From contig JAFQSD010000001.1 of assembly GCA_017409785.1 (NCBI GenBank), forward strand, positions 1 to 64,000: a stretch of DNA of 64,000 nt, written 5' to 3'. The notes under the pieces were generated by a model that saw nothing but the letters and a program-made list of their open reading frames with translations, was not told where the DNA came from and did no database searches. The translations under genes and the position numbers were made by a program. This DNA is from Bacilli bacterium (GTDB lineage: Bacteria > Bacillota_I > Bacilli_A > RF39 > UBA660). Positions 1 through 64,000 of the stretch are shown in pieces (the stretch's first letter is position 1; each line of letters starts with the position of its first letter).

Positions 1-376
1 AGTAGCAGACGTAATTGAAGAAGTCGGAACTCACACAGATGAAGTAGCAGACGTAATTGAAGAAGTCGGAACTCACACAGATGAAGTAGCAGACGTAATT
101 GAAGAAGTCGGAACTCACACAGATGAAGTAGCAGACGTAATCGAAGAAGTTGGAACTCACACAGATGAAGTAGCAGACGTAATTGAAGAAGTCGGAACTC
201 ACACAGATGAAGTAGCAGACGTAATTGAAGAAGTCGGAACTCACACAGATGAAGCTGTAGATGTAATTAGAAAAACAGGAACTCATACAGATGAAGTAGC
301 AGGTGCAGTTGAGAAAATAGGAACACATACAGATGAAGTAGCAGGTGCAGTTGAGGAAATAGGAACACATACAGAT
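1..376 (+). repeat. 42-bp in-frame tandem repeat (14-residue coding repeat)
   Basis: Units begin at -1, 41, 83, 125, 167, 209, 251, 293 and 335 with an exact 42-base period. Those up to 250 are almost identical in DNA (the unit at 125 differs by two silent changes). Units at 251, 293 and 335 are diverged. Because 42 is a multiple of three, gain or loss of units keeps the frame. The encoded unit is acidic with regularly spaced Val/Ile. Confidence 0.95.
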
Positions 377-1738
377 GAATTAAATGATGCTGCAAAAGCA
401 GCAGCACAACCAGCAGATGAATCTATTACTCCAACAAGAAGCAAAGAATTATTTGAAGCACAAAGCAATGCAGTAGGCGATGCTGAGTATATTGAAGAAT
501 CATCAATATTCTCGAGAAAAAATAATGCAAAAAATATCTTTAATGGAAATGATATTAACGCACAAATGAATATTACTCCACAAGCACCAGCGTTAACAGA
601 ACTTCAACAACAATGGGTAGATTACTTAAATTATGAAATAAGTATGGGTAGAACACCTGTGGCATTATTTAATAGTACTACTGAAATATCATCAGCAATG
701 TTATCAAAGATTGATGATCTATCACAAGTTAAAATTCAACTTCTTGATGGACTGGGTGACGGTAATGGAATGCTAAAGCCAAAATACAATAGTGCACAAT
801 ATATAGATCGTGTAACATATTCAGGTCATGAAATGAATGCAATTGTAAAAAGACTAGAGCAGTTGCAATCAAAAATTGATATGTCTTTACCGCCATCTCA
901 AAGAGCTAAACAAATTTATGATATACTAAGTACAGAAGTACCAGTTATGCATGATTTTGATTCTATACCAAATGGTCATAAAATATCAGCTAGTTTAAGA
1001 GGACTAACTCCTGTTAACGCAGCTGGTAAAGAAGGACTTGTATGTGCAGGATACTCTTCTGTATATAAAGAATTATGTGAAAGAGCAGACATTGCTTGTG
1101 ATTACATAAGAGGAAAAGGAAATTCAGACCCACTAAGAGGAGGAAGAGCAGGAGGACACGCATGGAATGTTGTTCATACAGAAATAGGAGACATTCCTGT
1201 TGATGTAACATGGAGTGCATGTAACAATGGAACTAGAAAATGGTTCGGTGCCAGTGATGATTTTGCATCAACACACTGGTCAAATACTGATGAATTCTAT
1301 CAAGACTTCTCATCTTCGAGTATGACTCCAAGACATATGATTGGATCAGCATCAGAAAAGATGGATGATGTAGTAAGTATACTAGAACAAAAATATGGAA
1401 GTCGTTCTGAAGCATTATCTCGATTAGAAAAATATGTTAATTCAGGAGATCCTCATATGATTACAAGAACTGATGGTGCAAGAGATATAATATTGTCAAC
1501 AGAACCATCTTATGTTCAAAACTATGTTTATTATGCAAGACAAAATAATAGTATTCAACAAATCATAGACACAATGAACTATAAAAATGGAAATAGTACA
1601 AGTGGATATTATGCATTAAGAAGATATTTAGAAACAGGTAATTCACAATTAATAACAAGAACAAATGGAGCAAGAGATTTATTAAATTCTCTGGATCCAA
1701 ATATAATAGAACAATATTTAACAGGGTTAGGGTGGTAA
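1..1738 (+). CDS. Repeat-containing transglutaminase-like protein, 5' end outside window
   Basis: The reading frame is open from the left edge (codons start at base 2) to the TAA at 1736-1738, so the Met at 566 is internal and the true start lies outside the window. The N-terminal part seen here is at least nine 14-residue repeats (EVADVIEEVGTHTD). The middle carries a transglutaminase/papain-like core. Counting from Met566, Cys160 (LVCAGYSSVYKEL), His198 (GGHAWNVV) and Asp213 (PVDVTW) form the expected triad. The C-terminus holds two copies of a module with the core ITRT(D/N)GARD, near 1455-1480 and 1650-1680. The protein probably acts as a cysteine peptidase or cross-linking enzyme; the substrate is unknown. 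An LRR gene starts one base after its stop. Localisation cannot be told without the N-terminus. Confidence 0.8.
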   Translation, partial: VADVIEEVGTHTDEVADVIEEVGTHTDEVADVIEEVGTHTDEVADVIEEVGTHTDEVADVIEEVGTHTDEVADVIEEVGTHTDEAVDVIRKTGTHTDEVAGAVEKIGTHTDEVAGAVEEIGTHTDELNDAAKAAAQPADESITPTRSKELFEAQSNAVGDAEYIEESSIFSRKNNAKNIFNGNDINAQMNITPQAPALTELQQQWVDYLNYEISMGRTPVALFNSTTEISSAMLSKIDDLSQVKIQLLDGLGDGNGMLKPKYNSAQYIDRVTYSGHEMNAIVKRLEQLQSKIDMSLPPSQRAKQIYDILSTEVPVMHDFDSIPNGHKISASLRGLTPVNAAGKEGLVCAGYSSVYKELCERADIACDYIRGKGNSDPLRGGRAGGHAWNVVHTEIGDIPVDVTWSACNNGTRKWFGASDDFASTHWSNTDEFYQDFSSSSMTPRHMIGSASEKMDDVVSILEQKYGSRSEALSRLEKYVNSGDPHMITRTDGARDIILSTEPSYVQNYVYYARQNNSIQQIIDTMNYKNGNSTSGYYALRRYLETGNSQLITRTNGARDLLNSLDPNIIEQYLTGLGW

Positions 1739-1739
1739 T

Positions 1740-2453
1740 ATGATAAAAAATGAAACATTAAATCAAAATTTAGAAATAATTTTAAATAAGAATAGACAAA
1801 ACATTACACCAGAAGATTTAGGAAGAGTGGAAGGAATATGTTTTTCAAAAGTTGATAAAACAGGAGAGCAAAGTTATACATTTGATGAACTTCTATCATT
1901 ACCAAATCTCTCTCGTTTAACAGTAACTGCAACTTTTGTAACAAACGAAGACATTAAAACTCTTGGTAAGTTACCGAATTTAAAATCTCTTGATTTTACA
2001 AGATGTGTTCTAGCAGATGACATTGACTATTCAGAATTATCAACAGTAGAGGATTTATCAATAAGCAGAAGTTTTATAAATAATTACCACTCCCTTTCTT
2101 CTGCAACAGGTTTAAAATCTTTAGTGCTATTTTTTCCATATAATGAAGATGAAGCAGATCTAGATATAAATGACATTTCTAGTGAAGAAACTCTTGAACA
2201 TCTTACTTTAGAAGGTTGCGATATAGCAAATGCTACAAGTTTCTCAAGATTTTCAAAATTAAAAACACTAAATCTATTATCAACATCCGTTCAACATTTT
2301 GATTTCATAAATTATTTAAATTCACTAGAAACAATTTATGTAGAGCCAAGGTACAGAAATGATGAAAATTTAAATAGGCCTAATTTAAATGTTCAAGTAT
2401 CAAAAATAGCTTTAGCAATGGATGATGTAGATGGAAATAAACATCTAGTTTAA
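1740..2453 (+). CDS. Leucine-rich-repeat-like protein
   Basis: A 237-residue protein with irregular leucine-rich repeats through most of its length, for example LPNLKSLDFTRC, TVEDLSISRS, TGLKSLVLFF, ETLEHLTLEGC and SKLKTLNLLS at roughly 22-24 residue spacing. No signal peptide or membrane helix is visible, so it is likely cytoplasmic or exported by an unrecognised route. The start lies one base after the upstream stop, with GGGTGG as a ribosome site inside the preceding gene, so the two are surely co-transcribed. The LRR is probably a protein-binding partner for the transglutaminase-like product; the gene at 26364 has both parts in one chain. The exact function is unknown. Confidence 0.7.
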   Translation: MIKNETLNQNLEIILNKNRQNITPEDLGRVEGICFSKVDKTGEQSYTFDELLSLPNLSRLTVTATFVTNEDIKTLGKLPNLKSLDFTRCVLADDIDYSELSTVEDLSISRSFINNYHSLSSATGLKSLVLFFPYNEDEADLDINDISSEETLEHLTLEGCDIANATSFSRFSKLKTLNLLSTSVQHFDFINYLNSLETIYVEPRYRNDENLNRPNLNVQVSKIALAMDDVDGNKHLV

Positions 2454-2505
2454 CAACTCTTTATTTTTAATAAAAAATATTATATAATGTAAATGGTGAT
2501 TAAAA

Positions 2506-2811
2506 GTGGAATATATAATTATAGCAATAGGACTTATCATTATAGCCCTAGCAATTATAAAAGCAACAAAGAAAGATGCTGGATTAGATTTTAATAAACT
2601 AGTTGAATATCTAGGTGGTAAAGAAAACATCATTTCAACAGAAATAAATATGTCACGTTTTAAAGTAACATTAAAAGATGTCTCTAAAGCTAACAAAGAA
2701 GGTATTCAAAAACTAGGAGCAAAAGGAATTGTTGAAATAGACAATCAATTAAAAATAATCTTAGGTTCAGAATCAAAACAATTAAAAAAATATATTGATG
2801 AGATAAAATAA
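2506..2811 (+). CDS. Membrane-anchored PTS EIIB-like protein lacking the active Cys
   Basis: 101 residues. One N-terminal membrane helix (about residues 3-20) is followed by a domain resembling PTS glucose-type EIIB: YLGGKENI, then KVTLKDVSKAN, IQKLGAKGIVEI and a C-terminal LKKYIDEI helix. In active EIIB the loop reads C-[IT]-T-R-L-R and the Cys is phosphorylated; here the matching stretch is N-M-S-R-F-K and there is no cysteine at all. It therefore cannot be a normal phosphocarrier and may sense or bind instead. The start is a GTG at 2506 with GGTGAT upstream and TATAAT at 2483-2488. A terminator hairpin overlaps the stop codon. Confidence 0.6.
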   Translation: MEYIIIAIGLIIIALAIIKATKKDAGLDFNKLVEYLGGKENIISTEINMSRFKVTLKDVSKANKEGIQKLGAKGIVEIDNQLKIILGSESKQLKKYIDEIK

Positions 2812-2840
2812 TGACAAACAAAGTCATTATTTTTCTTTTT
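2809..2840 (+). terminator. Rho-independent terminator after the EIIB-like gene
   Basis: TAATGAC (2809-2815) pairs with GTCATTA (2823-2829) and is followed by a T-rich run. It overlaps the stop codon and lies upstream of the preferred kinase start at 2889. Confidence 0.75.
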
Positions 2841-2888
2841 CCGACAAAATTAGACAGAAACATATTCTATACTAACTTTGGTGATTAT

Positions 2889-3989
2889 ATGATAATAGAA
2901 AAGTTATTACTTTTAGGAATATGTTTATTTCTACCAATAAGTTTATATTTCAATTATTCGACATACGTAAAAACACTAGAGTTAAAAGAAAATACAATTA
3001 TATTAGAATTTACACTAATAATTTCTCTTCTATTAATGTTAAAGTATGATTATTCAAAAGATATTTATTCATTAATTATTTATTTAATTCCAATAATAAT
3101 TTCAATTTTTAAAAGAAATATAAAACTATCAATAATACTACTTATAATTATTATATTTCTTAATAATATTGAATTCACAATAATAAATTATTTACTTTTA
3201 TTTCAAACATTATTTATAGCAAGTATCTATATATATTTAATTCTATATTTATTTAAAGTAAACAGTACAATTATTGATTTATCTAAAATTCAAAAAGAAC
3301 TAGAAAGAGAAAAACTTCTTCGTTCATCAATATCAAAACTTACTCATGAATTAAAAAATCCTATTGCTGTCTGCAATGGATATTTAGAAATGTTAAATAT
3401 AAATGATAAAGAAAAAACAGAAAAATATTTAGAGATAATTACTAATGAAATAACTAGATCAAAAACAATTATTGATGAATTTTCATCATATGGAAAACTA
3501 AAAGAAATCAATCAAGAAGAACTCGATATAACATATCTATTAGAAGAAACAGTCGAATTATTAAAACCATTGTTTAAACAGCATAAAGCAACAATTAAAT
3601 TATTAATAAAAGAAGAAATATACATATATGGTGATTATAATAAATTAAAACAAGTATTTATAAATCTCCTAAAAAACACTATTGAAGCAAAAAAAGAACA
3701 AGTACCATTAGAAGTATTATTAAATTTAAAACAAACTCAAAATAATGTTCAAATTATAATTAAAGATAATGGTATAGGAATGTCCAAAGAAATTCTATCA
3801 AGAGTTTCAGAAGTATTCTTTACTACTAAACAAAATGGAACCGGTATTGGTTTAGCATTTTCAAAAGAAGTAATAGAACTTCACAAAGGAAGGCTTCAAA
3901 TAACTTCAAAGAAAGATCATGGTACTCAAATAACAATATCTTTACCAAAAGAAAAAAAGTCCGAAGACTTTAATAATAAAAACTATTAG
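2889..3989 (+). CDS. Membrane sensor histidine kinase (orphan)
   Basis: The preferred start is ATG 2889 with GGTGAT at 2880-2885. The frame also opens at 2811, but that would place a terminator inside the coding sequence. The product is 366 residues. The first ~130 residues are five or six very hydrophobic helices with no obvious extracellular sensor domain. The HisKA H-box is SKLTHELKNPIAV (His153). The HATPase domain shows the N box NLLKNTIEAK, the G1 box DNGIGMS and FFTTKQNGTGIGLAFS. The layout resembles KinB-type kinases with a membrane sensor. No response regulator lies beside it. The 3' end overlaps a convergent minus-strand gene by about 20 bases. Confidence 0.85.
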   Translation: MIIEKLLLLGICLFLPISLYFNYSTYVKTLELKENTIILEFTLIISLLLMLKYDYSKDIYSLIIYLIPIIISIFKRNIKLSIILLIIIIFLNNIEFTIINYLLLFQTLFIASIYIYLILYLFKVNSTIIDLSKIQKELEREKLLRSSISKLTHELKNPIAVCNGYLEMLNINDKEKTEKYLEIITNEITRSKTIIDEFSSYGKLKEINQEELDITYLLEETVELLKPLFKQHKATIKLLIKEEIYIYGDYNKLKQVFINLLKNTIEAKKEQVPLEVLLNLKQTQNNVQIIIKDNGIGMSKEILSRVSEVFFTTKQNGTGIGLAFSKEVIELHKGRLQITSKKDHGTQITISLPKEKKSEDFNNKNY

Positions 3990-4260
3990 TATTACTAAAA
4001 GTAGGATATTGTTGTGGATAATATGGCATTGGCATCATTGGCCATCCACAACATTGTGGTCTATTTAACTGATTATTATTCGCAATACCAAATCCTAACG
4101 CAGTACCAGCAAGACCACCAACTACTAATGGAGTAAGAAAAAATCTCTCATCATTAGAATCTTGATATACATCGTAAGAATAATTAGTTGCTTGTAAACC
4201 ATTTGTATTTCTATACATACCATTAGAATTATTTGGTATAATATAATTATAAGGATACAT
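3970..4260 (-). CDS. Small Tyr/Asn/Pro-rich protein with one hydrophobic segment
   Basis: 96 residues from the ATG at 4260. AAGGAG lies nine bases upstream on the minus strand, which favours this start over the TTG at 4269. Both ends are rich in Tyr, Asn, Gln, Pro and Met (MPMPYYPQQYPTF near the end), flanking FFLTPLVVGGLAGTALGFGI, which could span a membrane. A Cys-Cys pair sits after it (RPQCCGWPM). The composition recalls small spore-coat or cell-surface proteins of Bacillota, but no family is recognised. Confidence 0.6.
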   Translation of the reverse strand: MYPYNYIIPNNSNGMYRNTNGLQATNYSYDVYQDSNDERFFLTPLVVGGLAGTALGFGIANNNQLNRPQCCGWPMMPMPYYPQQYPTFSNTNSFYY

Positions 4261-4313
4261 AATATTCAACTCCTTTATAATAAATTATGAGAAAAGAAAG
4301 AATAGGTGAAAAT

Positions 4314-5423
4314 ATGAATACACAAAAATTAAATGCTTTAGCAAAAACAATTGTAAATTATTCTCTACATTTAAAAGAAAATTCAACAGTACTTGTTAAT
4401 TATCCAAAAGAAGCACAACCTTTAGTAGCAGAAATTATTAAAGAAGCAAATAAAGTAGGTGCACTACTAGTACTAAAAATGAATGATCCGAAATTAAATG
4501 CACGTCTAGCTGAAAAAAATACTGAAGCAAGACTTGAATTATTAAAGAAAATAAAAGAATTTGAAGTTAATACATATGATGCCTTTATTCAAATTTGTGG
4601 ATCATTTAATGACTACGAAAGTAAAAACGTTCCAAAAGAAATGACTAAGAAATTTGGAGTAATGACACAAGAAATAGATGATATAAGAATTAATGAAAGA
4701 GATTGGGTTCTATTAAACTATCCAATGGATTTAGATGCTTACAAAGCCAAAATGACAACAGAAGACTTTAATGAATTTGCTCTTGATGTTATGACTGTAG
4801 ATTATCAAAAAATGAGTGAAGATATTAAACCTCTAAAAGACTTAATGGAAAGAACTGATAAAGTAAGAATTGTTGCTCCAAATACAGACATTACATTCTC
4901 AATTAAAGGAATGCCTGCAGTACCATGTACAGGAGAAAAAAATATTCCAGATGGAGAAATTTATTCAGCTCCAATCAAAACAAGTGTAAATGGAACGATA
5001 ACATATAATACACCAAGTCCATATCAAGGAAACATTTACAACAAAGTATCATTAACATTTGAAAATGGTAAAATAGTAAAAGCAACATGTGACGAAGATA
5101 ACGATAAATTAAATGAAATTTTTGATACCGATGAAGGTGCTAGATACGTTGGAGAATTTGCCCTAGGATTTAACCCTAAAATTCTTCATCCAATGGGAGA
5201 TATCTTATATGATGAAAAAATTCTAGGAAGCTTACACTTCACTCCAGGAAGATGCTATGCAGATTGTGACAATGGAAATGTCTCAAGCATCCACTGGGAT
5301 ATGGTGTTAATTCAAAGAGAAGAGTATGGTGGAGGAGAAATCTATTTTGATGATGTCTTAATCAGAAAAGATGGAAAATTTATCCCAGACGAATTAAAAC
5401 AATTAAATTACGAAGACCAATAA
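4314..5423 (+). CDS. M29-family aminopeptidase (AmpS/PepS-like)
   Basis: Start ATG 4314 with AGGTGA just upstream; an in-frame ATG at 4287 has no ribosome site. The 369-residue product matches the M29 thermophilic/staphylococcal aminopeptidases. It has an N-terminal domain with TVLVNYPKEAQPLVAEIIKE, the metal-binding region GEKNIPDGEIYSAP, GEFALGF, and the C-terminal ligands in GSLHFTPGRCYAD and SSIHWDM (His, His, Asp). These enzymes are cytoplasmic two-metal exopeptidases releasing N-terminal residues from peptides. The product is slightly shorter than the usual ~410 residues. It is a single-gene transcription unit ended by a hairpin. Confidence 0.88.
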   Translation: MNTQKLNALAKTIVNYSLHLKENSTVLVNYPKEAQPLVAEIIKEANKVGALLVLKMNDPKLNARLAEKNTEARLELLKKIKEFEVNTYDAFIQICGSFNDYESKNVPKEMTKKFGVMTQEIDDIRINERDWVLLNYPMDLDAYKAKMTTEDFNEFALDVMTVDYQKMSEDIKPLKDLMERTDKVRIVAPNTDITFSIKGMPAVPCTGEKNIPDGEIYSAPIKTSVNGTITYNTPSPYQGNIYNKVSLTFENGKIVKATCDEDNDKLNEIFDTDEGARYVGEFALGFNPKILHPMGDILYDEKILGSLHFTPGRCYADCDNGNVSSIHWDMVLIQREEYGGGEIYFDDVLIRKDGKFIPDELKQLNYEDQ

Positions 5424-5434
5424 TGGTCTTTTTA
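5413..5434 (+). terminator. Terminator after the M29 aminopeptidase
   Basis: AAGACCA (5413-5419) and TGGTCTT (5424-5430) form a short stem followed by T's. It overlaps the stop codon. Confidence 0.75.
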
Positions 5435-5444
5435 TTTGCAAAAA

Positions 5445-5457
5445 AATATGTTATAAT
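5445..5457 (+). promoter_or_regulatory. Extended -10 promoter of the kinase-like operon
   Basis: TGTTATAAT at 5449-5457 is a TGn extended -10; no good -35 is visible. It is followed by ATGCGACAAATA and a GGGGG-rich ribosome site, resembling the leaders at 23645 and 61665. Confidence 0.6.
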
Positions 5458-5490
5458 ATGCGACAAATACAAATGAAAGGGGGATTATAT

Positions 5491-6243
5491 ATGAGAAGAT
5501 TACCAAATATAGAATTATCTGACCAAGAACTATCAAAAATTATTTCTGATGGAAAATTTGATTATGGTGGCGAAGCCATAGTCTGCCGTAATAATAATCC
5601 CCATAGTTTATATAAAATCTTTACTCATCCAGAAACAGACGTAGTAGCCATGATGAGTGATAATAAATTAAAAAAAATAAGTTGGATTTATCAACACCAA
5701 TTAGAAGATACTGTTTTACCTCTTGCAACATTGTCAAATCGCCGAACACTAATTGGCTACGAAATGACTTTTGATCCAGAAGATGAAGCCCTAATAAATG
5801 CCATACTGACAGAAAGAGAAAAAATTCATTTTCTTCATTCAAGTGCCGATATCTTAAGATATTATGAAACAAGAGATGTCACATATGGCGATGTAAAAGA
5901 TGACAATATTTTAATTAATAAAAAAACTGGCAAAGCTAAGTTCTGTGACATAGATAACATGCGAGTAGAAACATTACCAATTGATATTATGGGTTATGGT
6001 TTATCTGATTACTTTGATGTTGTACCGGTAATAGATCAAAAAGCAGATGCCTATATGCATAATTTACTTTTTCTAGAACAATTAAAATATAACAATTTAT
6101 CACATAGAGCAATACTAAATAGACTAAGGACAAAACCAATTATGCCTGAATTTCCAGAAGAAGTAGAAAGAATTATTTCAACATTAATTGAACCAGAAAA
6201 ATTTAATGGAGAATATGCTATTCAGTATATTAAAAGAAGGTGA
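5491..6243 (+). CDS. Protein-kinase-like protein, paralogue A
   Basis: Start ATG 5491 with AAAGGGGG upstream; the in-frame ATG at 5458 falls inside the -10 region. The 250-residue product has a compact protein-kinase-like layout: a glycine-loop-like YGGEAIV, a candidate ATP lysine Lys42 (SLYKIF), the catalytic loop YGDVKDDNILI (Asp134, Lys136, Asn139) and a DFG-like CDIDN (Asp153). The C-lobe is short and ends FNGEYAIQYIKRR. It is soluble with no signal peptide. It is first of three tandem paralogues separated by only a few bases. All key polar residues are kept, so it may be an active Ser/Thr or small-molecule kinase; the target is unknown. Confidence 0.65.
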   Translation: MRRLPNIELSDQELSKIISDGKFDYGGEAIVCRNNNPHSLYKIFTHPETDVVAMMSDNKLKKISWIYQHQLEDTVLPLATLSNRRTLIGYEMTFDPEDEALINAILTEREKIHFLHSSADILRYYETRDVTYGDVKDDNILINKKTGKAKFCDIDNMRVETLPIDIMGYGLSDYFDVVPVIDQKADAYMHNLLFLEQLKYNNLSHRAILNRLRTKPIMPEFPEEVERIISTLIEPEKFNGEYAIQYIKRR

Positions 6244-6247
6244 TTAA

Positions 6248-6973
6248 ATGACTACTATGCCTAATATTTCTCTAACTAAAAGAGAATTAAACAACTTAGT
6301 AAAAAAGTCTTTTTACACTTCTGGTGGCGAAAGTTTCATCTGTCAACCAACTAGAAAAACACTTTATAAACTATTTCGCCAAGGTAAGAATATAATTCCA
6401 ATGTCTGACAATAAAGCAAAAAAAGTAACAAGACTTTACGAACTACAATTAGAAGATAGTATAAGACCTCTTTCAACTATCAGTTGTAATGGAGAATTAT
6501 TTGGTTATGAAATGACCTATGATAGATTTGATGAAAAATATTCACCTTATAAACATACTAGAGAAGAAAGGATTGACTTTCTCTTTGAATCAAAAAGAAT
6601 TCTTGAATATTTTGCATCATTAGGTATTATCTATGGAGATGTTGCTTACAGAAATATTTTATTTAATACTAAAACAGGTAGATATAAGTTCTGTGACATG
6701 GATAATATTCAAATAGAAGGACATCCAATTGACCTAATTGGAAATACAACTCCACTAGCTACATATGAAAGTGTTTGTGGTGTAGATAGTAAGGCAGATG
6801 CCTATGTTCACAATATTATGACTTTCAAAACCCTAGGAGTAGAGTTTCCGAGTTGCTTTGAAGACGAACTAGAATTAGATTTTGAGTCCCAAGCCTGCCG
6901 AATAGTAGATTCAATGGAAGATCCCCAAAACTTTACTGGAGAATATGTAATTGAGTATGTAAAAAGAAGATAG
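6248..6973 (+). CDS. Protein-kinase-like protein, paralogue B
   Basis: 241 residues, five bases after paralogue A, with ribosome site GGTGAT. It has the same plan: TSGGESFIC, LYKLF, catalytic loop YGDVAYRNILF and FCDMDN, ending FTGEYVIEYVKRR. The loop has Ala-x-Arg-Asn where paralogues A and C have Lys-x-x-Asn, reminiscent of the AARN loop of tyrosine kinases, though fold-level similarity is all that can be claimed. The catalytic Asp, the loop Asn and the DFG-position Asp are present. Transcription with A and C is near certain. Confidence 0.65.
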   Translation: MTTMPNISLTKRELNNLVKKSFYTSGGESFICQPTRKTLYKLFRQGKNIIPMSDNKAKKVTRLYELQLEDSIRPLSTISCNGELFGYEMTYDRFDEKYSPYKHTREERIDFLFESKRILEYFASLGIIYGDVAYRNILFNTKTGRYKFCDMDNIQIEGHPIDLIGNTTPLATYESVCGVDSKADAYVHNIMTFKTLGVEFPSCFEDELELDFESQACRIVDSMEDPQNFTGEYVIEYVKRR

Positions 6974-6984
6974 AAGGTGACAAA

Positions 6985-7734
6985 ATGCAAAGAATGCCTA
7001 ATATTAATTTAACAAGTGCTGAATATCAAACAATGCTTGATTATTGTCGTTATCAAACAGGTGGAGAAGGTATTCTATTTAAAGGCATGAGGCCTGACAC
7101 TCTTTATAAAATATTTGTTGATTATGAAACAACTACACCAATCGGTCTATCTGATAATAAATTTAATAAAGTATTAGCTATGTATGAAAATCCATTAGAA
7201 GACAGTGTTCAACCACTAAGTACCATTAGTATAGATGGAAATTTAGTAGGTTATGAAATGACCTTCGATGAACAAGACACAACATTAGACCAAATGTTTC
7301 TAACAAGGAAACAATTAATTGATGCACTAAAAGGTACAAGTAGAATTCTTCAGTACTATGCTAGAAATGATATAACGTATGGTGATGTTAAGTCTAATAA
7401 TATTTTAATAAATAGAAAAACTAAAAGAACAAAGTTCTGTGATATGGACAATGTTCGTTATGGTCAATATCCAATTGATTTAATTACTGATCACATAGAG
7501 TCAATGCTTGCACCAGAACAAGATATAGATGAAAGCGTAGATGCCTATATGCATAATTTAATGACTATTCAAATGTTAAATGTCCCACAACTAGATTATG
7601 ATCAAATTCTCTATCAAATATCAGAAGGGAAATTTAGAAAATCTTATAAGAAAGAAGCAAGTGAAGCACTTGCAACAATGGCTTCACCTAAGCCATTTAA
7701 TGGAGAATACATAATTCAATATGTAAAAAAATAA
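6985..7734 (+). CDS. Protein-kinase-like protein, paralogue C
   Basis: 249 residues with AGAAGGTGA as ribosome site. Motifs in order: QTGGEGILF, LYKIF, conserved YEMTFDEQD after the hinge region, YGDVKSNNILI, FCDMDN and the C-terminal FNGEYIIQYVKK. All three paralogues start M-(x)2-3-MPNI/LPNI and share a SDNK motif plus a 'plEDS/Tv.PL.T' segment, so they arose by tandem duplication. No terminator hairpin is obvious after it, and the promoter of rluB follows directly. Confidence 0.65.
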   Translation: MQRMPNINLTSAEYQTMLDYCRYQTGGEGILFKGMRPDTLYKIFVDYETTTPIGLSDNKFNKVLAMYENPLEDSVQPLSTISIDGNLVGYEMTFDEQDTTLDQMFLTRKQLIDALKGTSRILQYYARNDITYGDVKSNNILINRKTKRTKFCDMDNVRYGQYPIDLITDHIESMLAPEQDIDESVDAYMHNLMTIQMLNVPQLDYDQILYQISEGKFRKSYKKEASEALATMASPKPFNGEYIIQYVKK

Positions 7735-7744
7735 ATCAAGTTAA

Positions 7745-7772
7745 TTGCTATTTAATAAAAATATGTTATAAT
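7745..7772 (+). promoter_or_regulatory. Promoter of rluB
   Basis: TTGCTA (7745-7750), 16-base spacer, TATAAT (7767-7772) with TG one base before it (extended -10). An inverted repeat ATTAGTC...GACTAAT (7771-7791) starts at the -10 and covers the expected start site, so it could be an operator or a leader hairpin. Confidence 0.75.
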
Positions 7773-7835
7773 TAGTCCTCGTACGACTAATAAATATATG
7801 TTAAAATAAATATATGAATAAAAGAGGTGACGAAT

Positions 7836-8552
7836 ATGGAACGTTTACAAAAAGTTATAGCTCAAGCAGGAATTGCATCACGTAGAAAAGCCGAAGAATT
7901 AATTACATCAGGACAAGTAAAAGTAAATGGTGTAGTAGTAACTGAATTAGGTACAAAAGTTTCAGATAAAGATCAAATAGAAGTAAATAATCAACTTATT
8001 GAAAAAGAAAAGAAAGAATATTATTTATTAAATAAACCACGTGGAGTAGTAACTACAACAGCTGATGATAAGAATAGAAAAACAGTTGTAGATTTAATTC
8101 CTACATCTGCAAGAATCTATCCAGTAGGAAGATTAGATTATGATACAACAGGAGTTCTTTTACTAACAAATGATGGTGATTTTGCTAATATCTTAATGCA
8201 TCCAACAAGTAATATCGACAAAGTATATATGGCAAAATTAGAAGGTATCATCAAAGGAGAACAAATTAATCAGTTAAAAGACGGTGTTGAACTAGATGGA
8301 GAAATAGTAAAACCATCACGTGTTAAATTAAAGAAAGTTGATCCTAAATCAAATTCTTGTATGGTTCAAATTACTATTCATGAAGGAAAAAATCATCAAG
8401 TAAAAAGAATGTTTGAAGCAGTAGGATTCCCAGTTGCAAAATTAAAAAGAGAAAAAGAAGCATTCTTCGATCTTAAAGATTTACAATCAGGAGAATTTAG
8501 AAAACTAACACCAAAAGAAGTTGCAAAAGTATATGGATTAAAGCAAAAATAA
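7836..8552 (+). CDS. rluB: 23S rRNA pseudouridine synthase RluB/RsuA family
   Basis: Start ATG 7836 with AGAGGTGA six bases upstream (a GTG at 7827 lies inside that site). 238 residues: an N-terminal S4 RNA-binding domain (RLQKVIAQAGIASRRKAEEL), then the catalytic domain with GRLDYDTTGVLLLTNDG containing the active Asp, and the C-terminal HEGKNHQVKRMF. It isomerises uridine in ribosomal RNA. Length and order match Bacillus RluB (YpuL). It is monocistronic with a strong terminator shared with the convergent ferredoxin gene. Confidence 0.92.
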   Translation: MERLQKVIAQAGIASRRKAEELITSGQVKVNGVVVTELGTKVSDKDQIEVNNQLIEKEKKEYYLLNKPRGVVTTTADDKNRKTVVDLIPTSARIYPVGRLDYDTTGVLLLTNDGDFANILMHPTSNIDKVYMAKLEGIIKGEQINQLKDGVELDGEIVKPSRVKLKKVDPKSNSCMVQITIHEGKNHQVKRMFEAVGFPVAKLKREKEAFFDLKDLQSGEFRKLTPKEVAKVYGLKQK

Positions 8553-8580
8553 AACTACACACTCGTGTAGTTTTTTATTT
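8553..8580. terminator. Bidirectional terminator between rluB and ferredoxin
   Basis: AACTACAC (8553-8560), loop ACTC, GTGTAGTT (8565-8572), then T's. A's on the other side let it serve the minus-strand ferredoxin as well. Confidence 0.85.
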
Positions 8581-8769
8581 TTCAGTTACTTCAATAGCTC
8601 CAGTAGGACAAGATTCTGCTGAATCAATAACAGCTTGTTTTTCATCCTCTTTAACTTCTTCTTTTTTTACTTTAGAAAGACCTTCATCATCAATTTCAAA
8701 TATAGCATCGCAAATAGCAGCACATGCTCCACAACCGATGCAAGCTTCTTTATTAACTTTAACTTTCAT
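8575..8769 (-). CDS. fer: [4Fe-4S] ferredoxin
   Basis: 64 residues, ribosome site GAAAGGAAGG on the minus strand. The cluster ligands are Cys10-x2-Cys13-x2-Cys16 (CIGCGACAAIC) and the distant Cys in ESCPTGAI. The extra Cys20 sits where an eight-iron ferredoxin would have its fourth ligand, but only one CP motif occurs, so one cluster is expected. It is a small acidic cytoplasmic electron carrier of the Bacillus Fer type; partner enzymes are not in the window. Confidence 0.93.
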   Translation of the reverse strand: MKVKVNKEACIGCGACAAICDAIFEIDDEGLSKVKKEEVKEDEKQAVIDSAESCPTGAIEVTEK

Positions 8770-8886
8770 ATTAACCTTCCTTTCACATTAATTATATCGG
8801 TTTTTATCTTTTACGTAAAGTGTAATTTAACTTCTTTCGTTTTTATATTACATGTGATAAACTTATACTGAAAGAAGGTAAAGAGT

Positions 8887-9819
8887 ATGAGAAGAATGGA
8901 TCGTTATAATGATACATCTGATGTACCAAAATTAACCCGTAGTGATAAAAATCAAGAGTTATATGACTCAATTGGCAGTAATACTAGGTACACAAGTTTT
9001 TCTGATGTAACCAACTCAAATGCTATTGATATAACTACAAAGAAAAACTCTAATACTCGTGAAGGATATCATCAAATGAAAGAATATCAAGATGTAGTTC
9101 CAACTCCTCGTGTGAAAAAAGAATTAGAAGAGTTTAAAAGTCTATATCAAGATAGAGAAAATAAAGTATATGATATAAATAATGTTCTAGAAGAAGCAAG
9201 AAAAAATCGTACTGAAAAAGACGAATTGGAAGAAAAAAGAAAATTAAAGAATTCTAGTTATAATATATTATCTAGTTTAAATAAAGAAGAATTAGAAAAA
9301 TATCGTAAAGAAAAGAAAGATAAAGTTATTCATCCAAATGATGATGAGTTAAGAGAACTAATAGATACAATAACATCAAAAACATTAGCTGGAGATATCC
9401 AAGCTGCAACATCATTATTAAGTGATTTAATGGCAACAAGTATTATGGATAAAGTTGATAAACCAGAAGATATTCCAGAAGAAGAAAAAGATGATAATGA
9501 TGATAGTGATGATGAAGATTCTCTTGATGATGAAAAACTAAATGTTGAAGATATTAAACTTCTAGCAAACAAAAAAGAAGAACTTGCACACGCAGAAGAT
9601 GATGAAGAAGAAACAGAAGATAAACAAAAAGAAGAAAGTAATCTTCCTGATGCAGATGCATCATTCTATACAAGAAGTATGGACTTATCTGAAGCAGACT
9701 TTGACTTAGAAAGTGAATTTAAAGAAAAACATTTACCAGTAGGAATAAAAGTACTAATTGGCTTAATTATTTTAGTTATCATAGCAGCAATAGTATTCTT
9801 TATCTGGAAAAATCAATAA
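8887..9819 (+). CDS. Acidic tail-anchored protein of unknown function
   Basis: 310 residues, ribosome site GAAGG. The N-terminal ~200 residues are polar and probably helical (long Glu/Lys stretches around KKELEEFKSLYQDREN). Then comes a very acidic linker (Asp/Glu runs around residues 198-250) and a C-terminal membrane helix GIKVLIGLIILVIIAAIVFF ending in WKNQ. The shape is a cytoplasmic domain tethered by a C-terminal anchor. No family was recognised. It forms a single transcription unit ended by a strong hairpin, upstream of the polC block. Confidence 0.7.
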   Translation: MRRMDRYNDTSDVPKLTRSDKNQELYDSIGSNTRYTSFSDVTNSNAIDITTKKNSNTREGYHQMKEYQDVVPTPRVKKELEEFKSLYQDRENKVYDINNVLEEARKNRTEKDELEEKRKLKNSSYNILSSLNKEELEKYRKEKKDKVIHPNDDELRELIDTITSKTLAGDIQAATSLLSDLMATSIMDKVDKPEDIPEEEKDDNDDSDDEDSLDDEKLNVEDIKLLANKKEELAHAEDDEEETEDKQKEESNLPDADASFYTRSMDLSEADFDLESEFKEKHLPVGIKVLIGLIILVIIAAIVFFIWKNQ

Positions 9820-9826
9820 ATAAAGA

Positions 9827-9858
9827 AAAGTTGGTTATTTTATACCAACTTTTTTTTA
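9827..9858 (+). terminator. Terminator after the tail-anchored acidic protein
   Basis: AAAGTTGGT (9827-9835) pairs with ACCAACTTT (9844-9852), followed by T's. Confidence 0.88.
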
Positions 9859-9904
9859 TTTTGTGTTATTATAAATATATACAAGAGAAGTAGGGTGTAA
9901 GTAA

Positions 9905-10717
9905 ATGAATGTTAAATTTTATGTAAATAATTATGTATTAATTTGGAATTTATTATTCCAAGCCTCAATATCAGAACCAATTTATAATTTAAAACAAAAA
10001 CTATGGGCAAATTATAAAAATGAATATAATAATACATATCGTGATAAACATCTTATCTTAAGAGATGCTAAAAACTTTATTCCAAATGATGATACTGTCT
10101 ACAACATAGTAGTTGAAACACGTGAATATGAAAAGTTAAAGAAGTGTGCTGATAAGTATCGTATGGAATTAATGAAAATATGGGATAGTAATAAAAGATT
10201 AATAAATGCCTTTGTTAAAAATATCTTAAAAAGAGATATCCGTCCATATACAATACTAGTAGTAAATGAAGAACTAGATATTATTGATACAAATTATTTA
10301 AACGAAGAGACAGGTACATTAATAGTAGGTAAAAAAATAGATAAAAAAGACCCAACAAAAATAATAGTTGAAATGATTATGGCTATTATTAAAGAAGAAA
10401 TTAAATATGATACTTCAAAATGTGAAATAGGAACTGCTATCACAGAATTAGCTGTTTTAAATGAACTAGCAACAGTACTAACTAAAAAGAGTTGTTATAT
10501 CAGTGGACAACCATCATTATCAAATATTAAAAGAAATGTTTATCCATATTGGCTAATGTATCTAGCAGTACCAAAAGATGAATTTAACACTTACATGGCT
10601 AGGGATAAAATCGCCTTTGATGCCAACAGTATGGCTTACGAAAAAGAACTAAAGAAAATGGATATAGTAGAATTTATTGACTTCTGCTATCGTAATAAAA
10701 GATATATATTAAAATAG
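9905..10717 (+). CDS. Conserved-looking protein of unknown function upstream of polC
   Basis: 270 residues, ATG at 9905 after a weak GTAGGGTG site. Soluble and mixed alpha/beta, with a stretch LKRDIRPYTILVVNEELDIIDT and a helical EMIMAIIKEEIKYD, ending FCYRNKRYILK. No catalytic motif or membrane segment was identified and no family is recognised. The gap to polC is 31 bases and contains only the polC ribosome site, so the two are likely co-transcribed. Confidence 0.65.
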   Translation: MNVKFYVNNYVLIWNLLFQASISEPIYNLKQKLWANYKNEYNNTYRDKHLILRDAKNFIPNDDTVYNIVVETREYEKLKKCADKYRMELMKIWDSNKRLINAFVKNILKRDIRPYTILVVNEELDIIDTNYLNEETGTLIVGKKIDKKDPTKIIVEMIMAIIKEEIKYDTSKCEIGTAITELAVLNELATVLTKKSCYISGQPSLSNIKRNVYPYWLMYLAVPKDEFNTYMARDKIAFDANSMAYEKELKKMDIVEFIDFCYRNKRYILK

Positions 10718-10748
10718 TAATAACGTAAAATGTACAGGGGGAAGTAAC

Positions 10749-13700
10749 ATGGATAGTAAAATAGAAATATTATTAAATAAAATAAATATTGATAAAGACC
10801 ATTATCAATATTTTTCTGATGCTAAAATAACTAGAATTGTTGTAAATAAACAAGGAACAGTTTGGAATATTTTTATTGATAGTAAAGAATTATTACCAGT
10901 AGAAATATTTGAAGAACTTGAAAATAATAAAATGCAATTAGATGAAAAAGCTAAAGAAATAAGAATTATTTTTAATATTGAAAATTCAAGTATTGAAACA
11001 TATCTAAGTTATTATCCAGTGCTATTAAAGAAATTAAAAGATAAATTAAAGGTATTAGAAATTTATGAAGATTGTCTACATATTGAAGATGAAAAACTAA
11101 TATTAGTCACTTCAACTGAAGTAGAAAAAGAAAGACTAGAATCTTGTCTAGAAGAAATAAATACTTTTTATAAACAAGTTGGCTATATGATACCAATATC
11201 AGTAGAAGTGCGTCATGAAGAAAATATTTTAGAAGAAATAAAACAAGAATTAGAAACATCAGTTGTCGCATCACCTGCACCAAGTGAAAAGAAAGTAGAA
11301 ACAAAAGAAGATAAACCAAAAGAAAAACAATTTAGAAGAGATCCAAAAGATCCTAACGCTGTACTTGGTAGAGGAATAAAAGAAGATCCAATTAAAATAA
11401 AAACTCTTATTGGAGAAGACAACAATGTAGTAATTGAAGCCCAAATCTTTGGAACAGAATATTTTGAATCTTCAAAAACAGACTTTAAGATTATTACTTT
11501 AAAAGTAACAGACTTCTCAGATAGTATTTATTGTAAAGTCTTTGTAAGAGACGATGAAGAATATGGAAGACTTTGCAAAGAATTTAAAAATGGTAACTGG
11601 TATAAAATTAGAGGTTATACCAAAAATGATCAGTTCGCTAAAGAACTAGTTTTAAATGCTAGAGATATGGTTAAACTAGAAAAAACAGAAGAAAGTATAA
11701 AAGATCTAGCAGAAGAAAAAAGAGTAGAACTTCATTGCCATACAGTAATGAGCCAAATGGATGGTGTTGCTAATGAAGAAGCAATTGTTAAACAAGCAAT
11801 GAAATGGGGACACAAAGCAATAGCTATAACTGACCACAATGGTGTTCAAGGATTCCCACACGTCTTCAACTTAGTAACAGGTTATAATAAAAACTTAGAA
11901 GAGGGAAAAGAACCATTTAAAGTTATCTATGGTGCAGAACTTGTTATGATAGATGATGCTGTAAATATTGTTCTACGTCCAAATAAAGAAGTAATGTTAG
12001 ACCAAACATTCGTCGTATTCGACTTTGAAACAACTGGTTTCAACGCTGGTGGTGCCGATTCAATTATCGAAGTAGGAGCAGTTAAAATCCGTAATGGAGA
12101 AATCATTGAAAAATATGATGAACTAATTAACCCAGGGCGACCACTCCCTCAAAAGATTATTGATGTAACAAACATTACTGATGAAATGTTAAAAGATAAA
12201 GACAATGAAGAAAATGCCATTAAACGTTTCGTTGAATGGTTTGGAGATTGTCCAATGGTAGCACATAACGCTAAGTTCGACGTATCATTCCTAGAAATGG
12301 CCTATAAGAAATACAATTTAGGTACATTTACAAATCCAGTAATTGATACATTAGAATTATCACGTACAATGGATAATACCTATGCAAGACACTCTTTATC
12401 AGCATTAGTAAAAAGATACGAAGTTCCTTGGGATGAATCAGCCCACCATAGAGGAGACTACGATGCTGAAGGAACTGCTTTAGTATTCCATAAAATGTTA
12501 AAGAAATTATCTAATCGTAATATTGAAACAATGGATCAATTAGATAATTTAGTTTCAAAAGATGAAATCCATAAATATGGACGTGCTCATCATATTAATT
12601 TATTAGTTCAAAACAAAGCCGGTTTAAAGAACTTATTCAAATTAGTTTCTTTAGCCAACACAACTTATTTATATAAAACACCTCGTATTCCAAGAAGTGT
12701 TATAGAAGAACATCGAGAAGGATTACTAATTGGAAGTGGTTGCTACGAAAGTGAAGTATTCACAGAAGGTAAATCAAAGAGCGAAGATGAATTATCAAAT
12801 ATCATTAGATTCTACGATTATGTAGAAGTGCAACCTCTAGAATGTTATAATCACATGATTCAATCAGGTGACTTCGCAACTGAAGTAGAATTAGCTGCCC
12901 ATCTTCAAAAAATAATAAGAGTAACAGAAGAAGCAGGAAAGATTATTGTTGCAACAGGGGATGTTCATCATATAAAAAGAGATGACAAAATCTTTAGAGA
13001 AATCATTGTTAATCAAAAAGTTCCAGGTGGAGGACGACATCCACTTGCTCGTTCAGGAATAAAATCAATTCCTTCAAATCACTTACGTACAACAGACGAA
13101 ATGTTAAAAGATTTTGCTTTCCTAGAAGATGATGAATTAATTTATCGTTTAGTAATTGGCAATCCAAATAAAATTGCTGATATGGTAGAAATAGTAGAAG
13201 TAATACCTGATACTGGAGGAATTCCATTCTCTCCAAGAATTAAAAGTGATGATGGACAAAGTTATCTAGACTGTCCACGTGTGGTTACCGACTTAGTTTA
13301 TACTAAAGCAAAAGATTGGTACGGTGAACCACTACCATATTCAATAGAAGAACGTATCGCTACAGAACTTTATGGAGATATTGTCTTAAAAGCAGTAAAA
13401 GAAAATTTAAAAGATAAAAACTTATCAGAAGAAGAATTAACTAAAGAAGCATTTAAACAAACCCATGATATTATTTGGGAAGGTTTTGATAAGGTAAAAG
13501 AATTAGTTCGTGAACATGTTAAGAAAACAACAGAAGAAGAACTAGATGAAAAAGCTTTAGAAAAAGCAGTTAAAAAATCACTTGGAGGAATTATCGGAGG
13601 AGGTTTCGACCCAATCTACTTAATTTCTCAACGTCTAGTTAAACACTCAAACGATGATGGTTACTTAGTTGGTTCCCGTGGTTCCGTAGGTTCATCATTT

Positions 13701-15374
13701 GTCGCAACTATGATGGGAATTACTGAAGTTAATCCATTATCTGCTCATTATAGATGTCCAGAATGTAAGATAAGTATTTTCGAAGATGAAAATGGCAACT
13801 CTTTCGGAGCAGAATATTCATCAGGTTATGACTTACCAGACAAAATGTGTCCTAACTGTAATATTCCATTAATTAAAGATGGACAAGATATGCCATTCGC
13901 AACTTTCTTAGGATTTAATGCTGATAAAGTTCCAGATATCGACCTTAACTTCTCAGATTTAAATCAAGCATCAGCTCACGCTTATACAAAAGTATTATTC
14001 GGAGAAGATAATGTTTTCCGTGCTGGAACAATAGGTACAGTAGCTGATAAAACAGCCTTTGGATTCGTTAAAGGATATTGTGAAGAAAAAGAACTGGGCG
14101 ATATGCGTACTGCGGAAATTGAACGTTTAGCAATTGGCTGTACTGGAGTAAAAAGAACAACAGGGCAACATCCTGGAGGAATAGTTGTTATTCCTGACTA
14201 CAAAGAAGTTTCAGACTTTACTCCATATCAATTCCCAGCAGAAGACGCAACTGCTGAGTGGCGAACAACACACTTTGATTACCACTCAATTGACCAATGT
14301 TTATTAAAACTAGATATTTTGGGTCACTCAGACCCAACTCAATTAAGATTGATTCAAAATCAGTCAGGAACAGATATTATGAAAGTTCCATTAGATGATA
14401 AAGAGACAATGAGTATTTTTACTTCAACAAAAGCTCTTGGGGTTACAACAGAACAAATTATGTGTAATACCGGAACCTTAGGTATACCAGAGTTTGGAAC
14501 CCCATTTACAATTAAATTAGTAGAAGATACTAAGCCAACTACCTTTGGCGAGTTAGTTAAAATATCAGGACTTTCCCATGGTACCGATGTTTGGTTAGGG
14601 AATGCTCAAGAATTAATTCAAAACAACATTGTTCCGTTTAAAGAAACAATCGGTTGTCGTGACGATATCATGGTTTATCTAATGTACCGTGGAGTTGCTC
14701 CGATCAAAGCCTTTAAAATTATGGAGTTCGTTCGTAAAGGAAAAGCTTCTAAGGATCCTGAAACATGGAAGGGACATGTTGAAACAATGAAAGAAGCAAA
14801 TATCCCAGAATGGTTTATCAATTCTTGTGCTAAGATTAAGTACATGTTCCCAAAAGCCCATGCTGCAGCCTATGTAATGAGTGCCTTTAGAATAGCTTGG
14901 TATAAAGTTCATATGCCAGTATATTTCTATGCATCATGGTATTCATCAAAAGCAACAGATGTAGATGTAGTTAGTATGATTAAAGGCTATGATGGAATTA
15001 AACAACGACTAGAAGATATTTTAGTTAAAGGATTTGAAGCCACTAACAAAGAAAATGGCCAAGCTGAAAGTTTAAAGGTAGCACTTGAAGCTACAGCCCG
15101 TGGCATTAAATTCCTACCAGTAGACTTATATAAAAGTGAAGCTACAGTTTGGGTAGCAGCTTCTGATACAGAAATTTATCCTCCGTTTAATGCCATCGAA
15201 GGTCTAGGAGATACCGTTGCTCAAAATATCGTAAGAGAAAGAGAAAATGGACCATTCCTAAGTATCGAAGATGTCCAAAAAAGAGGAAAAGTATCCCAAA
15301 CATTAATTGATAAAATGAAAGAAATGGGAATATTAAAAGATTTACCAGAATCAAATCAATTATCATTGTTCTAA
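10749..15374 (+). CDS. polC: DNA polymerase III alpha subunit, Gram-positive PolC type
   Basis: 1541 residues, the usual PolC length. Domains in order: N-terminal region (1-~210), OB fold (~220-310), the first part of PHP (VELHCHTVMSQMDG, ~326), an inserted DEDD proofreading exonuclease (VFDFETTGFN near residue 422, DVSFLEMAYKKY), the rest of PHP, the polymerase palm with PDIDLNFS near 1063, and a four-Cys zinc site (CPECK...CPNCN, ~1003-1037). The C-terminus ends LSLF, plausibly a sliding-clamp-binding tail. It is the main replicative polymerase of low-GC Gram-positives. Ribosome site AGGGGGAAG. Confidence 0.98.
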   Translation: MDSKIEILLNKINIDKDHYQYFSDAKITRIVVNKQGTVWNIFIDSKELLPVEIFEELENNKMQLDEKAKEIRIIFNIENSSIETYLSYYPVLLKKLKDKLKVLEIYEDCLHIEDEKLILVTSTEVEKERLESCLEEINTFYKQVGYMIPISVEVRHEENILEEIKQELETSVVASPAPSEKKVETKEDKPKEKQFRRDPKDPNAVLGRGIKEDPIKIKTLIGEDNNVVIEAQIFGTEYFESSKTDFKIITLKVTDFSDSIYCKVFVRDDEEYGRLCKEFKNGNWYKIRGYTKNDQFAKELVLNARDMVKLEKTEESIKDLAEEKRVELHCHTVMSQMDGVANEEAIVKQAMKWGHKAIAITDHNGVQGFPHVFNLVTGYNKNLEEGKEPFKVIYGAELVMIDDAVNIVLRPNKEVMLDQTFVVFDFETTGFNAGGADSIIEVGAVKIRNGEIIEKYDELINPGRPLPQKIIDVTNITDEMLKDKDNEENAIKRFVEWFGDCPMVAHNAKFDVSFLEMAYKKYNLGTFTNPVIDTLELSRTMDNTYARHSLSALVKRYEVPWDESAHHRGDYDAEGTALVFHKMLKKLSNRNIETMDQLDNLVSKDEIHKYGRAHHINLLVQNKAGLKNLFKLVSLANTTYLYKTPRIPRSVIEEHREGLLIGSGCYESEVFTEGKSKSEDELSNIIRFYDYVEVQPLECYNHMIQSGDFATEVELAAHLQKIIRVTEEAGKIIVATGDVHHIKRDDKIFREIIVNQKVPGGGRHPLARSGIKSIPSNHLRTTDEMLKDFAFLEDDELIYRLVIGNPNKIADMVEIVEVIPDTGGIPFSPRIKSDDGQSYLDCPRVVTDLVYTKAKDWYGEPLPYSIEERIATELYGDIVLKAVKENLKDKNLSEEELTKEAFKQTHDIIWEGFDKVKELVREHVKKTTEEELDEKALEKAVKKSLGGIIGGGFDPIYLISQRLVKHSNDDGYLVGSRGSVGSSFVATMMGITEVNPLSAHYRCPECKISIFEDENGNSFGAEYSSGYDLPDKMCPNCNIPLIKDGQDMPFATFLGFNADKVPDIDLNFSDLNQASAHAYTKVLFGEDNVFRAGTIGTVADKTAFGFVKGYCEEKELGDMRTAEIERLAIGCTGVKRTTGQHPGGIVVIPDYKEVSDFTPYQFPAEDATAEWRTTHFDYHSIDQCLLKLDILGHSDPTQLRLIQNQSGTDIMKVPLDDKETMSIFTSTKALGVTTEQIMCNTGTLGIPEFGTPFTIKLVEDTKPTTFGELVKISGLSHGTDVWLGNAQELIQNNIVPFKETIGCRDDIMVYLMYRGVAPIKAFKIMEFVRKGKASKDPETWKGHVETMKEANIPEWFINSCAKIKYMFPKAHAAAYVMSAFRIAWYKVHMPVYFYASWYSSKATDVDVVSMIKGYDGIKQRLEDILVKGFEATNKENGQAESLKVALEATARGIKFLPVDLYKSEATVWVAASDTEIYPPFNAIEGLGDTVAQNIVRERENGPFLSIEDVQKRGKVSQTLIDKMKEMGILKDLPESNQLSLF

Positions 15375-15403
15375 AAACATCCTAAATATAGGATGTTTTT
15401 TTT
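15374..15403 (+). terminator. Terminator of polC
   Basis: AACATCCTA (15376-15384), loop AATA, TAGGATGTT (15389-15397), then T's. Confidence 0.9.
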
Positions 15404-15410
15404 ATTTGTA

Positions 15411-15439
15411 TTGAAAAATAATGCAAAATTAGATAAAAT
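15411..15439 (+). promoter_or_regulatory. Promoter of the first prepilin-like gene
   Basis: TTGAAA (15411-15416), 17-base spacer, TAAAAT (15434-15439), about 35 bases before the start codon. Confidence 0.7.
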
Positions 15440-15475
15440 TAAAGATGATACAAAGAATAAAGAAAGGAGAATATA

Positions 15476-17911
15476 ATGCCAACTATAAAGAAAAGAAAAA
15501 GAAAAACTAAAACTCATAAAAAAGGTTTTACCTTAATTGAAATTTTAGCAGCAATAACAATTCTAGGAATATTAATGGGAATTGCTATTGTTTCAGTTAC
15601 AAAAATAATAGAAGATGGTAAAAAAGAGCACTATGATACTGCTGAAGAAAATTTATCTCTAGCAGGACAAAGTTATGTACAACAAAACAGAGGAGATCTG
15701 CCAAAAGCAGTAGGGCAAAAGAAAAAAATATCTTTAAAAACTTTAGTTGAGAACAGATACATTCAACCTATAAAAGATTATAGTGATAATGAATGTAACT
15801 TAGAAGAATCATACGTTTTAGTATATAAATATTCTCAAAGTGATTATTCTTATGTTCCTTACTTAGATTGTCCAGGTTATACAAGTGAAGATAAAGTAAC
15901 TAATATAACACCAGAGATATCTGCACAAATAAATGTCAATGAAGATAAGGGAACAGTAACAGGAAAAGTAACATTAACAGGTAATGAACAGTTAATGAGT
16001 TATAGTTATATAATATATCGTGGTTCAAAAGAAGTAAAAAATACAGGTAATGTTATAGTATCTGGCTTTAAAGAAAGTCTTTCACTAACAATTCCATTAA
16101 CTGAATATACACCAGGTAATATAAAATTATATGTTACAGCAACTAATACATATGGCCAAACTAAATCTATAACCGTAACCCAAAACGTGGAAGATCAAAA
16201 AGCCCCACAATGTGTATATTTAGATACTGCAGATGAAACTGATAAAGAATGGACTTCAGAAAATAGAAAAATAACAGTTGGTTGTGATGACGGAGATGGA
16301 ACAGGCTGTACAAGAGAAACTTATACAAAAACATTTAAATCAACAACAGATTACGGTTATATAACAATCGAAGACGAACAAGGAAATGAAACGCAATGCC
16401 GTGTAAGTGTCTTTGTTGATAAAACTCCACCAACTTGTACAAAATCTGGAGATTCTACAAAGTGGAAAAATTCAAGTAGAACAATTAATTGGGGATGTAA
16501 TGATGGAACTAGTCAATCAGGTTGTAATGTAAATTATGCTGGTGGTTCAACAACATTTACATCAACAACAAAAACAGCAACAATAGCAGAGTATACAATA
16601 AAAGATAATGTTGGAAATACAACAAAATGCCAAGCAAGAACTGCTAACGTATATGTAGATACAACTCCACCGACTTGTACAGTATCTGGTGGAAATAATA
16701 ATTGGACAAATGGAAATAGGACAGTAAAAGCTGTATGTTCAGATGACGATAGTAAATGTGAAACAGCTGATTTCCAAAAAGAATACAAAGATAATATTAA
16801 TACAACAACAGCCGGAGCAGTTGATAATAACAATGGAGGTTCAGTAAAAGATAAAGCCGGAAATATTACTTATTGTTCTGCAAACCAAACAGTAAAAATT
16901 GATAAGACCAAACCAGTAGTAAGCAGTGTATCTAATCCAAAAGAAGGAGTAGCTACAATTCCAGGTTTACAAGTAACTTTAACAGGAGCAGATCAAGGAG
17001 CAGTTCAGTCTGGACTTTCAAAATGGCAATATAAAGAAGCATCGGGCTCATGGAAAGATATTGCTAATTCAAACTATTCTCCATACGTTGATACTTATAC
17101 AGCACTAAGAGATTCAACTGTATTCAGTTATAGACTGTGTGATATTGCTGGAAACTGTTCAGATTCAAAAACAACAACAGTTAAAATAGTTAACGCCTGT
17201 TCATCAACTACAACAACATGGTCAGGAACATGGGGAACATGTAGTAAAAAATGTGGAACAGGAACGCAAACAATGAGTGGTACAAAATATAGTGCATATG
17301 ATGGTTCTAATTGTGGAACAACTTCAAAAACTCAAAATTGTAATACACAAGATTGTTGTTCATCAACTACAACAACATGGTCAGGGACATGGGGAACATG
17401 TAGTAAAAAATGTGGAACAGGAACGCAAACGATGAGTGGAACAAAATATAGTACATATGACAGCAGTGTAAGTTGCGGTTCTGATTCAAAAACTCAAAAC
17501 TGTAATACGCAAGACTGTTGCTCATCAACTACAACAACATGGTCAGGATCATGGGGTGCATGTAGTGCTACATGTGGTGGTGGAACTCAAACAATGAGTG
17601 GTACAAAATATAGTACCTATGATAGTAGTGTAAGCTGTGGTTCTGATTCAAAATCTCAAGCATGTAATACAAATTCATGTGGGCCTCCAGCCCATACCCA
17701 TAAAACAGGAGCATTAGGTACTACTTTAAAATCTTGTAACTGGACACTATCATGTGGTACTTATCATCCAAAAGCATATTGGGCATATTGCGGAGTATGT
17801 TGGAATTATGGAGTTATTTATCGTTCAACAACATCTAAATATTGTCCGGGTAGATATATTGATGGCTGTAAAAACTGGGGAACAGTTTATCCAACAGTTG
17901 TACCGGATTAA
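15476..17911 (+). CDS. Giant prepilin-like surface protein with Ig-like and TSP1-like repeats
   Basis: 811 residues, ribosome site AAAGGAG. A Lys/Arg-rich leader ends KKG17, then F18TLIE22 and a hydrophobic helix (ILAAITILGILMGIAIVSV): a class III prepilin peptidase site with Glu+5. Residues ~45-145 form a pseudopilin-like head. They are followed by Ig-like modules with TPPTCT borders and conserved DNVGN/DKAGN turns, then three ~53-residue Cys-rich repeats (17198-17682) with the spacing W-x3-W-x2-CS-x2-CG-x-G seen in thrombospondin type 1 domains, and a Cys-rich tail. It is likely membrane-anchored or assembled into a pseudopilus; adhesion is an inference. No pilus motor genes are in the window. 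Confidence 0.8.
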   Translation: MPTIKKRKRKTKTHKKGFTLIEILAAITILGILMGIAIVSVTKIIEDGKKEHYDTAEENLSLAGQSYVQQNRGDLPKAVGQKKKISLKTLVENRYIQPIKDYSDNECNLEESYVLVYKYSQSDYSYVPYLDCPGYTSEDKVTNITPEISAQINVNEDKGTVTGKVTLTGNEQLMSYSYIIYRGSKEVKNTGNVIVSGFKESLSLTIPLTEYTPGNIKLYVTATNTYGQTKSITVTQNVEDQKAPQCVYLDTADETDKEWTSENRKITVGCDDGDGTGCTRETYTKTFKSTTDYGYITIEDEQGNETQCRVSVFVDKTPPTCTKSGDSTKWKNSSRTINWGCNDGTSQSGCNVNYAGGSTTFTSTTKTATIAEYTIKDNVGNTTKCQARTANVYVDTTPPTCTVSGGNNNWTNGNRTVKAVCSDDDSKCETADFQKEYKDNINTTTAGAVDNNNGGSVKDKAGNITYCSANQTVKIDKTKPVVSSVSNPKEGVATIPGLQVTLTGADQGAVQSGLSKWQYKEASGSWKDIANSNYSPYVDTYTALRDSTVFSYRLCDIAGNCSDSKTTTVKIVNACSSTTTTWSGTWGTCSKKCGTGTQTMSGTKYSAYDGSNCGTTSKTQNCNTQDCCSSTTTTWSGTWGTCSKKCGTGTQTMSGTKYSTYDSSVSCGSDSKTQNCNTQDCCSSTTTTWSGSWGACSATCGGGTQTMSGTKYSTYDSSVSCGSDSKSQACNTNSCGPPAHTHKTGALGTTLKSCNWTLSCGTYHPKAYWAYCGVCWNYGVIYRSTTSKYCPGRYIDGCKNWGTVYPTVVPD
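17198..17682 (+). repeat. Three TSP1-like coding repeats (159-162 bp)
   Basis: Units start at 17198, 17357 and 17519. Each encodes about 53 residues beginning CSSTTTTWSG, with about six cysteines per unit, and the second and third are nearly identical over long stretches. Confidence 0.85.
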
Positions 17912-17922
17912 GAGGTGATTAT

Positions 17923-18372
17923 ATGAAAAAAAGAGCATTAATAACAACTTTAATAATAGTACTAGGAATAATATTACTAGTACTAGGAGTAATTTTAGGT
18001 TATGACAAAGATGTAGAAGTTAAACCTCCTAAAGATAATGATGAACAACAAGTTCATCCAGATTATCATGAATTAGGACCCCAATCTTTAAAAAATGATC
18101 AAATATTTGATAATATTAAATATACTCAAAATCACTTATCTACAACATCAAATACCTATGCAACATTTACATCAGTAGTATTTAATGAAACAGGAGTAGA
18201 TATAATACATCAAACAATAGAAATAGACTTTTATGATATAAATAATAATTTAATTGCAACTATGGTAAGTACTATTGAAAATCTAAAAGTAAATGAAAGC
18301 ACAGTTATTTATGCTATTGTAGAAAAAGATTTATCTACAGCCAATACATTTAAGGTAAGAAAAGTTAATTAA
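17923..18372 (+). CDS. Small membrane-anchored FxLYD-like protein
   Basis: 149 residues, starting 11 bases after the prepilin-like gene with AGAGGTGAT as ribosome site. It has an N-terminal signal anchor (residues 5-27, LITTLIIVLGIILLVLGVIL) and a polar linker. The C-terminal ~90-residue beta domain has the pattern FTSVVFNETG...IEIDFYDINNNLIAT..., typical of FxLYD-type extracytoplasmic domains. It is probably co-expressed with the prepilin-like protein and displayed outside the membrane. Family assignment is by pattern only. Confidence 0.6.
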   Translation: MKKRALITTLIIVLGIILLVLGVILGYDKDVEVKPPKDNDEQQVHPDYHELGPQSLKNDQIFDNIKYTQNHLSTTSNTYATFTSVVFNETGVDIIHQTIEIDFYDINNNLIATMVSTIENLKVNESTVIYAIVEKDLSTANTFKVRKVN

Positions 18373-18375
18373 CAA

Positions 18376-18402
18376 AAGTAGACTAATTAGTCTACTTTTT
18401 TC
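18376..18402 (+). terminator. Terminator after the FxLYD-like gene
   Basis: A perfect 22-base palindrome at 18376-18397 (AAGTAGACTAA and its complement) is followed by T's. Confidence 0.85.
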
Positions 18403-18431
18403 TTGAAATAAAGACCTAAAAAGTATACAAT
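18403..18431 (+). promoter_or_regulatory. Promoter of the second prepilin-like gene
   Basis: TTGAAA (18403-18408), 17-base spacer, TACAAT (18426-18431). Confidence 0.7.
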
Positions 18432-18462
18432 ATAAATGTATAAGAAGATAAGGATGTGTAGT

Positions 18463-21279
18463 ATGTTAAACAATAAAAAAGGTTTTACCTTAATTGAAAT
18501 TTTAGCAGCAATAACAATTCTAGGAATATTAATGGGAATTGCTATTGTCTCAGTAACAAAAGTAATTGAAAACGGAAAAAAGAAACATTATACAACAGCA
18601 GAAGCAAATATGGTTTTAGCTGGACAAAGTTATGTTCAACAAAATAGAGCTCAACTTCCTAAGGCGATCGGTCAAAAGAAAAAAATACCGATGTCTATGT
18701 TGATAGATAAAAATTATATTCAACCAATCAAGGATTATAGTGATAATGACTGTAATATGGCAGAGTCATACATTCAAGTATTTAAATATTCACAAAATGA
18801 TTATTCATATGTGTCATATCTTGAATGTCCAAACTATAATAGTCAAGAAAATATCAATGATATGACGCCGGAAATAAATGCCTCAATCGAAATTGATACA
18901 GATAATAGTAAGGCTAATGCCAAAATTACTATAACTGGAAATGATAAACTAATGAGTTACAGTTATATTATTTATCGTAATTCTAAAGAAGTTAAAAATA
19001 CTGGAAGCGTCGCAGTTAATGATTTTGCTGAAAGTAAATCAATTAACTTTTCTTTATCAGAATACACTCCAGGAGAAATCAAATTAGTTGTAACTGCTAC
19101 AAATACCTATGGAAACACAAAAACAAAAACAGTTACATCAAATGTACCAGATACAAAAAAACCAAAATGTGTTTATTTAGATACAGCAGATCAAGCTGAC
19201 AAAGAATGGACCTCAGAAAACAGAAAAATCACAGTAGGATGTGACGATGGAGAAACAGGTTCAGGTTGTACAAGAGAAACATATACAAAAACCTTTAAAT
19301 CTACAACAGATTATGATTACATAACAATTGAAGATGAAGATGGAAATAAAGAAAAATGTCGTGTAAGTGTCTTCGTTGATAAAACAGCCCCAAGTTGTAC
19401 AGACTCTGGAGATTCAAATAAATGGACAAGTGGAAACAGAACAATCAATTGGGGATGTAGTGATAGTCAATCAGGATGTGATGCAAGCTATTCTGGTGGC
19501 TCAACACCATTTACTACTACAACAAAAACAGCAACAATAGCTGCATATACAATAAAAGATAATGTTGGAAATACTAAAACATGCCCAGCAAGAACAGCCA
19601 ATGTATATGTAGATAAAACAGCCCCAAGTTGTACTGATTCAGGAGATTCAACAACATGGCAAAAAACTAATAGAACAATTAACTGGGGATGTAGTGATGG
19701 AACAAATCAATCAGGATGTGATTCTGATTATGATGGAGGCTCAACGCCATTTACAACTACAACAAAAACAGCGACAATATCAGCGTATACAATAAAAGAC
19801 AAAGTTGGAAATACAACAACATGTCCAGCAAGAACAGCCAATGTATATGTAGATAAAACAGCCCCAAGTTGTACTAATTCAGGTGATTCTACATCATGGA
19901 CAAATGGAAACAGAACAATCTATTGGGGATGTAGTGATGGAACAAATCAATCAGGATGTAATACAAGTTATTCCGGTGGCTCAACACCATTTACATCAAC
20001 AACAAAAACAGCAAGTATTGCAGCATATACAATCAAAGATAATGTAGGAAACTCAACAACATGTGATGCGAGAACAGCCAATGTATATGTAGATAAAACA
20101 GCTCCAACCTGTACTGATTCTGGTGATTCTACATCATGGACAAGTGGCAATAGAACAATCTATTGGGGCTGTAGTGATGGAACAAATCAATCAGGATGTA
20201 ATACAAGTTATTCTGGAGGCTCAACACCATTTACATCAACAACAAAAACATCTACCATTGCAGCATATACAATCAAAGATGCTGCAGGAAACACAACAAC
20301 ATGTGCAGCAAGAACAGCTAATGTATATGTAGATAAAACAGCACCAACAATTTCATCTATTTCTAACCCAACCGGTGGTGCTGCAACAGATACAGCTTTC
20401 TCATTAACGTTATATGGTTCTGATGGTCACTCAGGAATAGGAAAATGGAGATATAAATATGCTGCTTCGTCAACATGGACAGATTACTCATCTTCGAACA
20501 AATCACCATTTACAACAACTGCTTTCTCAGCAGTAAGAAACGAAGATGTATATATAAGCGTATGTGATGCAGTAGGAAATTGCTCATCACCGTCAACATC
20601 AAAAATATATATAGTAGCAGATTTATGTGCTAGTACAACAACAACCTGGTCAAATACATGGGGAGCATGTACTTCTTCAACAGGAGCAACATGTGGTGCG
20701 GGAACTCAAACAATGTCAGGTACAAAATATAGTACAATCAACACATCTCACTCATGTGGATCCGATAGTAAATCACAAGCATGTGATTTAGGCTCATGTA
20801 CAACACCAGTAAATGAGACGAAATATAGTGGATGTGACTCATATTACATTACTACATGTACAGGCGATACATGTACATATACTGAAAAGAATGGTAGACC
20901 AGAAACTGGTACAATATCATATAGTGCAGCAGTAGATACAATGAGTTCTTCATGTAACAAAAACTTCTGTAGTGCCAACTTAAATAGTACGAACGGAACG
21001 TACACATACTACTCAATTAGTAACTGTACAGTTTCAAGTTTTGGAGTTACAGCTGGAAATAATTGTTCAAAAGGAAGTAAGACAGGATCAAATACATTCA
21101 CTGTTAATATTTCATCAGCACCATCAACTGGAAAATGTCCAATTTGGGTTGAGACAAATGAACCATATAGAATTGCCAGTGGTGTAATTAAATATAGTGG
21201 TTCATGGAATACATATTATTGTGGTGAAGATAAGTTCTGTCCAGATTCTGGATGCAGCAGATGGTGTGTAAGTAAATAA
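18463..21279 (+). CDS. Giant prepilin-like surface protein with tandem Ig-like repeats
   Basis: The preferred start is ATG 18463 with AAGGA eight bases upstream; the frame is also open from ATG 18436. 938 residues. Leader MLNNKKG7, then F8TLIE12 and the same hydrophobic helix as the gene at 15476. The pseudopilin-like head is followed by a chain of Ig-like modules, four of which are near-identical ~80-residue tandem copies (DKTAPSCTDSGDS ... TIKDNVGN ... ARTANVYV). One more Ig-like module, one TSP1-like Cys-rich repeat (from about 20626) and a Cys-rich C-terminus follow. It is a paralogue of the upstream giant protein with a different repeat mix. Surface display through a prepilin-type pathway is inferred. 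Confidence 0.8.
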   Translation: MLNNKKGFTLIEILAAITILGILMGIAIVSVTKVIENGKKKHYTTAEANMVLAGQSYVQQNRAQLPKAIGQKKKIPMSMLIDKNYIQPIKDYSDNDCNMAESYIQVFKYSQNDYSYVSYLECPNYNSQENINDMTPEINASIEIDTDNSKANAKITITGNDKLMSYSYIIYRNSKEVKNTGSVAVNDFAESKSINFSLSEYTPGEIKLVVTATNTYGNTKTKTVTSNVPDTKKPKCVYLDTADQADKEWTSENRKITVGCDDGETGSGCTRETYTKTFKSTTDYDYITIEDEDGNKEKCRVSVFVDKTAPSCTDSGDSNKWTSGNRTINWGCSDSQSGCDASYSGGSTPFTTTTKTATIAAYTIKDNVGNTKTCPARTANVYVDKTAPSCTDSGDSTTWQKTNRTINWGCSDGTNQSGCDSDYDGGSTPFTTTTKTATISAYTIKDKVGNTTTCPARTANVYVDKTAPSCTNSGDSTSWTNGNRTIYWGCSDGTNQSGCNTSYSGGSTPFTSTTKTASIAAYTIKDNVGNSTTCDARTANVYVDKTAPTCTDSGDSTSWTSGNRTIYWGCSDGTNQSGCNTSYSGGSTPFTSTTKTSTIAAYTIKDAAGNTTTCAARTANVYVDKTAPTISSISNPTGGAATDTAFSLTLYGSDGHSGIGKWRYKYAASSTWTDYSSSNKSPFTTTAFSAVRNEDVYISVCDAVGNCSSPSTSKIYIVADLCASTTTTWSNTWGACTSSTGATCGAGTQTMSGTKYSTINTSHSCGSDSKSQACDLGSCTTPVNETKYSGCDSYYITTCTGDTCTYTEKNGRPETGTISYSAAVDTMSSSCNKNFCSANLNSTNGTYTYYSISNCTVSSFGVTAGNNCSKGSKTGSNTFTVNISSAPSTGKCPIWVETNEPYRIASGVIKYSGSWNTYYCGEDKFCPDSGCSRWCVSK
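19381..20334 (+). repeat. Four tandem Ig-like coding repeats (234, 240, 240, 240 bp)
   Basis: The border sequence AAAACAGC occurs at 19381, 19615, 19855, 20095 and 20335. Units share long identical stretches, such as the block around TATGTAGATAAAACAGC, so copy number could change by recombination in frame. Confidence 0.9.
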
Positions 21280-21293
21280 TAAATGGAGGATAT

Positions 21294-22139
21294 ATGGAAC
21301 TAAATAAATTTAATAGATTTTTGAAAATATTTATAGTTGTATTAACTACTATATTAGTTATTTCCATTATTGGACTTATTTTGGTAAATCAAGAAGAACC
21401 ACTAGAAATAAATGACTGCGTTAAAAAAGGCAATATCTGCTCTGCAGATGAAATATATAAAGGTGTAGAAGTAGAAATCGCTGTTAATGATAAAACAAAA
21501 CAGCGTTTCTACGTTATTTCCAATGACGAAAAAGAAATGACTTTAATGATGAACAAAAATATTGCTCCAAAAGTTGATTGGCATGATAATTTAATAAATA
21601 TATATGGACCAGACATTGCTTTAATTGAATTAAGCGAACGAACAAAATCATGGGATAATATATCGCTAATTTCCAACTTTAGTTATGATGATACTGGAAA
21701 AATATTATTTGAAACAAAGTGCCAAGGGGAAATTAAAGAACCAAATTATGACTGTTCAAACACAAAAATACCTGCTAGAGGTTATTATGGATTAAAAATT
21801 ATAAATGGAGAACTAATACAAAAAGCAAATGTTGTAGACAATCCGTTAGAAGATACTCTTTCTACAAACATGAGGGCGAGACTAGTCACAGTTGAGGAAA
21901 TTGATAATTTAGTTGTAAATAATGAACTACCAAAGTGGCTATTATCTAACTTAAATGAAAAGGAAGGTTATTGGACATTAACATCATCAATAGCTATGAA
22001 AAATAATTATTGTCAAGGGGCATTAGCAATAGCCAACGTAAATAAAAAGCCATCAATAGAAAGTTTATTTGTTCAATCAGAATATGAAGAAGGCTTTGAA
22101 ATTGGAATAAGACCAGTAATAACAGTTAATAAAAAATAA
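21294..22139 (+). CDS. Membrane-anchored protein of unknown function in the pilin-like locus
   Basis: 281 residues, ribosome site GGAGG, 14 bases after the giant gene. An N-terminal signal anchor spans residues ~10-31 (IFIVVLTTILVISIIGLILV). The exterior part has the ordered motifs QRFYVISND, GYWTLTSS and a final GIRPVITV, resembling the DUF6273-type domains often found beside prepilin-like proteins in gut Bacillota. That family name is from memory and unverified. Four cysteines suggest disulphides outside the cell. It probably works with the protein encoded upstream. Confidence 0.6.
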   Translation: MELNKFNRFLKIFIVVLTTILVISIIGLILVNQEEPLEINDCVKKGNICSADEIYKGVEVEIAVNDKTKQRFYVISNDEKEMTLMMNKNIAPKVDWHDNLINIYGPDIALIELSERTKSWDNISLISNFSYDDTGKILFETKCQGEIKEPNYDCSNTKIPARGYYGLKIINGELIQKANVVDNPLEDTLSTNMRARLVTVEEIDNLVVNNELPKWLLSNLNEKEGYWTLTSSIAMKNNYCQGALAIANVNKKPSIESLFVQSEYEEGFEIGIRPVITVNKK

Positions 22140-22162
22140 ACAGACGTAAAAGTCTGTTTTTT
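22138..22162 (+). terminator. Terminator closing the pilin-like locus
   Basis: AAACAGAC (22138-22145) pairs with GTCTGTTT (22152-22159), then T's. Confidence 0.85.
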
Positions 22163-22163
22163 A

Positions 22164-22193
22164 TTGAAACTATCTATTAAAAAGTAGTATAAT
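22164..22193 (+). promoter_or_regulatory. Promoter of the VanY-TruB fusion gene
   Basis: TTGAAA (22164-22169), 18-base spacer, TATAAT (22188-22193), about 25 bases before the start. Confidence 0.75.
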
Positions 22194-22217
22194 TAAGAGG
22201 CCAAAGAGGTGATGTAA

Positions 22218-23615
22218 GTGACTAATACAACTCTAATTAACAAAGATAATAAAATTAAAGAATCTTTTTATAAAAAAGTAAACTTTATTGATATAAAAGA
22301 TATCGATGGAAATGATACTAAAATAGAAAAAGAAACATATGAGAATTATCTAGAACTACAAGAATTCTTAAAAACAAAAAATATTATTATTGGAATTGAT
22401 TCAGCATATCGCAGTGAACAAAGACAATCTGAACTTTATCAAGAATTTATTGAGAGGTATGGAAAGGAATATGCTGATAAAATAGTAGCACCTGTAGGAA
22501 CAAGTGAACATCATTCTGGACTAGCCATAGACTTAGCTTTAAAAAGTAATAATGAATATCTAGATGCAGATATGGTTCATGAAGACCAAGAACCAATATA
22601 TAAAGAAGTGCATAAACACTTAAAAGACTTTGGTTTTATTTTAAGATATCCAGAAGGTAAAGAACACATCACAGGATACCCCTATGAACCATGGCATATC
22701 CGTTATGTAGGAAAATTTGTTGCCAAAATAATTTATGAAAAAAACTATACACTAGAAGAATATCTAACTGACTTTAGTGGAATCATCTTAGTTAATAAAG
22801 AAAAAGATATGACATCATTTGATGTTGTAAATGAAATTAGTCATTTATTTGGAATAAAAAGAGTAGGACATACAGGAACACTTGATCCTCTTGCAGAAGG
22901 AGTCCTACTAGTGGCTATTGGTAAAGCCACAAAAGTAGTAGAACTACTAACAGCTACATATAAAGAATATATTGCAACAGTAAAACTAGGTATTAAAACA
23001 GATACTCTTGATATTACTGGTAAAGTATTAGAACAAAATGAAGTACCTAACTTAGAAAATTTAGATGAAGTACTTAATAGTTTTAAAAAGACATATCTAC
23101 AAGAAGTACCAATATATTCAGCAGTAAAAGTTAATGGTAAAAAGTTATATGAATATGCTAGAAATAATGAACAAGTAGAACTACCAAAAAAAACAGTAAC
23201 AATTAAGGAAATAGAACTTCTAGATAAAACTGAAGATACATTTAAATTTAAAACACTTGTATCAAAAGGATGTTACATAAGAAGTCTAATCAACGACATT
23301 GGAAATGAATTAAATACATACGCTACAATGACAGAACTAACTAGAACAAAACAAGGTAAAGTTTCAATAGAAGAAACTAAAACTCTAAAAGATATAAAAA
23401 ATGGTAATTTTAAAATATATGAAATAGATGAAGTTTTAGAAATCCCCGTTATTGTAGTGGACTCTGTTCAAGAACAAAAAATTAGAACAGGACAAAAAAT
23501 AAATAACGATTATAACATTAAAGAAAAGGTAATATTTAAGGACCAAAATAATTTCATATTAGGAATATATGAATCAAAAGAAGGACTTTTAAGTGTTTGG
23601 AAAAACTTTGTATAA
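22218..23615 (+). CDS. truB: VanY-like carboxypeptidase fused to TruB pseudouridine-55 synthase
   Basis: A continuous 465-codon frame, GTG start at 22218 with AGAGGTGAT upstream. Residues 1-~185 are a VanY/peptidase M15B domain: SAYRSEQRQ, the zinc motif S96EHHSGLAID105 (His98, Asp105) and E157PWH160. Residues 188-465 are a complete TruB: GIILVNKEKDMTSFDVV, the catalytic GHTGTLDPLAEG (Asp223), Y-x-A-V-K-V-N-G-K, and a C-terminal PUA-like part. TruB makes pseudouridine 55 in tRNA; VanY trims D-Ala-D-Ala ends outside the cell. There is no signal peptide, so the peptidase half would be cytoplasmic. No stop, start or frameshift lies at the junction. Confidence 0.9.
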   Translation: MTNTTLINKDNKIKESFYKKVNFIDIKDIDGNDTKIEKETYENYLELQEFLKTKNIIIGIDSAYRSEQRQSELYQEFIERYGKEYADKIVAPVGTSEHHSGLAIDLALKSNNEYLDADMVHEDQEPIYKEVHKHLKDFGFILRYPEGKEHITGYPYEPWHIRYVGKFVAKIIYEKNYTLEEYLTDFSGIILVNKEKDMTSFDVVNEISHLFGIKRVGHTGTLDPLAEGVLLVAIGKATKVVELLTATYKEYIATVKLGIKTDTLDITGKVLEQNEVPNLENLDEVLNSFKKTYLQEVPIYSAVKVNGKKLYEYARNNEQVELPKKTVTIKEIELLDKTEDTFKFKTLVSKGCYIRSLINDIGNELNTYATMTELTRTKQGKVSIEETKTLKDIKNGNFKIYEIDEVLEIPVIVVDSVQEQKIRTGQKINNDYNIKEKVIFKDQNNFILGIYESKEGLLSVWKNFV

Positions 23616-23626
23616 TAAGCTTTTAC

Positions 23627-23655
23627 TTTACTTTTTAGCCATAATATGATATAAT
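23627..23655 (+). promoter_or_regulatory. Promoter of the J-domain/LysM gene
   Basis: TTTACT (23627-23632), 17-base spacer, TATAAT (23650-23655) preceded by TGA (extended -10). The run through 23668 is nearly identical to that at 61666-61689 upstream of an unrelated gene. Confidence 0.75.
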
Positions 23656-23686
23656 ATGTCCACATATGAAAAAGGGGAGATTGAAT

Positions 23687-25036
23687 ATGGAAAATTTTGA
23701 AGGGTTTATAGATTATTATAAAATTTTAGGTGTGGATCGAAATGCTAGCGAAGAAGAAATAAAGGCTGCATATAGAGCAATGGCAAAAAAATATCACCCA
23801 GACCGTAATCCAGGTGATGACGAAGCTGCTCGAATAATGCAACAAGTTAACGCTGCATACGATGAAATTGGAAATGAATCAAAAAATAATAATAGAGTAC
23901 AATACAATAGAAAATACGATCAATACTATGCACAAAAACGTGCCCAAGAAGCAGAAAGAGCAAGAAGACAACAAGAAGCTGAATGGCAACGTCAACATCG
24001 TGCCCAAGAAGCAGAAAGACAACGTCAACAACGTAGTCAACACTCAAGTCAACGTGGATCACAATCAGGTCAAACACAATATAAAAGAGCTGCTTCGCGT
24101 TCAGGATATCATGGTAATGATTCTTCAAGTAAAAGATCTTCACAAACAGGTGCTAAGCACACTCAAAGTGGATTTAAATCAGCATTTGCCGATATAAGAA
24201 CAGCTTGGAAAGAAGTTCGTGAAGAAGAAAAGAAAATGCCATTCTTAAAAAGACATAGAAAAATAAATGGTGAAATCTACCGTAACATGTACAAAGAAAA
24301 TGGAAACGGTTTTGATGACTTCATTTATATTATCAAGAATGGTTCAATTCACGTTGCAATGGAAACATTATGGCAATTAGAGAAATTGACACATATTACT
24401 GAAGATTCAATTCCAAAATACGTAATCCGAAACCGTGCCTTGGCATATGCTCTAGTTTTAACAATGATTTTTTCTGGAGCAATAGCAAAAACTAATGATA
24501 ATGTATCTACTCCAACTAATGGAACATCAATTTCTCAACAAAAACAAGAAGAAAATCCAGGAGATATTGAAATTGATGATGGTACATATCAAGAAGAACA
24601 ACAAAGACAAGAAGAAGCAAAAGCTGAAAGAGATTACGTTGTTACACGTACATATGTAGTTCAACCAGGCGATTTCTTATCAGTTTTAGCAGTAGATGCT
24701 AATACTTCTGTAGAAGAAATTATGCGTTTAAATAATATAGAATCAGCAGATCACATTAAGTATGGAACAACATTATATATTCCATATGTAATTGATGGAG
24801 AAGATTTAAAATATGCAACAGTAGCAGCTTATTATGCACCAGGAACAGATATTAACGAATTTGCTAAAAAATATGGTACTGATGCAGCTTCAATTTATGC
24901 TTTAAACTATGAAGCATACGAAGATGGAAAACCTATTAGTGATACACTATTAGTTCCAACATGGGCTACACAAAGTGAAATAAAAGAACAAAAAGATACA
25001 CAAGCTAAAACTTATACTTATGGAAATAATCAATAA
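23687..25036 (+). CDS. J-domain / transmembrane / LysM protein
   Basis: Start ATG 23687 with AGGGGAG. 449 residues. The N-terminal J-domain (residues ~6-70: [30 protein letters not shown] with the HPD signature) would recruit DnaK. A Gln/Arg/Ser-rich linker (~75-160) and a basic soluble region follow. A single membrane helix lies near 250-268 ([17 protein letters not shown]), then an acidic linker, a LysM domain ([20 protein letters not shown] ... YGTTLYIP, ~317-363) and a second, degenerate LysM-like copy ending LLVPTW. The expected topology is J-domain inside, LysM outside on peptidoglycan. This combination is not a standard DnaJ form. Confidence 0.85.
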
Positions 25037-25041
25037 GATAA

Positions 25042-25073
25042 AAAACGGAATTAAAAATTAATTTCGTTTTTTT
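25042..25073 (+). terminator. Terminator of the J-domain/LysM gene
   Basis: AAAACGGAATTA (25042-25053) pairs with TAATTTCGTTTT (25059-25070) with one G-U, then T's. Confidence 0.85.
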
Positions 25074-25164
25074 GTGTAAACTTCTAAAAAAATTAGTATC
25101 AACTGACTTTATCATGAAAAAAATATATAGTATAATGGTTTAAGAAAGATAGGGTTGTGATTAA

Positions 25165-26121
25165 ATGTTAGAGGTAATATTTTTAATAATTGGTTTTATC
25201 ATGATTATTAAAGCTAGCGACGTACTAGTTGATGCAGCATCATCTATAGCAACAAAATTTAATGTACCAAAAATGTTAATAGCCTTAACAATTGTTTCTT
25301 TTGGTACATGTGCTCCAGAAGTAGCCATCTCATTTAATAGCGTTATGGCAAAAAATGGAACCATGGCCTTTGCCAATGTTATAGGAAGCTGTATTGTCAA
25401 CGTCTTTTTAATCGTTGGCTTAGCCGCAATTGTTAAAGATATTAAAGTAAAACATAACACAGTAAAAAAAGAAATACCAATTCTCTTACTGGTAACTACA
25501 TCATTCTCTGTCTTAATGCTAGATAGTTTATTTAATAGTAGAAATCCCAATGTTTTCTCAAGAGCAGACGGAATTGTTTTAATTTTATTATTCTTCATGT
25601 TCGTTGCATATCTAATTCAATTATTCCGTGGAAGGGCCGTTGAAGAAGCAGAGGAATCAGTTGAAATAAAATATGACAATATATTTATAGCAATTACATT
25701 ATTAGTATTATCAATAGTAATGATTTGTATGAGTAGTGATGTCATTGTTGATAATGCCACAAAGATTGCTCAAGCAATCGGAATAAGTGAAAAAGTAATT
25801 ACAATGACAGCTATAGTTATTGGTACATCATTACCAGAACTAATGTTAACAGTATCATCCGCTAAAAAAGGTGAATTTGATATGACAATTGGTAATATCG
25901 TTGGAACAAACATTTTTAACGTATGTATTGTTTTAGGTTTACCAGTAGCAATATATGGAGATATTCTATTACAAAATTTCTCAGTTGTAGATATTCTTGT
26001 AGTATTCCTATCATCATTAGATTTGTTCCTATTTGCTAGAAGTGAAAGAACTATATCTAAAAAAGAAGGAATATTAATGCTTTTAATATTTATTGTTTAT
26101 TACACATACTTATTTATTTAG
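25165..26121 (+). CDS. Ca2+/Na+ exchanger family membrane protein (CaCA, YrbG-like)
   Basis: 318 residues, about ten membrane helices in two inverted halves. Each half has the alpha-repeat signature: GTCAPEVAISFNSVMAKNG in the first, and GTSLPELMLTVSSA followed by IGNIVGTNIFN in the second. The acidic residues in both repeats, needed for ion binding, are present. It likely exports calcium using sodium or protons across the cytoplasmic membrane. The start at 25165 follows a weak GGGTTGTG site. It opens an operon continuing into DUF1292 and the LRR-transglutaminase gene (12-base gap, then 4-base overlap). Confidence 0.88.
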   Translation: MLEVIFLIIGFIMIIKASDVLVDAASSIATKFNVPKMLIALTIVSFGTCAPEVAISFNSVMAKNGTMAFANVIGSCIVNVFLIVGLAAIVKDIKVKHNTVKKEIPILLLVTTSFSVLMLDSLFNSRNPNVFSRADGIVLILLFFMFVAYLIQLFRGRAVEEAEESVEIKYDNIFIAITLLVLSIVMICMSSDVIVDNATKIAQAIGISEKVITMTAIVIGTSLPELMLTVSSAKKGEFDMTIGNIVGTNIFNVCIVLGLPVAIYGDILLQNFSVVDILVVFLSSLDLFLFARSERTISKKEGILMLLIFIVYYTYLFI

Positions 26122-26133
26122 AAAGAGATTATT

Positions 26134-26367
26134 ATGAAAGATTTAATTGAAATAACAGACAAAAATAATAAAACAAGAAAGGTTGAATTAATCACAAAAT
26201 TCAATCTAGATGGCTTTAAATATAACTATATAATTTATAGAGAACTAGATAAAAGCCATACCTATATAGCTAAATATGAAGGAGAAAATATTGTAAACGT
26301 AAATACTGATTTATCTCCGGTAGAACTTAGTATGGCAGAAGTTATATACCGAGGTGTTAAAGAATGA
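26134..26367 (+). CDS. DUF1292-family small protein (YrzB-like)
   Basis: 77 residues: LIEITDKNNKTRKVELITKF, YNYIIYREL and a C-terminal EVIYRGVKE fit the DUF1292/YrzB pattern of a small beta-rich cytoplasmic protein whose role is unknown. Its TGA overlaps the ATG of the next gene by four bases (ATGA), implying translational coupling. Confidence 0.7.
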   Translation: MKDLIEITDKNNKTRKVELITKFNLDGFKYNYIIYRELDKSHTYIAKYEGENIVNVNTDLSPVELSMAEVIYRGVKE

Positions 26368-28133
26368 GTTTAGAAATAAATAGAAATGATTCATCAATAG
26401 ACACAAGACAAATTCCAAAACATAGAACAACTTTTCAACGAACAATTGCTGGATTATTAACTACATTAATCCTTTTTTCAGGGAGTTTAATTGGACCAAC
26501 AACTGTATATGCTGCAGAAACGCCATCAACTTCTCAATCGCAAACATATATTGATCCAAGTACTGTAATTGATATACCAGAAGAACATCAGTATGTTGTT
26601 GCTGAAGCATGTGGTAAGGAAAAAGGAGAACCAATAACAGTTGGCGATTTAAATGCTATAAAAGATAATTGGATGACATTAACAGTATATGACGATACAA
26701 ACTTAGAGTGGTTAAATCATTTGGGACAAGTTGAATATTTATCAATTATTATTCATGCTGATGATATGTCATTGTTTAGAAAAATTAAAAGTTTAAAAAA
26801 CATAAATTCTATTTCTATAACACCAGCGCTTAATAGTTCTATAGATATGACTTCACAAGATTTTGCCTTTATAAAAAATTCGCCTCAATTAAAAGAGTTA
26901 TCTATTTCTGGAGAAGTAGGAATCGAACCAGGTTTTATTGAATCATTAACTAATCTCCAAAAATTAAATTTCTTTTTACAAGATGGAAATCATACTTATG
27001 ACTGTACTAAATTAGACTTTTTAAATGAATTGAAATTACATGATCCTTATACTGCGGCAATGTATATTACAACAGAGGAATATAATTATTTAAAAAGTAA
27101 AGGCGTAAAAATATCTTTCCCAAATGAAGAACAATTAAAAACATTTGTAGAAATTAATCATCGTCTAGATCAAATTGTTGAAAGTATTGGACTTGATGAA
27201 AATAGTAGTGAACAAGATAAATTTAATGCTATAATTTGTTATGTATTGGATAATTTATCATATGATGAACAAGTATCTAATGCTTTAGCAAATGATGAAC
27301 CAATTCAGTCATTAGCAGCAGATTTTTATGAAGGTGGACTATTATATGGTGCTTTAGAAAAAGAATCTGCTATTTGCGGTAACTATGCGGCATTAACTAA
27401 TGCTTTATTAGAAAGATTAAATATAGATACTTATTATTTAACTAGTCATAACCATGCTTGGAGTCTAGTGGAAATAGAGGGAAAACAATATTATGTTGAT
27501 TCAACATGGTTGGATGGAAAGTCAGTTTATAAAACAGAAACAGAATATGTCTATGATGATTATGGAAATATAATAGCATCATCAACAAGTTGGACACCTA
27601 TAGGTGCATCTGAAGCAATTAAAGAAGGAAATACAGAAGAACTTGATTGGTATATGGAAGATCCAAGCAGCTATCCAAAGTCAGATTCTCAAGCAGAATC
27701 ACATATGGTAGTAAATCTTCCTGATTTCTTTGGAATTATACCACAAGAAGAAAGCGATGAAATAGTTCCAGAAACAATAGAAATAGCAGAAACAACTCCA
27801 GCTCCAACAGAAACTGTTGAACAAACTGAACCAGAAGAAACCAAACCAATAGTTTTAGATGATGAAAATGTAGAAATTCGTTCGGGAGATAAAAAGTGGA
27901 TAGTACCAGCGGCTGTTGCAATTGGCGTATTAACTGCTATTGGTGGAGCTGTTGCTGTAAAAAAGAATAAAGATAAAAAAGAAAGAGAAAGACGAAGAAG
28001 ACAAGCAATGTATAGCAATCCTTTTGGTGATGATTTTTCATCACCATACGGAAATAGTTATCAACCATATAATGATTTTGATTTTTCATCACCAAGTGAC
28101 ACATCAAGCAAATCAAGTAGAAGACATCGATAA
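26364..28133 (+). CDS. Secreted, membrane-anchored LRR-transglutaminase-like protein
   Basis: 589 residues. The N-terminal signal sequence (TIAGLLTTLILFSGSLIGPT, likely cut after VYA) is followed by an LRR-like region (~100-240: LGQVEYLSIII, NINSISITPAL, QLKELSISG, NLQKLNFFL). A transglutaminase-like core has Cys338 (SAICGNYAALTNALLERL), His364 (SHNHAWSLVEI) and Asp379 (YYVDSTWLD). A Pro/Glu/Thr stalk leads to a C-terminal membrane helix (IVPAAVAIGVLTAIGGAVAV) and a basic, Ser-rich tail, so the catalytic part faces outside. It may cross-link or cleave surface proteins. The same two modules are split into separate genes at 1-2453. Confidence 0.82.
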   Translation: MSLEINRNDSSIDTRQIPKHRTTFQRTIAGLLTTLILFSGSLIGPTTVYAAETPSTSQSQTYIDPSTVIDIPEEHQYVVAEACGKEKGEPITVGDLNAIKDNWMTLTVYDDTNLEWLNHLGQVEYLSIIIHADDMSLFRKIKSLKNINSISITPALNSSIDMTSQDFAFIKNSPQLKELSISGEVGIEPGFIESLTNLQKLNFFLQDGNHTYDCTKLDFLNELKLHDPYTAAMYITTEEYNYLKSKGVKISFPNEEQLKTFVEINHRLDQIVESIGLDENSSEQDKFNAIICYVLDNLSYDEQVSNALANDEPIQSLAADFYEGGLLYGALEKESAICGNYAALTNALLERLNIDTYYLTSHNHAWSLVEIEGKQYYVDSTWLDGKSVYKTETEYVYDDYGNIIASSTSWTPIGASEAIKEGNTEELDWYMEDPSSYPKSDSQAESHMVVNLPDFFGIIPQEESDEIVPETIEIAETTPAPTETVEQTEPEETKPIVLDDENVEIRSGDKKWIVPAAVAIGVLTAIGGAVAVKKNKDKKERERRRRQAMYSNPFGDDFSSPYGNSYQPYNDFDFSSPSDTSSKSSRRHR

Positions 28134-28154
28134 AAGAAAAGGAGAAAATAAGCA

Positions 28155-28475
28155 ATGAAAGAAGAATATGCAAGATTTCTACCAGTTGGTAGTGTTGTTT
28201 TATTAGAAGGAGCAACAAAGAGATTAATGATTACAGGGTTCTGTACAATGGATAGTGCAGAAAGTGAAAAAATATATGATTACTGTGGTTGCTTATATCC
28301 AGAAGGAATGATTTCAAGTGATGAAACAGCTTTATTTGACCACGATCAAATTAAAGAAATATATCATATTGGATTCTCTGATCCTGAAGAAGTGGCATTT
28401 AAAGAAAGACTAAATGAATTAGTTAATGCATCTGTAATGCCACAAAATTCAAAAGAAGAAACAACAAATATCTAA
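28155..28475 (+). CDS. DUF4176-family protein
   Basis: 106 residues, ribosome site AAAGGAGA. The N-terminal FLPVGSVVLLEGATKRLMIT followed by YDYCGCLYPEG is the DUF4176 signature, and FDHDQIKEIYHIGF fits its middle. In other Bacillota this family sits in type VII secretion loci; no WXG100 or EssC gene is present here. It follows the LRR-transglutaminase gene after 21 bases and ends the operon. Confidence 0.75.
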   Translation: MKEEYARFLPVGSVVLLEGATKRLMITGFCTMDSAESEKIYDYCGCLYPEGMISSDETALFDHDQIKEIYHIGFSDPEEVAFKERLNELVNASVMPQNSKEETTNI

Positions 28476-28486
28476 TTTTAGTAATT

Positions 28487-28512
28487 AAAGGCAGCAAACA
28501 CTGCCTTTTTTT
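28487..28512 (+). terminator. Terminator after the DUF4176 gene
   Basis: AAAGGCAG (28487-28494) pairs with CTGCCTTT (28501-28508), then T's. Confidence 0.88.
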
Positions 28513-28533
28513 GTTGAAAACTCTAATTAATCG

Positions 28534-28561
28534 TTGAAATTTTAGAAAAATATGCTATAAT
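28534..28561 (+). promoter_or_regulatory. Promoter of the rimP-nusA-infB operon
   Basis: TTGAAA (28534-28539), 16-base spacer, TATAAT (28556-28561) preceded by TGC (extended -10). Confidence 0.78.
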
Positions 28562-28573
28562 ATAAGCAGAAAG

Positions 28574-28599
28574 GAGTGGGAACGAATAAATTCCCACTC
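28574..28599 (+). promoter_or_regulatory. Leader stem-loop of the rimP operon
   Basis: GAGTGGGAA (28574-28582), an eight-base loop and TTCCCACTC (28591-28599) form a perfect 9-bp stem in the 5' leader, followed by TTATTATTT and the AGGAGG site. A comparable GUGGG...CCCAC leader element is, from memory, found before rimP in other Firmicutes. It could be an attenuator or a protein-binding element. Confidence 0.7.
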
Positions 28600-28621
28600 T
28601 TATTATTTAGGAGGTGAAATA

Positions 28622-28876
28622 ATGAAAGAACAAGTAGCAGAACTTGTAAATGAATCTATTCAAGAATTAGGAGTATTTGTAGATGATGCATATATTTCAA
28701 ATGAAGAAGGTAAAAAAATCTTCAATATAGTTCTAGACAGTGAGGAAATAATTGATTTAAACAAAATAACTGACGCCTCAAGAATAATAAATAAAATTAT
28801 GGACAAAAATGCTAAGTTATTAGACGATGCTGATGAACTAGACATTTTTTCAAAAGAGAAGGGAGATATTGAATAA
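28622..28876 (+). CDS. rimP: Short RimP (N-terminal domain only), ribosome maturation factor
   Basis: 84 residues; RimP is normally about 150. The N-terminal alpha/beta domain is recognisable (ELVNESIQELGVFVDDAYI ... FNIVLDSEEIIDLNKITDAS), but the chain stops where the conserved Y-x-LEVSSPG segment and the C-terminal SH3-like domain should begin. No downstream remnant is seen: nusA starts on the overlapping TAATG. RimP helps 30S assembly. The excellent AGGAGGTG ribosome site and operon position argue that it is a real short form and not a pseudogene. Confidence 0.8.
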   Translation: MKEQVAELVNESIQELGVFVDDAYISNEEGKKIFNIVLDSEEIIDLNKITDASRIINKIMDKNAKLLDDADELDIFSKEKGDIE

Positions 28877-30060
28877 TGAACGGTAAAGAATTTAAAAAAG
28901 CATTAGATAATATTGTAAAAGAAAAAGATATCGATCCAGAAGTAGTATATAACGCAATGGAATTAGCTTTAACATCTGCCTATAAAAAGAATTTTAATTC
29001 AAAAACAAATGTTAAAGTAATATTTGATCGTGCTACAGGAGAAATTAAAGTATATTCATTCTTAACAGTTGTTGAAGATGATAAAATGACTAAAGAAGAA
29101 TATGAAGATTATTTATTCGAACAATATTCTGATGATGACGAAGAAGAGGAAGAAGAAGTACCAGCAGAAGGTGAAGAAGGAGAAGAAAAAGAAGCTATTT
29201 CTTACTTCAATCCTGAAACTGAAATCAAAGTATCTGATGCTAAGAAATTAGATAAGACATTAGAAATTGGAGATACAATTGATACAGAAGTAACTCCAAA
29301 AGACTTTGGACGTGTAGCAGCATCAACTGCTAAACAAGTAGTAGTACAAAAAATTAGAGAAGCTGAAAGAAACAGCATCATGGAAGAATTTGGAGATAAA
29401 CAAGATGAATTATTAATTGGTACAGTAGCATTAGAAGATACTGATAACTATTTCATCGATTTAGGTCGTACAAATGGTATTTTACCTAAGAAAGATATTA
29501 TTCCAGGAGAAAAAATTGAAATGGGTTCTCAAATTAAAGTTTATGTATCTAAAGTAGACAATAATGGAAAGAACTTACTTATCCTATTAAGTAGAGCACA
29601 CTATGGATTTGTAAAAAGATTATTCGAACTTGAAATTCCAGAAATTAATGATGGAACAGTTATGTTATACAGTGTAGCAAGAGATGCTGGTAACAGAAGT
29701 AAAGTTGCAGTATATTCTGAAAATCCACAAGTTGACCCAATTGGTGCTTGTATCGGTGAAAAAGGTTCAAGAATTGCTCGTATCATTGAAGAATTACACG
29801 GAGAAAAACTTGATGTAGTTAAATATGATAAAGACCCAGCAATCTTCATTGAAAACGCATTATCACCAGCAAGAGAATTAACAGTAGCAATTACTGATCC
29901 AAAGAAACAAGAAGCAATGGTTATTGCTGATGGAGATAACTTCTCATTAGCAATCGGTAAAAAAGGACAAAATGCTCGTCTAGCTTCAAAATTAACACAC
30001 TACAAAATTGATATTAAAACAACTGAACAAGCAAGAGAAGCAGGAATCAATTTTAGATAA
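28876..30060 (+). CDS. nusA: Transcription termination/antitermination factor NusA
   Basis: 394 residues. The N-terminal RNA-polymerase-binding domain (FKKALDNIVKEKDIDPEVV) is interrupted by a very acidic insert (about residues 85-110, runs of Asp/Glu). Then come the S1 domain (ELLIGTVALEDTDNYFIDLG), KH1 (DPIGACIGEKGSRIARIIEE) and KH2 (SLAIGKKGQNARLASKL). There is no C-terminal acidic-repeat extension, as usual in Firmicutes. Translation is probably coupled to rimP (TAATG overlap). Confidence 0.96.
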   Translation: MNGKEFKKALDNIVKEKDIDPEVVYNAMELALTSAYKKNFNSKTNVKVIFDRATGEIKVYSFLTVVEDDKMTKEEYEDYLFEQYSDDDEEEEEEVPAEGEEGEEKEAISYFNPETEIKVSDAKKLDKTLEIGDTIDTEVTPKDFGRVAASTAKQVVVQKIREAERNSIMEEFGDKQDELLIGTVALEDTDNYFIDLGRTNGILPKKDIIPGEKIEMGSQIKVYVSKVDNNGKNLLILLSRAHYGFVKRLFELEIPEINDGTVMLYSVARDAGNRSKVAVYSENPQVDPIGACIGEKGSRIARIIEELHGEKLDVVKYDKDPAIFIENALSPARELTVAITDPKKQEAMVIADGDNFSLAIGKKGQNARLASKLTHYKIDIKTTEQAREAGINFR

Positions 30061-30072
30061 TAGGAGGTATTT

Positions 30073-30336
30073 ATGAAAGTAAAAAAAGTACCTTTAAGAT
30101 CATGTGTTATCACAAAAGAACAACTACCAAAACAAGAACTTCTAAGAATTGTTAGAACACCATTTGGAGAAGTAAAAGTTGATGAAACTGGAAAATTAAA
30201 TGGTAGAGGAGCATATATTAAAAAAGATATTGAAGTATTAGAAAAAGCTAAGAAAACAGGCTTACTTGCTAAAAGATTAGAATGCACAATATCAGATGAG
30301 GTATATGAAGAAATAAAAAATATAATAGAAAAATAG
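30073..30336 (+). CDS. ylxR: YlxR/RnpM-family RNA-binding protein
   Basis: 87 residues, AGGAGG ribosome site. PLRSCVITKEQLPKQELLRIVRT and GRGAYIKKD match YlxR, which in recent work on Bacillus (RnpM) binds and modulates RNase P RNA. It has its usual place between nusA and infB. The L7Ae-like gene often found next to it is absent. Confidence 0.9.
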   Translation: MKVKKVPLRSCVITKEQLPKQELLRIVRTPFGEVKVDETGKLNGRGAYIKKDIEVLEKAKKTGLLAKRLECTISDEVYEEIKNIIEK

Positions 30337-30355
30337 AAAAGTGAGGTGAGTCTTT

Positions 30356-32497
30356 ATGATGACTTTAGAAGATTATGCATTAGATGTCAATAAGTCAATT
30401 GACGAAATAAAAGCATTATGCGATAAGATCGGAATCCACTACGAAGATGAGAACTCATTGTTAGATGAAACAGATATCATTTTACTTGATAACGAACAAC
30501 AAGATGAAGAAGACTATGTAACTACAGGAGACGAAGATGCTCTTGAAGAGCAAAGACTTGAAGAAGAAGTAGAAGATATCGCTGAAGAATTAGCTCTAGA
30601 TACAAAATTTGATTTAGACAACTCTTCATCATTTGAAAAAGTAAAACCAAAAGTAGCTAAAAAGACAGAAAATAATAAAAAAGACTTCTTAAAAGAAAGA
30701 AAAAAAATGTACAAACATCGTGAAAAATTACAAAGTAACGAACAAGTACAAGACGAAAATGTAATTCTTTACAAAGAAGGAATGAATGTATCAGAATTAG
30801 CAGCATTATTAGAAGTTGCACCAGTAGAACTAGTTAAGAAACTAATGGGACTTGGAGTAATGGCTAATATCAATCAAGTAATTGATTATGATACAGCTGA
30901 AATTGTTGTAACAGACTACAACAAAACATTAAAGAAAGAAGAAACTGCTGATATTTCAAACTTTGAAAGTTTTGAAATTGAAGATAGAGAAGAAGATTTA
31001 GTAGAACGTCCACCAGTGGTAACAATCATGGGACACGTTGACCATGGAAAAACTTCATTATTAGATGCAATCAGAAAAACAGATGTAGTTAGTGGAGAAG
31101 CAGGTGGAATTACTCAAGCAATCGGAGCTTATTCAGTTAAATATAATGATAAAAAATTAACATTTATTGATACACCAGGACATGCTGCATTCACAGAAAT
31201 GCGTGCACGTGGAGCATCAATCACTGACATCGTAATTATCATTGTTGCTGCAGATGATGGAATAATGCCTCAAACAAAAGAAGCAATTGACCATGCAAAA
31301 GCAGCAGGATGTCCAATTATCGTTGCAATTAATAAAATTGATAAACCAGAAGCAAACGTTGAAAGAGTAATGACAGGATTAGTTGAAAATGGACTTACTC
31401 CAGAAGCATGGGGTGGAGATATTATTGTAAATCAAATTTCTGCTAAAACAGGTGTAGGAATTAACGAATTATTAGAAAATATCTTACTAGTTGCTGAAAT
31501 GGAAAATTTAAAAGCAAATCCAAATCGTTATGCATCAGGAGCTGTAATTGAATCTAAAAAAGATTCAAAAGTAGGTTCAGTTGCAACATTACTTATCCAA
31601 AACGGAACACTTCGTTTAGGAGATCCAATTGTTATTGGTAATTACTTTGGTAAAGTAAGAACATTAAAAAATGACAAAGGACAAAATATTGTAGAAGCAA
31701 AACCATCAACTCCGGTAGAAGTAACTGGTATTTCAGAAGTACCAAGTGCCGGAGATAAATTCATGGCTTTTGAATCAGAAAAACAAGCTAAGCAAATTGC
31801 TGAAGAAAGAGCACTTCGTTCTAAAGCAAGTGATACAAACTTCTCAGGAATGAGTTTAGATGACTTATTTGGACAAATCCAAATTGGAGTTAAAGAAATT
31901 AATGTAGTATTAAAAGCTGATGTAAACGGAAGTTTAGAAGCTGTTAAAAATGCTTTAGAAAAAATTGATGTTGAAGGAGTAAAAGTAAAAGTTATTCGTT
32001 CGGCAGTTGGAGCTATCACTGAAAGTGATATCGTTCTAGCAAGCGCATCACACGCATTAATTATTGGATTCAATGTTCGAGCATCAGGAAAATCACTTGA
32101 TACTGCAAAAGAATATGGAATTACAATTAAAACATATGACATTATCTATAAAGTTGTAGAAGATATGGAAGCTGCAATGAAAGGTATGTTAGATCCAGAA
32201 TTTGAAGAAAAAGTTTTAGGAACATTAGAAATTAGACAAATTTTCAAATTCTCAAAAGTTGGTTTAATTGCTGGATGTCACGTAACTAACGGAGTTGTTA
32301 AAAACGGACAAAAAGCTCGTATCATTAGAGATGACGTTGTAGTATACAATGGAGCAATTAAATCATTACAACATGAAAAAGACCAAGTTAAAGAAGTTAA
32401 GAAAGACATGGATTGTGGATTAACTTTAGAAAACTGTCAAGACTACAAAGAAAATGATATTATCGAAGTATACGAATTAGTAGAAATTAAAAGATAA
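30356..32497 (+). CDS. infB: Translation initiation factor IF-2
   Basis: 713 residues. A moderately long, charged N-terminal region leads to the IF2 N domain ([21 protein letters not shown]). The GTPase domain has G1 [10 protein letters not shown]3 DTPGHAAF, G4 NKID and SAK for G5. Domains II-IV follow, with the C2 fMet-tRNA-binding end ([19 protein letters not shown]). AGGTGAG lies before tandem ATGs at 30356 and 30359; either may be used. It places initiator tRNA on the 30S subunit. Confidence 0.97.
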
Positions 32498-32514
32498 TAC
32501 TTCAGGGAGTTTAA

Positions 32515-32886
32515 ATGAAAACAACAGAAGAATCTGAGATAGAAAGAAATATTCTCAGTAGTGAATTATTAAATGAAACATCTTTACTAATTATTAGTCA
32601 AGGTGATAACGAAGAATATCCATCTGTATCATTAAGATATGAAAAATATGGTGAAGTTCGTGAAAAAGTATTTGCACAACTTACTCCAGATGTTAGAGTA
32701 GAACATAATGATCAAATGATTGCAATATTTCATAAAAAAGGAAAAGGTCTTAAGCGATTCAAATTAGTATCTGTTTACGACATGACTATCCATGAGTTCG
32801 TAGGAACATCAAATATGCATCTACATTATGAAGCAACTAAATATCAAGGAGCAAAAGTAAAAAAACTAGGTGCACAAAAGAAGTAG
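32515..32886 (+). CDS. Unknown protein inside the infB-rbfA operon
   Basis: 123 residues, ribosome site CAGGGAG 17 bases after infB. Predicted mixed fold with TSLLIISQGDNEEYPSVSLRY and a basic end KVKKLGAQKK. No membrane segment and no recognised family; it is not the L7Ae-like protein often seen in this operon. The stop at 32884-32886 lies in front of the rbfA ribosome site. The position suggests a ribosome or RNA-related role; this is inference only. Confidence 0.7.
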   Translation: MKTTEESEIERNILSSELLNETSLLIISQGDNEEYPSVSLRYEKYGEVREKVFAQLTPDVRVEHNDQMIAIFHKKGKGLKRFKLVSVYDMTIHEFVGTSNMHLHYEATKYQGAKVKKLGAQKK

Positions 32887-32905
32887 ACAAAGGAGGTCTT
32901 CTAAC

Positions 32906-33253
32906 ATGGCAAACAATGTAAAAATAGAAAGACTAAATCATGCATTTCAAGAAGAAATAAGTATGATTTTAATGACAGAAATCAAAGACGAAGATATTAA
33001 ATTCGTAACAATCACAGGGGTAGAAACAACATCAGACTTAAGTTTCGCAAAAGTATATTTCACAGTATTAGATGATACAAAAAGAGAAACTACTTTAGAA
33101 GCGTTAAATGGTGCTGCTTCATTCATCCGTGGTGAACTATCAAAAAGAGTAGAGATTCGTCATACTCCAGAATTAAAATTTATTTATGATACATCAATTG
33201 AATATGGAAATCATATTGAAAAGATTATTGAACAAATAAATGAAGAAAAATAA
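32906..33253 (+). CDS. rbfA: Ribosome-binding factor A
   Basis: Start ATG 32906 after AAAGGAGG. 115 residues with RIERLNHAFQEEIS-like helix (here KIERLNHAF), FVTITGVETTSDLSFAKVYF and RGELSKRVEIRHTPELKFIYD, all typical of RbfA, a KH-fold factor for 16S rRNA 5'-end maturation. Last gene of the operon; truB, usually next, lies at 22218 instead. Confidence 0.95.
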   Translation: MANNVKIERLNHAFQEEISMILMTEIKDEDIKFVTITGVETTSDLSFAKVYFTVLDDTKRETTLEALNGAASFIRGELSKRVEIRHTPELKFIYDTSIEYGNHIEKIIEQINEEK

Positions 33254-33256
33254 AAA

Positions 33257-33287
33257 AAAACCATACTTTAATAGTATGGTTTTTTTA
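33257..33287. terminator. Terminator between rbfA and the kinase-like gene
   Basis: AACCATACT (33259-33267) pairs with AGTATGGTT (33273-33281). T's follow and A's precede, so it can serve both strands. Confidence 0.88.
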
Positions 33288-33294
33288 TGTCCAA

Positions 33295-33960
33295 TTACTT
33301 AATTTTTTGTTTTACTTTTCTCATATACTCAATAGGATATTTATAATTAGCTAAATCACTACAAACTGTACGTCCATCCTGGTTTTTAAACCATTTATAA
33401 AAATCAGTATCACTTAAATCACTATGATTCTTAGTTCCCTTAATTAAAGAAGAAAATAGTAACCAACTAGCTTCACTATAATTATTATCACTAACAGTAT
33501 CTCTTTCATCAACATCAGCATCACAATATCTTTCAGTATCAATAAGAATAATATCTTGATCAGTAAATATTGAATTTTCTAAATTAGTATCTCTAGCTTC
33601 AATAAAAGCTAAAGATAATCTATCAAATGAATCGAAAATCTCTGAAAAATTATCAGTTAAATAATCACTAGTTCTAGTTAAAATATCTTTAGAACTTCTT
33701 TCATAATAGGGCATTAAAAATGCCCTATAGTCACCAGATTTATTAAATAAGTATTCTTGAATTTCAAAAAAATGTTTTAATTGTAAGTTCTGAATTCTTT
33801 GTTCAAGCTCTAAATCTGGTTCAGCCCATGGAAATATACGAAATCTTTTTAAACATCGTCCATCACTAGTCTTATAAACTCTATGACTATTTAATGGATG
33901 ACTAATCTTTTCTGTAATAGGCACTCTAACTAATTTATAATTATGATCATAAAAATACAT
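33295..33960 (-). CDS. Protein-kinase-like protein, divergent fourth member
   Basis: 221 residues, minus strand, ribosome site AGGTGAAAT. The N-lobe has RCLKRFRIF (candidate Lys) and LELEQRIQNL. The catalytic-loop position reads RDTNLENSIF and the metal-loop position LIDTERY, so Asp, Asn and the second Asp are kept but the loop Lys is Asn. It ends PIEYMRKVKQKIK, echoing the EYVI(Q/E)YVK ending of the tandem trio at 5491-7734. It is probably a kinase-fold protein, perhaps inactive. Its own promoter lies between it and DUF6512. Confidence 0.5.
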   Translation of the reverse strand: MYFYDHNYKLVRVPITEKISHPLNSHRVYKTSDGRCLKRFRIFPWAEPDLELEQRIQNLQLKHFFEIQEYLFNKSGDYRAFLMPYYERSSKDILTRTSDYLTDNFSEIFDSFDRLSLAFIEARDTNLENSIFTDQDIILIDTERYCDADVDERDTVSDNNYSEASWLLFSSLIKGTKNHSDLSDTDFYKWFKNQDGRTVCSDLANYKYPIEYMRKVKQKIK

Positions 33961-34019
33961 AATATTTCACCTAATCGTTATTCTATCAAAGAGATATTTA
34001 TCTGTAAAGAATTGAAAAA

Positions 34020-34553
34020 TTAAACTTTCTCATTTGCAATACCACATGTCTTACTAATTGGATCAATAAATATACCAGCCTTTATTGGATAATAGCTTAA
34101 TATAGTAAAAATAGTATAAACAATAATAACTAATATAATAGTCACGTTTTCTAAATGTAAATTATCTTTATTCATAATTATATACGCAATAATCTCTGCA
34201 ACAACAATTGAAATAAACATAATAAAAATAGTTAGAGGAAAGTTCTCCCCAATAATACTATAAATAGGTAAAAACATACTTAAAAATATTGGAATAGAAC
34301 TAATAGCCCCTATAAAATTAGAAAAACATATGTTGTCATAATCTAGTTTTTTCTTCACTACAATAATCTTTTGTATAACACCAGCAAGTAAAATACTACC
34401 AAATAATATTTTCATATGTTCCCAAATACTTTCATTAACAGGAGCAAATATACTAGTTATAAAATTAGGAAACTTATCGTACAAGAAATGTAATGGAAAA
34501 CAAAATAGAAATGCTAAAACAACACCTAAAACTTTTAATTTCTTTTTACTCAT
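34020..34553 (-). CDS. DUF6512-like integral membrane protein
   Basis: 177 residues with five membrane helices, AAGGTGAT ribosome site on the minus strand. The conserved opening FAPVNESIWEHMKILFGSIL fits the DUF6512 family of unknown function (family name from memory). It is in the same orientation as the kinase-like gene, 59 bases apart. Confidence 0.65.
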   Translation of the reverse strand: MSKKKLKVLGVVLAFLFCFPLHFLYDKFPNFITSIFAPVNESIWEHMKILFGSILLAGVIQKIIVVKKKLDYDNICFSNFIGAISSIPIFLSMFLPIYSIIGENFPLTIFIMFISIVVAEIIAYIIMNKDNLHLENVTIILVIIVYTIFTILSYYPIKAGIFIDPISKTCGIANEKV

Positions 34554-34688
34554 TAGATCACCTTACTAATATTATTCAAAAACATAAGAAAAATATACGT
34601 AAATAAAAAAGTGTGTAAAACAAATAATCAATGACTTTAAATCTAACAATCAATATGATAAAATACTAATATAGAAAGGTATGATAAT

Positions 34689-35261
34689 ATGACAAAAACA
34701 AGAAAAAAATATAATGATAGTTGGATGTATATTTTATTATTATCAACATTAGTAATTTTAACAGAATCAGTAAAAACATTTAATTTTAATTTATTTAATA
34801 TAGAATTAACATATGCTATCTTTTTAATCCCAATAATTTTCGCAATTACAAACTATATTACTAAAAAATATGGTTTTAGAAGAACTCTAAATGGAATAAT
34901 AATCTCTACAATATCAGTAGTATTATTTGTACTTTTAATGAGTTTTGCTATTGGAAAAGAACTAGAATTAGGTAGTCTAACAGGCTCACTATTAGGTTAT
35001 CTAATTAGTCAATTAATAAATACAATGATTTATAAGTTCTTACTAGTAAATACTAATTCACCATACATATTAGTATTATTGAATTATATCTTTGGTTATA
35101 TAGTATTTTATATGATATATACAATTGTTCATTTAGATATGATAATTCTTGATTCCTTCTGGATATCATACTTTGTAGTATTAGCTATTCAATCTATAAT
35201 GTCTATTGGATTAGCCTTATTAGATAAAAAAATACTCGTAGGAATAGGTAAGGATGATTAA
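34689..35261 (+). CDS. Integral membrane protein, possibly VUT/queuosine-precursor-transporter-like
   Basis: 190 residues with six predicted helices. The layout N-terminal helix, IELTYAIFLIPIIFAITNYI, ITKKYGFRRTLNGI, then further helices resembles the VUT (YhhQ/QueT-like) transporter family, in which a TYKYG-like basic loop follows the second helix. The match is loose and the assignment tentative. Ribosome site GAAAGG. The stop codon lies in a terminator stem. Confidence 0.5.
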   Translation: MTKTRKKYNDSWMYILLLSTLVILTESVKTFNFNLFNIELTYAIFLIPIIFAITNYITKKYGFRRTLNGIIISTISVVLFVLLMSFAIGKELELGSLTGSLLGYLISQLINTMIYKFLLVNTNSPYILVLLNYIFGYIVFYMIYTIVHLDMIILDSFWISYFVVLAIQSIMSIGLALLDKKILVGIGKDD

Positions 35262-35274
35262 TCCTTATTTTTTT
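35249..35274 (+). terminator. Terminator overlapping the end of the VUT-like gene
   Basis: TAAGGAT (35249-35255) pairs with ATCCTTA (35261-35267), then T's. Confidence 0.8.
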
Positions 35275-35306
35275 GCTATAATATAAGTTAAGAAAGAAGT
35301 GATAAT

Positions 35307-35615
35307 ATGCAATGTATATCATGTGGAAAAAAACTTAATGATAATGATAAAGTATGTCCAAAATGTGGAAAGAATCAACCTCTTGCCGAAACAGATAAAT
35401 TAACTAAATATCCCTTATTAAAATCATTATCACCAATTTGTTTACTAATTGGTTTAGTTTTAATACCTCTATCTTTAACTGCAATTGCCTTCTTAATATT
35501 TGTATCAATTAATGAAAATATTGGAATATTAAAATTAATTCTAGGATTAGTAAATATTATCTTTGTAACATTAGTACCATTTTTACTAGCCATAATATTT
35601 AAAAATATAAAGTAG
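35307..35615 (+). CDS. Zinc-ribbon protein with two membrane helices
   Basis: 102 residues. N-terminal zinc ribbon CISCGKKL ... VCPKCGKN (two CxxC pairs), a short linker and two hydrophobic helices (ICLLIGLVLIPLSLTAIAFLIF and LILGLVNIIFVTLVPFLLAI). These membrane-tethered zinc ribbons are common in Bacillota and of unknown role. TATAAT at 35277-35282 is likely its promoter; it starts a run of small genes to 37751. Confidence 0.75.
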   Translation: MQCISCGKKLNDNDKVCPKCGKNQPLAETDKLTKYPLLKSLSPICLLIGLVLIPLSLTAIAFLIFVSINENIGILKLILGLVNIIFVTLVPFLLAIIFKNIK

Positions 35616-35622
35616 GTATATC

Positions 35623-35922
35623 ATGAATAAACTAAATAAGAACTATGATGATTATCAAGAAATAGAAATTATTGATAAAAAACTAATAGAAGATTTTCTA
35701 AATACACACTTAAAACTATGGGAACAAGATATTTTAAAATTTGAAAATTTCAAAGAATATTTAACTAAAGATAATATTAATAAAATATATTTTTATTCAT
35801 ATATATCTTTATCAGAAGATTTAGAATATCAAATAGTTTTTAATGATGAAACAACAAAGAATTTTTATTTAGACAAAGAAACAATTTATAATTGGTTAGT
35901 TAAGCATAACTTAATTGATTAG
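35623..35922 (+). CDS. Unknown small acidic protein
   Basis: 99 residues, seven bases after the zinc-ribbon gene, weak GTAGGT ribosome site. Soluble, with many Asn, Asp, Lys and aromatic residues; a helix LIEDFLNTHLKLWEQDIL and a C-terminal ETIYNWLVKHNLI. No family recognised. Spacing implies the same transcript as its neighbours. Confidence 0.6.
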   Translation: MNKLNKNYDDYQEIEIIDKKLIEDFLNTHLKLWEQDILKFENFKEYLTKDNINKIYFYSYISLSEDLEYQIVFNDETTKNFYLDKETIYNWLVKHNLID

Positions 35923-35931
35923 AGGTAATGT

Positions 35932-36189
35932 ATGAAAAAACTAATAAAAAAAATAGTCTATTATATCGTCTTAACAATAGCATTTCTAATACTTCCTTTT
36001 AGTATTAGAAATATTTATTTATCAATTCTAGTAAAAGAAAATATAATAGATTTCTTAATAAATCTTTTGGCCAGTATATTTATATTCTTATATCCTTTAA
36101 GTATAGCCTTAATGATAAGATATAATATAAAAAATGATAAATGGCCAATCAATATATTAAATGATGAAGTAGGTGAAGAAAATGAATAA
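35932..36189 (+). CDS. Small membrane protein, unknown
   Basis: 85 residues, ribosome site GAGGTAAT. Two hydrophobic segments (IVYYIVLTIAFLILPFSI and LINLLASIFIFLYPLSIALM) and an acidic end. The stop overlaps the start of the next gene by eight bases. No family recognised. Confidence 0.6.
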   Translation: MKKLIKKIVYYIVLTIAFLILPFSIRNIYLSILVKENIIDFLINLLASIFIFLYPLSIALMIRYNIKNDKWPINILNDEVGEENE

Positions 36190-37024
36190 TAAAGAAAACT
36201 ACATCGAATATGTTAAAAATAATTATGAAAATGAAGCTCAAAAATTACTATTAAAGCATATAGAGTTATTCTTTAATCCATCTGAAATAACTAAAAATAA
36301 ATATAATGTTGGTGATAGTGTTTTCCTAAAAAAAGGAACTCATATGCACGGTATTCCAGGGATGTTAGAATCGTTTGACTGGGTTATTTCTAATGGATTT
36401 ATTGGTAATGATTTTACTAATCATTCTGTTGCTAATAAAATTAAAAGTAGTATTGGAATGTGGGATATTCAAGAAGATATGTATCTAAAAGACTATATTA
36501 ATAAATATAGTGGATTTACTATTGTGTATACAATTGGTCGTGGACCAGGTTCTAAAGAAGTATCAGAATTAATACCATATCATAAGTTTGATGAATATAC
36601 AGAAAAGATTAATGATGATGAAAATATTTGGATGTATTGGGGAGACCAAACAAAAGAGGTAAGATTCTTACCAAGTCTTGTTGCTAACAAAAGACAAATA
36701 GCATTTATCCTAAACATGGAAAGTGATTATGCTAAGGAACTAGTTAAAAATGATGTCTGGAATCCAAATCTTTCAGAAGAAACCGTTAAACCATTTATTG
36801 ACTATCGTTACTTAGAAAAATTCTTAAAAGAAAGACAAAGCCGTAACGCAATGACAACTGATAGAGAAACTGCTATTATGTTTGGTTTACCACCATGTCT
36901 AATTGAAGGAGTATTTGTCGGAAGAAAAATAGAACAAGATAAAGAAGCGTTAGATTATATAAAAAGTAAATTACCAGACTGCTATATCTGTAACTTAGAT
37001 GGAAAAGTCATCGTAGGTAATTAA
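36182..37024 (+). CDS. Unknown soluble protein, possibly ADP-ribosyltransferase-fold
   Basis: Start ATG 36182 (AGGTGAAG upstream), inside the end of the previous gene. 280 residues. Features: SVFLKKGTHMHGIPGML with a later NGFIGNDF, VVxNKRQIAFIL-like (LVANKRQIAFIL), a TTDRETAIMFGLPPCLIEG segment, and a basic-to-Cys end YICNLDGKVIVG. The basic-x-G-x-x-x-HG beginning and a distal GF loop recall ART-fold proteins, but no catalytic Glu motif can be assigned. Function unknown. Confidence 0.6.
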   Translation: MNNKENYIEYVKNNYENEAQKLLLKHIELFFNPSEITKNKYNVGDSVFLKKGTHMHGIPGMLESFDWVISNGFIGNDFTNHSVANKIKSSIGMWDIQEDMYLKDYINKYSGFTIVYTIGRGPGSKEVSELIPYHKFDEYTEKINDDENIWMYWGDQTKEVRFLPSLVANKRQIAFILNMESDYAKELVKNDVWNPNLSEETVKPFIDYRYLEKFLKERQSRNAMTTDRETAIMFGLPPCLIEGVFVGRKIEQDKEALDYIKSKLPDCYICNLDGKVIVGN

Positions 37025-37037
37025 AAGGAGTTGTAGT

Positions 37038-37751
37038 ATGAAACATTATTTTGGCCTAAAAAGTGACTTTCAGTTATCTTTTTTAGGGCCAGTCCATTTA
37101 TTACTGATCGCAGTAACAATAATATCAATTTTATTAATATATAAATATCGAGAAAAACTAAGAAAATATCCTATTATTAGAAAAATAATTCCAATAATTT
37201 TATTTTCTAACATGGTTATTTATATTGCAGGAGCAATCATAGCTGGAATATATGATATAAAAGTGCATTTACCAATTCATTATTGCTATATCACTGGATT
37301 TTTATTTCAATACATGTTACTAAAAGAAAAGAAATCTTGGTACAACATGTTGTATTATGCTATATTCTTCTGTACTATTACAGTTGTAATATTTCAAGAT
37401 CCAGCTATCACTCCAGATAGATATGAATTTATATTACTTGTGGTATCACACCACTTTCTACTAATTAGTAGTTTCTATACACTTTATGTATTAGAATATC
37501 CAGTAAATGTTAAAGGATATAAACCATTTGTAATATACTCAGTAATTGTTTATACAACCGTATTTATTTTAAATAGAATTCTAGGAACAGATTACATTTT
37601 TAATTCTACATTACCACCCTGGATCTACGAAATACTTCCATTTGTAAAAGCATTACCACCACTAGCATGGTTAATATTACTTAGTATTCCATTACTAGCC
37701 TTAGCTTATTTACCAATTAAACATAAAAATAAAATAACAAAAGCAAATTAA
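37038..37751 (+). CDS. YwaF-like integral membrane protein (TIGR02206-type)
   Basis: 237 residues, AAAAGGAG ribosome site, seven predicted helices. HLPIHYCYITGFLFQYMLL, LVVSHHFLLISSFYTLYV and WIYEILPF follow the pattern of the YwaF/TMEM164-like family, with conserved His residues in membrane helices. The role is not established. Last gene of the small operon, followed by a hairpin. Confidence 0.75.
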   Translation: MKHYFGLKSDFQLSFLGPVHLLLIAVTIISILLIYKYREKLRKYPIIRKIIPIILFSNMVIYIAGAIIAGIYDIKVHLPIHYCYITGFLFQYMLLKEKKSWYNMLYYAIFFCTITVVIFQDPAITPDRYEFILLVVSHHFLLISSFYTLYVLEYPVNVKGYKPFVIYSVIVYTTVFILNRILGTDYIFNSTLPPWIYEILPFVKALPPLAWLILLSIPLLALAYLPIKHKNKITKAN

Positions 37752-37771
37752 TATAACGATTTGCTTTTCTT
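37740..37771 (+). terminator. Terminator after the YwaF-like gene
   Basis: AAAGCAAAT (37741-37749) pairs with ATTTGCTTT (37760-37768), then T's. An extended -10 (TGATATAAT, 37774-37782) for the ABC transporter follows at once. Confidence 0.8.
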
Positions 37772-37813
37772 ATGATATAATATACTCGAGACAAAAAATA
37801 AGGAGTGACATTA

Positions 37814-38563
37814 ATGGCATTTATTGAATTAAAAAATGTAAAAAAAGAATATCGTGGAGAGGTAAAAGTTCAGGCCGTAAACGACTGTTCATTTAAGATA
37901 AATGAAGGAGAATTTGTTGTAATATTAGGAGCCAGTGGAGCAGGAAAAACTACTATTTTAAATATGTTAGGTGGAATGGATACTCCAACAGATGGACAAA
38001 TTTTTGTTAATGATGTTGAAATTAATAAATTAGATTACAATGAATTAATAAACTATCGTCGTCATGATATTGGCTTCGTCTTCCAATTTTATAATTTAAT
38101 TGCCAATTTAACTACTTTAGAAAATATTGAATTAGCTTGTCAATTATCTAAAGATGCTTTAGATCCAAGAGTTATATTAAAACTAGTTGGATTAGAAGAC
38201 AGATTAAATAACTTCCCATCTCAATTATCAGGAGGAGAACAACAACGTGTAGCTATTGCTAGAGCAATCGCTAAAAATCCAAAACTTCTTCTTTGTGACG
38301 AACCAACTGGAGCTCTAGATTCTAAAACAGGAAAAATGATCATAGATTTACTATATAAAACATGTAAAGAAATGAAAATGACAACAGTCTTAATCACACA
38401 TAATGCATCAATTGCAACAATTGCTGACAAAGTAATAACTATTTCTAATGGAACAGTAGAAAGTATTGAAACAAAAGAAATGTTTAAGAAAGAAAAAGTA
38501 GCACAAGAAGAACCTACCAAAAAAGCAAAAACTAAAAAGAAAAAAACTAAAAAAACTAAATAG
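37814..38563 (+). CDS. MacB/LolD-type ABC transporter ATP-binding protein
   Basis: Start ATG 37814 after AAGGAGTG. 250 residues: Walker A GASGAGKTT, Q-loop FVFQFYNL, signature LSGGEQQRVAIARA, Walker B LLLCDEPTGALD, switch His in LITHN. The C-terminal ~30 residues are almost pure Lys/Thr (KTKKKKTKKTK), an unusual basic tail. It pairs with the permease 18 bases downstream. Confidence 0.95.
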   Translation: MAFIELKNVKKEYRGEVKVQAVNDCSFKINEGEFVVILGASGAGKTTILNMLGGMDTPTDGQIFVNDVEINKLDYNELINYRRHDIGFVFQFYNLIANLTTLENIELACQLSKDALDPRVILKLVGLEDRLNNFPSQLSGGEQQRVAIARAIAKNPKLLLCDEPTGALDSKTGKMIIDLLYKTCKEMKMTTVLITHNASIATIADKVITISNGTVESIETKEMFKKEKVAQEEPTKKAKTKKKKTKKTK

Positions 38564-38580
38564 AATGAGTGGTGTAAACA

Positions 38581-40998
38581 ATGCTTTTAAGAAACACAAT
38601 AAGAAAAATTAAAAAGTCATTTGGAAGATATCTATCACTACTTATAATTATTCTTTTAGGAGTTGGTTTCTACACAGGAATTACAACAGCAATTCCTGAC
38701 ATTCAAGAAAAACAAGCATCATATTATGAAGAAACATCCCTAGCAGATTTAAAAGTAATTAGTACTCTAGGCTTCAATGATTCAGATATTGAAGCAATGC
38801 ATTTAACAGGAGTAACTAAAACTTTAGGAACATATTCCAAAGATGTTTTAGTAGGCGAAAACGCTGTTAGAGTACATGCAATTGAAACTAAAATAAATGG
38901 TGTTAAGTTAGTAGAAGGACGTCTACCAAAAAAAGAAAATGAATGTTTAGCAGATAAAACTTATTATAAAGTAGGCGACAAAATAACAATTAATGAAGAC
39001 TATCATGAAAATTTAAAAGTAACAGAATATAAAGTAGTAGGAACGATTATTTCTCCTCTATATTCTGGTAATGAATATGGAACGACTCCTATTGGAAATG
39101 GAAAACTATATTCATTTATCTTTATTAATAAGGATAATTTCGATTACGAATACTATACAGAAGCTTATTTAACGGTAACTAAAAAGAGTGATGATATCCC
39201 ATATTCTGAAGGATATATCTTAAAGACTGATAAAATTACAGACCAACTATCAGTTGTAAAAAATGAACAACTAACTTTAAGAAAAGATGAAATAGTTCGT
39301 CAAAGTAATGGAGCAATAAAAGATAAAGATTTACGTCATCATACATGGTATATCCAAGACAGAGATGAATTTGTTCCAACATATACAATATTAGATAGTC
39401 AATTTGATCAAGTAATGACTATTGCTAATGTTATTCCAATTTTCTTTATATTAATTGTTGCATTAATGACATCAAATACAATGACAAGAATGATTAAAGA
39501 AGAACGTGGAGAAATGGGAACACTACTATCTCTTGGATTTGGTAATGAAGAAATAACTAATAATTACTTATTATATGTATTATCTGCATCAACATTAGGT
39601 GCAGTACTAGGATACTTCATTGGAACACTAACATTACCAAAAATAGTATTTATGTGTTTCCCATTGAATTTCCCAGATATTACATATACATTTAGACCTA
39701 TATTATTAATTACATCTTTAGCAGTAACTTTAGTATTAATGTCAGGTGTAACAACAAATTCTGCTGAAAAAGAACTTAGACAACAACCTGCATACTTACT
39801 AAGACCGGAACCACCTAAAAAAGGTAAAAAAGTATTCTTAGAAAAAATCCATGTTATTTGGAATCGTTTGTCATTCTCAACAAAAATAACTCTAAGAAAT
39901 ATTAGTAGATATAAAAAACGTGTGTTAATCACACTAATCGGCTCTGCTGGATGTACATTTATGATTATGATAGGCTTTGCCTTAAAAGATAGTATTAATA
40001 CAGTAGGAGATAAACAATATACTGATTTATTTAAATATGATAGTTTAATTATTCTAAATCAAAAGATATCTTCAATTGATGAAAAACTACAAGAAAAGTT
40101 ATCTCCATTAGTACAAGATGAATTATTAATGTATCAAGAAGCATACAAAGTAGTAAATGATACAAAATCATTAGATGTATATTTAACAGTTCCTGAAGAT
40201 ACAAATAAACTATTCTATAAATATTTTAATTTAAAAGAAAAAGAATCAAATAAAAAACTAAAATTGAAAGATAATGGAGTAGTTGTAACTCCCAAAATAG
40301 CTGAAAGATTTGAACTAGAAATAGGTGATGAATTCGTAATCGAATCATTATCTAACAAAGAATATACTTTAAAAGTATCTGGTATAACAGAAAACTATGT
40401 ATCAAATTATATTTATCTTTCAAAAGACTATTACAAAGAAATATTTAATCAAGATCTTACATACAACATAATAGCTTCAAAGAATAAAGAAAAAGATACT
40501 AATAAAATAGCTAAAGAATTATTAAAAGAAACTAATATTGTTAGTGTTAGTTTTAGAGAAGAATTACTAAAAACAGCAAATGAAGCAGTAAAAGGATTAA
40601 ATGCCGTAGTAATTCTTCTAGTGGTAATTTCTTCAGCTCTAGCGTTCACAGTATTATACAATCTTACAAGTATAAATATAAGTGAACGAACAAGAGAAAT
40701 TGCCACACTTAAAGTACTAGGCTTTACTGATAATGAATCAAATGCCTATATCTATAGAGAAACACTAATTACTGTAATTGTCGGAATAATAATTGGTTTA
40801 TTAATTACAAAACCATTACATGGAATAGTTATGACATTATTAGAGGTAGATCATATGATGTTCTTACGCACAATTAAAGTACAAAGTTATATTTATTCAT
40901 CATGTTTAACATTAATCTTTGCCCTTATAATGTTAGTAATAACATATAAAAAGATTCAAAAAATAGATATGATTGAATCGCTTAAGTCAGTAGAATAA
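38581..40998 (+). CDS. FtsX-like ABC transporter permease
   Basis: 805 residues. N-terminal helix (YLSLLIIILLGVGFYTGITT), large MacB-like extracellular region (~50-270), three helices with TSNTMTRMIKEERGEMGTLLSLGF (FtsX motif), then a second unit beginning KITLRNISRYKKRVLITLIGSAG and ending with three helices and REIATLKVLGF. It works with the ATPase upstream as an exporter or mechanotransmitter; substrates cannot be read from sequence. The start ATG 38581 follows GAGTGGTG. Confidence 0.93.
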   Translation: MLLRNTIRKIKKSFGRYLSLLIIILLGVGFYTGITTAIPDIQEKQASYYEETSLADLKVISTLGFNDSDIEAMHLTGVTKTLGTYSKDVLVGENAVRVHAIETKINGVKLVEGRLPKKENECLADKTYYKVGDKITINEDYHENLKVTEYKVVGTIISPLYSGNEYGTTPIGNGKLYSFIFINKDNFDYEYYTEAYLTVTKKSDDIPYSEGYILKTDKITDQLSVVKNEQLTLRKDEIVRQSNGAIKDKDLRHHTWYIQDRDEFVPTYTILDSQFDQVMTIANVIPIFFILIVALMTSNTMTRMIKEERGEMGTLLSLGFGNEEITNNYLLYVLSASTLGAVLGYFIGTLTLPKIVFMCFPLNFPDITYTFRPILLITSLAVTLVLMSGVTTNSAEKELRQQPAYLLRPEPPKKGKKVFLEKIHVIWNRLSFSTKITLRNISRYKKRVLITLIGSAGCTFMIMIGFALKDSINTVGDKQYTDLFKYDSLIILNQKISSIDEKLQEKLSPLVQDELLMYQEAYKVVNDTKSLDVYLTVPEDTNKLFYKYFNLKEKESNKKLKLKDNGVVVTPKIAERFELEIGDEFVIESLSNKEYTLKVSGITENYVSNYIYLSKDYYKEIFNQDLTYNIIASKNKEKDTNKIAKELLKETNIVSVSFREELLKTANEAVKGLNAVVILLVVISSALAFTVLYNLTSINISERTREIATLKVLGFTDNESNAYIYRETLITVIVGIIIGLLITKPLHGIVMTLLEVDHMMFLRTIKVQSYIYSSCLTLIFALIMLVITYKKIQKIDMIESLKSVE

Positions 40999-41013
40999 AG
41001 AAGGAGAAAAAAT

Positions 41014-41232
41014 ATGTTTGGAATAGGAAGTTCAAGAAGAGAAAGAAGAAGTGGCTCTTCTGGTTTTGGAAGTTCATCTTCTCATAGTTCAATGATTAGT
41101 CATAGAACAATTCATGAAGATAAACATAATAAAAATATTCATAGTTCAAGACATGATCATAGTAAAATCCACTCATCAATGCATTTAGGAAGAGACAGAA
41201 TCTCAAATCCATTTGGTAGAAAAGATAAATAA
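41014..41232 (+). CDS. Small Ser/His/Arg-rich protein, unknown
   Basis: 72 residues with a strong AGAAGGAG ribosome site. Ser-Gly runs (RRSGSSGFGSSSSHSS) then many His, Lys and Ser residues; no hydrophobic segment. Almost certainly disordered and may bind metal or nucleic acid. It is 15 bases after the permease and probably co-transcribed. Confidence 0.55.
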   Translation: MFGIGSSRRERRSGSSGFGSSSSHSSMISHRTIHEDKHNKNIHSSRHDHSKIHSSMHLGRDRISNPFGRKDK

Positions 41233-41254
41233 TCATAGTGAAAGGAGTATCTCC

Positions 41255-41584
41255 ATGAGTAATATCGACAATTGGTGTCAAAGTTTAACTAACTTTTGGC
41301 AACAAAAAGACATAAATAAAATAATCGATTTATTTGATCAAAATGTTATCTATTATGAAGAACCAAATCATAAGATATCTTTTAATGAATTAAAAAGTGT
41401 TTGGTCAGAAATAAAAGACCAAGATACATCTAATATAGAATACAAAATATTAGTAGAAAATAATAATAGATGTGTTGCTAATTTTCTTCTACATGGAAAT
41501 ACAACTATAGACATGATTTATGAACTTGAAATAAATAAAGAGAATAAATGTATTTATTTAAAACAATGGTACATGGAGTATTAG
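41255..41584 (+). CDS. SnoaL/NTF2-like small protein
   Basis: Start ATG 41255 with GAAAGGAG (an earlier in-frame start at 41213 overlaps the previous gene and lacks a site). 109 residues: NWCQSLTNFWQQKDINKIIDLFDQNVIYYEEP is the classic opening of NTF2-like folds, followed by a beta-rich half. It could be a small enzyme or binding protein. Confidence 0.7.
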   Translation: MSNIDNWCQSLTNFWQQKDINKIIDLFDQNVIYYEEPNHKISFNELKSVWSEIKDQDTSNIEYKILVENNNRCVANFLLHGNTTIDMIYELEINKENKCIYLKQWYMEY

Positions 41585-41590
41585 GAGGAC

Positions 41591-41998
41591 ATGATGAAAC
41601 AAGATTTAACAGAAATGGCAAAACAACTAGTTAAAGAATGTCATGGCTTTATAGAAGCAAACAACTATGAAGTTTTAAAAGTAGAAGAAAATTATTGTGA
41701 ATTATTAGGTACAATAACAGAAACAAGTACAAATCACTTTGGGGCAGCCCATGGTGGATATATTTTTGGATTAGCTGATACAGCGGCAGGAATAGCTGCT
41801 ATGACTGATGGTAGAACAGCAGTAACAATTTCATCAAACATTGATTATATAAAAGCAGCTAAAACAAAAACGTTAAAAGCAATCGCAACTTGTACAAAAA
41901 ATGGTAAAACAATTTCCTTCTTCGAAGTAAAAATATTCGATGAAGAAGAAAACCTAGTTGCTAAAGCAAACGTAAATTACTGTTACATTTCAAAATAA
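41591..41998 (+). CDS. PaaI-type hotdog thioesterase
   Basis: 135 residues, AGGAGG ribosome site. NHFGAAHGGYIFGLADTAAGIAA is the PaaI hotdog signature (HGG with a helix carrying the catalytic Asp), followed by DYIKAAK and beta strands. It likely hydrolyses acyl-CoA thioesters in the cytoplasm. The substrate is unknown. Confidence 0.88.
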   Translation: MMKQDLTEMAKQLVKECHGFIEANNYEVLKVEENYCELLGTITETSTNHFGAAHGGYIFGLADTAAGIAAMTDGRTAVTISSNIDYIKAAKTKTLKAIATCTKNGKTISFFEVKIFDEEENLVAKANVNYCYISK

Positions 41999-42029
41999 AA
42001 GATCAGAATTAAAGTTCTGATCTTTTTTT
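41997..42029. terminator. Bidirectional terminator between the thioesterase and tetR-type genes
   Basis: AAGATCAGAA (41999-42008) pairs with TTCTGATCTT (42015-42024), then T's. The final codons of the minus-strand regulator lie inside the stem. Confidence 0.85.
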
Positions 42030-42545
42030 GTATTCACTTTTAATAATACTTTCTATTTCCTCTGGGCTTTCTTTACACCCAGTATTTAACCATCTCTTAA
42101 TAACTGCATTAAGCCCAGCTTCAAAGAAATCAATATGATATTCAATAAATTCATTATTCGGATAAAATCTTTTCATTTCACTATTTAAATCATACATAAA
42201 AAAACTCTTATCAAAATTTGCATTTAATTTAAAAAATGTCTTATAAAATATTTGATTTTCCTTAATATGTTTAAATAATTTTAAAAAGTCATAGGAATGC
42301 TTCTTTTCAGTAGATTCTTCTTTATAAATATCTAAAAACATCTCTAACATAATCTTATTAATTTGATCAACTAAATCATAAATGTCTATAAAATTAGCAT
42401 AGAAAGTAGATCTATTAATATCAGCTAATTTACAAATATCTGTAACTGTTATCTCATTAACATCTCTAGTTTGTAATTCATTTACAAACACATTCATAAT
42501 TTTTTGTTTAGACTCTTTTTTTCTTTTATTATTTGCAACATTCAT
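42009..42545 (-). CDS. TetR-family transcriptional regulator
   Basis: 178 residues. The N-terminal helix-turn-helix is KQKIMNVFVNELQTRDVNEI, then VTDICKLADINRSTFYANF, the TetR pattern. The C-terminal all-helical half has the KTFFKLNANFDK region and is typical of the TetR_C_7-like (DhaS-type) group. Divergent from the small-membrane-protein operon at 42671. The intergenic region holds AAGTGT/ACACTT half-sites, so it probably controls both directions. Confidence 0.88.
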   Translation of the reverse strand: MNVANNKRKKESKQKIMNVFVNELQTRDVNEITVTDICKLADINRSTFYANFIDIYDLVDQINKIMLEMFLDIYKEESTEKKHSYDFLKLFKHIKENQIFYKTFFKLNANFDKSFFMYDLNSEMKRFYPNNEFIEYHIDFFEAGLNAVIKRWLNTGCKESPEEIESIIKSEYKKRSEL

Positions 42546-42562
42546 AATAAAACTCCTTTATT

Positions 42563-42645
42563 CCAACACTTTAACAAAATCTGATGATTGTTTTTTGCAT
42601 CTTGCCAATATTATACTAAAAGTGTATTAAAACAACAAGTGTTGG
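42563..42645. promoter_or_regulatory. Divergent control region with ACACTT/AAGTGT sites
   Basis: CCAACACTT (42563-42571) is the reverse complement of AAGTGTTGG (42637-42645); another AAGTGT lies at 42620-42625. A + strand promoter TTGTTT (42588-42593), 18 bases, TATACT (42612-42617) lies between. These are candidate TetR-type operators. Confidence 0.6.
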
Positions 42646-42670
42646 TTTATACGAAAGGAGAAAAAAGAAT

Positions 42671-42922
42671 ATGTCAAAAATCGTTGAAGCAAACAAGAAG
42701 ATAGAAAAAGCAGTAGTAGGAGCATACAACAAAGTAGAAGATACGGTTGTTGGTGCATACAAGAAGGTAGAAGATAAATTTGTTGATACTTTCTTAGCAA
42801 AAGATGGAGAAACTACTGAAGAAGCAAAAGAAAGAATGCAAAAAGAACAAGCTGAATTAGAATCAAAAAATAAAGCTTTAGTTGAAGAATCTATTAAAAA
42901 AAGTACAGAAATTAATAAATAA
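42671..42922 (+). CDS. Small amphipathic helical protein
   Basis: 83 residues, AAAGGAG ribosome site. Two near repeats, VVGAYNKVEDT and VVGAYKKVEDK, then FVDTFLAKDGETTEEAKERM and a charged helix. Proteins with this KVED-VVGAY-KVEDKFVDTFL pattern are common small proteins of Bacillota; the role is unknown. First gene of the TetR-linked operon. Confidence 0.7.
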   Translation: MSKIVEANKKIEKAVVGAYNKVEDTVVGAYKKVEDKFVDTFLAKDGETTEEAKERMQKEQAELESKNKALVEESIKKSTEINK

Positions 42923-42938
42923 TTAAGGAGATAATAAT

Positions 42939-43334
42939 ATGAAAAAAGAAACTTTATTACAAATCATTTTAGGTACAATTGGTGGTTTAGTATTTGCCAT
43001 TGGTATGTGTATGTGCTTACTACCAGAATGGGATATGTTTACTCCAGGTGTAGTAACTGCAATTATTGGATTTTTAATCCTTTTAGCAATCATTCCAATT
43101 TATAGAAAAAATCATCCAAGAAAACCTCATGGTCCAATAAATTGGGGATTAGTTCTTACATGGACTGTAGGAGTAGTAGGAGCACTAGTTATGGGATTTG
43201 GTATGAGTAGAATCCTAGTTGGTGATGCTTCTAAAACAGATATGATTGTAGGATTAATTACAGGTGTAGTTGGACTAATTGTATGTGTATTAAATTATCC
43301 AGTTTATTCTTATATTAAATCTGATAAAAAATAA
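42939..43334 (+). CDS. Four-helix membrane protein, unknown
   Basis: 131 residues, ribosome site AAGGAGAT. Four hydrophobic helices in two hairpins, with Gly-rich starts (GTIGGLVFAIGMCMCLLPEW and GVVGALVMGFGMSRIL) that look like an internal duplication. The stop overlaps the next start (TAATG). Confidence 0.7.
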   Translation: MKKETLLQIILGTIGGLVFAIGMCMCLLPEWDMFTPGVVTAIIGFLILLAIIPIYRKNHPRKPHGPINWGLVLTWTVGVVGALVMGFGMSRILVGDASKTDMIVGLITGVVGLIVCVLNYPVYSYIKSDKK

Positions 43335-43972
43335 TGTTAAAGAGAATAAGAAATCTAGATAAAAAAGACAGAACAATGTATATATTAAGATTTACATTAA
43401 CCATTAATATTATCCTGGCAATAGTAAAATATATCATTGCTTTTACATTGCCATCAATGTGGTTCTTTGTAAATGCTTTATTTTTAACAGTTCTTTCTAT
43501 ATCTAGATTTTTTTCAATTAAAGATTATCATATTATAAAAACACTAAATGAAGATAAAGAGAAAGTAAAGATTGGATATAAGAATTATTTAAGAAATGGA
43601 ATATTACTAATATTTTTAGGACTAATGTATTTCTTTGTCAGTGTCTATATTTACTATAAAGGAACAAATACCAATATGCATGAATATTTAACTTATTTAG
43701 TAGCATTAAATGCTTTTTGGTCAATAAGTTGGGCAATATATGGAATGATTAAATATAAAAAGAATAATAACCCAATTTTAAAGTCCGTTAAAATGACCAA
43801 CTTTGCCAATGCTTTAACGTCAATGGTCTTAACTCAAGTAACACTACTTGATACATTTGGTCCAGGCTACGATTTAAGTAAAATTAATAGTTACACAGGA
43901 ATGGGTGTAAGTTTAATAATTGCCGTAATTGGCTTATCAATGATTATAGGAATAAAAAAGATAGACTATTAA
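43334..43972 (+). CDS. Six-helix membrane protein, unknown
   Basis: 212 residues, about six membrane helices, with basic loops between the second and third (FFSIKDYHIIKTL) and fourth and fifth. The start overlaps the previous stop, so translation is coupled. Under the presumed control of the divergent TetR-type regulator. No transporter family was recognised. Confidence 0.65.
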   Translation: MLKRIRNLDKKDRTMYILRFTLTINIILAIVKYIIAFTLPSMWFFVNALFLTVLSISRFFSIKDYHIIKTLNEDKEKVKIGYKNYLRNGILLIFLGLMYFFVSVYIYYKGTNTNMHEYLTYLVALNAFWSISWAIYGMIKYKKNNNPILKSVKMTNFANALTSMVLTQVTLLDTFGPGYDLSKINSYTGMGVSLIIAVIGLSMIIGIKKIDY

Positions 43973-43986
43973 ATCTATCTTTTTTT
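43958..43986 (+). terminator. Terminator of the TetR-linked operon
   Basis: AAGATAGA (43958-43965) pairs with TCTATCTT (43974-43981), then T's. It overlaps the end of the gene. Confidence 0.8.
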
Positions 43987-44019
43987 GTAGTATAATAAAT
44001 ATATAGTTGGAGGATACAT

Positions 44020-44892
44020 ATGAAGAATATCTTAGAAATAAAAAACTTAACTAAATATTATGGAAAAACACTCGCAGTAAAAGATTTATCATTAGAACTT
44101 CACGCTGGAGAAATTTTTGGTTTTATCGGACCTAACGGTGCCGGTAAATCAACAACTATTCGTTCCATAATGAATTTAATAAATAAAACAAAAGGAGAAG
44201 TATATTTTCTTGGAGAAACACTAACAAAAGATAATCTAACTCTAAAAGAACAAATAGGTTATCTTCCAAGTGAAGTATTTCTTTACGAAGATTTAACAGT
44301 TAAAGAAATGTTAGATTATCATGAAAGTTTCTATAAGAAAAATCTATCTAAAAGAAGAAAAGAATTAGTAAAAAAATTAAAACTAGACGAATCAAAAAAA
44401 ATAGAAGATTTATCTCTAGGTAATCAAAAAAAATTAGGAATAGTTCTTGCCTTTATGCATGAACCAAAACTATTAATTTTAGATGAACCAACTAGTGGAT
44501 TAGATCCAATAATGCAACAAGTATTTTATGATTTACTACAAGAAGAAAAAGAAAAAGGAACTACTATCTTTTACTCAACTCATATTTTAAGTGAAATATC
44601 AAAAATATGTGATAGAGTAGGAATAATTAAAGAAGGAAACCTTCTAAAAGTAGAAAGTATTAAAGAACTTCAATCCAAGAATTTAACTAATGTAACTATT
44701 ATTTCTTCTGAAATAGAAAAAATAATTAAAGAATTAAAAGTAGAAGTAGAAACTCTAGATGAAAAAACTATTAAATTTAAGAATACATTAAATTCAAATG
44801 CTCTTATTAAAATACTATCAAAATATGAAATAGAAAAACTATTAATAGAAGAGCCAACTCTAGAAGATATCTTCTTACATTACTATAAATAG
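44020..44892 (+). CDS. ABC-2-type transporter ATP-binding protein
   Basis: 290 residues, TTGGAGG ribosome site. Walker A GPNGAGKST, Q-loop IGYLPSEV, signature LSLGNQKKLGIVLA, Walker B LLILDEPTSGLD, switch STHIL. The C-terminal ~80 residues are the usual accessory domain of the CcmA/NatA group. It works with the permease that starts nine bases later. Confidence 0.94.
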   Translation: MKNILEIKNLTKYYGKTLAVKDLSLELHAGEIFGFIGPNGAGKSTTIRSIMNLINKTKGEVYFLGETLTKDNLTLKEQIGYLPSEVFLYEDLTVKEMLDYHESFYKKNLSKRRKELVKKLKLDESKKIEDLSLGNQKKLGIVLAFMHEPKLLILDEPTSGLDPIMQQVFYDLLQEEKEKGTTIFYSTHILSEISKICDRVGIIKEGNLLKVESIKELQSKNLTNVTIISSEIEKIIKELKVEVETLDEKTIKFKNTLNSNALIKILSKYEIEKLLIEEPTLEDIFLHYYK

Positions 44893-44901
44893 GAGGTAAT
44901 T

Positions 44902-45693
44902 ATGTTTAAAAGAGAATATAAATTTAATCTTAAAAGTTTCTTAATTTGGACTATTATAACTTTATCAATTTTCCTATTAGTATATTTAATGTATCCAGCA
45001 ATAATGTCTAGTGAAAACGCTAAAATGATTGATGAACTAGTAAAAGTATTTCCAAAAGAAGTTTTAGTTGCTTTCAATATGGATATAGCGTCTATGGATA
45101 GTGCTTTTGGTTGGTTAAAATCAGAGGGTTCTGTATTTTTACTATTAATTATTAGTTCTTATGCAGGAATGCTTGGTTCAAGTATTTTACTTAAAGAAGA
45201 AAATGATAAGACAATAGAATATCTAAATAGTCTTCCAATAAAAAGAACAACCATTATTTTAAATAAAGTTTTGGTTGGTATAATTAATATAACAGCACTA
45301 ACACTATTAATTGGAATATTTAATTACATTGGTTTAACTATCAGTGGTGAATTTAATACAAAACAATTTATTTTATTAAGTCTAACACCACTATTTTCAG
45401 CTTTAGTAACATTCTTTATATGCTTATTTATTTCAACATTTACCCATAAAACAAAAAAGACTTTGGGAATCAGTCTAGGAATTGTTCTAGTAAGCTATAT
45501 GTTAAATACATTCTCAGCAATGGCTAAAGAAGTAGAGTTCTTAAAATACTTCTCAGTATTTACACTAGCTGATATTAGAAATGTTATTATGAATAGTTCA
45601 ATAAATTTAACAGTCATTTTAATAACAATAATATTATCAATAAGTTTCTTATCATTAACAATAATAAACTATAATAAAAAGGAACTTGTTTAA
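44902..45693 (+). CDS. ABC-2-type transporter permease
   Basis: 263 residues with six helices: an N-terminal helix after MFKREYKFNLKSFLIWT, then ISSYAGMLGSSILLKEENDKTIEYLNSLPIKRTTI, the conserved cytoplasmic loop of ABC-2 permeases. AGGAGG ribosome site. Exporter for an unknown substrate. The following transglutaminase-like gene starts 14 bases after it, so they may form one unit. Confidence 0.9.
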   Translation: MFKREYKFNLKSFLIWTIITLSIFLLVYLMYPAIMSSENAKMIDELVKVFPKEVLVAFNMDIASMDSAFGWLKSEGSVFLLLIISSYAGMLGSSILLKEENDKTIEYLNSLPIKRTTIILNKVLVGIINITALTLLIGIFNYIGLTISGEFNTKQFILLSLTPLFSALVTFFICLFISTFTHKTKKTLGISLGIVLVSYMLNTFSAMAKEVEFLKYFSVFTLADIRNVIMNSSINLTVILITIILSISFLSLTIINYNKKELV

Positions 45694-45706
45694 AGGAAGA
45701 GATCGC

Positions 45707-46333
45707 ATGAATGATTGGGAATATATAAGTGAAAGTGTTGATGATGCAATTGAAGAAATTTTTAAATTTCTGCCAATTCATACAATGTCAGACTATGAAA
45801 GAAGAAAAACAATTTTTGAATATCTAACAAAAACATTAGAATATGATTTTGAACAACTAGATGCTATAAAAAAAGCCCAGATAGATCGAAAAACATTAAG
45901 TAGAAATCCAACTCAAGAATTACTTAGTGTTATAAATGCAAATTATGGAATATGTAATGGAATTAGCCAATACTATAAATTATTACTAGAAAGAATAGGA
46001 ATTAAATCTCACTGTGTGGTTTGTAGTGATGGAACCGAAGTAAATCATCAAATGTTATTGGTTTATAACCAAGATACTGATACATATAGTTTTGATGATG
46101 TCACTAGTGTTATTGTTGGCAGAGGTACAAAAGAAGAATACTTTGATTATGATATCGAACACGCAAATCGCTTTGGTCAAGGAAATAAACAAATCTATGA
46201 AGATAGAAACTTTGTAATTCTTCCAGAAGAATATATTAACTTCGTAGTAAAAAGAACTCAAGGTCCAACTAAAACACTTGATCTTATACCACATAATATG
46301 AGATCATTAAAACAAAAACCAGCAACTAAATAG
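45707..46333 (+). CDS. Transglutaminase-like cysteine protein, cytoplasmic
   Basis: Start ATG 45707 with AAGGAAGAG upstream. 208 residues, no signal peptide. The core has Cys83 (YGICNGISQYYKLLLERIGI), His114 (VNHQMLLVY) and an Asp at 130/131 (YSFDDVTS), the transglutaminase/papain-like triad order. Third such protein in the window, this one without LRRs or anchor. It may be a peptidase or cross-linker. It lies between the ABC-2 permease and two lipoproteins. Confidence 0.72.
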   Translation: MNDWEYISESVDDAIEEIFKFLPIHTMSDYERRKTIFEYLTKTLEYDFEQLDAIKKAQIDRKTLSRNPTQELLSVINANYGICNGISQYYKLLLERIGIKSHCVVCSDGTEVNHQMLLVYNQDTDTYSFDDVTSVIVGRGTKEEYFDYDIEHANRFGQGNKQIYEDRNFVILPEEYINFVVKRTQGPTKTLDLIPHNMRSLKQKPATK

Positions 46334-46344
46334 AAGGAGAATTT

Positions 46345-46773
46345 ATGAAAAAAATATTAACATTAATTATTTTGTTTTTTACATTATTTATAGTAACAGG
46401 ATGTACAAAAGAAAAACCTGAACCAAAAGAAGAAGTAACACCATCAAAAATAAGTATAGAATTAAAAGAAGGAACAAGCACTAGTTCAAAAGCAACATTT
46501 ATTGTTACAAACACTACAAAACTAGAATATAATTATGGTCCAGAGTTTGCTTTAGAAAAATATAGTAATGACCTATGGGTAGCACTTCCTCTACAAGATG
46601 AAATCAGCTACACAACAGAAGTATTTACTATTAAGGCAAAATCAACTATCGAACTTACACTTGATTGGTCAATGGAATATGGAAAACTAGAACCAGGAAA
46701 CTATCGACTTGTTAAAACATTTATGAATGAAAATGAAAGAGTAAGTTCAAAAGCAGAATTTAAAATTAAATAG
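46345..46773 (+). CDS. Lipoprotein with an Ig-like domain (1)
   Basis: 142 residues. Lipobox IVTGC (Cys at ~21) after a hydrophobic leader, then an Ig-like beta domain with SSKATFIVTN, EYNYGPEFALEKY and the end EYGKLEPGNYRLVKTF. This pattern belongs to a group of Bacillota Ig-like lipoproteins with unknown ligand. AAGGAG ribosome site. A paralogue follows after eight bases. Confidence 0.8.
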   Translation: MKKILTLIILFFTLFIVTGCTKEKPEPKEEVTPSKISIELKEGTSTSSKATFIVTNTTKLEYNYGPEFALEKYSNDLWVALPLQDEISYTTEVFTIKAKSTIELTLDWSMEYGKLEPGNYRLVKTFMNENERVSSKAEFKIK

Positions 46774-46780
46774 GAGTCTT

Positions 46781-47221
46781 ATGAAAAAAATATTATTAAT
46801 TATTTTATCATTATCAACATTATTTATAATTACAGGATGTACAAATAATAGAATTGGTGAAAAAACACCATATGATATAAAAACTAATCAAGTTACAATT
46901 AATGTTAAAGAAGATTCTTTAACATCTTCTCAAGCAACATTTATAATAAAAAATAAAACAGATAAAGAATTTACTTATGGAGAGCCATATCATCTAGAAA
47001 TAAAACATAATGATTCATGGCATATATTAGAACTAGAACCAAATAATGATTTATTCTTCACAATGCCAGCTTATTCATTAAAAGCAGGCGAATCAGTTGA
47101 GAAAGAATATAATTGGGAATATGGTTATGGCAAACTAAAAAAAGGAACTTATCGTTTAGTAATAAGCGTTTCTTTAGAAAAAGAAAAACAATATATTGCT
47201 GGAGAATTCGAAATTAAATAA
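46781..47221 (+). CDS. Lipoprotein with an Ig-like domain (2)
   Basis: 146 residues. Lipobox IITGC, then the same Ig-like plan: SSQATFIIKNKTDKEFTYGE and a final GYGKLKKGTYRLVISV. Tandem duplicate of the gene upstream with strong divergence. Ribosome site TAGGAG overlapping the previous stop. Confidence 0.8.
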   Translation: MKKILLIILSLSTLFIITGCTNNRIGEKTPYDIKTNQVTINVKEDSLTSSQATFIIKNKTDKEFTYGEPYHLEIKHNDSWHILELEPNNDLFFTMPAYSLKAGESVEKEYNWEYGYGKLKKGTYRLVISVSLEKEKQYIAGEFEIK

Positions 47222-47237
47222 AATATTGGAGATTAAT

Positions 47238-47666
47238 ATGAAAAAAAACTTAACAATAATTGGAATAACAATTCTATCATTAGTTCTAACATTCTTTTTT
47301 ACAGAAATAATGAGTATATATCATTTTGGAACAATTCCAACTTTATTAACAACATTATATTTAATATCAATGTTTAGTATCATTGAATACTTATTATTAT
47401 CTATTTATTACATAGTAAAAAAACTAATAAAAAAAGAAAAACTAAATAAAAAGATAATTATTTCATTAGTATTACTATTTATATCTTTATTATTAATATT
47501 AGGATATATTCTAATATTAGATATTGATTACTTACACTGGTATATGTATTCATCACCATTCTATTTAAATGTTATAGTTAGAAGTTTAGAATTTCTTCTA
47601 CCTGCAATCATCTTAATTATTATAAGTATAATTTTAATTAAAAAGTCAAAACAATATGAAAAATAA
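47238..47666 (+). CDS. Four-helix membrane protein, unknown
   Basis: Start ATG 47238 with TTGGAGAT upstream; an earlier in-frame start at 47196 would overlap the lipoprotein. 142 residues with four hydrophobic helices and a Lys-rich loop (KKLIKKEKLNKK). No family recognised. The next small gene starts before its stop. Confidence 0.6.
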   Translation: MKKNLTIIGITILSLVLTFFFTEIMSIYHFGTIPTLLTTLYLISMFSIIEYLLLSIYYIVKKLIKKEKLNKKIIISLVLLFISLLLILGYILILDIDYLHWYMYSSPFYLNVIVRSLEFLLPAIILIIISIILIKKSKQYEK

Positions 47667-47844
47667 ACTAAGTACTATAAGTGCAACTGGTATTTTAGGT
47701 TATATTATTTTGACAATCATAGATAGATTTGTTACTAAAATACCAGATAGAATATATATACCAACAGCATTATTAATAATTGCAATTATAATTTATGGAC
47801 ATATTAATGCCAAAAGAAAGAAAAAATCTATAAAGCAGAGATAA
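47656..47844 (+). CDS. Very small membrane protein, unknown
   Basis: 62 residues with two hydrophobic helices (ISATGILGYIILTIIDRF, YIPTALLIIAIIIYG) and a basic end KRKKKSIKQR. It overlaps the preceding gene by 11 bases, and no clear ribosome site is visible, so it relies on coupled translation. Moderate support only. Confidence 0.5.
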   Translation: MKNKLSTISATGILGYIILTIIDRFVTKIPDRIYIPTALLIIAIIIYGHINAKRKKKSIKQR

Positions 47845-47857
47845 ATCTGCTTTTTTT
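47832..47857 (+). terminator. Terminator after the lipoprotein cassette
   Basis: AAAGCAGA (47832-47839) pairs with TCTGCTTT (47846-47853), then T's. TATAAT at 47862-47867 for the next gene follows. Confidence 0.85.
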
Positions 47858-47907
47858 ATGCTATAATTAATTTATAAAAATAAAATTAAGTTAGGGTGGT
47901 GAAGTAA

Positions 47908-48762
47908 ATGTATAAATTAGGAATTGATATTGGCGCAAGCCATATAGGACTAGGATTATATGATTCAACCAAGAAAAAACTAACTAAGAAAAAATATATT
48001 CCGTATAAACGTCCTTCAAAAATATTTAATAAGATATTTTTAACTATAGTAACAAAAAAATATATAAAATATTTAATTAAGAAAATAGATAGTTTTCTAG
48101 GAAATACTAAAGTTGAATATATTGGTATCGGATGTCCTGGAGGAGTAGATACTGAAAAAGGAATATTCTTTGGTTCAAAAGCACTAGTTGTTGGAAAAAT
48201 AGATTTCAAAAAAGAATTTAGTAAATATAATTGTGATGTTTATGTCGACAATGATTGTAACTGTGCTGCAGTAGGTGAAGCCCTACACAATGAATATGAT
48301 AAATTCTTTATGGTTACAATAGGAACAGGAGTAGGATTTTCACTTATAAGAAAAACTAGAAAAAGAATCCTCTTAGCTAAAGATGAAACAATCTGGAGAA
48401 TTATAGAATTGAATAAAAAGTCTGATACAAAAGCCAAATATATAAAAAGTTTTAAAAAGTTGTCAGAACTTTATAATGAACGTCAAAAACAAAAACTACC
48501 ACGTGAAGCAATCTTTGAAGATGCTAGAAATAATAAAGACTTAATTGATAGATACATTACAGACTTTGTAGATGGAATTAATATAATTAATAAAGAATTT
48601 AAAATTAAAAATATTTGTATTGGTGGAGGATTTTCATTATACAAAAGACATTACTTTAGATCATTAACTGAACGTCTTCCAAAGCATAATATTTTTATTG
48701 CTAAAAACTTTAATGATGCAGGTATCATTGGTGCAGTACATCTACCAATAAAAAGATTTTAA
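47908..48762 (+). CDS. ROK-family protein (sugar kinase-like)
   Basis: 284 residues, ribosome site GGGTGGTG. ATP-binding DIGASHIGLGLYD, IGIGCPGGVDTEKG, VDNDCNCAAVGEA (catalytic Asp), TIGTGVGFSLI and IGGGF are the ROK/actin-fold motifs. The usual ROK zinc motif (C-x-C-G-x2-G-C) is missing; a Lys-rich helix replaces it. Probably a glucokinase-like enzyme or a divergent relative. Upstream of an intracellular amylase, so a role with released sugar is plausible. Confidence 0.8.
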   Translation: MYKLGIDIGASHIGLGLYDSTKKKLTKKKYIPYKRPSKIFNKIFLTIVTKKYIKYLIKKIDSFLGNTKVEYIGIGCPGGVDTEKGIFFGSKALVVGKIDFKKEFSKYNCDVYVDNDCNCAAVGEALHNEYDKFFMVTIGTGVGFSLIRKTRKRILLAKDETIWRIIELNKKSDTKAKYIKSFKKLSELYNERQKQKLPREAIFEDARNNKDLIDRYITDFVDGINIINKEFKIKNICIGGGFSLYKRHYFRSLTERLPKHNIFIAKNFNDAGIIGAVHLPIKRF

Positions 48763-48790
48763 ACAAGAATAAACATTCTTGTTTTTCTTT
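48761..48790 (+). terminator. Terminator after the ROK gene
   Basis: AAACAAGAAT (48761-48770) pairs with ATTCTTGTTT (48775-48784), then T's. Confidence 0.85.
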
Positions 48791-48841
48791 TATCTCTTTG
48801 TTATGCTTATATTAAGATATATAAAAATAGAGGTAGTATAA

Positions 48842-50695
48842 ATGGAAAAAAGAGTATCATATTCACTTACACCTATCGAACAAAACGAACATGGAATAAA
48901 TTATCAAGTAAGAGTAGAAGGACCAATGAATGGTTGGTATGACGATGTTTATTTCGTTATAGAAAATGAGCAAGGAACACGTTCTTACAAAATTCCCCAT
49001 AAAGAAAATATAGATGATAAAGTTATTTTTGAAAGCGAAGTATTTTTAAACACAAGAGCAATGTATCGTTATTATTTTTCTTATAACATTGATGGTAAAC
49101 ACAAATTTATTAAGAAAAAACAAATGACAGAAGATGACATCTATCGCGATGAAATGTTTAAAATGTCAGTAAACTTTTCTGTACCAGATTGGGCCAAAGG
49201 AAAGATGATGTATCACATCTTCCTAGATAGATTTTATCGTGGTTCAACAGAACCACTTTCTAAAATGCCTCGTCGTCACATTCACAAAAACTGGGACGAA
49301 AATATGCAAATAGGTCCAGACGAAGAAGGCATTTGGAATAATGACTTTTATGGTGGAGATATTCCTGGCATTACTGAAAAGTTAGATTACATTCAGTCAC
49401 TAGGGGTAAGTATTTTATACATTAGCCCTCCTGTATTTAGTCAATCAAATCATCGTTATGATACATCAGAGTATGAGAAAATTGACCCTTATGCAGGAAC
49501 TAATGAAGATTTAAGAATTCTCTGTGAGGAAGCTCACAAACGTGGTATGAAAGTCATATTAGATGCAGTCTTTAATCATACTGGTAGTGATAGTAAGTAC
49601 TTTAATAAATTTAACTCATTTAAAGAATTAGGCGCTTATCAAAGTCCAAACTCTCCATACTATAATTATTATGCTAAACATTATAATCAAGAAAAAAATA
49701 CTATTGAATTTAAATATTGGTGGAATCATGATAACCTACCAGTTTGTGATGGCACCTCACCAGATTGGATAAATTATATTACTGGAGAAAATGGTATTAT
49801 AGACCAATGGTTTGCTCTTGGCATTGACGGTTTAAGATTAGATGTTGCTGATGATTTAACAGACTATTACATAGAACAAATAAAAAGAGCTGTTGAAAGA
49901 AATAAAAAAGATGGTTTCATTTTAGGTGAAGTATGGAAAAATGTTATGAGGATGAAACGAGACTATGTTGCTGGTGCTAAAGGAATGCACTCAACAATGA
50001 ATTATCCCTTAGTAGACGCTGTAATGCGATATTTCAAATATGCTGATACCGAAAAATTACGTTGGACCATTAGTGATATTTTAAATGAATACCCAGAAGA
50101 AACAATTTATGCTCTAATGAATTTTACTTCAACTCATGATATATCCAGATTAATTACTTTTTTTGGTTCAAAGAAAGAATTTGCTCCATACACAGAATGG
50201 TGTTGGGATGCCTTAAAAAAAGATGATAGAGCCTACTGCGATAGATTTAAATTAACAAAAGAAGAATATGAAAGAGGTAAAGAAATACTAAAGTCTCATA
50301 TTACAACACTTGCTTTTATGCCAGGAATTTTATCAATTTTTTATGGGGATGAAGCAGGCGTAGATGGACTAGGAAATTTATCAAACAGAAAAACATTCCC
50401 ATGGGGAAATGAAGATCAAGACTTAGTTGAATTTTTTACTAGTGTTGGTAAAGTAAGATTAAATAACAAATTTCTAGAACAAGCAGAATTAAATATGTTA
50501 AAAGTAAATAGAGATTATCTAATGTTCGAAAGAACAACAAATAATGAAAGTGCCATTATCGCAGTAAATAGAACAGATCAAAATCAATCTATAGAACTAC
50601 CAGAAGAATATCAAGATAAAGAAGTAATTTATACATTAAAGAAATCAACTAAAACAAGATTATCTCCCTATGGAGCAATCGCAGTAAAAAAATAA
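48842..50695 (+). CDS. Intracellular GH13 alpha-glucosidase/neopullulanase-like enzyme
   Basis: 617 residues, no signal peptide. N-terminal beta domain (~1-115), then the GH13 barrel: WAKGKMMYHIFLDRFYRG, NNDFYGGDIPGITEKLDYI, DAVFNHTG, DGLRLDVADD (nucleophile Asp), FILGEVW (acid/base Glu), TSTHDISR (third Asp), MPGILSIFYGDEAG and a C-terminal beta domain. This fits neopullulanases and cyclomaltodextrinases acting on linear or cyclic maltodextrins in the cytoplasm. The start ATG follows GAGGTAG. Its downstream neighbour begins 13 bases later. Confidence 0.92.
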   Translation: MEKRVSYSLTPIEQNEHGINYQVRVEGPMNGWYDDVYFVIENEQGTRSYKIPHKENIDDKVIFESEVFLNTRAMYRYYFSYNIDGKHKFIKKKQMTEDDIYRDEMFKMSVNFSVPDWAKGKMMYHIFLDRFYRGSTEPLSKMPRRHIHKNWDENMQIGPDEEGIWNNDFYGGDIPGITEKLDYIQSLGVSILYISPPVFSQSNHRYDTSEYEKIDPYAGTNEDLRILCEEAHKRGMKVILDAVFNHTGSDSKYFNKFNSFKELGAYQSPNSPYYNYYAKHYNQEKNTIEFKYWWNHDNLPVCDGTSPDWINYITGENGIIDQWFALGIDGLRLDVADDLTDYYIEQIKRAVERNKKDGFILGEVWKNVMRMKRDYVAGAKGMHSTMNYPLVDAVMRYFKYADTEKLRWTISDILNEYPEETIYALMNFTSTHDISRLITFFGSKKEFAPYTEWCWDALKKDDRAYCDRFKLTKEEYERGKEILKSHITTLAFMPGILSIFYGDEAGVDGLGNLSNRKTFPWGNEDQDLVEFFTSVGKVRLNNKFLEQAELNMLKVNRDYLMFERTTNNESAIIAVNRTDQNQSIELPEEYQDKEVIYTLKKSTKTRLSPYGAIAVKK

Positions 50696-50708
50696 AGGAA
50701 GTGATAAT

Positions 50709-52058
50709 ATGAATTTATCTGATTATTATTACCATACAATTTTAAAAGATGAACTAGATAAAAATAAAATATATATAAATCTAGAAAGTATTTTAAAAGA
50801 TGGATATATTAAGTCAAAGAAATTATTAAATATTCAAAAAGACTCATACAATGGTGATGAATATATATCACTCGCATCACTTGAAAATAACACATCTTAT
50901 AAAGTTCCACATCTAGAAAAAATAGATTATGAAAAAAGTATTTTATCAAAAAAATATAATTCATATGAAGAATACTTAACATCGTTAAAAGAATATGAAT
51001 TTTTAGAAGAACCACTTACAAAACAAGAGTATTTTGAAAAATATAATACTACTGATAAAAGACAATATTTTAATTACTTAGATAAAATCACAAGAACATA
51101 TCCAGTAGATATAAAAGTATTATATGAAAATACACAAGATGATATTTATAAAGAAATATTAAATATTTCAAAACAAGAAATTATTTACTGTTACCCAAGT
51201 GAAAATTCATTTAATAAATATGTTCTTGAAACAAATGGAATAACATTTATTTTTAATAAAAATATTAAAGTAGAAAAAATAAATATTATTCCAAATTTAC
51301 CATTCGAAATAGAAAATAAATTAGTAAGTAGTATTGAAAAATTAAATAACAGATACTCTAATTTAATTGGTGAAGTACAAGTAAAAGACAAACTATCAAT
51401 TAATCATGCAATTGGAGTAATTATTAAAAATAATTTAGATATAGAAAAAGTAAAAGATTTATTAAAAAAATATAATTATAATATAAAGGTATATAAAATG
51501 GAAAAAGATAAATTAGTAGAAGATAATGTAAAATATTTCTATCATGTTGTAACTAATAAACCAATGTATGTTGGTCAAAAGATTAGTTTTACAGAAACTA
51601 ATCAAAGTGGTGTTTATAAACGAGTAATGGAAAAAGAAAGTCTAGTAAATGATATTTATTTACATCCAGAAAACTACAAACAAGAAGATTTAGAACACCA
51701 CACTAAAGTAGCATTAAGAGAACTAGCTATGGAAGAAATAAGACAAAAACATTATCCAAACTATCCATCAAGAATGAAGTCTTTATATGTTTCAACTGAT
51801 TTAGAAGATTCAAATATGTGGGCAAATAGTTTTATAAATAAAGGAAGAGTAGTTTATCAAATAGTAAAACTAAAAACTACAGGAAACTCCTTCACAGGAA
51901 ATGCCTATAATTGTTTCGAAGGAACAATTAATAAAGAATATAATCTAAAAGAATCATTTAAGTATTGGGATAACATCATCGAAGATGAATCAAAAATAAT
52001 TTATGAAACAATTATTGATGGAGAAATTGAAGTAGTCGAAATAATAAAAGAATTTTAA
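50709..52058 (+). CDS. DUF2441-type protein with an extra N-terminal domain
   Basis: 449 residues, ribosome site GGAAGTGAT. The C-terminal part (about 280-449) carries the DUF2441 pattern: YFYHVVTNKPMYVGQKISF, GVYKRVMEK, LEHHTKVALRELAMEEIR, YPSRMKSLYVS, YNCFEGTI and GEIEVVEIIK. The N-terminal ~270 residues are unusual: an opening YYYHTILKDELD..NLESILKDGYI resembles the 'His ... IL..G' start of ART-fold proteins. Proteins of this kind may modify nucleotides or proteins; this is inference. It is probably co-transcribed with the amylase. Confidence 0.7.
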   Translation: MNLSDYYYHTILKDELDKNKIYINLESILKDGYIKSKKLLNIQKDSYNGDEYISLASLENNTSYKVPHLEKIDYEKSILSKKYNSYEEYLTSLKEYEFLEEPLTKQEYFEKYNTTDKRQYFNYLDKITRTYPVDIKVLYENTQDDIYKEILNISKQEIIYCYPSENSFNKYVLETNGITFIFNKNIKVEKINIIPNLPFEIENKLVSSIEKLNNRYSNLIGEVQVKDKLSINHAIGVIIKNNLDIEKVKDLLKKYNYNIKVYKMEKDKLVEDNVKYFYHVVTNKPMYVGQKISFTETNQSGVYKRVMEKESLVNDIYLHPENYKQEDLEHHTKVALRELAMEEIRQKHYPNYPSRMKSLYVSTDLEDSNMWANSFINKGRVVYQIVKLKTTGNSFTGNAYNCFEGTINKEYNLKESFKYWDNIIEDESKIIYETIIDGEIEVVEIIKEF

Positions 52059-52060
52059 AT

Positions 52061-52096
52061 AAAAAGCACTCTACGATTCATAGGGTGCTTTTTTTG
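52061..52096 (+). terminator. Terminator after the DUF2441 gene
   Basis: AAAGCACTCTA (52063-52073) pairs with TAGGGTGCTTT (52081-52091) with one G-T, then T's. Confidence 0.85.
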
Positions 52097-52171
52097 TAAA
52101 GTAAATGTATGATTATTTTGAAAGGAAGAAGTTTAGTGTATAATAAAGACAACTTCTAAAGAGGTGAAAAT

Positions 52172-53044
52172 ATGGATAAAAATAAAATAGGTGAATTTAT
52201 TAAGAAAAAGAGAAAAGAGCATGGCTTAACTCAAGAAGAACTAGCAAATAAATTATTTGTTACAGAAAAAGCCATTTCTCGTTGGGAAACAGGTAGAGGA
52301 ACACCAGACATTTCATTACTTATACCACTATCAAAAGAATTAAACATTTCTGTATCAGAACTATTAAATGGTAAAAATAATGCTAAAGAAAATATCAATG
52401 ATGTAATTAACTACGTAGAAATGAATAAAACAAAGAAACTATCAATTAAATTTATTACATCATGTATTCTATATTTGGTTTCTATACTTATATTTTTAGT
52501 ATACTTAAAGTCAGATTATCAAAATATAAATACTTATAATCACTTTATAAAATTATTAATGATTATCTTGTCTTCAGTATCATTAATAATAGGAAGTTAC
52601 ATTATAAGTACAAACTATATAGATAAACTAGATGATAAAGAAAAATTCAAAAAACTAAATTTAGGAATTTTATTTTTCTATTATTCAGTATTTCTATTTA
52701 ATATCTCATTTTTTGCTAGAACAACAGATATTAATAGTTATAATTTAATTCCATTTAAAACAATTTTAACTATTATTAAAACATGTGATATTTATAGTAT
52801 TATCATAAATATATTTGGGAACTATTTAATATTTATGCCATTAAATTATTGTTTAGTTGAACTATTCAGGATAAATACACCATTAAAGAATTGTCTAACA
52901 TCGTTATTATTAATATTAGTAATTGAAACAATTCAATATATATTCAATTTAGGAGTATTCGATATTGATGACATTATTTTATGTACATCAGGAATGCTTA
53001 CATTTTATTTCACATACACCAAACTTTTTAAAAAGGTAAAATAA
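52172..53044 (+). CDS. XRE regulator fused to a VanZ-like membrane domain
   Basis: 290 residues, GAGGTGAAA ribosome site. Residues 1-67 are an XRE helix-turn-helix (EFIKKKRKEHGLTQEELANK, RWETGRGTPDISLL). The rest is membrane-embedded, with the VanZ pattern in its second half: YNLIPFKTI, NIFGNYLIFMPL, ETIQYIFNLGVFDIDDIIL. This suggests a DNA-binding protein controlled by a membrane sensor, perhaps for glycopeptide or cell-wall stress. It heads a short operon with DUF5412 and another anchored protein. Confidence 0.85.
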   Translation: MDKNKIGEFIKKKRKEHGLTQEELANKLFVTEKAISRWETGRGTPDISLLIPLSKELNISVSELLNGKNNAKENINDVINYVEMNKTKKLSIKFITSCILYLVSILIFLVYLKSDYQNINTYNHFIKLLMIILSSVSLIIGSYIISTNYIDKLDDKEKFKKLNLGILFFYYSVFLFNISFFARTTDINSYNLIPFKTILTIIKTCDIYSIIINIFGNYLIFMPLNYCLVELFRINTPLKNCLTSLLLILVIETIQYIFNLGVFDIDDIILCTSGMLTFYFTYTKLFKKVK

Positions 53045-53045
53045 T

Positions 53046-53450
53046 ATGTTTAAAAAAATTACATTATTTGTACTTGCACAGCTATTTGCACTAATTATAG
53101 GTTGTGCCATAATGATGTTTTTGGCACTTCTATTGGGTTATTTCTTGTTTGGAGATATCTGTGCCAAAGAACAATTAGAAATAGTTGACTCTCCAAACAA
53201 AAATTATAAAATTGTTACATATAGAGAAAATTGTGGCGGTGCAACAGTAGACTTCGCAGTAGTTGGAGAATTATGCACTGAAGATCATAAATGTAAAGAA
53301 ATATATGACTGTTATCATGAACAAGATTCATATGTTTATTGGATTGATAATGAAACAGTATCAATTAATAATAAAGTATTAAATATAATTAAAGATAAAT
53401 ATTCATGGAAAGATGACGAAAACTATTATGAACATCTCTATAAAAATTAA
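53046..53450 (+). CDS. DUF5412-like membrane-anchored protein
   Basis: 134 residues, one base after the preceding stop. A double-length N-terminal hydrophobic region (residues 5-36), then a Cys-rich exterior part with SPNKNYKIVTYRENCGGATVDF and DYWIDNETVSINN-like segments, as in DUF5412 proteins (name from memory). Five cysteines outside the membrane segment could pair. Function unknown. Confidence 0.65.
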   Translation: MFKKITLFVLAQLFALIIGCAIMMFLALLLGYFLFGDICAKEQLEIVDSPNKNYKIVTYRENCGGATVDFAVVGELCTEDHKCKEIYDCYHEQDSYVYWIDNETVSINNKVLNIIKDKYSWKDDENYYEHLYKN

Positions 53451-53489
53451 TAAAACTATGTTAATATAATAATAGAGGTAGATGATAAA

Positions 53490-53945
53490 ATGAAAAAACT
53501 AAAATTAAAGAAAAAATATCTTATTATCTTAGTAGTCGCAATCACATTAATACTTGGATTGACCATAGGTCTTTTATATAAAAATGGTCAAACAAAAAAA
53601 GAAAAGAAACGTGTTAAAGAACTTGAAGAAATCTCTTTAAACATAATTCAATATAATAGAGAAACTGGCGAAGAAATTATTAATAAAGAAATAACTGATA
53701 TTGAAGAAAAAGATAAAGTAAGAACATATATTAATAAAATAAAACATCCAGGAAAATACGAAACTATTGGTACAGATTTAAATAATGAAATATTAATTGA
53801 TTATAATGATATAACAATAGGAATCCAAATCGGAGAAAAAGAAATTTGTTACTATCAAGACGAAAATAAAAACTATTATGCTTATTTATCTGAAGAACTA
53901 TATAACTGGGCTATTAAAGTTCTAAATATTAAGGAACAAGCATAA
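53490..53945 (+). CDS. Membrane-anchored protein, unknown
   Basis: 151 residues, GAGGTAGAT ribosome site. Basic N-terminus (KKLKLKKKYL) and one hydrophobic helix (IILVVAITLILGLTIGLL), then a charged coil and a beta-rich end with YYQDENKNYYAYLSEELYNW. It appears to be exposed outside. No family recognised. Last gene before the T-box. Confidence 0.6.
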   Translation: MKKLKLKKKYLIILVVAITLILGLTIGLLYKNGQTKKEKKRVKELEEISLNIIQYNRETGEEIINKEITDIEEKDKVRTYINKIKHPGKYETIGTDLNNEILIDYNDITIGIQIGEKEICYYQDENKNYYAYLSEELYNWAIKVLNIKEQA

Positions 53946-53947
53946 TT

Positions 53948-53976
53948 TTGACAAAATAAAAACATTATGTTAATAT
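53948..53976 (+). promoter_or_regulatory. Promoter of the T-box/trpB transcript
   Basis: TTGACA (53948-53953), 17-base spacer, TAATAT (53971-53976) with TGT before it. Confidence 0.8.
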
Positions 53977-53979
53977 TAA

Positions 53980-54230
53980 GCCATAAAAGAAATCACTGAT
54001 TTGGAGAAGTAACTAGCCAAAAACTTTTCAGAAAGTAACTGGTAGATGTGAAGTTACAAGTAATAACTAGCGAATGGACCAAAGAGAGACTCTTCGAAAA
54101 ATATTTTAGTAGAGGAGCACGGGAAATTCTCCCCGTTATCAAAAGAACGTGTATGATGGTACATGAAATCTATTATTAGGTGGCATAGCAAGAATTCTTG
54201 TCCTATTTTAGGATGAGAATTCTTTTTTTC
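53980..54230 (+). ncRNA. T-box riboswitch, predicted Trp specificity
   Basis: This is the only gene-free stretch over 300 bases (53946-54253). It has the stem I distal motif CAGAAAGTAACTGGTAGATG (54027 on), a candidate specifier TGG at 54075-54077 within GAATGGACC, and the T-box sequence AGGTGGCATAGCA (54178-54190). The bulge TGGC would pair with a GCCA tRNA end, as in tRNA-Trp with a G discriminator. A strong terminator (54190-54229) competes with it. Uncharged tRNA-Trp should allow read-through into trpB. Confidence 0.9.
54190..54229 (+). terminator. Regulated terminator of the T-box
   Basis: The left arm (54190-54205, AAGAATTCTTGTCCTA) pairs with the right arm (54209-54224) with one mismatch, followed by T's. 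It abuts the T-box sequence that forms the antiterminator. Confidence 0.88.
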
Positions 54231-54253
54231 TTTTATTAAAGGAGGTGGTACAT

Positions 54254-54412
54254 ATGAAAGAATATGACTGGAATTGGCGTAAGCCATACAATTCAAATTT
54301 AAAAAACAAAGTAAAATTAAGGAGAAAAGAAAATGAATTATGGAATATTTGGTGGTCAATATGTACCACAAAACTTAAAAGAAAAATTAGGGGTAATTGC
54401 GCAAAAATTTAA
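54254..54412 (+). CDS. Short Trp-containing reading frame before trpB (candidate leader peptide)
   Basis: 52 codons, ATG 54254 with a near-perfect AAAGGAGG eight bases upstream. The peptide begins MKEYDWNWRKPYNSN and is basic in the middle. Trp codons fall at 6, 8, 30, 33 and 34. The last 80 bases overlap trpB in another frame, so the latter Trp residues may be a by-product of the trpB sequence. It could be translated to couple or attenuate trpB translation. It lies after the T-box terminator, so it is made only when read-through occurs. Real translation is unproven. Confidence 0.5.
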   Translation: MKEYDWNWRKPYNSNLKNKVKLRRKENELWNIWWSICTTKLKRKIRGNCAKI

Positions 54413-55499
54413 TGACTTAAAAAAAGAAAAAAACTTTAAAGAGGAATACTTATATTATTTAAAACACTTCGTAGGTAGACCTTCACCACTATATTTTGCA
54501 AGTAATCTTACAAAGTATTTAAATGGTGCTAAAATCTATTTAAAAAGAGAAGATTTAAATCATACTGGCTCTCATAAAATAAATAATGCAATAGGTCAAG
54601 TATTATTAGCTAAGAGATTAGGTTATACTCATATAATTGCAGAAACTGGAGCCGGACAACATGGAGTAGCAACAGCTACAGTATGTGCTCTTTTTAAAAT
54701 GAAATGCACAATATTTATGGGTAAAGAAGATATTAAAAGACAACATGTAAATGTAGAAAAAATGAAAATACTTGGAGCAGAAATTAAAGAAGTAACAAGT
54801 GGAGAAGGAACATTAAAAGAAGCAGTAGATGAAGCATTCGAATATTTTGAAAAACATCCAGAATCTTATTATTTAATAGGTTCAGCTGTAGGACCTTATC
54901 CATACCCAGAAATAGTAAAATATTTTCAAAAAGTAATTGGTGAAGAAACAAAAAAACAAATAAGAAAATTAGAAGGGAAACTTCCTAATGCAATCATTGC
55001 TTGTATTGGTGGTGGAAGTAATAGTATCGGAATGTTTACACCCTTTATTAAAGAAAAACCAATTGATATTTATGGAGTAGAAGGCGCAGGCTTGGGACTT
55101 CAAACAGGCTATCATGCATCAGCAATCTATAATAATAAAATTGGCATTCTTCATGGAATGAAAACCTATACTATGCAAGATGAAGATGGAAAAATAAAAG
55201 ATGCATACTCAATTTCTGCAGGACTTGATTATCCTGGAATAGGTCCTGAACATGCATATTTCCACAATAATAATCGAGTAAAATATGATAGTATAACTGA
55301 TGAAGAAGCAGTAGAAGCATTTAAATTATTAACTAATTTAGAAGGGATAATTCCAGCCTTAGAAAGTTCTCATGCAGTAGCCTATGCAATGAAAATAGCA
55401 ACTAACTATAAAAAAGATGATATTATAGTAATTTGTCTTTCTGGAAGAGGAGATAAAGATCTAGATAATATTCTAAATTACCAAGAACAAACTATGTAA
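54333..55499 (+). CDS. trpB: Tryptophan synthase beta chain
   Basis: 388 residues, AAGGAG ribosome site. YGIFGGQYVP, the PLP lysine motif HTGSHKINNA, AETGAGQHGVA, GGGSNSIGMF (phosphate cup), EGAGLGLQTG and LSGRGDKDL match the TrpB1 type that normally pairs with TrpA. No trpA or other trp gene is nearby, so it may make Trp from imported indole and serine. Controlled by the T-box upstream. Confidence 0.95.
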   Translation: MNYGIFGGQYVPQNLKEKLGVIAQKFNDLKKEKNFKEEYLYYLKHFVGRPSPLYFASNLTKYLNGAKIYLKREDLNHTGSHKINNAIGQVLLAKRLGYTHIIAETGAGQHGVATATVCALFKMKCTIFMGKEDIKRQHVNVEKMKILGAEIKEVTSGEGTLKEAVDEAFEYFEKHPESYYLIGSAVGPYPYPEIVKYFQKVIGEETKKQIRKLEGKLPNAIIACIGGGSNSIGMFTPFIKEKPIDIYGVEGAGLGLQTGYHASAIYNNKIGILHGMKTYTMQDEDGKIKDAYSISAGLDYPGIGPEHAYFHNNNRVKYDSITDEEAVEAFKLLTNLEGIIPALESSHAVAYAMKIATNYKKDDIIVICLSGRGDKDLDNILNYQEQTM

Positions 55500-55508
55500 A
55501 ATATAGTC

Positions 55509-55537
55509 AAGAAGAAGAGTAATCTTCTTCTTTTTTT
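55509..55537 (+). terminator. Terminator of trpB
   Basis: AAGAAGAAGA (55509-55518) pairs with TCTTCTTCTT (55523-55532), then T's. Confidence 0.85.
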
Positions 55538-55579
55538 ATACGTATAATGTTATACTAATAAGCACTAAGGAGAGATATT

Positions 55580-57430
55580 ATGAAAATAACTGATATTAAA
55601 GATCCTAAATTTTTAAAGAAATATTCTATTCAAGAATTAAATACTTTATGTTCTGATATCAGAGAATTTGTTATCAAAAATTTATCTAAAACTGGAGGAC
55701 ATGTAGCAAGTAACTTAGGAATAGTTGAACTAACAGTTGCTCTACATTATGTTTTCAATTCTCCATCTGACAAAATGATTTTTGATGTAGGACATCAATC
55801 TTATATACATAAAATACTAACAGGAAGAGCTTCAAAATTTGAATCACTAAGACAACTAAATGGAATATCTGGATATCAAAAAAGAAAAGAAAGTGAACAT
55901 GATCCTTTTGAAGCAGGTCATTCATCAACTTCTATTGCAGCAGCTTTAGGCTTTGCCTATGCCAGAGATTTAAATAAAGAAAAAAATGATGTAATAGCAA
56001 TTATTGGTGATGGTTCATTAACAGGAGGATTAGCCTTTGAGGCCTTAAATAATGTTGATACTTTAAAATCTAAAGTAATTATTATTTTAAATGATAATGA
56101 AATGTCAATTTCAAAAAATGTAGGTGGTTTAAGTAAATTTTTAAAGGATGTACGTCTAAGCCACTATTATGCAACAGCAAGTAAGAAGTATAAAAACTTT
56201 TTATCAAAAACAAAACTAGGTAAAAAGATCTTTGATATATCATATAACATTAAGGAAAAATTTAAACGTCGCATAAACGACAATATATTTACAAATTTAA
56301 ATATAGATTATTTAGGCCCAGTAGATGGTCATAATATAGAAGAATTAATCAAAGCCTTAAAGAAGGCTAAAAACTCTAAAAAATCAATTTTAATACATGT
56401 TTTAACCAAAAAAGGAAAAGGATATATACCAGCAGAAACAAATGCTAGTGCATGGCACGGAGTAGGTGCCTTTAATGCTGAAACAGGAGAACTAAAAAAG
56501 TCATCCCTACCTAGTTTAAGCCAAGTAGTAAGCGATACTGTTTATGAGTTTATGGAAACCGATCGAGATATTGTAACTATCACTCCAGCAATGATTACTG
56601 GTAGTAAACTTGAAAAAATATTTAAAGATTTCCCTGATAGAAGTATTGATACAGGAATAACTGAATCCTTTGCAACAACATTAGCTTGTGCTATATCTTT
56701 AAATAATAAAAAAGTATTTTTACCTATATATTCATCTTTTCTTCAACGTGCATACGATAATATAAATCATGATATAGCTAGAATGAATGCTCATGTAGTT
56801 ATTGGAATTGATAGAGCAGGTTTAGTAGGAGAAGATGGTGAAACACATCATGGAGTATTTGATATAAGTTTCTTAAATTCTATTCCTAATATGGTAATCT
56901 CAATGGGTAAAGATTCAGAAGAAATTAGAAATCTTTTATATACAGCCTTCTATAAACAAGAAAATCCATTTTGTATACGTTATGAAAGAGACTCTATAGA
57001 GTTTACTAAAACTGATTTCAAAGAAATAAAAGTTGGTACATGGGAATACTTACAAAAATTAAAAGGATGCAAAAATACAGTTATAAGTTATGGAACAGAT
57101 ATAACTAAATTATATGAAAGATTAAAAGATAAAAATATAAATATTATTAATGCAAGATATATAAAACCAATAGATAAAAATATTCTTAAAGAATTAATCC
57201 GTACTAAACAAAAAATATATGTATATGAAACAAATATGAAAACAAACTCTTTAGGAACAAATATCTTAGAATATTTTAATCATAAAGAAGCTAAGAATAA
57301 AATAAAATTAACTGGAATTGATAATAAATATATTAATCATGGAAAGATAACAGAACTGAAAAAAGATATTAATTTAGACATTGATTCAACGGTAAAAGAC
57401 ATCTGCAAATATTTTAATATAGAAGAGTAA
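55580..57430 (+). CDS. dxs: 1-deoxy-D-xylulose-5-phosphate synthase
   Basis: 616 residues, AAGGAGAG ribosome site. TGGHVASNLGIVELTVALHY, FDVGHQSYIHKILTGR, the thiamine diphosphate motif GDGSLTGGLAFEALNN, YLGPVDGHN, and the transketolase C-half with GIDRAGLVGEDGETHHGVFD are diagnostic for DXS. It makes DXP from pyruvate and glyceraldehyde phosphate for isoprenoids (MEP pathway) and thiamine/PLP. The other MEP genes are not in this window. A hairpin of GAGTAA/TTACTC follows. Confidence 0.96.
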   Translation: MKITDIKDPKFLKKYSIQELNTLCSDIREFVIKNLSKTGGHVASNLGIVELTVALHYVFNSPSDKMIFDVGHQSYIHKILTGRASKFESLRQLNGISGYQKRKESEHDPFEAGHSSTSIAAALGFAYARDLNKEKNDVIAIIGDGSLTGGLAFEALNNVDTLKSKVIIILNDNEMSISKNVGGLSKFLKDVRLSHYYATASKKYKNFLSKTKLGKKIFDISYNIKEKFKRRINDNIFTNLNIDYLGPVDGHNIEELIKALKKAKNSKKSILIHVLTKKGKGYIPAETNASAWHGVGAFNAETGELKKSSLPSLSQVVSDTVYEFMETDRDIVTITPAMITGSKLEKIFKDFPDRSIDTGITESFATTLACAISLNNKKVFLPIYSSFLQRAYDNINHDIARMNAHVVIGIDRAGLVGEDGETHHGVFDISFLNSIPNMVISMGKDSEEIRNLLYTAFYKQENPFCIRYERDSIEFTKTDFKEIKVGTWEYLQKLKGCKNTVISYGTDITKLYERLKDKNINIINARYIKPIDKNILKELIRTKQKIYVYETNMKTNSLGTNILEYFNHKEAKNKIKLTGIDNKYINHGKITELKKDINLDIDSTVKDICKYFNIEE

Positions 57431-57447
57431 AAAGTTACTCTTTTAAT
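57421..57447 (+). terminator. Terminator of dxs (weak T tract)
   Basis: AAGAGTAA (57423-57430) pairs with TTACTCTT (57435-57442), then TTAATTT. Confidence 0.65.
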
Positions 57448-57450
57448 TTG

Positions 57451-57480
57451 TTGACAAAGCAAACAAACGTTCGTTATAAT
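57451..57480 (+). promoter_or_regulatory. Promoter with a LexA-like box before the ORF6N gene
   Basis: TTGACA (57451-57456), 18-base spacer, TATAAT (57475-57480). The spacer holds CAAACAAACGTTCG (57460-57473), one mismatch from the Firmicute SOS box CGAAC-N4-GTTCG. An alternative palindrome AAC(A/G)AAC-GTTCGTT is centred two bases later. Confidence 0.65.
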
Positions 57481-57507
57481 AAAAAGTAAAAATTAACAGG
57501 GGGTATT

Positions 57508-58356
57508 ATGTTAGAAGAAATATCATTAAAAAATATAATATATGAAATTAGAGGAAAACAAGTAATGTTAGATTCTGATTTAGCAAAACTTTATCAGTGT
57601 AAAAATGGAACAAAAGAAATTAATCAAGCAGTAAAAAATAATAAGCAAAAGTTTCCAGAGAGATATTCATGGGAATTAACAGAAGAAGAGTATTATGATT
57701 TGCGGTCAAAATTTTTGACCACAAATTCAAAACGAAGAACTCTGCCAAGAGTTTTCACAGAACAAGGTGTAGCAATGTTAGCAACAATTTTAAAAACAGG
57801 TGTTGCAACTCAAACAAGTATTGCTATAATGGATGCATTCGTTGAAATGAAAAAGTATATTGCAAGTAACTTAATAGAAAATAGTTATTATACAAATATG
57901 TTAATAAGACACGATGATGAAATCAAACTATTAAAGGAAACAATCTATCAATTTGAAAAAAATAATAGCAATACGGGATTATTTTTCAAAGGTCAAATAT
58001 ATGATGCATATTCTTTATTAATAGAGATTTTATCAATGGCAAAAGAAAACATAATTATAATAGATAACTATATTGATAGAAATCTTCTAAATGTATTAAA
58101 AGAATTAGAACTAAATATTACAATAATTACTAATAAATATAATAACGATGATTATAAAAAATACCAGGACCAATATCAAAATATTACACTAAAAATAAAT
58201 GACCAATTTCACGATAGATTTATAATAATAGACGACAAAGTTTTATATCATTGTGGAGCATCATTTAAAGATTTAGGAAAGAAATGTTTTGCAATTAATA
58301 AAATAGAAAATGAAGAATGGTTAAGTAGTTTGCTAGAAAAAATAAAAAACGGGTGA
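57508..58356 (+). CDS. ORF6N (KilA-N-like) DNA-binding protein with a PLD-like C-terminus
   Basis: 282 residues, CAGGGGG ribosome site. The N-terminal ORF6N domain (residues ~8-105: YEIRGKQVMLDSDLAKLYQC, RVFTEQGVAMLATILKTGVA) is common in phage antirepressors and in bacterial regulators. The C-terminal half has IIIIDNYIDRNLLNVLKEL and INDQFHDRFIIIDDKVLYHC with GASFKDLGKK, a phospholipase-D-like pattern lacking the full HxK motif. A phage-related or stress-linked role is likely. The next gene starts within its stop region (mntP and tag follow). Confidence 0.8.
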   Translation: MLEEISLKNIIYEIRGKQVMLDSDLAKLYQCKNGTKEINQAVKNNKQKFPERYSWELTEEEYYDLRSKFLTTNSKRRTLPRVFTEQGVAMLATILKTGVATQTSIAIMDAFVEMKKYIASNLIENSYYTNMLIRHDDEIKLLKETIYQFEKNNSNTGLFFKGQIYDAYSLLIEILSMAKENIIIIDNYIDRNLLNVLKELELNITIITNKYNNDDYKKYQDQYQNITLKINDQFHDRFIIIDDKVLYHCGASFKDLGKKCFAINKIENEEWLSSLLEKIKNG

Positions 58357-58361
58357 AAAAT

Positions 58362-58922
58362 ATGAGTATATTTGAAATTATTTTGATTGGAATTGGTTTA
58401 GCTATGGATGCTTTTGCAGTAGCAATCTGTAAAGGTTTATCAATGAAAAAAATAAGTCTAAAAAAATGTACAATTATAGGAACATACTTTGGAATGTTTC
58501 AAGGTATAATGCCAACAATTGGTTTTATACTTGGAATATCCTTTCAAGAAATAATAACGAAAGTTGATCATTGGATAGCATTTATTCTACTAGGTGTAAT
58601 AGGAATAAACCTGATTAAAGAATCATTCCTTAATGAAGATAATAATATAAATGATCAAGTAAATTTAAAAACAATGTTGCCACTAGCAATTGCTACAAGT
58701 ATTGATGCTTTAGCAATAGGTATTACATTTGCCTTCTTAAAAGTAAATATATTTTTAGCTACCACAATTATCACAATAACAACATATCTAATTTCATTTA
58801 TAGGTGTTATAATAGGTAATAAGTTAGGCAATAAATTAGAAAAGAAAGCCCAAATATTTGGAGGAACAGTTTTAATAGTAATTGGTACAAAAATATTATT
58901 AGAACACTTAAATATTTTATAA
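58362..58922 (+). CDS. mntP: MntP-like manganese efflux protein
   Basis: Start ATG 58362 with GGTGAAAA upstream (an earlier in-frame GTG at 58353 is less likely). 186 residues with six helices in two related halves; GLAMDAFAVAICKGL and TSIDALAIGITF carry the paired conserved Asp residues of the MntP family. It exports Mn2+ from the cytoplasm. The riboswitch (yybP-ykoY) often found before mntP is not seen; the gene follows ORF6N instead. Confidence 0.9.
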   Translation: MSIFEIILIGIGLAMDAFAVAICKGLSMKKISLKKCTIIGTYFGMFQGIMPTIGFILGISFQEIITKVDHWIAFILLGVIGINLIKESFLNEDNNINDQVNLKTMLPLAIATSIDALAIGITFAFLKVNIFLATTIITITTYLISFIGVIIGNKLGNKLEKKAQIFGGTVLIVIGTKILLEHLNIL

Positions 58923-58931
58923 GGAGAATAT

Positions 58932-59486
58932 ATGAAAAGATGTAAATGGTTAAATGAAAAAAATGAAAAATATGTCTACTATCATGACCACGAATGGGGA
59001 GTGGCAAATTATGATGATGACTACATGTTTGAATTTTTAATTCTTGAATCATTTCAAGCAGGATTATCTTGGGAGACAATTCTAAATAAAAGAGAAAATT
59101 TTCGTCAAGCATTCGATAATTTCGATTATAAAAAAATAGCTAATTATGATGAAAATAAAATTACTGAACTGCTAAATAATTCTGGTATTATTAGAAATAA
59201 ATTAAAGATAAATGCAGCTATAAAAAATGCTAAAGTATTTATGGAAATTCAAAATGAATTTAATAGTTTTTCAAATTATATTTGGTCATTTACAAATAAT
59301 CAAGTAATAAAAAACACTGATGATAAATTAAAAACAAGTTCAGAATTATCAGACAAAATTTCTAAAGATTTAATTAAACGAGGAATGAAATTTGTTGGCA
59401 CAACAATCATCTATTCATATTTACAAGCAATTGGAATTATTAATGACCATGAACTTGATTGTGACTTCTACGATGGCAAAAATTAG
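58932..59486 (+). CDS. tag: DNA-3-methyladenine glycosylase I
   Basis: 184 residues, AAGGAG ribosome site. RCKWLNEKNEKYVYYHDHEWG, ESFQAGLSWETILNKRENFR and GFVGTT-like KFVGTTIIYSYLQAIGIINDHELDC match TagI, a helix-hairpin-helix glycosylase with a zinc site made from Cys4 and His residues near both ends. It removes 3-methyladenine from alkylated DNA. Nine bases after mntP, in a possible damage-response operon. Confidence 0.92.
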   Translation: MKRCKWLNEKNEKYVYYHDHEWGVANYDDDYMFEFLILESFQAGLSWETILNKRENFRQAFDNFDYKKIANYDENKITELLNNSGIIRNKLKINAAIKNAKVFMEIQNEFNSFSNYIWSFTNNQVIKNTDDKLKTSSELSDKISKDLIKRGMKFVGTTIIYSYLQAIGIINDHELDCDFYDGKN

Positions 59487-59503
59487 TAAAAAAATAAAAA
59501 TTA

Positions 59504-59512
59504 TGATATAAT
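59504..59512 (+). promoter_or_regulatory. Extended -10 before the patatin gene
   Basis: TGATATAAT with no clear -35, 28 bases before the start codon. Confidence 0.55.
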
Positions 59513-59539
59513 GTTTTCTAATAAAAAGGAAGAGATGCT

Positions 59540-60442
59540 ATGAAGACATGTTTAATACTTGAAGGTGGAGCTATGCGAGGCATGTACACTTCTGGTGTAA
59601 TTGATACATTCTTAGAAAATAATATTCATGTAGATGGAATAATCGGTGTATCAGCAGGAGCACTATTTGGAGTAAATTATTGTTCCAAACAAATTGGTAG
59701 AGCACTAAGATATAATAAAAAATATATCAATGATAAATCAGTTGATTATATGAGTTTTAAATCCCTAATTAAAACAGGAAATTTAATTAATAAAGATTTT
59801 GCATTTAATGAATTACCATTTAAATTAGATGTCTTCGATGAAAAAGAATTTCAAAAGTCAAAGACTGATTTTTATGCAACAATAACTAATATTAAAACAG
59901 GAAAAGCAGAGTATGTAAAAGTAACAAATACAGAAAAACAAATGGAAGTATTTCGTGCAACAGGAGCTATGCCATTTGTATCACAATTCGTAGAAATAGA
60001 TAATGAATTATATTTAGACGGAGCACTAGGAGATAGTATTCCAATTACTCAAGCAATGAATATGGGATACGATAAATTAATAGTAGTTTTAACTAGACCC
60101 CTTAATTATAAAAAGAAAAAACCACTTGAAATACTTGCAAAAATCAAATATAAAGAGTATCCTAATCTTATAGATGCAATTAATACACGATACAAAAAGT
60201 ATAATGAAACAATTGAAAAAATAATTGATCTAGAAAATAAAAAAGAAATTATTGTTATTAGACCAACAAAAGATCTAAAAATAAAAAGAATAGAGCGCAA
60301 CGTAGATAAACTACAGGAAATGTATGATTTAGGTGTAAGCGATTGTAAAAAATTGCTTCCAAATATAAAAAGTTTTTTATCAGGAGAGGTAGAGGTATAT
60401 GGAAAAAAAAGAATACAAAAAAGTACACAAAAAAGAAAATAA
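59540..60442 (+). CDS. Patatin-like phospholipase (RssA/YchK type)
   Basis: 300 residues, ribosome site AAGGAAGAG. Oxyanion motif GGAMRGMYTSGV, nucleophile elbow GVSAGA, and the dyad Asp in YLDGALGDSIP. Cytoplasmic serine acyl hydrolase acting on lipids, exact substrate unknown. The C-terminus is basic (RIQKSTQKRK) and overlaps the following gene by 44 bases. Confidence 0.9.
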   Translation: MKTCLILEGGAMRGMYTSGVIDTFLENNIHVDGIIGVSAGALFGVNYCSKQIGRALRYNKKYINDKSVDYMSFKSLIKTGNLINKDFAFNELPFKLDVFDEKEFQKSKTDFYATITNIKTGKAEYVKVTNTEKQMEVFRATGAMPFVSQFVEIDNELYLDGALGDSIPITQAMNMGYDKLIVVLTRPLNYKKKKPLEILAKIKYKEYPNLIDAINTRYKKYNETIEKIIDLENKKEIIVIRPTKDLKIKRIERNVDKLQEMYDLGVSDCKKLLPNIKSFLSGEVEVYGKKRIQKSTQKRK

Positions 60443-60857
60443 GAAGAATTATTTATTAATGAATATTAGTTCAATCGCATTAATCGTTTCAATGATATTT
60501 TCAGTAGTATTAATTCTATTAGGAATTTTCTCAACTATTAAATTAGGAACATTTATTATTCTAATTGTAGTTGACTTACTAATCTTAGTGGCAGGAGTAG
60601 TTGCTGAATATATTAGTGAAAAAAGATTTGATAAAGATTATAAAAATTATAAAACTGAAAATACAGTAGTTGCTAGAAAAATTGAAGTGGCACCAAGAGA
60701 AGAAAAGAAAGAAGAAGAAGTTAAAGTAGAAAAAACACCTAAGAAAAAAACAACTCCAAAGAAAAATACTTCAACTAAAACAGCTACAAAACAATCAAGT
60801 ACAAGCAAATCTACACCAAAGAAAACAACAACTAAAAAGACAACAAAAAAAGCATAA
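60399..60857 (+). CDS. Membrane protein with a histone-like Lys/Thr/Pro tail
   Basis: 152 residues, GAGAGGTAGAGG ribosome site, starting inside the patatin gene. Basic N-terminus, two hydrophobic helices (residues ~20-70: ISSIALIVSMIFSVVLILLGIF and LGTFIILIVVDLLILVAGVV), then an acidic/basic linker and a tail of KTPKKKTTPKK, KSTPKKTTTKKTTKK type, as in histone-H1-like bacterial proteins. A cytoplasmic tail could bind nucleic acid or the membrane; inference. Confidence 0.65.
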   Translation: MEKKEYKKVHKKENKKNYLLMNISSIALIVSMIFSVVLILLGIFSTIKLGTFIILIVVDLLILVAGVVAEYISEKRFDKDYKNYKTENTVVARKIEVAPREEKKEEEVKVEKTPKKKTTPKKNTSTKTATKQSSTSKSTPKKTTTKKTTKKA

Positions 60858-60877
60858 TTTAAATATGCTTTTTTTAT
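60847..60877. terminator. Bidirectional terminator
   Basis: AAAGCATA (60849-60856) pairs with TATGCTTT (60864-60871), with A's before and T's after. It serves both the Lys-tail gene and the CPBP gene. Confidence 0.85.
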
Positions 60878-61569
60878 ATAATTGATATGATAATTAAGAC
60901 AACATTATGTAATGTGTGAAATAATATTGGAGTAAATACTGTATCTGTATCATAATAACTAGCAGCAAATGCAGCACCTAAACCTCCATAAGAAAGCATG
61001 TATAACCAATCAGTCCATGTAGATGTTTGTCCAAGCACATGAGCAAGTCCAAATAATACTCCAGATACTAATACATATAACCATTTATTATTAAATATTT
61101 TCTTTATTGATTTTCTAAAAACAAGTTCTTCACACCAAGGAGCTAAGAAACCGGCATTAATTAACATAACAAATGGAAGAGCACTTATCATTCCTTGGAC
61201 TGCATCTTCATTAGCAGCTCCACCTCCAGAAAAAACTTTTGTAATAAGTAAGTTGCATCCTATCATTGTTAGTAAACCAAAAAACCAATATTTAACACCA
61301 ACATCAAAATTATCCCAAAACTTATTCTTAAATTTTTTAAACTCTTCAATAATATCATTTTTATAAATAAAAAATAAAACGATACCACACATTAAACTAG
61401 CAAAGCAAGTAAGTAAAACTTCTGACTTGTCACTTAAATTTTCAACATCTAAATTAAGACCAATAATAGGTATTAATTGAAATAACCAACTATAATTAAA
61501 AAGTAAAAATATAAGTACAGCATGCCCAATATTTTTAAATAAATTTTTTCTTTCCACAATAATCACCAT
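60874..61569 (-). CDS. CPBP-family intramembrane metalloprotease
   Basis: The frame is open to 61719, but that would run through the promoter of the next gene, so the start is ATG 61569 or GTG 61557 (GGTGAT before the latter). About 231 residues with eight helices. CPBP motifs: EELVFRKSI (EExxxR), LFGLAHVLG (FxxxH) and FHTLHN (HxxxN). Family members process prenylated or signal proteins or give bacteriocin immunity. Its role here is unknown. Confidence 0.82.
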   Translation of the reverse strand: MVIIVERKNLFKNIGHAVLIFLLFNYSWLFQLIPIIGLNLDVENLSDKSEVLLTCFASLMCGIVLFFIYKNDIIEEFKKFKNKFWDNFDVGVKYWFFGLLTMIGCNLLITKVFSGGGAANEDAVQGMISALPFVMLINAGFLAPWCEELVFRKSIKKIFNNKWLYVLVSGVLFGLAHVLGQTSTWTDWLYMLSYGGLGAAFAASYYDTDTVFTPILFHTLHNVVLIIISII

Positions 61570-61647
61570 ATTCAATATATCAAAAAAAATAATAAAAGAA
61601 AACCCATCAAAATAAATGAAAAAACATTTACGTAAAATAGTTCTAAA

Positions 61648-61676
61648 TTGACAAAATACAACAAATATGGTATAAT
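61648..61676 (+). promoter_or_regulatory. Promoter of the unknown helical protein gene
   Basis: TTGACA (61648-61653), 17-base spacer, TATAAT (61671-61676) with TGG before it. The sequence from 61666 to 61689 matches that at 23645-23668 at 22 of 24 bases. Confidence 0.85.
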
Positions 61677-61706
61677 ATGCCCACATATGTAAGAGGGGGA
61701 ATTTAA

Positions 61707-62882
61707 ATGGCAAATTCATGGTACTTTGATGAATATGGCGACAAAATGATTAGAGATTATAAAAGAGAACTTACAGACTATCAAAAAAAGAGTGGTAAAC
61801 TACCACACGAAGAAGATGATTTTAAAAACATTCTTATAGAACCAAAAGACTATGCAGAAGCAGTCTTCGCAGCAAAATGTTTTTTATTCTTAAAAGATGC
61901 TACAGACTTCTTAAATCAACTTGATAGAAAACTTGAAGAAAAAGGAGAATCACTACAAACAAGAAATAAACTTAAGTATCGATTCCAAGATGTATCTTTA
62001 GGTTGGGAAACAGAAAATATTATTAGACATTATTTATCTAAACTATATGGTTATAGACCAGACCTAGGAATAAAAGATGAACTAACAAGTTGGGTAACTA
62101 CAGAACTGCCAAGAATCTTACAAGAACCAAAAACAGAAGCTGAAGTTTACCTATGTCAGAGATATATTGAATGCTTAGCTGAAAAAGAAGCAGAAGTAAT
62201 AAGACAACAAGAAGCCCAAGAAGCTCAAGAAAGACGTATCCAACAATATCTTGATAGATTACAAAATCGTCAAGGTATCTACGATAAACTAAAAAGAGCA
62301 GGACATACACATAGTATGTTACTAGATATATTATGGAATCCAACAACACAAGAAGAATTAGATTTTTGTATTTCATACTTTGGTTTCCAAGATGATATAA
62401 AATTTATTTCTGAAGCAGCAAAAGAAGGAAAAGTGACTAAACCAAATATAGGTGTAACTAGTGATGTTATGTTCTTTGGTGATTACTATTTTGAACAAGC
62501 TACTAACCAAGCAAAAATATTATATGATTTAACTGTCCTAGAACAAACAGATCATGAAGCATTAATGAAGTTACTTCAAGAAAAAGGTGAATATCCATCA
62601 CTTCCAACAGAAGAATATGAATATTTTAAAGAATATCTTGATGCTCAAATTATTAAAGGTATAAGTAGAGAAGAAATTGCAAAAGGATTATCAAGTAAAC
62701 CATTAGGTAGATTTAATACTTTTGCTCAAGATCTTCACCAAAGATATTTAACAGGAATGTCTTATGAAGATGCAACACCTACAACACTAACTCCGCCATC
62801 TTCAAAAAGAACAAAAGAAGATGAAGTTCGTGAATATGCAGAACAACAAGGTTATCAATACATAAAAACATTAATGGAATAA
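61707..62882 (+). CDS. Unknown mostly helical protein
   Basis: 391 residues, AGAGGGGG ribosome site. Opens MANSWYFDEYGDKMIRDYKR. It is soluble and helix-rich, with Gln/Glu/Arg-rich coil (RQQEAQEAQERRIQQYLDRL), YFGFQDDIKF and a C-terminal EYAEQQGYQYIKTL. No signal peptide, membrane helix or catalytic motif. The promoter and leader resemble those of the J-domain/LysM gene, hinting at shared control. Confidence 0.65.
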   Translation: MANSWYFDEYGDKMIRDYKRELTDYQKKSGKLPHEEDDFKNILIEPKDYAEAVFAAKCFLFLKDATDFLNQLDRKLEEKGESLQTRNKLKYRFQDVSLGWETENIIRHYLSKLYGYRPDLGIKDELTSWVTTELPRILQEPKTEAEVYLCQRYIECLAEKEAEVIRQQEAQEAQERRIQQYLDRLQNRQGIYDKLKRAGHTHSMLLDILWNPTTQEELDFCISYFGFQDDIKFISEAAKEGKVTKPNIGVTSDVMFFGDYYFEQATNQAKILYDLTVLEQTDHEALMKLLQEKGEYPSLPTEEYEYFKEYLDAQIIKGISREEIAKGLSSKPLGRFNTFAQDLHQRYLTGMSYEDATPTTLTPPSSKRTKEDEVREYAEQQGYQYIKTLME

Positions 62883-62886
62883 ATGC

Positions 62887-62915
62887 TTGCATAATAAAAA
62901 AAAATAGGTTATAAT
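62887..62915 (+). promoter_or_regulatory. Promoter of rpsO
   Basis: TTGCAT (62887-62892), 17-base spacer, TATAAT (62910-62915). Confidence 0.78.
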
Positions 62916-62925
62916 ACAATTGCTT

Positions 62926-62985
62926 ACCGGTACTCGGTTTGAAGAATTTCCGACTTCTTACTAAGTAGTGGTGAATTATAAAGAA
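62926..62985 (+). promoter_or_regulatory. Structured leader before rpsO
   Basis: ACCG/CGGT (62926-62938) and GAAG/CTTC (62941-62957) can pair, followed by CTTACTAAG (62957-62965) before the ribosome site. A candidate S15 autoregulatory leader; assignment is by position and shape only. Confidence 0.45.
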
Positions 62986-62999
62986 AGGAAGTGTTAATA

Positions 63000-63269
63000 A
63001 TGGCTTTAACAAAAGAAGAAAAAGCACTAATTATTAAAGAATTCGCTAAGAATGAAAAGGACACAGGTTCAGCAGAAGTACAAATCGCTATTCTTACAAA
63101 AGAAATCAATGATTTAACTGCTCACTTAAAAGTTCATACTCATGATTATCATTCTAACAGAGGTCTTTTAAAGAAAGTTGGACAACGTAGAAATATGTTA
63201 CAATACTTAGCTAAGAAAGATATCCAAAGTTATCGCGAAGTTATTTCAAAATTAGGATTAAGAAAATAA
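63000..63269 (+). CDS. rpsO: 30S ribosomal protein S15
   Basis: 89 residues from ATG 63000 (AAAGGAAG upstream), exactly the usual S15 length. [59 protein letters not shown] and a C-terminal [12 protein letters not shown] are all conserved. It binds 16S rRNA early in 30S assembly. Followed by a hairpin and by a small gene that separates it from pnp. Confidence 0.97.
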
Positions 63270-63272
63270 TAA

Positions 63273-63306
63273 AAGTAGACACGTATTTTTTGTGTCTATT
63301 TTTTTT
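63273..63306 (+). terminator. Terminator after rpsO
   Basis: TAGACAC (63276-63282) pairs with GTGTCTA (63292-63298), then T's. Read-through may still feed the genes after it. Confidence 0.82.
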
Positions 63307-63324
63307 GTTACAGGGGAGAATTAC

Positions 63325-63654
63325 ATGAGAGTAAAAAACTTAATATTCGGTGACATTGCTAAAATAGAATACGATAGAATTCCAGGAGAAGATTATTATC
63401 CTTCAGCCTTTGATACTGAAGGTAATATTCCAATGCATGTTGGAGAAAGCCTATTTTATAAAATTGGTAATCATGCAATCGATTTGATTGGATTAGGATG
63501 TTATAAAATAGTTAAACATTGTGAGACATATCCAGATAAATTAAGAGGAAAAAAAGTAGTAATGTTTGAGAAGCCATTTAGTGAACTTTCAATTAGAGAA
63601 AGTATTTCAAGACATGATGCGATACTAGTATATCGTAATCGTAAAAAGAATTAA
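63325..63654 (+). CDS. Unknown small protein between rpsO and pnp
   Basis: Start ATG 63325 with AGGGGAG. 109 residues: VKNLIFGDIAKIEYDRIPGE, DYYPSAFDTEGNIP, LIGLGCYKIVKHC and SISRHDAILVYRNRKKN. Soluble, compact, no recognised family. Placement between rpsO and pnp, which are adjacent in most Bacilli, is unusual. pnp follows after 34 bases without a clear promoter, so co-transcription is likely. Confidence 0.7.
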   Translation: MRVKNLIFGDIAKIEYDRIPGEDYYPSAFDTEGNIPMHVGESLFYKIGNHAIDLIGLGCYKIVKHCETYPDKLRGKKVVMFEKPFSELSIRESISRHDAILVYRNRKKN

Positions 63655-63688
63655 GTAGACAAATTAATATATAGAATGGAGAAGTAAA

Positions 63689-64000
63689 ATGAAAAAAGTA
63701 TTTGAATTAGATTTTCATGGAAGAAAACTTGTTGTTGAACATGGAGAACTAGCAAAACAAGCTGATGGTTCAGTATTAGTAAGATATAATGACACAGTAA
63801 TTTTAACTGCAGCAGTAGTTTCAAAATCTGTTAACTTATTATCTGACTTTTTCCCGCTAACAGTAAATTATCAAGAAAAACTTTACTCAGTAGGAAAAAT
63901 CCCAGGAGGATTTATTAAAAGAGAAGGACGTCCAACAGAAGCAGCTACTTTAGCAGCTCGTATGATTGACCGTCCAATGAGACCATTATTCCCTGAAGGA
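63689..64000 (+). CDS. pnp: Polyribonucleotide nucleotidyltransferase, 3' end outside window
   Basis: The first 104 codons of PNPase: ATG 63689 with TGGAGAAG upstream. [77 protein letters not shown] and RPLFPEG are the strongly conserved first RNase PH domain. A phosphorolytic 3'-5' exonuclease of the RNA degradosome. The frame is open at the window edge. Confidence 0.96.

Follow-up and report, generated by a model that had tools for sequence, protein, structure and literature searches.

This genome, from a family of gut Bacilli with small genomes, encodes a genuine in-frame fusion of a leaderless VanXY-like M15B peptidase to TruB that is inherited in no fewer than 13 genera of the family. 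In the window analysed here (the whole 64,000-nucleotide stretch), positions 22218–23615 of the plus strand form one uninterrupted frame of 465 aa that starts with GTG and in which an M15B peptidase and a TruB are each complete. This looks like two working enzymes joined end to end long ago, with the peptidase half dying several times since, rather than a new pathway. The product is probably one cytosolic protein with two working enzymes and no obligatory coupling between them.

Architecture of the fusion gene and its junction

The features of the locus are as follows (window coordinates).

22138–22159, plus strand: terminator-like hairpin behind the upstream gene (8-pair stem, then a T-rich tail)
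22164–22193, plus strand: promoter-like TTGAAA-18-TATAAT immediately before the fusion gene (consensus only, 11 of 12 matches; promoter-like sites in the stretch are no more numerous than in shuffled sequence)
22204–22212, plus strand: ribosome-binding site AGAGGTGAT before the GTG, read from the sequence
22218–23615, plus strand: fusion gene, leaderless VanXY-like M15B peptidase plus TruB, 465 aa (frame, domain profiles, full-length homologues, AlphaFold model)
22218–22772, plus strand: N-terminal peptidase domain, residues 1–185 (Pfam VanY PF02557 at residues 35–166, E 1.7e-33, 115.7 bits against a gathering score of 25; NF000380 vanXY at residues 5–183, E 2.5e-39)
22503–22532, plus strand: SEHHSGLAID motif with zinc ligands H98 and D105, both invariant in 36 fused proteins
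22686–22697, plus strand: EPWH motif with catalytic E157 (kept in at least 90% of 36 fused proteins) and zinc ligand H160 (invariant)
22752–22799, plus strand: junction TLEEYLTDFSGIILVN, with no linker and no internal start in the sequence (helix 179–185 and strand 187–194 in the model)
22773–23612, plus strand: TruB domain, residues 186–465 (TIGR00431 TruB, 223.6 bits against a cutoff of 151.45; Pfam TruB_N PF01509 at 210–354, E 6.1e-50; TruB_C_2 at 355–395, E 2.2e-7, over the Pfam cutoff)
22884–22886, plus strand: aspartate D223 in GHTGTLDPLAEG, the catalytic residue in the TruB family (invariant among the 36 fused proteins aligned)

A sequence-only reading of this DNA had proposed one frame joining both complete domains, retention of the peptidase metal residues and the lack of a signal peptide, and the frame, the Pfam matches and the residues themselves bear it out. 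The TruB half exceeded the curated TIGR00431 cutoff and keeps the aspartate of GHTGTLDPLA as D223. Four other proteins of the same genome (1.5 Mb) matched the fusion protein, all over the VanY half only, so the fusion is the only TruB found there. Its N-terminus, MTNTTLINKDNK, contains no hydrophobic stretch and no export signal. The AlphaFold model (mean pLDDT 92, pTM 0.85) retrieved E. coli TruB first in a fold search, with VanXYC (4oak) as the top peptidase for the N-terminal half. Zinc ligands H98, D105 and H160 and catalytic E157, which identify the M15B family, are all present in the window protein; the zinc-ligand role of H98 and D105 follows by homology to LdcB and VanXY (PMC4087270).

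At the junction, the last peptidase helix (TLEEY) passes directly into the first TruB strand. Between the peptidase end and that strand the window contains no in-frame ATG, GTG or TTG; such a codon occurs at the junction in 7 of 43 fused genes and is accompanied by a Shine-Dalgarno-like site in 1 of 43. Since junction start codons are absent in the window and rare elsewhere, we infer that TruB is made as part of the fusion. An internal start releasing TruB, as the sequence-only reading had considered, finds no support in these counts. Upstream, the two nearest relatives (L006 and L007), whose genes both start with ATG, share the -10 box and the ribosome site.

The best NCBIfam profile of the peptidase half was vanXY (NF000380), at 134.7 bits and below its curated cutoff of 250. 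The LdcB profile (NF041194) scored 96.7 bits, below its cutoff of 275, and there is no export signal. The top PDB sequence matches were BaLdcB and BsLdcB (YodJ), with VanXYC among the best solved relatives. LdcB and VanXY differ in the loop that separates the zinc Asp from GFI (PMC4087270). This loop had a median of 34 residues in fused proteins, 32–36 in soluble forms and 25–31 in secreted forms; fused and soluble forms together spanned 32–38, with one decayed outlier at 27. The bisubstrate-selectivity loop counts 34 residues here versus 33 in VanXYC and 31 in BaLdcB (the last two counted by eye on alignments). The fusion peptidase resembles VanXYC and VanXYG, which are M15B D,D-dipeptidases/D,D-carboxypeptidases, in lacking a leader, in its full-length match over residues 5–183, in its zinc ligands and catalytic Glu, roughly in loop length and in being matched by fold; it differs in scoring under the model cutoff, in being fused to TruB and in the lack of a second D-Ala-D-X ligase among the genes found. 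With the M15B L,D-carboxypeptidases LdcB/DacB it shares the fold, the zinc motif and EPWH, whereas LdcB is extracellular, its zinc-Asp-to-GFI loop is shorter and its model cutoff was missed. The other half is a complete tRNA pseudouridine 55 synthase by profile and catalytic motif, unlike ordinary TruB in beginning inside a longer protein, without a start codon of its own.

Distribution of the join and origin of the peptidase half

A genome-collection scan returned full-length homologues with 52–85% identity in many independent metagenome assemblies, one of them named Candidatus Faecimonas gallistercoris (Bacilli incertae sedis). In a sample of the family, the same domain order, which had been suggested as something to seek in relatives, was present at full length in 18 of the 193 genomes, which come from 13 of the 148 genera, so not all relatives have two separate genes. 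Most of the remaining sampled genomes carried an ordinary TruB of ~290 aa. A class-wide sample of 247 genomes gave no fusion outside the family at E 1e-80, as a sample and not a proof. Both surveys are drawn samples, the trees depend on the sampled genera, and the relatives include metagenome assemblies. Because full-length fusions recur across independent genomes, the join is no assembly artefact.

Fused genes mostly lie in the usual truB surroundings of nusA, infB, rbfA, rpsO and pnp (identities by eye), and no wall genes were seen near fused loci in the neighbourhoods of relatives. The protein encoded at positions 23666–25036 of the window (456 aa) has a DnaJ domain at its N-terminus and a LysM domain at its C-terminus, and related J-domain proteins occur near the fusion in several relatives. 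The product of another window gene, at 18436–21279, is 947 aa long; it has a pilin-like methylation motif as well as long repeats that contain cysteine and are nearly identical to one another.

Among 75 peptidase domains placed on a tree, the fused ones grouped with leaderless stand-alone proteins from G011, G012, G015 and G002 at a fork supported at 100/98. All other stand-alone proteins of the tree fell on the other side; almost every one of these has a leader, and the leaderless L096 is placed there too. Many further leaderless stand-alone forms of ~180–200 aa occur in unfused genera. Judged by its sequence, the peptidase half belongs to a leaderless VanXY-like clade distinct from the secreted VanYs of the family. 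The four other VanY proteins of the window's own genome begin with hydrophobic leaders (by eye), and descent from one of them was rejected, as these secreted paralogues fall on the opposite side of the 100/98 fork. The idea that an exported VanY had been repurposed inside the cell therefore did not hold, the domain coming from a leaderless clade whose members are also found as separate genes. Divergent from the stand-alone leaderless vanY of G015 lies a gene (L105, 5794–6741) that appeared membrane dipeptidase (M19)-like by eye and had no NCBIfam match.

The leaderless domain was also fused, in separate events, to other partners. Fusions of the rRNA methyltransferase RlmD to VanY occur in genus g111 (L132, L167 and L168 in G110, G220 and G245; frames of 616–659 aa), and the G245 copy has lost its metal residues, leaving a dead active site. 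In G270 (L166/L170) a 115-aa ORF lies between RlmD and the peptidase, which are not fused; the peptidase ORF retains the RlmD tail at its start. A VanXY-like peptidase is fused to a HAD-family hydrolase in G114 (L123, 1501–2709), and Peptidase C26 is fused to a VanXY-like peptidase in G099 (L148, 2401–3687). In G011 and G094 (L106 and L153) vanY is a separate gene whose start is overlapped by the C26 gene, giving a C26-vanY link at 3 loci only, none of them with TruB. Among RlmD, HAD and C26, a pathway in common with the peptidase is obvious only for C26, of the gamma-glutamyl hydrolase family, namely stem-peptide breakdown; its co-occurrence across the family is uninformative because C26 is present in 80 of 117 genomes.

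Selection, decay and loss of the peptidase

Both halves are under purifying selection in the window's genus, with dN/dS of 0.12–0.14 for the peptidase and 0.12–0.16 for TruB, and the full active site is retained in most fused members. Seven sampled fusions have lost catalytic residues (L049 with QAGH, L061 with SPWH, and L035, L037, L036, L023 and L024), of which L035 and L037 have a common deletion. On the TruB tree the decayed fusions lay on several branches and required six label changes, at least five of them forced by well-supported branches. The seven correspond to about five lineages; a single event may account for both L023 and L024. Unfused L027, L038 and L041 were nested in the fused clade, adding three lineages without the peptidase. 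No pseudogene remains of it were recognisable by eye upstream of truB in these three, and the L027 TruB starts with MDNLKNYSG, which looks like a vestige of a fusion junction. The TruB tree, whose root is not fixed, is compatible with one gain and later decay and loss.

The L023 remnant, 95 aa without the metal site, was predicted to be a mostly well-folded mini-domain, with pLDDT of 84–93 over most of its length and 60–76 at the N-terminus and around residues 31–50. Remnant pairs gave dN/dS of 0.30–0.33 versus 0.15–0.19 in their TruB (rough values, as dS exceeded 1). Repeated decay with TruB intact argues against obligatory coupling, and the retention of constrained, fold-competent remnants could mean that they serve TruB structurally.

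Function of the fusion and competing explanations

In the account we favour, a stand-alone leaderless peptidase gene would have come directly before truB and been joined to it end to end. A single such event in some ancestor within the family is the simplest case, and TruB would have lost its own start. Because of that loss, peptidase loss would be limited to mutations that keep the start and junction, or to those creating a new start. The N-terminal half is predicted to be a leaderless VanXY-like M15B zinc carboxypeptidase/dipeptidase, most likely trimming the terminal D-Ala of cytosolic peptidoglycan precursors, of D-Ala-D-Ala or of stem peptides being recycled. The C-terminal half, the only TruB found in the genome, is predicted to make pseudouridine 55 in tRNA. 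Activities that need not be coupled would explain why the catalytic site decayed in some lineages with TruB intact. The genome carries Mur ligases and one Ddl and so makes peptidoglycan precursors; it also has an S66-family LdcA-like protein, so any L,D activity of the fusion peptidase could be redundant. A parallel is offered by ElsL, a leaderless YkuD-family protein that acts as a cytosolic recycling L,D-carboxypeptidase (PMC8649774). It too is a leaderless version of a usually exported wall-enzyme fold and shows that such folds can serve recycling, although the two folds are unrelated and the function is shown for ElsL and predicted for the fusion peptidase.

The dead domains kept under purifying selection as folded remnants would also suit recruitment of the M15 fold onto TruB, and separately onto RlmD, as a folded and eventually dead module that would serve the enzyme structurally, help to handle RNA or sense wall precursors, its peptidase activity incidental and being lost. 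RlmD, like TruB, is an RNA uridine-modifying enzyme, and one of its leaderless domains in g111 is dead. We nevertheless regard such co-option as unlikely: most fused members have a full active site, constraint on the peptidase matches that on TruB in close pairs including that of the window, three nested lineages manage without the domain, and it is C-terminal in the RlmD fusion and N-terminal in the TruB fusion. The linkerless junction, predicted with high confidence (pTM as above), would allow allostery, and hence a sensing enzyme in which wall-precursor binding by the M15 half tunes tRNA modification or chaperoning by TruB and couples translation to wall supply. That is quite improbable given that the ligand site decayed in several lineages with TruB retained and that wall genes were not seen near the locus.

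A glycopeptide-resistance VanXY that destroys D-Ala-D-Ala precursors would share the leaderless form and the best profile. The lack of a second ligase among the genes found makes it very unlikely: the genome (93.8% complete) has a single Ddl-family ligase and none of VanC/VanA type. The vanXY cutoff was missed as well, and no van genes lay among the neighbours read. That the related genomes with a record title are metagenome assemblies could raise suspicion of an assembly or gene-calling artefact, or of an internal start making a separate TruB; the identical join in many independent assemblies and the near absence of supported junction starts leave this hardly credible.

Rather than any of these, a cytosolic protein with two enzymes that need not be coupled remains our preferred reading. 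This work adds a lineage-wide domain architecture, for which a literature search on TruB plus VanY fusions returned nothing relevant and no earlier report. It also brings to light a clade of leaderless VanXY-like peptidases that shows no sign of any resistance operon, and "VanY" annotations in this family should not be taken to denote secreted proteins or resistance genes. Together, the stand-alone, fused intact, fused dead and peptidase-free forms constitute a natural series in which to test whether fusion implies functional coupling.
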